Assembly (NCBI GenBank): GCA_003153855.1
Contig: PMBM01000163.1
Coordinates: forward strand, 1-28,765
DNA from: Propionibacteriaceae bacterium
GTDB lineage: Bacteria > Actinomycetota > Actinomycetes > Propionibacteriales > Propionibacteriaceae
Length of the DNA: 28,765 nucleotides
Reading direction: 5' to 3'
Shown here in pieces: positions 1 through 28,765 of this stretch. Position numbers and translations under genes: made by a program. The notes beneath the pieces are model-generated. The model searched no databases and was not told the DNA's origin. It saw only the letters and a program-made list of their open reading frames with translations. Position 1 is the first letter of the stretch. Each line of letters starts with the position of its first letter.

Positions 1-40
1 AGCCCTCGCCGACTGCGGATGTGAGCAGGCACATTGCCGT

Positions 41-1453
41 TCAGCCCTCGCGGATCGCGGACGTCAGCCGGGACACCGCCACGGGGATCAGGTCAGCGTC
101 GATCCGACCGAAGCCCAGCACCAGGCCCGGTCGGGCATCGCCTCCGACGTAGCGGGTGGAGAGCGGCTCGACGCCCACGCCACGTCCGGCTGCCGCCGCG
201 CACACGGCCAGGTCGTCGACGGAGGAGTCGCGGAAGCGGGTGGCCAGGCGCAGGCCCGCGACGGACGGTACGACCTCGAGCTCGTCGACATCGGCCAGCG
301 CGGTGAGAAGCGTCGCTCGGCGTTCCGCGTACGTCCGGGTCGTACGGCGCAGCTGCGCGGCCAGGTCCCCGTCGGCGATGAAGCGTGCGAGCGCTCCCTG
401 CGTCGCGAGGTCGCCCTGCCAGTCCGTGAGCTGCTTCGCTCGGCGCAGTGCCGGCTGGAGTGAGGCGGGCGCGACGAGGTAGCCGACCCTCAGGACGGGC
501 GAGAGGATCTTCGAGAACGAGCCGGTGTACACGACGTACCCGTCCCAGTCGAGGCTCTGCAATGGCTCGAGGGGTCGGTCCTGGTAGCGGAACTCGCTGT
601 CGTAGTCGTCCTCCACGACGACCGCGCCGTGCGAGGCCGCCCATTCGAGGAGCGCGATCCGGCGGGGGAGCGACATCACGACACCGGTCGGGAACTGGTG
701 CGACGGCGTCACGTACACGACACGTGCGTCGTCGGGCAGCGCGTCGACCACGAGCCCGTCGTCGTCGACGGGTACGCCCGTGACGCGGGCCCCGTGGGAG
801 ACCCAGAGCCGCACGAGGCTGGTGTAGCCAGGGCTCTCCACGGCGACCCTGTCGCCTGGCGAGACGAGTACGCGCGCGACAAGGTCGAACGCTTGCTGGG
901 ACCCGTTGGTGAGGATGATGTCGTCGCCCTGCGCGACGACGGATCGCGAGCGTCCGAGATAGGCCGCGATCGCGTCCTGGAGAGCGGGGTGGCTGGTGCC
1001 CGCGTACGGGCTCGTGGCCATGAGCGACGGGCGCAGCGTCTCCGACACCAGCCGGCGCCACGTCGCGAGGGGGAACAGGCTGGGGTCCGGCTCGCCGCCG
1101 GCGAGGTCGACATCGATGTCGACGGGGTCGGGCACGTACGGCGGCAGCTCCGACCAGACGCTGCGTGGCGCGACCCGCTCCCCACTGGGTGCACACCGGG
1201 CTCGGCTGGGCGTGACGTGAGCCGGGATGTACGTGCCGGAGCCGTGGCGCGTCTCCAGGATCCCTTCGGCGGCCAGCCGCTCGTACGCGCTCGCGACCGT
1301 GCCGCGGGACAGGTTGAGGCTCTGTGCCAGCTCGCGCGTGGACGGGAGCCGTTCCCCCGACATCAGGCGGCCGTCACGGACCGCCGCGAGCAGCTGCCGG
1401 TACAGGGAGGCGGCGATGTCGCCGGACGTGGATACGGCGAGGTGAAGGTCCAT
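41..1453 (-). CDS. MocR-type regulator (GntR HTH + aminotransferase-like domain)
   Basis: 470-aa transcription regulator of the MocR/PdxR type. Residues about 10-80 form a winged helix of the GntR family (LPSTRELAQSLNLSRGTVASAY). The rest is a fold-type I aminotransferase-like domain with the PLP-lysine motif SFSK near VVYTGSFSKILSP, so it probably senses a PLP-linked amine or amino acid. The ATG at 1453 was chosen because it begins directly before the GntR domain; the open frame continues upstream, but that part is Arg-rich and unlike protein. A -10-like TACGCT (1465-1460) lies 6 nt before this ATG, which suggests a leaderless mRNA. It is divergent from an amino-acid permease, the usual arrangement for a MocR regulator and its target. 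The effector cannot be read from the sequence. Confidence 0.93.
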   Translation of the reverse strand: MDLHLAVSTSGDIAASLYRQLLAAVRDGRLMSGERLPSTRELAQSLNLSRGTVASAYERLAAEGILETRHGSGTYIPAHVTPSRARCAPSGERVAPRSVWSELPPYVPDPVDIDVDLAGGEPDPSLFPLATWRRLVSETLRPSLMATSPYAGTSHPALQDAIAAYLGRSRSVVAQGDDIILTNGSQQAFDLVARVLVSPGDRVAVESPGYTSLVRLWVSHGARVTGVPVDDDGLVVDALPDDARVVYVTPSHQFPTGVVMSLPRRIALLEWAASHGAVVVEDDYDSEFRYQDRPLEPLQSLDWDGYVVYTGSFSKILSPVLRVGYLVAPASLQPALRRAKQLTDWQGDLATQGALARFIADGDLAAQLRRTTRTYAERRATLLTALADVDELEVVPSVAGLRLATRFRDSSVDDLAVCAAAAGRGVGVEPLSTRYVGGDARPGLVLGFGRIDADLIPVAVSRLTSAIREG

Positions 1454-1459
1454 GGACGG

Positions 1460-1527
1460 AGCGTACGGACTCCTGCGGAAGTGGACCAGATGGATGACTG
1501 CCAAGTGGCCCTGGGGAGGAGGCCACT
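1460..1527. promoter_or_regulatory. Divergent MocR/permease control region with AAGTGG boxes
   Basis: The 93-bp gap between the two starts holds AAGTGGACCA at 1479-1488, AAGTGGCC at 1503-1510 (24 bp further) and the inverted copy GGCCACT at 1521-1527. AGTGGCC/GGCCACT is a perfect 7-bp inverted repeat with a 10-bp spacer. Box 1 overlaps the -35 position of the regulator's predicted promoter (-10 TACGCT at 1465-1460, minus strand). MocR/PdxR proteins are known to bind repeated short boxes between themselves and a divergent target. The assignment as operator is inference. Confidence 0.55.
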
Positions 1528-1546
1528 CTGTCAGCACACTGCACGT

Positions 1547-2830
1547 ATGACGACGGTGGAACAGGACGTGGCCGGGTTGGCGGCCCCTGAGGATCGGCAG
1601 GGGCTGTCGATGCTGCAGGGCGCCGCGCTGACGGTGGGCGGGGTGCTGGGGACGGGCGTCATCACGCTCCCCGCCCTGGCCGCGCGGGCCGCGGGGCCAG
1701 CCAGCCTGGTGGCGTGGCTGGCGCTCGTGCTCATCTCCGTACCGCTGGCGGCGACGTTCGGTGCGCTCGGGGCGCGGTTCCCGGACGCGGGTGGGGTGGC
1801 TACGTACGTACGGCAGGCATTCGGGTCGAAGGCCGGGGCGATGGTCGGCTGGTGCTTCTACTCGGCGGTCCCGATCGGGGCGCCGGCGGCGTCCATGATG
1901 GCGGGCCACTACGTGGCGGTTGCGTTCGGCGGCGGTCGCGTGACGGTCCTCGGAGTCTCCCTGGCGCTCATCCTCGGTGTGGGCGCCATGAACGCGCGCG
2001 GTGTGCGGCTGTCGGGCAAGGTGCAGCTGGCGTTCTCCGCCGTGCTGGCGCTCCTGATCCTCGTGACAGTCGCCGTCGCGGCGCCGCACGCGCGGCCGTC
2101 GGCGATCGGTCCGTTCGCGCCGCACGGTGTCGCTGGCGTGGTCGCCGCGGCCGGTTTGCTGGTGTGGGCGTTCGCCGGCTGGGAGGCCGTGGCGCCCGTG
2201 GCCGCCGAGTACAGGTCGCCGCGCCGCGATGTACCGCTGGCTACGGGAATCGCCGTTGCTGTGGTGGGTGTGCTGTACCTCGGGCTGGCCGCCACGACCG
2301 TCCTGGTGCTCGGCCCGGCAGCCGCGACCTCGACCGCCCCGCTCTCCGACCTGATGGCGCTGGCGATCGGTGACGGTGCCCGGGTCGCCACCGCGGGGGT
2401 GGCTGTACTGCTGTCGATCGGCGCCATGAACGCCTACTTCGCGGGCTCGGCGAAGCTCGGGTCGGCGCTCGGCAGGGACGGGGCGCTGCCCGCGTGGTTC
2501 GCCGCGGGGAGCGGGGTCGGGCAGGTGCCGCGCCGCAGCCTCGCGGTCGTCACGGGCCTTTCCTGCGTCACGCTCGGGATCACGGCCGTCCTCGGCCTGG
2601 AGCTGGACTTCTGGCTCCTCTTGGCGACGAGCGCGTTCGGTGTCGTGTACGTGCTCGGCACGGCAGCCGCCGTACGGCTGTTGCCTCCGGGCTGGGCACG
2701 GCGAGGTGCCGTGGTCGCGGTCGTCGCCAGCGTGGCTCTGGCCATCAGCATCGGCCTCCCGATGGCGTGGGCGCTGGGCGTGAGTGTGGTCGCCCTCGCG
2801 TACGTGACGCTCCGCGCGCGCCGCTCCTGA
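1547..2830 (+). CDS. APC-superfamily amino-acid permease (YjeH-like)
   Basis: 427-aa integral membrane transporter with about 10-12 hydrophobic helices. The first helix carries the APC-family glycine motif (GGVLGTGVITLPALAA), and the conserved segment VWAFAGWEAVAPVAAEYRSP follows at about residues 205-225. Length and motifs resemble the YjeH branch (methionine/branched-chain amino-acid efflux, about 420 aa), so export rather than uptake is possible; the substrate is not certain. The ATG at 1547 is the first residue that fits the family. There is no ribosome binding site at normal distance: GGAGGAGG lies about 25 nt upstream inside the operator, and a weak CACACT box (1535-1540) 6 nt before ATG may give a leaderless mRNA. 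It is probably controlled by the divergent MocR protein. Confidence 0.88.
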   Translation: MTTVEQDVAGLAAPEDRQGLSMLQGAALTVGGVLGTGVITLPALAARAAGPASLVAWLALVLISVPLAATFGALGARFPDAGGVATYVRQAFGSKAGAMVGWCFYSAVPIGAPAASMMAGHYVAVAFGGGRVTVLGVSLALILGVGAMNARGVRLSGKVQLAFSAVLALLILVTVAVAAPHARPSAIGPFAPHGVAGVVAAAGLLVWAFAGWEAVAPVAAEYRSPRRDVPLATGIAVAVVGVLYLGLAATTVLVLGPAAATSTAPLSDLMALAIGDGARVATAGVAVLLSIGAMNAYFAGSAKLGSALGRDGALPAWFAAGSGVGQVPRRSLAVVTGLSCVTLGITAVLGLELDFWLLLATSAFGVVYVLGTAAAVRLLPPGWARRGAVVAVVASVALAISIGLPMAWALGVSVVALAYVTLRARRS

Positions 2831-2836
2831 GGAGCG
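2822..2836 (+). terminator. Hairpin enclosing the permease stop codon
   Basis: CGCTCC-TGA-GGAGCG is a perfect 6-bp stem whose 3-nt loop is the permease stop codon. There is no T tract, so this may be a weak terminator, an mRNA 3' end stabiliser, or chance. Confidence 0.3.
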
Positions 2837-2966
2837 TCAGGGCACCCGAGCACCGACCCACCAGAGACGCCATCGGCAGCCTCCGGCATCGCCCTCCGGC
2901 GAGGTCGCGCGAGCGTACGCTGAGGCGCATCGACGTCGGTTCACTCGTCCAACGGAGGGCGGCATC

Positions 2967-3779
2967 ATGGAGCTGTCGATCACGTTCAGCGACGAGGAGC
3001 TGGCTTCGCTCGCAGGCATACTCTCCGAGTCCGTTCCGCGGATCGGCCCGTCCACGCTTGACGGGCTGAGCACCGCACGCCGCGCAGAACGCCTCAGTGC
3101 GGCGGAGGCGTCGTTGCGGTCCCGAGGCATCGTCGTGACCACCCCGACCGGCGCGACAGAGGTGGCGGTACCGGTCGCACGGCTCGTCGAGATCCTCAGC
3201 CGGCCCGTGATGACCGTGACCATCCATCGGGGTGTGCCGGGCGGCGGCTGGGACAGACACGCCATGGAGGTGGCCGTCGTACCGGAGGCGTCCGTGCTCC
3301 GCGTCGTCGAGGGCGGGCTGCATCGGCTGACGCCCTTCGCCACCTCCGAGGTGCTGCGGCGTGTCGCCGCGTTGACCTGCGCCACGTCGCAGGTTCCTGA
3401 GGGAGACGCACCGGTGCAGGTGGGGGTACGGGCGCTGGCGCGGGCGCTCAGAGCCACAGGCGAGGCCGTCGTGCGTCAGGAGCTGCGCGATGCGGCAGGC
3501 GAGACCCCACCCGCGACTCTCGACGCGCTGGCGGCGGCGATCTGCGCCCACCGCGCCGCCATCGGGTTCCAGAGCACGCCGCGCGGCGGGCGATCCTTCG
3601 GCCTGCAGCTGGCCTGGGTCGCCGGTCCGGGCGGAGCCTGGGAGCTACCCGTGGCCGCAACCCCGTTGGCGGGCGAGGCCGGGTCGGCTCCTCGTGGCGA
3701 CTCCCTGGTGACCCTCGACCCGGTCTGCGGCGACACGCTGCTCCGGGCGTTGGCGACAGTCGGAGATGCAGCGTCGTGA
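2967..3779 (+). CDS. EspG-like ESX/type VII secretion-associated protein
   Basis: 270-aa soluble protein without signal peptide or membrane helix. Length and pattern resemble the EspG family of type VII secretion chaperones. The N-terminus is helical (FSDEELASLAGILSE). A segment of the form 'aaEasLrsRGIV' (about 45-55) follows, then a beta-rich core (RPVMTVTIHRGVPGGGW, about 86-102; LRVVEGGLHRLTPF) and a late strand with WELPVAATPL. EspG proteins bind PE/PPE substrates in mycobacteria, but no PE/PPE gene is here, so the client could be one of the WXG100-like proteins downstream. GGAGGG lies about 8 nt before the ATG, and a possible -10 box TACGCT is at 2916-2921. It is first in the plus-strand set and overlaps the next gene by 4 nt. 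Family assignment rests on pattern only. Confidence 0.6.
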   Translation: MELSITFSDEELASLAGILSESVPRIGPSTLDGLSTARRAERLSAAEASLRSRGIVVTTPTGATEVAVPVARLVEILSRPVMTVTIHRGVPGGGWDRHAMEVAVVPEASVLRVVEGGLHRLTPFATSEVLRRVAALTCATSQVPEGDAPVQVGVRALARALRATGEAVVRQELRDAAGETPPATLDALAAAICAHRAAIGFQSTPRGGRSFGLQLAWVAGPGGAWELPVAATPLAGEAGSAPRGDSLVTLDPVCGDTLLRALATVGDAAS

Positions 3780-3964
3780 TCCCGCCCGTCGAGCCAGGTG
3801 ACGACTCGTCCGCGCTGTCCGAGCGGGACGGGCTCGCGTCGCACGACGAGGCGCAGCTGCTCCGTGACCTGGGTGCCCTGCTCGACGAGCTCCGGGCCGC
3901 TCCTGGCCCTCTCCCGCTCGACTACGACGACATCTGGCGGCGCATCGACCGCGACATCGGCTGA
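3776..3964 (+). CDS. Small acidic protein of unknown function in the secretion locus
   Basis: 62-aa acidic protein beginning with GTG at 3776, which overlaps the TGA of the EspG-like gene (GTGA), so translation is probably coupled. The N-terminal third is rich in Asp, Ser and Glu; a short helix (EAQLLRDLGALLDELRAA, about 26-43) and the end LDYDDIWRRIDRDIG follow. It has no signal peptide, cysteine pair or recognised domain. Its position between an EspG-like gene and WXG100 genes suggests an accessory or partner protein for secretion, but this is only context. The 4-nt overlap and Arg/Asp-rich helical end make it more likely real than chance. Confidence 0.6.
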   Translation: MIPPVEPGDDSSALSERDGLASHDEAQLLRDLGALLDELRAAPGPLPLDYDDIWRRIDRDIG

Positions 3965-3994
3965 GGAGCGTCACGCTGGGGGCCATGCGCCCGT

Positions 3995-4000
3995 TATAGA
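3995..4000 (+). promoter_or_regulatory. Candidate -10 box for the WXG100 genes
   Basis: TATAGA stands out in very GC-rich DNA in the 79-bp gap before the first WXG100 gene. A start near 4007 would give a leader of about 37 nt with GAAAGG before the ATG. No clear -35 is visible. It suggests that the abundant small substrates have a promoter of their own. Confidence 0.4.
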
Positions 4001-4043
4001 GGGTGACACCTCCGTACAGGCCACAAACGAAAGGGCACCCACG

Positions 4044-4307
4044 ATGCCGCTCATCGGTGGAGAACTCGACCAGCTGTCCGCGCTCAAGGCGACCTTCGAC
4101 CGCGAGGGCAACCTCGTGGCGGACGTCCTCACCACGATCCGCAACCAGCTCGGCAACACCTACTGGGAGGGACCGGCCGCCGGGCGCTTCCGCGAGGCCT
4201 GGCAGAGCGACTTCGAACCCATGCTGCAGCGGCTGCAGAACCAGCTCGCCGATGCCGGCAAGGAGGTCTCCAGCAGGCGCGAGGGGCTGATCAGGGCCGG
4301 CTCGTAG
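4044..4307 (+). CDS. WXG100-family protein (EsxA/EsxB-like)
   Basis: 87-aa protein with the size and pattern of ESAT-6-like WXG100 proteins: two amphipathic helices joined by a turn with W41-E-G43 in NTYWEGPAAGRF. Helix 1 is about 8-37 and helix 2 about 46-82 (FREAWQSDFEPMLQRLQNQL). Such proteins form helical-hairpin dimers and are exported by FtsK-type (EccC/EssC) ATPases; the ATPase is encoded on the other strand at 6739-11160. No clear C-terminal YxxxD/E export signal is present, so that signal may lie on the partner, as in mycobacterial pairs. A weak GAAAGG lies before the ATG. The next gene, 24 bp downstream, is the probable partner. Confidence 0.88.
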   Translation: MPLIGGELDQLSALKATFDREGNLVADVLTTIRNQLGNTYWEGPAAGRFREAWQSDFEPMLQRLQNQLADAGKEVSSRREGLIRAGS

Positions 4308-4331
4308 CCGTACGGGAACAGGAGCTCCGCC

Positions 4332-4592
4332 ATGGCTGACGCCGCAAGCCTCGAAGCGGCCGCGACCGCGCTGCTGACGCGCGCCGACGACCTGTACTAC
4401 GTGGGCGGCCAGCTCGTCGACCGCAGCCTGCGCATGACGTGGGACTGCGCGAAGGGCCAGCGCTATCGCGAGGCGATGCTCGCCCGTGAGGCGGAGTGCT
4501 ACCGGATCGCCGCGGAGCTCCGCGACCTCGGTGTCGCGCTCAAGGTTCGTGCCCAAGCCGCTCAGGCGCCTGTGCCCGTACCGGGGGCGTGA
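4332..4592 (+). CDS. Divergent WXG100-like partner protein
   Basis: 86-aa helical protein directly after the WXG100 gene, with AGGAG 7 nt before the ATG. It has the WXG100 length and two predicted helices (about 6-32 and 42-76), but the turn reads MTW37-D-C39 instead of W-x-G. A second cysteine sits in AECYRIAAE (about residue 56), so disulfide or metal chemistry is possible. The tail is short and Pro/Ala-rich (QAPVPVPGA). It most likely pairs with the upstream protein, as EsxA-EsxB type partners are encoded side by side. Its stop lies 1 nt before the next ATG (TGACATG), so translation is coupled to the large protein. The role is inferred from size and position. Confidence 0.7.
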   Translation: MADAASLEAAATALLTRADDLYYVGGQLVDRSLRMTWDCAKGQRYREAMLAREAECYRIAAELRDLGVALKVRAQAAQAPVPVPGA

Positions 4593-4593
4593 C

Positions 4594-6249
4594 ATGCCGA
4601 CGAAGATCCGCATCGACACGGACTCGATGCGTACAGCGGCCCAGTACCTCGAGGGCGCCCTCGACCAGCTGGGCGACATCCGGATGGCACTCGTACAGGT
4701 CGGCGCCGTCGTCGATGAGACGCCCGATCACGCGACGCGTCGCCAGCAGATCCTCGCCGAGATCGAGCAGGTCGGGGCGACGGTGACACAGGACCACGAC
4801 ATCCTGGTCCAGGAGATCCTCGCCCTGGAGGCGTCGGAAGGCCCGCCGCCCGCGACGGCCGCGGTCATCCCGACGACCACGAGTACGGGGATCATCATCC
4901 TCAACCTCGCGCCACCGCTCATGTTCGGCCACCATCCTCAGCAGACGCCCGAGCCGTGGGACCAGTCGTGGGTCAACCCGGACGGCTCGGTGCCTGCGGG
5001 ACAGACCACGGGAGGCTCCGGTTCGGCGGCAGGAAGCTCCGCGTCCGCGAGCTTCGGCGCCAAGTGGGACGACCGGGACGAGACCGGCGACGACAACCTC
5101 GGGGCGTCCGGTGGAGTCTCGGGCGGGGTGTCGGGCCATGCCCATGCCGAGGCAGGGGCCGGTGACGGGGCCTTCAACGCGTCGGCAGGTGTCGATGTCG
5201 GGGCCAGCGCCCACGCGGAGGGCGAGGTTCACATCGGTCAGCTCAGCGCCTCGGGTCAGACCGATGCCCAGGTCGGAGCCGGCGCGTCGGCGGGGGTCTC
5301 GGGCTCGGTCGGTACCGGCGGGGTGTCGGTGGCGGCGGGAGCGGAGGCCCACGTGGGCGGTTCCGCGAGCTCGAGCGGCACGGTGGGCGTCGGCGATGCG
5401 TCCGTCACTGGCGAGGGACATGCGCAGGCCGGTGCCGAAGCGCACGCGCAGGCGGCGGCCCATGCCGGGCCCGACGGCGTCGATGCCGGGTACTCGGTGG
5501 GCGCGGGAGCCGGAGCCTCAGCGGGAGTGTCAGGCACTGCCGGGACCGGGGACTCCTCGGTATCGGGCGGTGTCGGGGTCCGCGCGGGGGTGAGCGTCGG
5601 CGTCTCGGGCGACGCCCATCTGGGCACCGACGGCGTGGGCTTCAAGGTCGACATCGGCGCGTCGCTCGGGCTGGGCCTCGGGCTCGACCTCGATGTCGAC
5701 CTCAGCTGGAGCGACCTGAACCCGCTCAAGGCCGTCGAGAACGCCATCGACTCGGTGGGGGACGCGCTGAACACGGTCAAGGACGTCATGGAGACGGCCG
5801 CCACCGTCGCCAGCGGGGCGGTGCAGGCCGTGGAAGCCGTGGGGTCAGCGGCCGCCGATGCCGTTGCCGCGGTCGCGCAGTACACAGCGGCCCCGGTGGC
5901 CGGGGTCGTCGCTGACGCGGTCAACGCGCTCTTCGGCGTCCCCCAGCCCGGGGCGACGAACCTGGGGAGCATCGCGCATTCGGTCGCGGACAGCCTCGCG
6001 AACGCCGCAGCGCCGGGCCCAGCGGTCGGTGCCGGCCACCTGCGGAATGCGATGGGTCAGCCGAACGTGAGCACCGGGATGGATCCCGGACAGTTCCAGC
6101 CTGGGACGCCCGTCGGGACCGACCTCGGTACAGGCTCGGCTGGGGCCATGGCGGCGCCTGCGACACCCGACGGAGGGCTGGCGGGTCCCCCGGCCACCGG
6201 AGGCGACGCCCCGATGTACCACCCTGATCTCCCGACCCCCGACAAGTAG
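4594..6249 (+). CDS. Large Gly/Ala/Ser-rich protein with WXG-like N-terminal helices; candidate type VII substrate
   Basis: 551-aa protein of unknown function. Residues 5-80 form a helical hairpin like WXG100/LXG modules (MRTAAQYLEGALDQLGDIRM, then TRRQQILAEIEQVGATV). A hydrophobic linker (about 88-112) and a low-complexity stretch follow. Residues about 165-370 are Gly, Ala, Ser, Val and His rich with alternating small/hydrophobic pattern and a loose internal repeat: AGVSGSVGTGGVSV near 233 and AGVSGTAGTGDSSV near 310. Residues about 375-445 form a long Ala/Val-rich helix without charge-free membrane spans, and the last 80 are Gly/Pro-rich. It has no signal peptide, so export through the local FtsK ATPase fits. 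No enzyme or toxin domain was recognised. ATG at 4594 was chosen over the earlier open frame because it follows the previous stop by 1 nt. Confidence 0.8.
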   Translation: MPTKIRIDTDSMRTAAQYLEGALDQLGDIRMALVQVGAVVDETPDHATRRQQILAEIEQVGATVTQDHDILVQEILALEASEGPPPATAAVIPTTTSTGIIILNLAPPLMFGHHPQQTPEPWDQSWVNPDGSVPAGQTTGGSGSAAGSSASASFGAKWDDRDETGDDNLGASGGVSGGVSGHAHAEAGAGDGAFNASAGVDVGASAHAEGEVHIGQLSASGQTDAQVGAGASAGVSGSVGTGGVSVAAGAEAHVGGSASSSGTVGVGDASVTGEGHAQAGAEAHAQAAAHAGPDGVDAGYSVGAGAGASAGVSGTAGTGDSSVSGGVGVRAGVSVGVSGDAHLGTDGVGFKVDIGASLGLGLGLDLDVDLSWSDLNPLKAVENAIDSVGDALNTVKDVMETAATVASGAVQAVEAVGSAAADAVAAVAQYTAAPVAGVVADAVNALFGVPQPGATNLGSIAHSVADSLANAAAPGPAVGAGHLRNAMGQPNVSTGMDPGQFQPGTPVGTDLGTGSAGAMAAPATPDGGLAGPPATGGDAPMYHPDLPTPDK

Positions 6250-6264
6250 CCCGAAGGACGCGCC

Positions 6265-6738
6265 ATGGACCTCATCTACCCGAGCACCGACTTCCCGCCG
6301 CCCCCGGCGATCAGGCTCAGCGTCCCGGACGGCTGGGTGCGGGTGGACACGGCCGAGGCTCTGATGGCGGCCGCCGACCCAACCTCGCCCCCGGGATTCG
6401 CCTCGAACCTCATCGTCACCGTCGGCCGGATCGTGGGCGACGACGACCTCGACGCGGTCGTCCGGCGCCAGCAGCAGGCCGCTGGAGGCGGTGCCCAGGT
6501 GGAGCGGCAGGACCGCGAGCCGATCGGGGGCCACGACGCCGTGTGGTCGGCGACCTCGTACGCGTCGACTGCCGACCGGCCCGTTGCCTTCTTCCAGGCA
6601 CAGGCGACGTTGCTCGTACAGCGCCGCGAGCGCGTCGCCGACGTCGTGACCCTCATCGGGTCGTGCGCGGCGGCTGCGTCCGCGCACTACGCGCCGATCT
6701 TCCGCGACGCGTTCCTGAGCCTCGTCGTCGACGAGTGA
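6265..6738 (+). CDS. LpqN/DcrB-like protein of the secretion locus
   Basis: 157-aa protein with the pattern of the LpqN/LpqT (PsbP/Mog1-like alpha-beta) group: an early 'IRLSVPDGWVRVD' strand-turn, 'FASNLIVTVGRI', and a late 'QATLLVQRRERVADVVTLIGSC' pair followed by a helix. Unlike true LpqN it has no signal peptide or lipobox, so it is probably cytosolic, a form often met near actinobacterial type VII genes. It lies 15 bp after the Gly/Ala-rich gene with GAAGGA before the ATG and ends the plus-strand set. Its TGA (6736-6738) touches the stop of the ATPase gene on the other strand with no gap. Its exact role in secretion is unknown. Confidence 0.65.
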   Translation: MDLIYPSTDFPPPPAIRLSVPDGWVRVDTAEALMAAADPTSPPGFASNLIVTVGRIVGDDDLDAVVRRQQQAAGGGAQVERQDREPIGGHDAVWSATSYASTADRPVAFFQAQATLLVQRRERVADVVTLIGSCAAAASAHYAPIFRDAFLSLVVDE

Positions 6739-9700
6739 TCAGTCGGGCCAGACGACCTGTACGTAGTCGACGGGACCTCGGCTGACGAGGTAGCCGCGGC
6801 CGGGCGGGAACCTCCGGGACGCCTTCTTGGGCAGCCGCACTCCGTACAGGTCGCCGTCGGTGTCGACGTTCGGGTTGAGGATGATGCCGTTGCGCACCTT
6901 GCGCAGCCCGGTGATCCAGCCGCCGAACGCGCGGTGAGCCGTATGCGTCTGGACGGCGGCCAGGACGGTCAGGTCGACGTCCCGTGCGCGCCGCAGCAGC
7001 GTCGCCAACGCGTTGCCGCCGGGGGTGTCGGCGAGCTCCTCGCCGTCGTCGACCACCACCAGCCATGGGCACGGGTTCGACTCGTGGTCGCGGAGCCGGT
7101 CCTCGAGGCGTCGGGCCAGGTCGTCGGCGGCGTCGGCGCCCGAGCCCACTTCGCGCCACCAGGGCGCGGCGAGAAGCGGAGTACGGCGCGGTGCGGCGAG
7201 GTACGCCTCGAGACCCGGCGTCGACTCGACGAGGCCGCGGGCAAGGTTCAGCAGCGTCATGCTCCGGCCGCACCGGTCGGTGCCGAAGACCCCGAACACG
7301 GGCGACTCGTCGAGGTCGAGCGCGACCGGGCTGTACGTGTCGCCGGACACGCCCAGCGGTACCGACGCGCGCTGTACCGCCCCGAACGCCACTGTGGTGC
7401 GGTCGATCCGGTCGGGCAGGGGGTAGACACCCTGCGGCCGACAGGGCGTCGCCCCCTGGAGGCGCGCGGCTGAGGCCGTACCGAGCTCGGCAAGGCGCTT
7501 CGCCTGTCCCGCGCCCGATGCGTCCTCGCCCAGCACGGCCACGTGCACCTCGACGCCGTTGAGGAAACCCCGCCCCGGAGGGAGCGTGGAGGAGGCCAAC
7601 GCGGTCGGCAGCCCGAGGGAGGCGTACTCGTCGCCGTCTGCCATCCGCAGCACGATCCGCTCGCTGATGCCGCTGGACAGCGTGGTGGGGACGGCGCTGC
7701 GCCGGTCCGCGGTGATCACGAACGCCAGGCCGGTAGCGCGTCCCTGGCCGACGAGCCGCTCGAAACGCTCCAGCAGCTCGCCGCGGTCGATGTTCATGTA
7801 CGTCTGGCGGAACGCTCCCAGCCCGTCCAGCAGTACGACGACGTACGGGAGCGCGCCGCCGCCGGCGCGGTACTCGGCCAGCGAGCCGGCGTTGGCCGTG
7901 GCTAGCAGGGCTGCGCGCTCGGCGACGATCTGTTCCAGCAGCCCGAACAGCCTGTCGATGCGTTCGGGTTCGTCGATGCTGACCACGCCTCCGACGATCG
8001 GCAGGGCGGTGAGCGGGCCGAGCCCGTGCCCGGTGGCGTCGAGCCCGTACAGGTGGACGTCGTCCGGGCCGCACCGGGCCGACAGTGCGGCGGCGATGCT
8101 CCGCAGGAGCTGCGTCTTGCCAGTGCCGCTGGTCCCGTACACGAGCAGGTGCCCTGTGACCCCCGGGTCGTACCAGCAGACGTCCTGCGCCTGGCGTTCC
8201 GGGAGGTCGACATGGCCGATGGGGATCGCTGTCGTTGAGGCATCCGAAGGCGCCGGGAGCGCCAGCAGCGCGGTCAGGTCGATCAGCGGCGGCAGCGGGT
8301 CGAGCCACGGCTTGGGCTGGTCCGCGACCCCGCTCACGGTGTGGGCCTCGCGGATGGCGGCGACGAGGCGCTGGAGGTCGGTCGGTCGGTCGTCCTGGAC
8401 ATCGCGGTGGCCGCCCCCTCGCGTGGCGTCCCGAAGCCCGGACCCGACGAGGAACGGCTCGACCGTCGTGGGCTGCCGGGTGCTGCCTCCCTGTTGCGAG
8501 CGGGCGTTGGCGTACGCGGACTGGACCAGCGTGACGTCGCTGTGCCCGACACGTACGAACGCGCGGCCCGGCAGGCTCTTGGGCAGCCGGGCGGCATCGG
8601 GCCGGTCGAGGACGTCGTTGCTGTCCTGCTCGTCGGCCATCCGGAGGGCGATGCGGAGGTTGGTGTTGGCCCGGATGTTCTCGTCGACGACACCGGAGGG
8701 TCGCTGGGTGGCGAGCATCAGGTGGACGCCGAGCGACCGGCCGCGCTGTGCGATGTCGACGACGCCCGCGACGAACTCGGGCACCTCCTTCTTGAGGAAG
8801 GCAAACTCGTCGAACACGATGAACAGGTTCGCGAGGCCGACATCCGGACGCCGTTGCTCGAGCTCAGGAAGGTCCTTGCAGCCGTTCTCCCGCAGGATCC
8901 GCTCGCGGCGCCTCAGCTCCGCGTTCAGCGAGATGAGGGCGCGTTTGGCGAGGTGGGCGTCGAGGTCGGTGAAGAAGCCGACCGTGTGGGGGAGCTGGAC
9001 GCAGTCGGCGAATGCAGCGCCGCCCTTGTAGTCGACGAGGACGAACGTGAGCGTCGATGCCGGGTACGTGGCGGCGAGCGAGCCGATCAGGCTCTGCAGC
9101 AGCTCGCTCTTCCCCGACCCGGTGGTGCCCGCTGCGAGACCGTGCGGGCCGTCGCGCCGGAGGTCGATGCTGACGGGTCCGGCGGACCCTGTACCGATCG
9201 GGGCCCCCAGCGTGCCGGTACCGGCGTACGTCGCCCAGCGCCGCTGGATCTGGCGAGCCTCCGGTTCGGGCATCTCGAGCAGGTCGAGGAGCAGGACGCG
9301 TCGCGGTACCTCGCCGGTCGCGGTGGCCGCGGTGGCATCGCTGAGCGGGGCCAACCGGCGGGCAACCTCGCGGGCCAGGTCGGGAGAGAGCCCGTCGATG
9401 ACGAGGTTCGAGATCTGGTCACCGCTCGCGGTGAGGGTGACCGACCCGGCATCCCCGCGGTCGTCGACCCTCACGATCGCGCGGCACTCTCCCGGCAGCC
9501 GCTCGGCGACGGTGTCCGCCACGATGCACGAGACGCCGAACCGCGGGCCGTCGGCCAGGAGCCGCGACAGTGCCGGCTGGGGGACCGCGGTGGGCCCCGG
9601 CACGACGACGAGGACCCACGGGTACGGACGCTCGTCGCCCACCCCGCGCTCGGCGCGCAGGCGCCGGGTGGTGACAAGGTCGTCGACGACCTGGAACAGG

Positions 9701-11160
9701 GCCCGTACGTCCTCGGCCTCGGAGGCGACCGTACGTGCTCCGGGGACCCCGACGAGCAGGGTCTCCGTGTGAGGCAGCCAGCGCAGCCACGCCCACTCGC
9801 TCTGGGGCGAGGACTCGGTCGCCGGCAGCAGCCCGACGATGGCCAGGTCGCGGGGACTGTGCAGGATCGCTGCCTGGACGACGAGCCAGCTCACGAGCGC
9901 GGTACGCACGCGCGCGGATCCCGCAATGCCCAGGACGCCGGTGGTGGTGAGGCCGACGTCGACCGGTACGGCCGGATCGAGGGCATGCGACGCGGCGAGC
10001 GCCTTGGCGCGCTCCTGGTCGGCGGTCTCCGGGGCGGTGAGGCCCTTCGTCGTGTCCGAGACGTTCGTGGTGACGGAGAGTCTGCTCGGCAGGTCCGCGG
10101 CCGCGATCCGTACCGTGAGGAAGTCCGCTTCGTCGTAGCGACGTTCCCAGAGCCGCGGATCTCGCGAGCGCACCCACTCCACGAGCTCCGCCACGCTCGG
10201 TGCGGCTGAACGGCGCTCGGCCAGCAGGGCGCGATGGGTGGCGTCGACGGTCCGCTCGAGCTGGTCCATCTCGGCGACGTAGGCAGCGCGCCGGGCGGCG
10301 TACTCCTTGCGCCCGCTGCGGCGGTCCTCCCAGCTCGACGCAGCCATCACGACCGGCCCCATCAGGGCGAACAGCAGCATCATGGGGCCCATGAAGTAAG
10401 CCATCACAGCGCCCATGACGACCGGGACGAGCGCGGTGGCCATGGGGATCTTCCGCCGTGGCGGCTGGACTGGGGCGGTCGGCACGGTGACGACGGGCGA
10501 GGTCGTGGTACGGGCCACGCGGGGCGACCGCGAGTACGACTCACGGCCGTCGACCCAGGTCACGTTGGCGTGGCCGTGTGCGGCGCCCGCGACGGCCACG
10601 ATCGACAGCTGGGTCGTGCCCAGCTCCAACACCTGTCCGGGCTGCACCTCTGTCGGCGCACTGAGCCGCCGGCCGTCGAGGAAGGTGCCGTTCGCCGACC
10701 CCGCGTCGGTGGCGACGACCGCGTGCGAGCCGACGCCGAGGTGGACGTGGCGGCGCGACGTCTGCGGGTCGCCCACCACGATGTCGGCGGTGTCGTCGCG
10801 ACCGACGATGTAGGCCGACCCAGCGCGCAGCGGGTACCGGGCTCCGGCGCTCGGGCCACCGACCACCGTGAGCTCGAAGGCCGGCAGGGCGGCGGTGGCG
10901 TCACGCACGGACTCCTGCGGCGGCCGTCCAGCAGGGACCAGCTCGAGACGGTCGCCGTGGACCAGCCGGGCGTCGGAGACGGTACGAGCCGGGTCGAGGC
11001 GCGACGCCGTACGCGCCACGTAGGCGTCGACGGGCCCGGTGGCGCCGACGGTGTCCTTGAGCGCGTCGATCAGCTCGGCGGCCGGTGCGGCCGCGTCGAT
11101 GTCGACCCGCAGGTCCACGGGGGGCCGGCCGGTACGGGACACGACGAGGAGAAGCTCCAT
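6739..11160 (-). CDS. EccC/EssC-type FtsK/SpoIIIE secretion ATPase with ubiquitin-like and FHA domains
   Basis: About 1473-aa motor of a type VII secretion system. Order of parts: ubiquitin-like fold, about 1-78; FHA domain, about 95-190, with GR (120-121), SRRH (135-138) and the NGTFLDG motif (157-163); two membrane helices, about 239-277; then three FtsK-type ATPase domains. ATPase 1 has Walker A GTTGSGKS (about 678-685) and Walker B VFDE (about 781-784); ATPase 2 has GTSGTGKT (about 1008-1015) with VLLDG instead of DE; ATPase 3 has a degenerate GTDRCGRS (about 1292-1299) with Lys replaced by Arg. The N-terminal FHA resembles Firmicute EssC more than mycobacterial EccC. GAGGAGG lies 7 nt before the ATG, and the start follows the sigma-factor stop by 1 nt. 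It should export the WXG100-like proteins encoded opposite. Confidence 0.93.
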   Translation of the reverse strand: MELLLVVSRTGRPPVDLRVDIDAAAPAAELIDALKDTVGATGPVDAYVARTASRLDPARTVSDARLVHGDRLELVPAGRPPQESVRDATAALPAFELTVVGGPSAGARYPLRAGSAYIVGRDDTADIVVGDPQTSRRHVHLGVGSHAVVATDAGSANGTFLDGRRLSAPTEVQPGQVLELGTTQLSIVAVAGAAHGHANVTWVDGRESYSRSPRVARTTTSPVVTVPTAPVQPPRRKIPMATALVPVVMGAVMAYFMGPMMLLFALMGPVVMAASSWEDRRSGRKEYAARRAAYVAEMDQLERTVDATHRALLAERRSAAPSVAELVEWVRSRDPRLWERRYDEADFLTVRIAAADLPSRLSVTTNVSDTTKGLTAPETADQERAKALAASHALDPAVPVDVGLTTTGVLGIAGSARVRTALVSWLVVQAAILHSPRDLAIVGLLPATESSPQSEWAWLRWLPHTETLLVGVPGARTVASEAEDVRALFQVVDDLVTTRRLRAERGVGDERPYPWVLVVVPGPTAVPQPALSRLLADGPRFGVSCIVADTVAERLPGECRAIVRVDDRGDAGSVTLTASGDQISNLVIDGLSPDLAREVARRLAPLSDATAATATGEVPRRVLLLDLLEMPEPEARQIQRRWATYAGTGTLGAPIGTGSAGPVSIDLRRDGPHGLAAGTTGSGKSELLQSLIGSLAATYPASTLTFVLVDYKGGAAFADCVQLPHTVGFFTDLDAHLAKRALISLNAELRRRERILRENGCKDLPELEQRRPDVGLANLFIVFDEFAFLKKEVPEFVAGVVDIAQRGRSLGVHLMLATQRPSGVVDENIRANTNLRIALRMADEQDSNDVLDRPDAARLPKSLPGRAFVRVGHSDVTLVQSAYANARSQQGGSTRQPTTVEPFLVGSGLRDATRGGGHRDVQDDRPTDLQRLVAAIREAHTVSGVADQPKPWLDPLPPLIDLTALLALPAPSDASTTAIPIGHVDLPERQAQDVCWYDPGVTGHLLVYGTSGTGKTQLLRSIAAALSARCGPDDVHLYGLDATGHGLGPLTALPIVGGVVSIDEPERIDRLFGLLEQIVAERAALLATANAGSLAEYRAGGGALPYVVVLLDGLGAFRQTYMNIDRGELLERFERLVGQGRATGLAFVITADRRSAVPTTLSSGISERIVLRMADGDEYASLGLPTALASSTLPPGRGFLNGVEVHVAVLGEDASGAGQAKRLAELGTASAARLQGATPCRPQGVYPLPDRIDRTTVAFGAVQRASVPLGVSGDTYSPVALDLDESPVFGVFGTDRCGRSMTLLNLARGLVESTPGLEAYLAAPRRTPLLAAPWWREVGSGADAADDLARRLEDRLRDHESNPCPWLVVVDDGEELADTPGGNALATLLRRARDVDLTVLAAVQTHTAHRAFGGWITGLRKVRNGIILNPNVDTDGDLYGVRLPKKASRRFPPGRGYLVSRGPVDYVQVVWPD

Positions 11161-11161
11161 G

Positions 11162-11731
11162 TCACGACCTCCTCGAGGGTTGGGTGCCGCTCGTCGCGAG
11201 CGCGGCGCGGAGAGACTGAAGGCCTCGGTGGGCTCGAGAACGTACGGAGTCGGCGGAGATCCCGAGGACGTGTGCCGTCTCGGTCACGTCGAGGCCGTCC
11301 GCGTACCGCAGGATGACCACGACCCGCTGGCTGGGGGTGAGCGACGCAAGGGGTTGGCTGATCCGCCGCTCGGCGGTCAGGCGGTCGACGACCCCGTCGT
11401 CGAAGCATGGGATTGCCGGCACCTCGACGGTGGCCGTTGCGAGCTCTCGTCGAGAAGGGTGCCTGGCCCGTTCCGCCAGCTGTCTGGACGCGATGCGGAA
11501 CAGCCACGCCCTGATCGACGTCCCACGCCATTCGAAGCGTGGGAGCGCGAGCCACGCCCGGATGAACGTCTCGGCCACGAGGTCGTCGACGTCGTCATGA
11601 GGCGAGCGGCGGGCGAGGAAGGCCGCGACGCCCGGTGCGTACAGACCGTAGAGCTGGCGGAACGACTCCTTGTCGCCGCCGGCCGCGCGTTCCACCAGCC
11701 GTGCTTCGTCGGTGAGGGTGAAGTCGGACAT
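11162..11731 (-). CDS. ECF-type RNA polymerase sigma factor
   Basis: 189-aa sigma-70 family protein with only regions 2 and 4. Region 2 is about 9-85, with the core-binding motif DVDDLVAETFIRAW (47-60) and 'IRAWLFRIASRQLAERAR'. Region 4 is about 125-176, with the helix-turn-helix VTETAHVLGISADSVRSRAHRG. No anti-sigma gene is adjacent; instead it sits 13 bp after a transmembrane Ser/Thr kinase and 1 bp before the secretion ATPase, so the three are surely one operon. Kinase-linked ECF factors are known, and phosphorylation can replace anti-sigma control in some. The acidic DD residues of region 2.2 are intact here, unlike in the phospho-activated EcfP type. Its targets may include the WXG100 genes; this is inference. 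The ATG at 11731 was chosen at the family's usual N-terminus. Confidence 0.9.
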   Translation of the reverse strand: MSDFTLTDEARLVERAAGGDKESFRQLYGLYAPGVAAFLARRSPHDDVDDLVAETFIRAWLALPRFEWRGTSIRAWLFRIASRQLAERARHPSRRELATATVEVPAIPCFDDGVVDRLTAERRISQPLASLTPSQRVVVILRYADGLDVTETAHVLGISADSVRSRAHRGLQSLRAALATSGTQPSRRS

Positions 11732-11744
11732 CGTCGGAAGGCGC

Positions 11745-13499
11745 TCAGGCGGCGACGCAGGACTTGGGACTCGGCGCGCTCGACATCCCGTTCTCGCCCA
11801 CGGCGATGATCTCGTAGCAGAGCGCCACCCCAGCTGGGGGACTGTTGTCGACGAGGCAGTACGGGTACCCCCCCGGACAGTTCGTGACGTTTGTAACGGG
11901 GAGCTCGTTGTAGGGGAACGATCCGTACGCGCCACCGTTGGCAGCGCGGATCGCCTTGTACGACGCCACGGTCGCTGTCGGCGACTTGTTCCACACCAGC
12001 TGGACTTTCGCTCCCGAACGCGTCGCGACCAGGTCGGGCGGCGGTGACGGCGCGATCACGATGATCTTCGTGATTCTCGTGTAGATCGAGATGAGCGGCT
12101 TCGACACCGACGCCTGGGCGGACGAGGGCGCCGCGGTCGGAGTGGGTGTCGACGTGGGGGTCGGCGTCGCGGTCGGAGTGGGTGTGGGAGTGGGCGTAGG
12201 CGTCGCCGAGGTCGATGTCGCCGACGGTGTCGGGGTGGAGGACGTGGACGGAGTGGCCACGACGCTTGCCCCACCGCCGACCATCGCCATGACCTGCCGC
12301 CACGGGACGACGACCAGGAGCGCGGCCAGCACCACCACAGCACCGACGGCGACCAACGCCCGTACGTGCCGTTTGCGCGGTTTCGCGGCGGGGGGTGGTT
12401 CCGAGGGCGTCTCGACCTGACGAGACCGCGCCGCGAGCATCGTGGCGTCCCCGCCGGCCGGGCTGGCACCGACGGCATGGAAGACGGGCGGCAGGATCGT
12501 TGCGCCTGCTGCGAACCCCGACGCAGCCGCGGGAGAAGCCCCGACCACGTTCGGGATGGTCGCGAGGGATGACGCGATGACGGTCGCCGGCGCGGTGGAT
12601 CCGGTGACGATCCTCTCCGAGACCGGGCCCATGAGCACCATGTCGGTGACGGGCTCGCCGGCAGCGCGCTGCACGTCCTGAAGGCGTCGACCGAAGTCCG
12701 CGAGAGTCTGAGGCCGGTCAGCCGGGTCCTTGGCCATCGCCGCCTGGATCGCCTCGCTCAGCGCTGGTGGGGCGATCGCGGGATCGAGCGCCGGTGGCTG
12801 CTCGTGCAGGACGCGGTCGACGAAGCCCGCGATCCCGGTCTGCTCGGGGTCGGAGAACGCGGATTCGCCGCGCAGCAGCTGGTACAGGGTGGAGCCCAGG
12901 TTGTACGCGTCGGTCCTCATGTCGGCAGGCTTGCCGAGCAGCACCTCGGGGGCTGCGTGCGTCGGGGTGTACGCGGTCGTCACCGTGGCCGCGCCGCGTG
13001 CCGTGGAGATGCCGAAGTCGGCCAGCGCGGGCTCGCCGAACGCCGTGATCAGGATGTTCTCCGGCTTCACGTCCCGGTGGAGCACACCGAGCTGGTGGGC
13101 CGCATCGAGAGCGCCGGCGATCTTGATGCCGATGCGGGTCACCTCGGCAGCCGGGATCGGACCGGTCGAGCGCACCCGGTCCGCCAGCGAGCCGTGCTCG
13201 CAGTACGTCATCGCGAGGAACGGATGGCCGTCGTCGAGGAACCCCGAGTCGAAGACCGTCACGATGTTGGGGTGGCCTGTCAGGCGACCCATGAGCGTGC
13301 ACTCCCGCTCGAACCGACGACGTCCCGCCTCGTCGTCGATCCCCGCCAGGAGGATCTTGACCGCGACCATCCTGTCGTAGGCGATCTGGCGCGCGCGCCA
13401 GACTGTGCTGAATCCCCCCCGCCCGATCAGCTCGAACGAGTCGTAACCTGGGACTCGCGGCCGCGAGAGCCGGCCGGAGTCCTCATCGACACCGTCCAT
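11745..13499 (-). CDS. Transmembrane Ser/Thr protein kinase with extracellular FN3-like domain
   Basis: 584-aa Hanks-type kinase. Catalytic features: glycine loop GRGGFSTVW (26-34), K48 in VAVKI, HRDVKPEN (141-148) and DFG (161-163). A 100-residue cytosolic linker contains repeated Thr-hydrophobic sites (T285, T306, T314, T334, T353). One membrane helix spans about 379-400. A Thr/Pro repeat stalk (about 416-460) is followed by a fibronectin type III-like domain (about 484-580) with four cysteines (C541, C548, C561, C581) that may form disulfides outside the cell. Usual actinobacterial PknB kinases carry PASTA repeats instead. First gene of the operon kinase-sigma-EccC. A TAGTGT -10-like box (13514-13509) lies 9 nt before the ATG, so the leader is nearly absent. 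It probably senses an external ligand and controls sigma factor or ATPase activity. Confidence 0.92.
   Translation of the reverse strand: MDGVDEDSGRLSRPRVPGYDSFELIGRGGFSTVWRARQIAYDRMVAVKILLAGIDDEAGRRRFERECTLMGRLTGHPNIVTVFDSGFLDDGHPFLAMTYCEHGSLADRVRSTGPIPAAEVTRIGIKIAGALDAAHQLGVLHRDVKPENILITAFGEPALADFGISTARGAATVTTAYTPTHAAPEVLLGKPADMRTDAYNLGSTLYQLLRGESAFSDPEQTGIAGFVDRVLHEQPPALDPAIAPPALSEAIQAAMAKDPADRPQTLADFGRRLQDVQRAAGEPVTDMVLMGPVSERIVTGSTAPATVIASSLATIPNVVGASPAAASGFAAGATILPPVFHAVGASPAGGDATMLAARSRQVETPSEPPPAAKPRKRHVRALVAVGAVVVLAALLVVVPWRQVMAMVGGGASVVATPSTSSTPTPSATSTSATPTPTPTPTPTATPTPTSTPTPTAAPSSAQASVSKPLISIYTRITKIIVIAPSPPPDLVATRSGAKVQLVWNKSPTATVASYKAIRAANGGAYGSFPYNELPVTNVTNCPGGYPYCLVDNSPPAGVALCYEIIAVGENGMSSAPSPKSCVAA
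12120..12245. repeat. Low-complexity repeat encoding the Thr/Pro stalk of the kinase
   Basis: Imperfect 6-bp periodic DNA (plus strand GGNGTG/GGCGTC units) encodes the Pro-Thr repeats of the kinase stalk. Runs GGG at 12180-12182, 12186-12188 and 12192-12194 with near neighbours could form a G-quadruplex on the plus (template) strand. Slippage by one unit would change stalk length without shifting the frame. Confidence 0.6.
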
Positions 13500-13545
13500 G
13501 GTGATTTCACACTAATGCCGCGTGAGACGCCCCACTGGGCTTGGG

Positions 13546-13559
13546 GTGAGATTGCTCAC
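13546..13559. promoter_or_regulatory. Inverted repeat upstream of the kinase operon
   Basis: GTGAG-ATTG-CTCAC is a perfect 5-bp inverted repeat about 47 bp upstream of the kinase start. A shorter GTGA-TT-TCAC (13501-13510) lies beside the start codon, overlapping the predicted -10 box. These could be regulator sites, but they are short and chance is possible. Confidence 0.3.
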
Positions 13560-13581
13560 GCGAGCCGTAGCCGCACCCCGG

Positions 13582-13709
13582 TCCGGGAGAGAACCTAGGT
13601 GGCTCGGGGAGAGAACGTGGCCGGCTTGGAGGCGAACGTGGCTGGTCCGGGGAGGGAACCGGTCCCGTCAGGAGAGCACCTGTACAGGTCCGGAGCATCC
13701 CTGTACTGG
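13582..13709. repeat. Six imperfect 21/22-bp tandem repeats upstream of the kinase operon
   Basis: Six head-to-tail units occupy 13582-13602, 13603-13624, 13625-13645, 13646-13667, 13668-13688 and 13689-13709, with lengths 21, 22, 21, 22, 21 and 21. Units 1-4 share a core like GGGAGAGAACCT or GGGAGAGAACGT followed by GG; units 5 and 6 are more divergent and share CCTGTAC. Short palindromes recur at the same place in the unit (ACCTAGGT, ACCGGT, ACCTGTACAGGT). The period is two helical turns, so all copies face the same side of the DNA. The array fills the gap between the map stop and the kinase operon promoter. A multi-copy operator is the most likely role; it is not a CRISPR array because there are no spacers. 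Confidence 0.7.
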
Positions 13710-13710
13710 T

Positions 13711-14481
13711 CTACTCCGGGAGTGTGAGGATCTCGGGGCCGGACGCGGTGAGGGCGATGGTGTGCTCGGTGTGGGCGGTGCGGCAGCCCGTGGCGCTGCG
13801 GAGGGTCCAGCCGTCGTCGTCGACCTTGAGGCGGTCCGTATCGGCCATGACCCAGGGCTCGATGGCGAGGAGCAGGCCCGGCTTCAGCGGGAACCCGCGG
13901 CCAGGCATCCCGTTGTTCGAGATGTGCGGGTCCTGGTGCATCGTGCTCCCGACGCCGTGGCCGCCGAACTCGGTGCTGACCTTGTAGCCGGCTCCCGTCA
14001 GCACCTGTCCGATGGCGTACGAGATGTCACCGGTCTTCGACCCTGTTCCCGCAGCCGTGATCCCGGCGGCGAGCGCATCGCGCGTCGCGTCGATCATGCG
14101 CTGGTCCGCCGGGTCGACGGTGTCGCCGACGACGAAGCTGATCGCCGCATCGGCCACCCAGCCGTCGACGCCGACCGCGAAGTCGAGGGTGAGGAGGTCG
14201 CCGTCGCGCAGCACGTAGTCGTACGGCAACCCGTGCAGTACGGCGTCGTTGACCGACGTACAGATCACCTTCCCGAACGGCCCCCGGCCGAACGACGGCG
14301 CGTAGTCGACGTAGCAGGAGACGGCCCCACGCCGGGCGATCAGCTCGACCGTCCAGTCGTTGATCTCCAGCAGGTTCGTCCCTGGCTCGGCACGACGCTG
14401 GAGCTCCGCCAGCGTCGATCCCACGAAGGCGCCTGCCGGCCTTGCCGCGTCGACCTGACGCGGCGACAGCACCTCGATCAT
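13711..14481 (-). CDS. map: Type I methionine aminopeptidase
   Basis: 256-aa cytosolic metalloprotease that removes the initiator methionine from new proteins. The five metal ligands of the family are present: D100, D111, H175 (GGHGVGS), E208 (AIEPW) and E239 (HTEHT), with the substrate-binding H83 in VLHGLP. The length fits the short bacterial form without an N-terminal extension. GGAGGAA lies about 5 nt before the ATG at 14481. It is transcribed toward the repeat array and the kinase operon, and probably on its own transcript. In many actinobacteria map lies next to secY and adk; that is not so here, so this may be one of two or more paralogues. Confidence 0.96.
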   Translation of the reverse strand: MIEVLSPRQVDAARPAGAFVGSTLAELQRRAEPGTNLLEINDWTVELIARRGAVSCYVDYAPSFGRGPFGKVICTSVNDAVLHGLPYDYVLRDGDLLTLDFAVGVDGWVADAAISFVVGDTVDPADQRMIDATRDALAAGITAAGTGSKTGDISYAIGQVLTGAGYKVSTEFGGHGVGSTMHQDPHISNNGMPGRGFPLKPGLLLAIEPWVMADTDRLKVDDDGWTLRSATGCRTAHTEHTIALTASGPEILTLPE

Positions 14482-14635
14482 CGTTCCTCCACCCGCTGCA
14501 TCGTCATCCTCGACCCGGCCCTACGGCCTCGGTGTCGAGCCTATGCGCCGGAGGTCAGCGCGCGGGGCTCAGTAACAGAACGTACGAGCGTCGGCAGCGA
14601 CCACCGCCGCATCGTCGTCGAGCTGGGGCTGTCGG

Positions 14636-14669
14636 CCACGCGCTGAGCTGCCGTGCGGCGCCGGCGTGG
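14636..14669 (-). terminator. Candidate terminator after the lipid kinase gene
   Basis: CCACGC (14636-14641) pairs with GCGTGG (14664-14669) around a GC-rich 22-nt inner region that can fold again. It lies about 28 bp downstream of the PAP2-kinase stop on the minus strand. No T tract is present, as is common in high-GC actinobacteria. The rest of the 215-bp gap 14482-14696 shows no gene. Confidence 0.35.
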
Positions 14670-14696
14670 GATCCCCCAGGTGCCGCGACAGCTCGA

Positions 14697-16262
14697 TCAG
14701 TGCTTCTCCGCTCGCTGCAGCATCACCATGAGCCCCGCCGGTACGGCTTCGGCCTCGAGCCGGTTCGTGTCCCCCTCGGCGTCGCCGTCGAGCTGGTACG
14801 GGATCGGCTCGACCGACTCGATGACGACCTTGCGCCCCTGGCCGTACTCGAGCGGCTCCACCTCCGCGCCGCCGAGCAGCCCGCTCGCGACTTTCGCCCA
14901 GTCCACGACGCTGGTCGGGTTCCCGATGAGCACGTCCAGCTTGCCGTCGGTGGGACTGGCGTCCGGGAAGATCTTGATGCCTGCCTGCAGAGTGCCGACG
15001 TTGCCCACCAGCGCGAGCACGGCCTTCCGCTCGACCGGCTCGTGGTCGTCCAGCGTCACGGTGAGGTCGTACGGCCCGGCGCCCACGCTCTGCGCGGCGG
15101 CAAGGAAGTACGCAGCCGACCCGACCACCTTCTTGAGGTCGGTGTTGGTGTTCGCCATCACCTGCGCGTCGCCCCCCATGCCGCTCATCACGACGAAGTG
15201 CTCGGTCTTCTCGCCGATCGTGAACTTCACGACGTCCACGGGCGACGGCGTCCCCTCGAACGCGATGTCGAACGCCTCCTGCTCGTCGAGGGGGATGCCG
15301 AGGTTACGGGCGAGCAGGTTGCCGGTACCGGCGGGGATCAACGCCACCGGCGTGCCGCTGCCGACGAGCTCTGAGCAGACGACGCGTACGGTGCCGTCGC
15401 CGCCCGCGACGAGCACGAGGTCGACCTCCTTCTCGAGGGCGTCCTTGGCCATCTGATGGCCCGGGTCGTCCACCTCGGTCTCCAGCCAGAGGGGAGGCTT
15501 CCAGCCGCGTTCGCGCAGCTCGAACTCGACGCGTGTTCGGAACAGGTCGAAGTCGATGATCTTCGACGGGTTGTAGATGACGGCGGCGCGCTTGTCGACA
15601 TGGGTGCGGGGACGGGTCAACAGGCCCAGGGACTCCGCGATCGTGTTGACCCCGGCCAGCGCCAGAGCCGTCGAGATCACCGCGCCGCCGAACAGCGCGC
15701 CCCCGACCAGATCGCTGAACCAGTGATGGCGCATGAGCAGACGGTCGACCGCGACGATCATGACGAACAGTGCCCCGGCGACGCGGATGACCCAGAGCGA
15801 GAGCTGCGAGCGGCGCTGTGCGGTGGCGAGCGTGACGATCGTGGCGGCGCCGATGGTGGCCGCGACGACGTGCCCCGACGGGTACCCGTAGCCCGAGTAC
15901 GTGATCGCATCACTGAACCCCGACGTCGGCCGAGGCAGCTGGAAGAGGGCCTTGAGCAGCTCGTACCCCGCCCATCCGACGACGACCGAGCCGAGGAGTG
16001 CCGTCCCGAGCCGGCGCAGCCGACGTGCCGCGCACCAGCCCGCGATGCCCAGGATCGCGATGAAGACGACCGTCGGGTGGACGATCAGGGAGAACGCGTC
16101 GAGGACCTGCCCGAACGCCGATCGAGGCGCGATGTGCCCGGGAAGAAGCGCCTGGTCGAGACCGTCCAGGACGCCTGTCACGCGCAGCACCGACCAGACC
16201 ACGAACCCCCCGACGGTGACGATGACAACGAGCCAGGTCAGTCTGCGTCCGCGGGTGGCCAT
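14697..16262 (-). CDS. PAP2 phosphatase - diacylglycerol kinase-like fusion protein
   Basis: 521-aa two-domain lipid enzyme. The N-terminal half has about five to six membrane helices and the PAP2 (phosphatidate phosphatase-like) signature: KALFQLPRP (K104, R111, P112), PSGH (128-131) and DRLLMRHHWFSD (R174, H180, D184). The C-terminal half (about 224-521) is a soluble DAGK/LCB5-type lipid kinase with the ATP motifs AGGDGTVRV (286-294) and PAGTGN (310-315). The two activities are formally opposite, so it may turn over undecaprenyl or phosphatidyl lipids, but the substrate is unknown. Such fusions occur in actinobacteria. The ATG at 16262 was chosen because the hydrophobic first helix starts right after it. 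It is divergent from serS with a 100-bp gap. Confidence 0.92.
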   Translation of the reverse strand: MATRGRRLTWLVVIVTVGGFVVWSVLRVTGVLDGLDQALLPGHIAPRSAFGQVLDAFSLIVHPTVVFIAILGIAGWCAARRLRRLGTALLGSVVVGWAGYELLKALFQLPRPTSGFSDAITYSGYGYPSGHVVAATIGAATIVTLATAQRRSQLSLWVIRVAGALFVMIVAVDRLLMRHHWFSDLVGGALFGGAVISTALALAGVNTIAESLGLLTRPRTHVDKRAAVIYNPSKIIDFDLFRTRVEFELRERGWKPPLWLETEVDDPGHQMAKDALEKEVDLVLVAGGDGTVRVVCSELVGSGTPVALIPAGTGNLLARNLGIPLDEQEAFDIAFEGTPSPVDVVKFTIGEKTEHFVVMSGMGGDAQVMANTNTDLKKVVGSAAYFLAAAQSVGAGPYDLTVTLDDHEPVERKAVLALVGNVGTLQAGIKIFPDASPTDGKLDVLIGNPTSVVDWAKVASGLLGGAEVEPLEYGQGRKVVIESVEPIPYQLDGDAEGDTNRLEAEAVPAGLMVMLQRAEKH

Positions 16263-16350
16263 GCCCCATTGTGTCGTCAGGGCAAGCCGGGCGTCCGACG
16301 AGTGCGTTCCGGGGGGCCGGAACGACGCGGAGAGCGGTCGTGGGGCTCGG

Positions 16351-16365
16351 TAGTCTGTGTCCGTG
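16351..16365 (+). promoter_or_regulatory. Leaderless promoter and start of serS
   Basis: TAGTCT (16351-16356) ends 6 nt before GTG at 16363, matching the TANNNT-to-start spacing of leaderless actinobacterial mRNAs. This decides the start at 16363 over the in-frame GTG at 16357, which would overlap the promoter. Confidence 0.55.
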
Positions 16366-17634
16366 ATCGATCCGAAGCTGCTGCGCACCGACCCCGACCG
16401 TCTTCGTCGTGCTCAGGAGGCTCGGGGCGAGTCGCCGGAGCTCATCGACCAGCTCCTGTCCGCCGACGAGGCGCGGCGCGGTTCGATCGCGGCGTACGAG
16501 CGGCTTCGGGCCGAGCAGAAGGAGCTCGGCGCCCTGATCCCCAAGGCGACCGGCGACGAGAAGCAGCAGCTGCTGGCGCGTACGAAGGGGCTGGCCGCTC
16601 AGGTCAAGGACGCACAGGCCACCTCCGACGAGGCGGGTGGGGTCTTCGACGCCCTCATGCTGAAGCTTCCGAACCCCGTCTTCGAGGACGTCCCCCGCGG
16701 GGGCGAGGACGACTTCGTCGTGGTCGAGCAGGTCGGCGCCCCGCGCGACTTCGCCGCGGAAGGGTTCACGCCGCGCGACCACCTCGAGCTCGGACAGCTC
16801 CTCGGCGCGATCGACATGGAGCGCGGCGCGAAGGTGTCCGGCGCTCGTTTCTACTTCCTCACCGGCCAGGGCGCACAGCTCGAGCTCGCGCTGACGGCGT
16901 TCGCCATGGCCAAGGCCGCAGAGTGGGGCTTCACGCCCATCCTGCCGCCAGCGCTCGTGAAGCCGTCGGCGATGGAGGGCACGGGCTTCCTCGGCCAGGC
17001 CGCACAGGACGTCTACCACCTGCCGGCGGACGACCTCTACCTGGTCGGTACGAGTGAGGTCGCGCTCGCGGCGTACCACTCGGAGGAGATCCTCGACGCC
17101 ACCAAGCTGCCCATCTCGTACGCCGGCTACAGCCCGTGCTTCCGGCGCGAGGCCGGTTCGTACGGCAAGGACACCCGCGGCATCTTCCGCGTGCACTGGT
17201 TCGACAAGGTCGAGATGTTCGTCTACTGCGCCCCCGAAGACGCGGAGGCCCAGCACCAGCGGCTCCTCGGCTACGAGAAGGACTTCCTGTCGCTCCTCGG
17301 GCTGCCGTTCCAGGTGCTCGAGGTGGCCGCGGGCGACCTCGGCCTGTCGGCCGCGCGCAAGTACGACTGCTACGCGTGGGTCCCTAGCCAGGGCAAGTAC
17401 CGCGAGATCACCTCGACATCCAACTGCACCGAGTTCCAGTCGCGCCGGTTGAACACCAGGGCACGGTACGAGGGTGGCGTGGGTCCGGTCGCGACGCTCA
17501 ACGGCACCCTGTGCGCGATGACCCGCATGATCATCCTGCTGCTTGAGAACCACCAGCTCCCCGACGGGTCCGTGGCGATCCCGGAGGCGCTCCGCCCCTA
17601 CCTGGGCGGCCGCGACGTGCTGCTCCCGGTCTGA
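16363..17634 (+). CDS. serS: Seryl-tRNA synthetase
   Basis: 423-aa class II aminoacyl-tRNA synthetase that charges tRNA-Ser. The N-terminal coiled-coil arm that holds the long variable arm of tRNA-Ser is at about 25-105 ([17 protein letters not shown], then [19 protein letters not shown]). The catalytic core has the conserved [13 protein letters not shown], motif 2 [21 protein letters not shown], the serine-site segment [15 protein letters not shown], and motif 3 around [20 protein letters not shown]. The product begins [12 protein letters not shown] with the GTG at 16363, like most family members. The length is normal and no key motif is missing. The HAD phosphatase gene follows 3 nt after the stop, a conserved actinobacterial pair. 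Confidence 0.97.
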
Positions 17635-17637
17635 GAC

Positions 17638-18423
17638 GTGGCGCCACGCTGGCGGCCGAAGCTGGTCGCGCTGGACATCGACGGCACCCTGGTCGACTTC
17701 GACGGCGTGCTGCCCGGCTCTGTACGGGTGGCGGTACGACGCGTCATCGACGCCGGCGTGCCCGTCATCATGTCCACGGGTCGCAGCTGGATGGCGACCC
17801 AGATCATCGTCGAGGCGCTCGAGCTGCCCCCGGCGCTGCACGTCTGCTCGAACGGGGCCGTGGTCGTCGACTACCCGCCCTTCGAGCTCGTACGGCACGT
17901 CACGTTCGACCCGGCGCCGGTCATCGACCGCGTCGTCGAGGTGACCAAGGCGATCATCGCGGTCGAGGAGATCGGACGGGGGTACCGCGTCAGCGCCGCG
18001 TTCCCCGACGGCGAGCTGTACGGGGACACGGTGCACGAGTCGATCGAGGAGCTGCGCTCGCGCCCGGTCTCCCGCGTCATCGTCCGTGATCCCCACGGTG
18101 ACGACGCCGAGTTCAAGGACCTCGCGCAACGGCTCGGCCTGCACGGGGTGAGCTACTTCGTGGGCTGGAAGTGCTGGCTCGACATCGCGCCCGAAGGCGT
18201 CGACAAGGCGGCCGGACTCGACGTGGCGTGCGCCCGGTACGGGGTCGCGCCCAGGGACGTTCTCGCGCTCGGCGACGGCTACAACGACATCGAGATGCTG
18301 CGCTGGGCAGGTCGCGGCGTCGCGATGGGTGGGGCGCCGGCCGAGGTCCTGGCCGCCGCCGACCACGTCACCGGCTACTTCGCCGAGGGCGGTACCGCTG
18401 AAGAGCTGAACCGCTGGTTCTGA
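17638..18423 (+). CDS. Cof-type HAD-superfamily phosphatase
   Basis: 261-aa HAD hydrolase of class IIB. Motif I is LDIDGTLVD (nucleophile D13, acid D15), motif II is MSTGRS (S46/T47), the lysine of motif III is K190 (GVDKAAGL) and motif IV is GDGYNDIEM (D213, D217). The cap domain lies between motifs II and III (about 80-180). These enzymes dephosphorylate sugar phosphates, flavin precursors or similar small molecules; the substrate cannot be told. GTG at 17638 begins 3 nt after the serS stop, so both genes are probably one transcript. It is convergent with the lipoprotein gene, with 6 nt between stops. Confidence 0.93.
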   Translation: MAPRWRPKLVALDIDGTLVDFDGVLPGSVRVAVRRVIDAGVPVIMSTGRSWMATQIIVEALELPPALHVCSNGAVVVDYPPFELVRHVTFDPAPVIDRVVEVTKAIIAVEEIGRGYRVSAAFPDGELYGDTVHESIEELRSRPVSRVIVRDPHGDDAEFKDLAQRLGLHGVSYFVGWKCWLDIAPEGVDKAAGLDVACARYGVAPRDVLALGDGYNDIEMLRWAGRGVAMGGAPAEVLAAADHVTGYFAEGGTAEELNRWF

Positions 18424-18429
18424 CGCCTC

Positions 18430-19032
18430 CTAGAAGGCCCCGACCAGGCGTTTCGCGGCCTCAAGCGCCACGCTCTGCGCCTTGGCTGGATCGGTGGCCG
18501 TAGATGAAACAGCCACGGAGATGTCGCCCTTGGCGACTTCGATCCGCGCCATCGTCTTCGCACCGACGCTGGTTGTGAAACCGAATGCATCGTCGCCGAG
18601 AGAGACGGCGAACGGCACGATGTTGGGCTGCCCGTTGATTGCGGTCTTGGCGGCCTCGACGAACGTCCTCGCGGGACCGGGTTGGCGGATCACGTCGTAT
18701 CCGAGAGTTGGATCAGTCCCGGTGTACGAACAGCCGTCGATCTTCGTGGCGCTGGCAGCGCTGCCAGCCGATGCCGCGAGCTGCTTCGGAGTACCTCCTA
18801 AGAGCGCGGTTGCCGCGGCCAGATCGATGGTGCGGCACATCCCGGTGGCGACCGCGCTGGCGCTGGGGACGGAGGCGGCAGTGCCGCCAGCAGCGCTACC
18901 CGTGGCGGAAGCGGAGCCGGCAGGCGGTGACGCGACGACAGACGCTGCGCCCGGGGTTGTCGTCGATGCTGCGCATCCCCCGGTCAGGACCAGAACTGCC
19001 AGAACCACGGCAGCCTCTCTACGTCTTCGCAT
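18430..19032 (-). CDS. Putative lipoprotein (DUF3558-like)
   Basis: 200-aa exported lipoprotein. The signal peptide MRRRREAAVVLAVLVLTGGC has a twin-positive start, a hydrophobic core and a lipobox LTGG with C20 as the lipidated cysteine. A Ser/Ala/Gly/Thr linker (about 21-62) follows, then a globular domain with C66 and C100 (MCRTID..., IDGCSYTG) that could form a disulfide. The pattern 'C..id...a..lLGG.p....a.......gCsyt' resembles the DUF3558 family of actinobacterial surface lipoproteins of unknown role. GAGAGGG lies about 5 nt before the ATG. It is divergent from the LuxR-type regulator with 90 bp between, so the regulator may control it. Confidence 0.82.
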   Translation of the reverse strand: MRRRREAAVVLAVLVLTGGCAASTTTPGAASVVASPPAGSASATGSAAGGTAASVPSASAVATGMCRTIDLAAATALLGGTPKQLAASAGSAASATKIDGCSYTGTDPTLGYDVIRQPGPARTFVEAAKTAINGQPNIVPFAVSLGDDAFGFTTSVGAKTMARIEVAKGDISVAVSSTATDPAKAQSVALEAAKRLVGAF

Positions 19033-19094
19033 GGCACCCTCTCACACGCCGGACAATGGGTGGAGTGTGCCAGCAAGCCATCGCCATGGCATCC

Positions 19095-19116
19095 GTAGGC
19101 CTACTGAAACTACACT
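19095..19116 (+). promoter_or_regulatory. Palindrome and leaderless promoter of the LuxR-type gene
   Basis: A perfect 10-bp palindrome GTAGGCCTAC (19095-19104) lies 6 bp before the -10 box TACACT (19111-19116), which ends 6 nt before the ATG. A palindrome between -35 and -10 fits a repressor site, possibly for autoregulation and for the divergent lipoprotein. Confidence 0.45.
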
Positions 19117-19122
19117 CCGGGC

Positions 19123-19647
19123 ATGGAACCGCTCAGGGTGCCGGCCACGGAGATCCGCGCGCTGGTGGCTGAGTTCCTGAGCGCGTGGGCACTGTCGGTC
19201 ACCGTTCTCGACGAGTTCGACCAAGGCAGGTTGGCACCCTTGGGGAGCGCAGTCGGCGACCGGGGGACGCGTCAGGTGCTTGAGATGCTGGGGTTGCTGA
19301 TCGCGACGCGGCGTGGGTATGGCGGCGGTGAGGAGATCGTGGGGCTCCTGGGCGAGTTCCGAGGCAGCACCTTCGCTGCGGTTCCCGAAGTCGCGCAGGT
19401 GCTCGCTCTGGCGGCGCTGATCGTGGGAAGGGCGAGCCTTCCCCCAGCGTCGCGGTACGCCCGCGATCTCATCGCGAGGCTCACGGAAGCAGAGCGCCGA
19501 GTCGCCGCCGCCGTGAGCTCGGGTTTGTCGAACAGAGAGGCTGCAGAGACACTCTCGCTGTCGGTACGGACCGTCGAATCGCACCTCGCGTCGGTCTTTC
19601 GGAAGTTGGGAGTCAAGAATCGTACGCAACTCGCCTTGCGTTGGTGA
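19123..19647 (+). CDS. LuxR-type DNA-binding regulator
   Basis: 174-aa regulator. The C-terminal domain (about 118-174) is a LuxR/GerE helix-turn-helix: LTEAERRVAAAVSSGLSNREAA, then LSLSVRTVESHLASVFRKLGVKNRTQLAL. The N-terminal 110 residues are helical with no receiver Asp pattern, autoinducer domain or ATPase motif, so it is not a typical response regulator. Its signal is unknown. No ribosome binding site is present; the TACACT box 6 nt before the ATG points to a leaderless mRNA. The divergent lipoprotein gene and the palindrome between them suggest a local regulatory pair. Confidence 0.85.
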   Translation: MEPLRVPATEIRALVAEFLSAWALSVTVLDEFDQGRLAPLGSAVGDRGTRQVLEMLGLLIATRRGYGGGEEIVGLLGEFRGSTFAAVPEVAQVLALAALIVGRASLPPASRYARDLIARLTEAERRVAAAVSSGLSNREAAETLSLSVRTVESHLASVFRKLGVKNRTQLALRW

Positions 19648-19737
19648 TCGACATCCGCAGGACCCTCGTCGTACTGCGTGACCAGTCAATTCTTAGAACG
19701 CTGGCGGAGGTTCTCCGAGCGCGGCACACTGTGCGCC

Positions 19738-20472
19738 ATGCAGCTGCAGACTCGTCATAATCCGGCCTTCACCGTGGGTCGGCTCTATCTTGCTCCCAAC
19801 GAACCCGCACGTGTCGAGTCCGGCGCGATGATGGCCACCAGCGCCGGCGTCACGCTCGATGTCGGCACCGGAGGCGGCCTCATGGCGGGCCTCAAGAGGT
19901 CCGTCCTCGCCGGCGAGTCGTTCTTCGTCACCACGTACACAGCCCCGCAGCAGGGGGGCTGGGTCGACGTCGCCGGCGTACTCCCGGGCGACATCATCGG
20001 GATCGACATCAAGCCCGACCGGCCGTTCTTCGTGACGAAGGGCTGCTGGATCGCCAACTCGTTCGGCACCGAGGTCACCTCCAAGTGGGGCGGCGGCAAG
20101 AACCTGTTCGGCGGCGAGGGCGGCTTCGGCTTGCAGGCCACCGGACAGGGCCAGGTCGTCGTCAGCGTGTACGGCGCGCTGGACATCGTCGACCTCCAGC
20201 CGGGCGAGTCGATCGTCGTGGACACGGGCCACGTCGTCGCGTACGACCTCGGCATCCAGTTCCGCCTGCGCCGCGCGGTAGAGGGCAAGACGTTCTCGTC
20301 GCTGACCTCGGGCGAAGGTTTCGTCTTCGACTTCTTCGGACCGGGACGCCTCCTGCTCCAGTCGCGGAACCCGTCGGCGCTCACGTCCTGGATCCACCAG
20401 CAGGCACCGTCGCAGAACCCCACCGGCAGCTCGATGAGCATCGGCGGACTCGGCAACCTGCTCGGCGGCTAG
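19738..20472 (+). CDS. AIM24 / TIGR00266 family protein
   Basis: 244-aa beta-rich protein of the AIM24 (TIGR00266) family, with no signal peptide. Family features are the first strands MQLQTRHNPAFTVGRLYLAP, ESGAMMATSAGVTLD, the FFVTTYTAP segment with glycines, and late GEGFVFDFFGPGRLLLQSRN. The C-terminus is Gly/Ser-rich (SSMSIGGLGNLLGG). Members are widespread in bacteria and yeast mitochondria; the biochemical function is not known and several are linked to membranes. The ATG at 19738 starts at the family's usual N-terminus; a weak CACACT box (19725-19730) 7 nt before it might give a leaderless mRNA. It converges on the next gene with 16 bp between stops. Confidence 0.9.
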   Translation: MQLQTRHNPAFTVGRLYLAPNEPARVESGAMMATSAGVTLDVGTGGGLMAGLKRSVLAGESFFVTTYTAPQQGGWVDVAGVLPGDIIGIDIKPDRPFFVTKGCWIANSFGTEVTSKWGGGKNLFGGEGGFGLQATGQGQVVVSVYGALDIVDLQPGESIVVDTGHVVAYDLGIQFRLRRAVEGKTFSSLTSGEGFVFDFFGPGRLLLQSRNPSALTSWIHQQAPSQNPTGSSMSIGGLGNLLGG

Positions 20473-20488
20473 CAAGTTGCGGGGTTGG

Positions 20489-21013
20489 TCAGTCGTTCAG
20501 CGCCCGACGCAACCCCTCCAGCTTCTGCTCGAGCGTGTCGACCCTGGCCGTGAGGCCTGGGTCGACCGGCATGCCTGCATCGGGGGACGCAGCGAGCGGA
20601 GTCGGCGGCTGGGTCTTGCGCACGGCGAACTTCCAGTACGCGACGCCGACCGTCACGACGAGGGCTCCGGCAACGACAGCGAGGCGAGGCCAGGCGTTGG
20701 CGGCGGACAGGGACATCGTCACGGCGTAGATCATGGTGAACAGCCCACCGAGCAGGATGCCGTTGGTGATGACTGGGATCGCCTCGGTCCGGATGAGCAT
20801 CGACGCGATCATGACGACCGTGGCGCAGATCAGCAGCCAGGTCCCCGTCACGATGCGCCAGGTGTCCCAGACCGCCTGATCCGGCTCGATCCTGCTGCTC
20901 GGCTCTGGGTAGAACGTGTTCAGTGCGATCCCCACGAAGGCGACCACCACGAGTCCGAGGAAGAAGCTGAAGACGATCTGCAGGACAGTCTGGCTGAGGT
21001 TGCGCTGAGGCAT
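20489..21013 (-). CDS. Four-helix membrane protein of unknown function
   Basis: 174-aa membrane protein with four predicted helices at about 9-31 (LQIVFSFFLGLVVVAFVGIAL), 53-73, 80-103 and 110-128. A loop between helices 1 and 2 contains TFYPEPSSRIEPDQAVWD. The C-terminal 40 residues (about 130-174) are soluble, with a Pro-rich hinge followed by a short coiled coil (LTARVDTLEQKLEGLRRAL). No enzymatic motif is visible. A strong ribosome binding site (GGAAAGGGGG) precedes the ATG. It is probably a single-gene transcript; its neighbours do not indicate a job. Confidence 0.8.
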   Translation of the reverse strand: MPQRNLSQTVLQIVFSFFLGLVVVAFVGIALNTFYPEPSSRIEPDQAVWDTWRIVTGTWLLICATVVMIASMLIRTEAIPVITNGILLGGLFTMIYAVTMSLSAANAWPRLAVVAGALVVTVGVAYWKFAVRKTQPPTPLAASPDAGMPVDPGLTARVDTLEQKLEGLRRALND

Positions 21014-21122
21014 CGATGCCCCCTTTCCTCCTCATCCCAGTCTGGCACCCATGGGGGAGGTCGGGGCCCGAACGCGGCAGCGCCCGCCCGCGGGGGGATT
21101 GCAGGCAGGCGCTGGCTTCGGG

Positions 21123-21683
21123 TCAGGCCGCTCGGCGGCGCGAGGTGGTGACGACCGAGTCGTACACGTCGAGGATGTCCTCGAGCGTCGGCGGTACGGA
21201 CTCCTCACGAGGCGCCACCTCGCCGTTGCGTGCGCGGCGCAGATGGCGCTTCACGGTGGAGAGGGAGCAGCCGAGGCGCTGGGCGATCGACTCGAGGCTC
21301 TCGTGAGGGTTCGCGGTGCGGAGCCGAACGACCTCGTCGTGGTCGATCTGACGGTTCGGCGACGTGACGCCGGCAAGGGTGTCGAAGTCGTCCGGGTCGA
21401 CCGTGACCTCGAGCTCGGTTCGGATCTCGTGGCGCTGGCGGACGGTGGTGCCGGCCACGAAGCCGTACACGTCGTGGTTGACGACGGCGTCGTACAGGCA
21501 CTTCGTGAAGAGCGGGCAGCTCGTGCAGGTCTCCGCGGCTCGCGCCATGAGGATCGTGCGGGCCTGCCGCTGGGCGCTCGATGCGGAACTCGGCAAGGGC
21601 TCCTCGAGCAGCGGGTTGCAGAAGACCTCGGTGGCGGCGGTGCAAGCGGGGGCGGGTGCGGGGCGGGTCATTGCCACGGTCAT
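21123..21683 (-). CDS. WhiB-like iron-sulfur protein fused to a C-terminal HTH
   Basis: 186-aa protein with a Wbl-type cluster-binding domain: C14, then C53-x2-C56-x5-C62 in ETCTSCPLFTKCLYDA; C22 is extra. The usual G(V/I)WGG turn is changed to VYGFVAGTT (72-80), followed by RQRHEIR. Beyond this, residues about 115-152 form a helix-turn-helix like sigma region 4 (SLESIAQRLGCSLSTVKRHLRRAR), which most Wbl proteins lack. Wbl proteins bind a [4Fe-4S] cluster and work with sigma factors. The present one may therefore bind DNA on its own. AGGAGGA lies 8 nt before the ATG. The 303-bp upstream region is unusually structured. The atypical turn is why the Wbl call is not higher. Confidence 0.75.
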   Translation of the reverse strand: MTVAMTRPAPAPACTAATEVFCNPLLEEPLPSSASSAQRQARTILMARAAETCTSCPLFTKCLYDAVVNHDVYGFVAGTTVRQRHEIRTELEVTVDPDDFDTLAGVTSPNRQIDHDEVVRLRTANPHESLESIAQRLGCSLSTVKRHLRRARNGEVAPREESVPPTLEDILDVYDSVVTTSRRRAA

Positions 21684-21790
21684 GCGGGGTGTCCTCCTGT
21701 GCTGTCGTGCGGCGGCTCATCGAGCCGTCACAACTGTCGCAAATCTCAACGGCGACAGGGAGACCAGAACGTGAAGGGAACTACCCGACT

Positions 21791-21835
21791 TCGTTAGGTA
21801 GCGGACGGGGAGGCTCTGAGTACCGATACCTAACG
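21791..21835 (-). promoter_or_regulatory. Long inverted repeat upstream of the Wbl gene
   Basis: CGTTAGGTA (21792-21800) and TACCTAACG (21827-21835) are a perfect 9-bp inverted repeat with a 26-nt loop, about 110 bp upstream of the Wbl start. As RNA it would form a stem in the leader; as DNA it could be two half-sites of one regulator. Confidence 0.5.
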
Positions 21836-21870
21836 GCGGCTGCCGGTTCCCCGATGTACGGATCGCGAGA

Positions 21871-21928
21871 GTTAAAAGGGCTGAAAACCCCCTGAGTCGG
21901 CCGTTCCGCCGGGCGAAACGGCTTCAGG
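21871..21928 (-). terminator. Attenuator-like hairpin in the Wbl leader region
   Basis: Two nested stems form one hairpin: CCTGA (21891-21895) with TCAGG (21924-21928), and GCCGTT (21900-21905) with AACGGC (21917-21922). Read on the minus strand the hairpin is followed by GGGTTTT and then a small GGG/CCC stem with TTTTAA (21877-21872). This polarity resembles an intrinsic terminator directed toward the Wbl gene. The rest of the 303-bp gap 21684-21986 holds the inverted repeat nearer the gene and no convincing coding region. Confidence 0.4.
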
Positions 21929-21973
21929 TCGAGCGTGATGAGGGTTGCCGCCGCAGGCTCCATTCGGCAGCAC

Positions 21974-21989
21974 TAGCCTGACGTTCATG
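21974..21989 (+). promoter_or_regulatory. Leaderless promoter of the DUF4921 gene
   Basis: TAGCCT (21974-21979) lies 7 nt before the ATG at 21987, and no ribosome binding site is present. The spacing fits a leaderless transcript. Confidence 0.45.
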
Positions 21990-23321
21990 CTCCTGCCGTA
22001 CTCGCCGAACCCGAACTACATCACCACCATGCGCGACGGCACCATCAAGCAGCTCAACCCGTTCTCGGGCACGGAGGTCTGGACCGTTCCGGGCCGCGGG
22101 AACCGGCCGCTCGGCATCCTGTCGGCGCACCCCGAACCGATCGATCCTGCCGCCCATGGCCACCACTGCGCGTTCTGCGAAGGCGGATACCTCGACACGC
22201 CGCCGGAGAAGTCGCGCGTGATCCGCGACAGCCGCGGCTGGCACACCGTGTACAGGACGCCTGCCGAGAACCTGTTCGACACGGTCGCCGAGTTCCGCCG
22301 CGTGCCCAACCTCTTCGAGATCCTGTCGTACGACTACTGGCACGCCAACTACGCCTACGAGATCCCCCTCGACATCGCCGAGCGGCGCCGCAACTACCTC
22401 GCGAGCCCAGCCGGGCGTGCGCACGTACTCGCCGTCGCGACGGGGAAGCTGCGCGCGTCCGGACGTACCGTCGAGGCGATCGCCGGCATGACCGAGGAAG
22501 AGATCATCGAGTTCGCGTCCGGCTTCTTCGGCGGCGGCCACGACGTCATCATCGCGCGGCGCCACTACGTCGACGGCGCCACCACGACCGCCGACCTCGC
22601 CTCGTCGGGCACGCTGACCCCGGAGGAGCACTACCGGTACATGTCGTTCACCGTCGAGTCGCTACGGAGGCTGTACGAGATCAACCGGTACGCCCCGTAC
22701 GTGGCCGTCTTCCAGAACTGGCTCAAGCCGGCGGGCGCGTCGTTCGACCACCTCCACAAGCAGCTGGTCTCCATCGACGAGCGCGGCGTGCAGAACGAGC
22801 TCGCGATCCAACGGCTCCGTACGAACCCCAACCTGTACAACGAGGCGGCCGTCAACTACGCGAGCTACCACAACCTGCTCATCGCCGAGAACGACTACGC
22901 CGTAGCCTTCGCGGGCTTCGGGCACCGGTACCCGTCCATCGAGATCTACTCGAAGTCGGAGCATGCGTGGCCGTGGGACCACACGGAGGACGAGATCGGC
23001 GGGGTCTCCGACCTGGTGCACGCCATGCACGCCGCGACGGGCGTCGACGTGCCGACCAACGAGGAGTGGCACCACCGCCCGGTCGATGTCGACCTGTCCA
23101 TGCCGTGGCGGATCCTGCTCAAGTGGCGCGTCTCGACGCTCGCCGGCTTCGAGGGGGGGACGAAGGTCTACCTCAACACGATCGACCCCATGGGCCTCCG
23201 CGACCGGATCGTCCCGAAGCTGTACGCGCTCCGGGGCGAAGGCCGACTCGGCGGGCTCCGGATCGGGCCCGAGTGCGGCGGCGCGCCGAACATGCTCCGG
23301 TACAACCCGGTCTCGCGGTAG
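21987..23321 (+). CDS. DUF4921 family protein, galactose-1-phosphate uridylyltransferase-like
   Basis: 444-aa cytosolic protein of the HIT/GalT fold. HHC61AFC64EGG resembles the zinc-binding Cys pair of GalT. The catalytic-type motif is FDHLHKQ (H255-L-H257-K-Q259), where GalT has H-P-H-x-Q. Conserved blocks between include PNLFEILSYDYWHANYAYE and VFQNWLKPAGASFDHLHKQ. The family is known in actinobacteria without a proven reaction; nucleotide transfer to a sugar phosphate is the natural guess. No sugar-metabolism genes are adjacent. The ATG at 21987 gives the family's normal start (LLPYSPNPNYITTM). Hairpin 23415-23436 follows it. Confidence 0.82.
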   Translation: MLLPYSPNPNYITTMRDGTIKQLNPFSGTEVWTVPGRGNRPLGILSAHPEPIDPAAHGHHCAFCEGGYLDTPPEKSRVIRDSRGWHTVYRTPAENLFDTVAEFRRVPNLFEILSYDYWHANYAYEIPLDIAERRRNYLASPAGRAHVLAVATGKLRASGRTVEAIAGMTEEEIIEFASGFFGGGHDVIIARRHYVDGATTTADLASSGTLTPEEHYRYMSFTVESLRRLYEINRYAPYVAVFQNWLKPAGASFDHLHKQLVSIDERGVQNELAIQRLRTNPNLYNEAAVNYASYHNLLIAENDYAVAFAGFGHRYPSIEIYSKSEHAWPWDHTEDEIGGVSDLVHAMHAATGVDVPTNEEWHHRPVDVDLSMPWRILLKWRVSTLAGFEGGTKVYLNTIDPMGLRDRIVPKLYALRGEGRLGGLRIGPECGGAPNMLRYNPVSR

Positions 23322-23414
23322 GGCCTCGGCCGGGTCCGGATCGTTGCGAAGCTGCCGGTGCTCAATGGGCTGCCTCGGCGACGAGTGGCACAGAATGCGG
23401 ACTGGCCCCGTGCA

Positions 23415-23436
23415 GCCCGGAACCAACCAGCCGGGC
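23415..23436 (+). terminator. Candidate terminator hairpin after the DUF4921 gene
   Basis: GCCCGG (23415-23420) pairs perfectly with CCGGGC (23431-23436) around the A-rich loop AACCAACCAG. It lies 94 bp after the stop and just before a possible -10 box TACGCT (23446-23451) for the methyltransferase gene. No T tract. Confidence 0.4.
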
Positions 23437-23540
23437 CGGGGGCTGTACGCTCTGCAGTCGAGTGTCCAGGCACCCAGCCGACCAGGGGCGAAGCATTTCG
23501 AGCAGCCTGTTCGGTCCGGGATCGACAGAAGGCGAACCCC

Positions 23541-24545
23541 ATGATTGCGCGTATCCGACACATGTTCCGGAGGGCTCAGTCCATCCCGGCGAAGATCGAC
23601 GAGATTCTCGTCACCCTGGACCGAATCGCTCCGCCGGACCCCTCCGACTCGTTCATTCCCGCGGGACAGAACCCGTTCTGGCACGTTCAGGCGTCGTTCG
23701 ACCCTGTCGAGGTGATGAAGAGATACGCCGCTCCGTACCTGGAGCCGTCGCCCCGCCATCTCACGAACTACTTGGGCGTGAAGATCGACCCGGCCTTCTT
23801 CCCGGAGCTGCTGAAGGACCGTGCGGGCACGGTCGAGCCCATGCCGTCACCGAACAACTGGCACGCCGACATCGCCGAGTTCGGGGCGGCCCTCCGCGCT
23901 GTCGATCTGTCGAAGGACACCTTCACGGTCGCAGAGCTCGGGTGCGGCTGGGGCTGCTGGCTCAACATCACCGGTGTTGCGGCCCGGCGGGCCGGCAAGA
24001 AGGTGTTCCTGATCGGGATCGAGGGCGATCCCGCCTACATCGAGTTCGCTCGGCAGTCGCTGCCTGACAACGGCTTCAAGGAGTCGGAGTTCGAGCTGTA
24101 CCACGGGATCGCGGCCGGCTACAGCGGGGTCGCCCTGTTCCCCCAGCAGCCGCCGGGCGGCGGCGAGTGGGGCCTCCAGCCGATCCTCAACCCCACGGAG
24201 GAGCAGGTCGAGAAGGCCAAGGAGGACGGCTCCTCCACGATCCTTCCGGCGGTCGACCTGGCGTCGATCGTCGAGACGCATGGCGACCTGGACCTTCTCC
24301 ACATCGACATCCAAGGCGGAGAGACCGCCTTCCTCGAGAGCTGCATCGACCTGTGCAATCGCCGCGTCCACTACGTTCTCGTCGGTACTCACTCCCGCCT
24401 CATCGAGGGGAAGCTCGAGGAGCTGATGTATGCCAACGGGTGGGTCCTGGAAGTCGACAGGCCTGAGATCTCAAGCCTCGACGACGGGGTCCAGATCCTT
24501 CGCGTCGACGGCGTCCAGGGGTGGAGGAACTCGCGGTTCATGTGA
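23541..24545 (+). CDS. FkbM-like SAM-dependent methyltransferase
   Basis: 334-aa protein. An N-terminal helix (IARIRHMFRRAQSIPAKIDEIL) precedes a Rossmann methyltransferase domain from about 105. Motif I is VAELGCGWGCW (130-140), the ribose-binding acid is E161 in GIEGDP, and the late strand LDLLHIDIQGGETAF is typical of FkbM-like enzymes. Such enzymes O-methylate sugars in glycans, natural products or surface polymers. There is no signal peptide. The ATG at 23541 has AGAAGGCG upstream; the open frame before it is Arg/Pro-rich and unlike the family. No glycosyltransferase is nearby, so the acceptor is unknown and recent acquisition is possible. It is convergent with the exporter gene. Confidence 0.8.
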   Translation: MIARIRHMFRRAQSIPAKIDEILVTLDRIAPPDPSDSFIPAGQNPFWHVQASFDPVEVMKRYAAPYLEPSPRHLTNYLGVKIDPAFFPELLKDRAGTVEPMPSPNNWHADIAEFGAALRAVDLSKDTFTVAELGCGWGCWLNITGVAARRAGKKVFLIGIEGDPAYIEFARQSLPDNGFKESEFELYHGIAAGYSGVALFPQQPPGGGEWGLQPILNPTEEQVEKAKEDGSSTILPAVDLASIVETHGDLDLLHIDIQGGETAFLESCIDLCNRRVHYVLVGTHSRLIEGKLEELMYANGWVLEVDRPEISSLDDGVQILRVDGVQGWRNSRFM

Positions 24546-24587
24546 CCGCGAGGTGCTGCTGACCAGTGCTCCCGCGTGCCGTACGGC

Positions 24588-25196
24588 TCAGCGGTGGGTG
24601 GTGGCCAGCCCGACGCCGATGCCCACGTAGCCGAGGGCGAAGCCCTTCTGGATCCTCCGCGTGACGCTGGGGCGCTCGACCAGGTGGCGGCGGAAGAAGC
24701 TCGCGGCGAGCCCGTACACCGCGAACACCACCAGCGTCAGCGCCATGAAGGTGCCGCTCAGCGTGAGCATCTGAGGCAGGCTCGCGGCGTCCGTGCTGAC
24801 GAACTGGGGCAGGAACGCGAAGAAGAACAACGTCAGCTTGGGGTTCAGCAGGTTGGCGAGGATGGCGTTGCCGATCGTGCGCAGCGTCGACCGTGGCTGC
24901 GGAGCCCCCTCGAGGCCCAGGGCGCCGGACGACCGCCACGTGGAGAACGCCATGTACAGCAGGTACGCGATCCCGACCCACCGCAGCACCTCGAACGCGA
25001 CACCTCCGAGCCGGAGAAGCGCGGCCGTACCGGTGATCGCGGCGACGAGATGGGGGACGATCCCCAGCGTGCAGCCGAAGGCCGTCACGAGGGCCAGCCT
25101 CCTGCCGCCGCGGATGCCGGCGCCGATCGTGAGGATGGCCCCGGTGCCAGGGGTCGCGATGATGATCAGCGAGGTCACGAGGAAGGCCAGGCTCAT
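24588..25196 (-). CDS. LysE/RhtB-type amino-acid exporter
   Basis: 202-aa membrane protein with about six hydrophobic helices. The family signature is in helix 1 and the loop after it: ATPGTGAILTIGAGIRGGRR, then LALVTAFGCTLGIVPHLVAA. A second conserved segment is NLLNPKLTLFFFAFLPQFV. These proteins export amino acids or related small molecules; the substrate is not readable from sequence. The ATG at 25196 was chosen because family members start directly before helix 1 and the length then matches the usual 200-210 aa. It lies 34 bp after the DUF1295 gene in the same direction, so they may share a transcript. Confidence 0.9.
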   Translation of the reverse strand: MSLAFLVTSLIIIATPGTGAILTIGAGIRGGRRLALVTAFGCTLGIVPHLVAAITGTAALLRLGGVAFEVLRWVGIAYLLYMAFSTWRSSGALGLEGAPQPRSTLRTIGNAILANLLNPKLTLFFFAFLPQFVSTDAASLPQMLTLSGTFMALTLVVFAVYGLAASFFRRHLVERPSVTRRIQKGFALGYVGIGVGLATTHR

Positions 25197-25230
25197 GCGG
25201 CAGAACCTTGCCAGATCGGTGGGTCTGACG

Positions 25231-26055
25231 CTAGGGCCGGACGGCAATGACCGAGCCGGCTGTACGACGGGGCGGCCAAGGCACGATCGGCGAGGTGAGC
25301 GCTTGGTAGTCGGCGTAGTGGGGGTACTTCGAGGCCGAGATCCGCTCGGTCATGATTGTCGACCCGACGAACAGCACGGTGAGCAGCGCGGCTCCGGCGA
25401 AGGACCACTGCAGAAGGGAGCCGGCAGCGGCTGCGCCGAAGCCGAACATCAGCCACCACTGCGAGATCTCGAAGAAGTAGTTCGGATGGCGCGCGTACCG
25501 GAACAGCCCTTCGCGGAGGAACCCCTCGGCCGCAGCGGCGTCGGGGGTAGCTGCCCGCTTGCGCAGATGGAACTCCCACTGCTGCTGGTCGGCGATGGTC
25601 TCTCCCACGAGGGCGGCGAGGAACAGCACGGCGAGGACTCCGTCGAGCGGTCCGAACGGTGTCCGATGCTGCAGCGCGGTCCACCCGGGCAACGCGATGA
25701 GGACCAGGAGGATGTTCTGGTAGATCACGATGAAGAACAGGTTGAAGAGCTGGAACTGCCAGGCATTCATCGACTTCCGCACAACCGCCCAGCGGTAGTC
25801 CTCGACGCCGGAGTAGCCGCCCTTGCGGGCGAAGTTGTAGGTGAGCCGAGCTCCCCAGAGCGTCGCGAGCGCAGCCATGAGGTCGAGCCTGGCGTCGCTG
25901 AACCCGGCTCCGCCCGCGAAGACCCAGAGGTAGATCGGCGGTGCGATCGACCACATCCGGTCGACCTGGGAGGTGTCGTGGGTGATCACGGACACGACCC
26001 AGCAGCCAGTGGCGATGACTCCGGCGAGTATGACGACGAGCAGGAGAGGAGTCAC
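25231..26055 (-). CDS. DUF1295 family membrane protein (steroid 5-alpha-reductase-like)
   Basis: 274-aa integral membrane protein with about six to seven helices. Family features are DTSQVDRMWSIAPPIY, the segment WGARLTYNFARKGGYSGVEDYRW, and the C-terminal FRYARHPNYFFEISQWW (about 195-212), shared with steroid 5-alpha-reductases and isoprenylcysteine methyltransferase-like proteins. That region binds NADPH or SAM in relatives, so a lipid-modifying enzyme is likely. The GTG at 26055 begins the hydrophobic N-terminus; another in-frame GTG lies six codons upstream and cannot be excluded. The much longer open frame upstream overlaps the ligase and is not real. It lies 53 bp after the ligase gene. 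Confidence 0.87.
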   Translation of the reverse strand: MTPLLLVVILAGVIATGCWVVSVITHDTSQVDRMWSIAPPIYLWVFAGGAGFSDARLDLMAALATLWGARLTYNFARKGGYSGVEDYRWAVVRKSMNAWQFQLFNLFFIVIYQNILLVLIALPGWTALQHRTPFGPLDGVLAVLFLAALVGETIADQQQWEFHLRKRAATPDAAAAEGFLREGLFRYARHPNYFFEISQWWLMFGFGAAAAGSLLQWSFAGAALLTVLFVGSTIMTERISASKYPHYADYQALTSPIVPWPPRRTAGSVIAVRP

Positions 26056-26108
26056 GCCTTCGATGCTATGCCGCACGGCGCGCAGGACCGCTGCTCCGCC
26101 ATGCGTTC

Positions 26109-27662
26109 TCAGGCGTCGGCGTCGGGCTCGTCCGAGACGGGGCCGGCCAGCGTGCGTACGGTCTCGATCGTGTCCGCCTCCTCTGCGGTCTTGTCGTCGC
26201 GGTAGCGCAGGACGCGCGCGAAGCGGAGCGCCAGGCCGCCCGGGTAGCGCGACGAGCGCTGGAGCCCGTCGAAGGCGATCTCGACGACCTGCTCGGGACG
26301 TACGGTGACGACCCACCCGTTGTCGTCGGACATCAGCTCGGTGAAGCGGGTCGTCTGCCATGAAAGCATCTCGTCGGTCATGCCCTTGAAGGTCTTGCCG
26401 AGCATGACGAAGCCGTCGCCGTCGCGGGCGCCGAGATGGATGTTCGACAGGGTGCCGCGTCGCCGTCCGGAGCCGCGCTCGACCGCGAGCACGACGAGGT
26501 CGAGCGTGTGCCGGGGTTTCACCTTGACCCAGGACCCGCCGCGACGACCGGCGGCGTAGGGGGCGCCCAGGTTTTTGATCACCACACCTTCGTGGCCCGC
26601 GGCGATCTGGTCCTCGAAGAACCGCTGGGCGGCGCCGGGGTCGTCGGTGACGACCGATGCGACGCGGTTCTCGGGCTGAAGGAGTCGCTCGAGGATCTCG
26701 CGTCGCGCGATCAGCGGCTCGTCGAGCAGCGATCTCCCGTCGTGGTGGAGGACGTCGAACACGTACGTGGTCAGCGGGGTCTGAGCGCGGAGCTGCTCCG
26801 GGTCCCGTGTGGACGCCGTGCGGGCGCCAGTGACCTGGAACGGTTCGGGCCGGCCGTCGGGGCGCAGCGCGATCGCCTCGCCGTCGAGCACCAGCGTCTC
26901 GGCGGGGAGCGCCGCGACCACCTCGACGACCTCGGGCAGCCGGTCGGTGATGTCGTCGAGAGAACGCGTGAAGACCCGCACCTCGTGGCCCCGTTTGTGC
27001 GCCTGGATCCGGATCCCGTCCAGCTTGCGCTCCACTGACCAGGGTCCCTGCAGCGTCGTGGCGTCGGCGACGTTCGGGGAGGATGCGGCGAGCATCGGCG
27101 CGATCGGCCGCAGCACCTCGAGCACGATCCGCTGCAGTCCTTCGACGCCGTCGGTCAGCGCGACCGCGGCGACCGCGTCCAGGGCTCCGGCGAGCATGGC
27201 TGCGCGACGTACGGACTCGAGCGGCACCCCGGCCGCCTGCGCGACGGCGAGCTGCATGATCCCGTCGAGCGCGCCCTGCCGTACTTCCCCGGTGACCAGG
27301 CCCGCCAGGAAGTCGCGCTCGTCGGCGGTGGCTGCGGAGAACAGTGCGTCCAGGGTCGCCCGTCGTGCACCCGCAGACCCCGCACCCCCGGCCGTGGCCA
27401 ACGCGGTGAAGGCCGCGTCCACGTCGGCCAGCGTGAGCGTCGACGACCCTGCCGGCGGTGGCAGCGCCGCGAGGGTGCGGTAGCCGACTCCGAGCCGGCC
27501 GTGCGGCACGCGACCGGACAGGAACGCCGTGGTCAGGAGCACCTCGCGCTCCCCCGCCGCGGCTGCCAGCGTCAGCAGTCGCGCGAGCTCGGCGACCTTC
27601 GCCGTGCGCGACCGGGTGGCGGCGACGACGGCCGAGGCGGCGACGAGGACAGCAAGCTCCAT
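26109..27662 (-). CDS. ligB: ATP-dependent DNA ligase (LigB-like)
   Basis: 517-aa ligase that seals nicks using ATP. An N-terminal helical DNA-binding domain (about 1-190) precedes the nucleotidyltransferase core. Motif I is VERKLDGIRI with the AMP-accepting K213; later motifs are VFDVLHHDGRSLL (III), GHEGVVIKNL (IV) and SWVKVKPRHTLD (V). The OB-fold domain follows with GRRRGTLSNIHLGA and the RPEQVVEIAFDGLQRS block. Size and domain order match mycobacterial LigB (about 507 aa), a non-essential ligase beside NAD-dependent LigA. No Ku or LigD gene is near. The ATG at 27662 is followed directly by the family N-terminus; a terminator-like hairpin separates it from the SPFH gene. Confidence 0.95.
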   Translation of the reverse strand: MELAVLVAASAVVAATRSRTAKVAELARLLTLAAAAGEREVLLTTAFLSGRVPHGRLGVGYRTLAALPPPAGSSTLTLADVDAAFTALATAGGAGSAGARRATLDALFSAATADERDFLAGLVTGEVRQGALDGIMQLAVAQAAGVPLESVRRAAMLAGALDAVAAVALTDGVEGLQRIVLEVLRPIAPMLAASSPNVADATTLQGPWSVERKLDGIRIQAHKRGHEVRVFTRSLDDITDRLPEVVEVVAALPAETLVLDGEAIALRPDGRPEPFQVTGARTASTRDPEQLRAQTPLTTYVFDVLHHDGRSLLDEPLIARREILERLLQPENRVASVVTDDPGAAQRFFEDQIAAGHEGVVIKNLGAPYAAGRRGGSWVKVKPRHTLDLVVLAVERGSGRRRGTLSNIHLGARDGDGFVMLGKTFKGMTDEMLSWQTTRFTELMSDDNGWVVTVRPEQVVEIAFDGLQRSSRYPGGLALRFARVLRYRDDKTAEEADTIETVRTLAGPVSDEPDADA

Positions 27663-27724
27663 GTACAGATCCTGGCATCCGCCTCCGACAGTTCCCAGCG
27701 ACCGTCAGATCGGTACCGTTGACG

Positions 27725-27754
27725 GCTCCGAACCCCGCAGTCGGGGCTCGGAGC
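27725..27754 (-). terminator. Strong terminator hairpin after the SPFH gene
   Basis: GCTCCGA (27725-27731) and TCGGAGC (27748-27754) continue, after one A/C mismatch, into CCCCG/CGGGG with loop CAGT: 12 paired bases in all. It lies 27 bp after the SPFH stop on the minus strand. There is no T tract, as is usual in high-GC actinobacteria. It should separate the SPFH and ligase transcripts. Confidence 0.65.
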
Positions 27755-27781
27755 GCGTCGGCGGCTGGCCACGGCGACCAT

Positions 27782-28456
27782 TCAGTCGGACGATGCCGCA
27801 GCGACCGGCCCGTCCGTCAGCTGGAGGACCAGCCGAGAACCGGGACCAGCCGCCTGTACCAACCGGAGCCTCGCGAGCGCCGGGTGGTCGTCGAGCAGCT
27901 TGGCCGCGTTCGCCATGGAGCGGAGCGCGGCCGTCTCGGCACGCGCCTGCTCCAGCAGGACAGCCGCACGGTGCTGAGCCGTCGCCAGCTCGAGCGCAGC
28001 CGTACGGATCTCCACGGGCAGTACGACGTCCTTGATGACCACCTCGGACACGGTGATGCCGACCTCGGCGCCCGCCGCATCGGCTGCAGCGAGGATCGCA
28101 CCCATCGGCAGCAACGCGCCGCGTGCCGTCAGCTCGGCAGCGGTGAGCGCGGCGAGGCGCTCCCGTACAGCGAGCTGTGCCGCCAGGTACACGACGGCCA
28201 TCGGGTCCTGCGCCCGCTCGACGAACAGGCGAGGATCTGTGACCGCCACGCGGAGTGTCGGAGCGACACGTACGGGGACGCCGTCCGCCGCGGGGACCTC
28301 CTGCAGCGCAAGGTGCAGCAGCCTCTGCCGTACGTCGACGTGGACGTGCTTGAACCCGGGTCGGGTCATGTACCGGCCGGCCGGCAGCACGGCGACGAAC
28401 TCACCCCGTGCGTAGCGCACGGCGGCGAAGCCGACCGGGATCGTGATCCTGAACAT
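27782..28456 (-). CDS. SPFH/band-7 (slipin-like) protein
   Basis: 224-aa SPFH-domain protein. The band-7 pattern includes GFAAVRYARGEFVAVLPAGRY at the start, the paired strands FKHVHVDVRQRLLHL, and the late segment GITVSEVVIKDVVLPVEI (about 142-160). A helical region (EIRTAALELATAQHRAAVLLEQARAETAAL) follows, as in slipins, which assemble through this helix. Unlike typical slipins there is no N-terminal hydrophobic segment, so it may be cytosolic or only peripherally attached to membrane. AAGGAAG lies about 6 nt before the ATG at 28456. Its upstream neighbour is a tRNA-like RNA signal at the window edge. Confidence 0.87.
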   Translation of the reverse strand: MFRITIPVGFAAVRYARGEFVAVLPAGRYMTRPGFKHVHVDVRQRLLHLALQEVPAADGVPVRVAPTLRVAVTDPRLFVERAQDPMAVVYLAAQLAVRERLAALTAAELTARGALLPMGAILAAADAAGAEVGITVSEVVIKDVVLPVEIRTAALELATAQHRAAVLLEQARAETAALRSMANAAKLLDDHPALARLRLVQAAGPGSRLVLQLTDGPVAAASSD

Positions 28457-28570
28457 GGTGCTTCCTTGGTGATGAATGGGAATGAGTGGCGACACCGCCG
28501 GGCGGGCGGTCCGTACGGGCGGGGTACGTCCCACGAGGGCTTACCGATCGTGGTCGAGCCGCAGAGCCTG

Positions 28571-28594
28571 GCCGGGCGCTGATGCCCGCCCGGC
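28571..28594 (-). terminator. GC-rich hairpin, likely terminator of the tRNA-like RNA
   Basis: GCCGGGCG (28571-28578) and CGCCCGGC (28587-28594) are a perfect 8-bp stem with an 8-nt loop. On the minus strand it follows the T-arm-like element by about 10 nt and precedes the SPFH gene. This supports a discrete small RNA transcript there. Confidence 0.55.
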
Positions 28595-28599
28595 GATGC

Positions 28600-28680
28600 C
28601 GGTGAGGAGTCGAACCTCTAGGGCCTACAACCCTGTTGCCGCTGCGCGAGCGATGGGTGTAACACGCAGAACCCCTTTCG
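28600..28680 (-). ncRNA. tRNA-like structured RNA; possible bacterial Y RNA (YrlA-like)
   Basis: Read on the minus strand this stretch contains a tRNA-like order of parts. AGCGGCA (28643-28637) matches the conserved D-loop pattern A-R-Y-G-G-N-A. A 4-bp stem AGGG/CCCT with a 7-nt loop TTGTAGG (28634-28620) resembles an anticodon arm reading GTA. GAGG-TTCGACT-CCTC (28618-28604) matches a T arm. It is not a normal tRNA: no variable loop separates the last two arms, the D stem does not pair, and no 5' acceptor strand matches CCGGCAT. YrlA-type bacterial Y RNAs carry a tRNA-like module of this kind. A degenerate tRNA is the alternative. Boundaries are approximate. Confidence 0.38.
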
Positions 28681-28765
28681 TGACGACGTGGGGGCTGCTC
28701 CCCATCGCGGGGATCACGCTAGGGGCGGCGAGACCCCCGCCGCCACTGGATTTCTCCGCTCGTGG
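28681..28765. other. Structured non-coding end of the window
   Basis: No gene is supported here. It holds two short stems: TCCCC/GGGGA around ATCGC (near 28700-28713) and GGCGGC (28724-28729) with GCCGCC (28739-28744). A minus-strand -10-like TAGCGT (28721-28716) could start the tRNA-like RNA. The second stem could instead be the terminator of a gene beyond the edge. Confidence 0.35.

What the first reader, a model, noticed from the sequence alone, without database searches (positions are those of the whole stretch)
2967..13499. Self-contained type VII-like secretion cassette with its own kinase and sigma factor but no EccB/D/E or MycP
Seen: six plus-strand genes (EspG-like, acidic 62-aa, two WXG100-size, Gly/Ala-rich 551-aa, LpqN-like) converge on a kinase-ECF sigma-EccC/EssC operon. 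The flanking genes (MocR/permease; map) are unrelated, so the locus has clear borders. Known: mycobacterial ESX systems need EccB, EccC, EccD, EccE and MycP. None of the partners is in this window. Inference: this may be a reduced, signal-controlled secretion system in which one large ATPase carries several of the usual parts.
Basis: partly seen in the sequence, partly recalled or inferred. Interest (0 to 1): 0.75.

Follow-up and report, generated by a model that had tools for sequence, protein, structure and literature searches.

The report
Kinase-coupled type VII secretion variant
This stretch of bacterial DNA, probably from an actinobacterium, encodes a compact protein-export machine that appears to have its own signalling kinase and chaperone; it is a variant of the type VII secretion systems and offers a way to test whether such machines are switched on by phosphorylation.

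Summary
The locus is real. Nine genes (2967-13499) form a self-contained type VII secretion (T7SS) variant. Its ATPase is EssC-like, not an ESX EccC. No EccB, EccD, EccE or MycP match lies on the window's contig; the genome has them at a separate ESX locus (C38, C114). The two do not co-vary: 8 of 14 genomes with this ATPase type lack EccB. EssB is found in 0 of 14; EsaA passes the cut-off in 0 of 14.

Related ATPases occur in 142 of 394 genomes of the class, and kinase-bearing T7SS variants (T7SSc-j) were described in 2024 (PMC11217815). This locus matches none of them as described in the parts I read. It combines (i) a ubiquitin-like domain fused to the ATPase, (ii) an FHA domain with all four phosphothreonine-site residues, (iii) a transmembrane Ser/Thr kinase with intact catalytic motifs, (iv) an EspG chaperone, (v) an ECF sigma factor.

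Most likely the kinase phosphorylates threonines that dock on the ATPase FHA domain and license export; that step is inferred. The ubiquitin-like protein reported missing from T7SSd may be fused likewise (untested). Verdict: new variant of a known kind.

The parts
2967..3779 (+). EspG-type chaperone (270 aa, P0001)
3776..3964 (+). 62-aa acidic small protein, overlaps the EspG gene end; role unknown
   Evidence: ORF and codon usage only
4044..4307 (+). WXG100 protein (87 aa), likely core secreted partner
   Evidence: TIGR03930 E 1e-5, below cut-off; W-E-G motif; BLAST family shared with small genes of L036, L038, L047
4332..4592 (+). 86-aa protein of WXG100 size, possible co-secretion partner (Lap-like); inference from size and position
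   Evidence: no family match; codon usage positive
4594..6249 (+). 551-aa candidate substrate: about 95-residue leader, then Gly/Ala/Ser/Val-rich tail
   Evidence: translation, composition; no Pfam match
6265..6738 (+). 157-aa LpqN-like protein
   Evidence: PF10738 E 0.043; BLAST-linked L084 relative 42.7 bits, cut-off 22.4
6739..11160 (-). EssC-like (TsxC) ATPase, 1473 aa: ubiquitin-like domain 1-76, FHA 93-191, two TM segments by hydropathy, P-loop-like sites at 678, 1009 and 1293 (the last of GR type)
   Evidence: TIGR03928 E 4e-192, below its cut-off
10588..10884 (-). FHA domain of the ATPase (residues 93-191) with R121, S135, H138, N157
10933..11160 (-). ubiquitin-like (YukD/TsxB) domain fused to the ATPase N-terminus (residues 1-76)
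   Evidence: profile comparison with Bacillota YukD-type proteins: Prob 81.5, E 1.1e-5, score 33.0; 100 column shuffles reach at most 10.2; beta-grasp order in model
11162..11731 (-). ECF sigma factor (189 aa)
   Evidence: Sigma70_r2 E 3.9e-13, r4_2 E 1.3e-11, scanned in its longer frame
11745..13499 (-). transmembrane Ser/Thr kinase (584 aa): intact catalytic motifs, linker with conserved threonines, TM about 381-399, extracellular part with conserved W503, C561, C581
   Evidence: Pkinase E 2.4e-41
13578..13659 (.). 22-bp direct repeat (3.8 copies) upstream of the kinase gene; possible regulatory site
   Evidence: Tandem Repeats Finder score 66

Best explanation
The locus is a self-contained type VII secretion variant of Actinomycetota built round an EssC-like ATPase (TsxC). 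Shown by sequence and model: the ATPase carries a fused ubiquitin-like domain, an FHA domain with a complete set of phosphothreonine-site residues, and FtsK-type motor domains; a single-pass Ser/Thr kinase with intact catalytic motifs, an ECF sigma factor, a WXG100 protein and an EspG chaperone are encoded with it. Inferred: the 551-aa Gly/Ala-rich protein, with the 86-aa and 87-aa partners, is the cargo; EspG (and perhaps the LpqN-like protein) keeps it soluble and brings it to the ATPase. The kinase senses the envelope through its extracellular part and phosphorylates threonines, most likely its own juxtamembrane A-T-[VIM]-[LI] sites. These dock on the ATPase FHA domain, assembling or licensing the pore, while the ECF sigma adjusts expression. 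The kinase would thus occupy the place that the EssB pseudokinase holds in Bacillota, but in a phosphorylation-dependent form.
For: ATPase identity. Independence from ESX: EccB absent in 8 of 14 EssC-type genomes. EssB in 0 of 14, B. subtilis control positive. FHA tetrad: invariant in 18 of 18 window-type ATPases. Kinase catalytic residues invariant in 15 of 15 aligned kinases, chosen from FHA-intact loci and P0009 homologues. Kinase beside ATPase (within 1500 bp, either side): 24 of 61 with intact FHA against 7 of 75 without, Fisher 3.4e-5, 17 loci dropped for short flanks. Linker threonines 306, 334 and 353 conserved in 13, 14 and 15 of 15 kinases. Motif T[VIM][VILMQHY][RKG] in 14 of 24 linkers of kinases beside FHA-intact ATPases (expected 0.9), 0 of 6 usable of 7 beside non-intact FHA. 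Linkage repeats in other contigs, inferred from equal contig lengths. G572 repeats kinase, ATPase and a WXG100-like gene. Precedent: B. subtilis EssC FHA binds the EssB pseudokinase without phosphorylation, its pThr residues not being conserved (PMC9600267, passages).
Against: The FHA-kinase association is not significant after correction for shared ancestry: pairs that differ in FHA state, 7, about 2.7 concordant and 0.1 discordant, p about 0.25; pairs that differ in kinase, 11, about 1.4 concordant and 0 discordant, p 1. 37 of 61 FHA-intact loci have no kinase within 1500 bp, and 7 loci with one lack the tetrad. The linker motif was noticed after looking, and other kinases of unknown linkage also carry it above chance (13 of 97, expected 2.8). 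In its strict R/K form the window-type kinases show no excess (1 of 9, expected 0.9). No sequence evidence links kinase and EssB (hhalign Prob 1.1%). No membrane partner beyond kinase and ATPase is identified. No Y-x-x-x-D/E signal in the 86- and 87-aa proteins. Nothing was measured.
Confidence: 0.6

Rival explanations
1. It is simply an Actinomycetota T7SSd (Garrett et al. 2024): WXG100, FHA-bearing ATPase with conserved pThr site, and kinase.
For: Same three core components, and the pThr site is conserved (PMC11217815).
Against: T7SSd is described with TsdH (single TM) and TsdI (very large envelope protein); neither is in this locus by size and hydropathy. EspG and ECF sigma are not listed as T7SSd components there. 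The window ATPase groups with L048 and the clade of L057, L106 and others, apart from the L049/L104 clade whose loci hold a large one-TM protein and a kinase. Olsenella TsdC itself was not available to me.
Confidence: 0.2
2. The cassette is an accessory ATPase/substrate module that borrows EccB/EccD/EccE/MycP from the genome's separate ESX locus.
For: The genome has EccC, a MycP-like and an EccD-like gene on C38 and EccB and EccE on C114. EspG is an ESX-type chaperone.
Against: No co-variation: 8 of 14 EssC-type genomes (those 8 are 97-100% complete) have no EccB match. The ATPase carries its own Ubl and FHA; the own-genome EccC has no N-terminal FHA in my alignment.
Confidence: 0.08
3. The kinase acts on the ECF sigma factor (transcriptional control by sigma phosphorylation, as recalled for EcfP/PknT) rather than on the ATPase.
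For: Kinase and ECF sigma are adjacent (13-bp gap) and none of the nine proteins matches an anti-sigma family in the Pfam or NCBIfam listings shown.
Against: Region 2 keeps an acidic D-x-D-D stretch (sequence), whereas phosphorylation-dependent ECFs are recalled to lack it. In the 9 other kinase-ATPase loci whose maps I printed (L041, L057, L060, L065, L084, L085, L106, L108, L112) no gene of the window's sigma family lies between kinase and ATPase. Both routes could coexist.
Confidence: 0.12

Closest known systems
T7SSd / T7SSe (TsxA, TsxC, TsxD; Garrett, Higginson and Palmer 2024, PMC11217815; parts 1-4 of 7 and Discussion read)
   Same: EssC-type ATPase with FHA whose pThr site is conserved, membrane Ser/Thr kinase, WXG100; the authors already suggest phospho-control
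   Different: here no TsdI/TsdH in the locus; EspG, ECF sigma, LpqN-like protein; ubiquitin-like domain fused to the ATPase, whereas they report none for T7SSd and a free one for T7SSe
T7SSb (Ess/Yuk; PMC9600267 and PMC3694306, passages read)
   Same: EssC-like ATPase with N-terminal FHA; kinase-fold single-pass partner; ubiquitin-like component
   Different: T7SSb has pseudokinase EssB, FHA sites without pThr residues, EsaA, EssA and free YukD; EssB, cut-off EsaA and free YukD were not found here; EssA was not tested
T7SSa / ESX
   Same: EspG chaperone, two WXG100-size proteins, Gly/Ala-rich cargo candidate
   Different: no EccB, EccD, EccE or MycP in the locus; ATPase has FHA and falls outside EccC
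PFNA cluster of bifidobacteria (PMC8430577, passages read)
   Same: transmembrane kinase, FN3, FHA, AAA-ATPase, DUF58 and transglutaminase genes, a helper set partly seen beside some EssC-like loci
   Different: no EssC or WXG100 is mentioned in that main text (0 occurrences of FtsK, WXG, secretion)

Membership tests
T7SSa (ESX) | EccB, EccD, EccE and MycP with the ATPase | tested here: not met
   own-genome matches lie on other contigs, none on C137; genome 77.8% complete; the MycP match on C38 is itself below cut-off
T7SSa (ESX) | EspG chaperone | tested here: met
T7SSb | EssB/YukC | tested here: not met
   PF10140: 0 of 14 EssC-type genomes, B. subtilis control rings
T7SSb | EsaA | tested here: not met
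   TIGR03929: 0 of 14 over cut-off; 10 of 14 have weaker matches, the listed places not at the EssC-type locus; three control genomes ring weakly too
T7SSb | EssA | not tested
   no search made
T7SSb | free YukD/EsaB protein | tested here: not met
   the only own-genome PF08817 hit is inside a 546-aa EccD-like frame on C38
T7SSd | ATPase with FHA and conserved pThr site | tested here: met
T7SSd | membrane Ser/Thr kinase (TsdD) | tested here: met
T7SSd | WXG100 protein (TsdA) | tested here: met
   TIGR03930 E 1e-5 but below the curated cut-off; Pfam E 8.8e-4, also below cut-off
T7SSd | TsdI and TsdH in the cluster | tested here: not met
   by size and hydropathy only, within 2967-13499; rest of genome not tested
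EspG family (PF14011) | profile match and EspG fold | tested here: met
YukD/EsaB ubiquitin-like | beta-grasp homology of ATPase residues 1-76 | tested here: met
   hhalign E 1.1e-5 with shuffle control, model; Pfam YukD alone is weak: 4 of 41 members at E up to 0.1, the window at E 0.0017, 19.5 bits, cut-off 27
phosphothreonine-binding FHA | binds phosphothreonine | not testable with these tools
   the four site residues are present; binding needs an assay

The most novel reading that the evidence does not exclude
Actinobacteria hold a large, mostly undescribed branch of type VII secretion in which the ubiquitin-like component is fused to the ATPase and an active kinase docks on that ATPase through phosphothreonine. 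The Bacillota EssB-EssC pair would be the version of this switch that lost phosphorylation (dead kinase, dead FHA site), and T7SSd's 'missing' ubiquitin-like protein would be hidden inside its ATPase.
Probability: 0.3. Interest if true: 0.8.

Novelty: new variant of a known kind. Interest (0 to 1): 0.58.

Why it matters
That T7SSb pairs a kinase-fold protein (EssB) with FHA domains lacking the phosphothreonine residues is remarked on in print (PMC3694306, PMC9600267; passages). This locus has the same kind of pair with both active sites intact, so the question becomes directly testable, also in cultured actinobacteria that hold the kinase-ATPase pair. It also joins an ESX-type EspG chaperone to an EssC-type motor, which separates chaperone choice from membrane-complex type, and it suggests where the ubiquitin-like component reported missing from T7SSd may be.

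Tried and rejected
Reduced ESX: rejected, the ATPase is EssC-like and EccB does not co-vary. EssB homology of the kinase by sequence: not supported (Prob 1.1%). Shared ECF promoter words between the 2831-2966 and 13500-13711 regions: 1 shared gapped word against 0.84 expected. FHA-kinase association as evolutionary proof: too few independent pairs. EspG in G572: a 239-aa gene with a similar start is only a weak hint (hhalign Prob 4.1, E 0.01; no Pfam match). Close relatives by peptide pattern of the single protein: none confirmed. VIA-align rows for the ATPase N-terminus span mainly the FHA part (90-194), so the fold of residues 1-76 rests on the model and the profile comparison. tRNA and Rfam scans of the window: nothing. 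That this exact combination is not in print rests on searches (listings) in an open-access library; a fusion of YukD to an FtsK ATPase was not described in the passages of PMC1779556 that I read.
Full report
OBSERVATION. The window encodes, on the plus strand, genes of 270, 62, 87, 86, 551 and 157 aa (2967-6738), which end against a minus-strand ATPase (6739-11160), ECF sigma (11162-11731) and kinase (11745-13499). Codon usage is positive for all nine; the ORF 4003-4290 is an overlapping artefact (-32.9) and the WXG100 gene is 4044-4307.

NOT AN ESX. The own genome (77.8% complete) has EccC, MycP-like and EccD-like genes on C38 and EccB and EccE on C114. Among 57 genomes (own and relatives), the EssC-type ATPase (E below 1e-130, my threshold) is in 14 and EccB in 29; both in 6, EssC-type only in 8, EccB only in 23, neither in 20. 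EssB is in 0 of the 14 with a working control, and EsaA passes the cut-off in 0 of 14, with weaker matches in 10. EssA was not tested. A tree of 95 ATPase cores sets the own-genome EccC apart and puts the window on a long branch (0.67) inside a 26-row group (SH-aLRT 96) with L048 and a clade of 24 loci, several of which bear a kinase beside the ATPase.

BREADTH. Of 394 genomes of the class, 142 have a match at E up to 1e-200 to the window-type profile; beside G000 only G572 stands out as window-type (1350 bits, next 1069). Its locus has a divergent kinase, the ATPase and a WXG100-like gene. A protein search gives ATPases up to 90% identical; the 17 that I aligned with the window (A4) are 51-90% identical and include Allorhizocola (Micromonosporaceae) and Phytohabitans. 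Equal contig lengths imply, without proof, that kinase and ATPase share a contig in four cases (198563, 68508, 24040, 89308), EspG and ATPase in one (271539), EspG and kinase in one (118321).

UBIQUITIN-LIKE DOMAIN IN THE ATPASE. A profile of 26 ATPase N-termini aligns to 10 Bacillota-type YukD proteins (Prob 81.5, E 1.1e-5, score 33.0), while 100 column-shuffled controls reach at most 10.2 and a reversed one 10.7. The model of residues 1-215 (mean pLDDT 86.5) shows strands and a helix in beta-grasp order in 2-76, then an FHA. Pfam YukD alone is weak (4 of 41 members at E up to 0.1). Garrett et al. 2024 were surprised to find no ubiquitin-like protein in T7SSd (PMC11217815), and Iyer et al. 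2006 describe the actinobacterial YukD as always fused to a 12-TM domain (PMC1779556, passages). Fusion to the ATPase is therefore a plausible answer for T7SSd. I could not test Olsenella TsdC; L049 and L104, whose gene order resembles T7SSd, were part of the N-terminal profile but were not tested alone.

MECHANISM. I propose that envelope signals act on the extracellular part of the kinase, that phosphorylated linker threonines dock on the ATPase FHA domain, and that this assembles or opens the motor; EspG delivers the Gly/Ala-rich cargo with its WXG100-size partners. The B. subtilis pair works without phosphorylation (PMC9600267), and kinase-FHA control of several T7SS variants was already suggested (PMC11217815). 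What I add is the genomic case in this branch and a named docking site to test.

SCORING. The general idea of kinase-bearing T7SS variants is published, so this is a new variant, not a new kind. The Ubl-ATPase fusion, the EspG/EssC combination and the FHA-kinase pairing make an open question testable; hence 0.58.

Noticed in passing
window 13578-13659: 22-bp direct repeat, 3.8 copies (TRF score 66), upstream of the kinase gene; possible operator
   Followed up: partly
G000:C38 (L050) and G000:C114 (L051): An ESX system of the same genome lies on two contigs: EccC, MycP-like and EccD-like on C38; EccB, EccE and a WXG100 on C114
   Followed up: partly
L069, L073, L080, L087, L089, L036, L038: EssC-like genes beside runs of genes that look, by size and TM order, like part or all of a Tad pilus cluster (recalled resemblance, not domain-tested)
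   Followed up: no
L037, L040, L041, L044, L048: EssC-like genes beside TgpA-type transglutaminase (tested in L041), DUF58 and FHA (tested in L044) and MoxR-like genes (name recalled; BLAST family only), the helper set of the bifidobacterial PFNA cluster
   Followed up: partly
L043, L045, L046: Three related loci with an ECF sigma (tested in L043), a 355-361 aa TM protein and an EssC with a degenerate FHA, opposite a WXG100-size gene and near a very large protein of over 1900 aa, cut by the stretch end
   Followed up: partly
L084:9001-22443: Luteimicrobium album has one EssC-like gene in two frames and a second copy downstream, with two units of a roughly 400-aa gene plus an LpqN-family gene between them
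   Followed up: no
L112:1080-5556: A Bifidobacteriaceae locus with two transmembrane kinases upstream of an EssC-like gene
   Followed up: no
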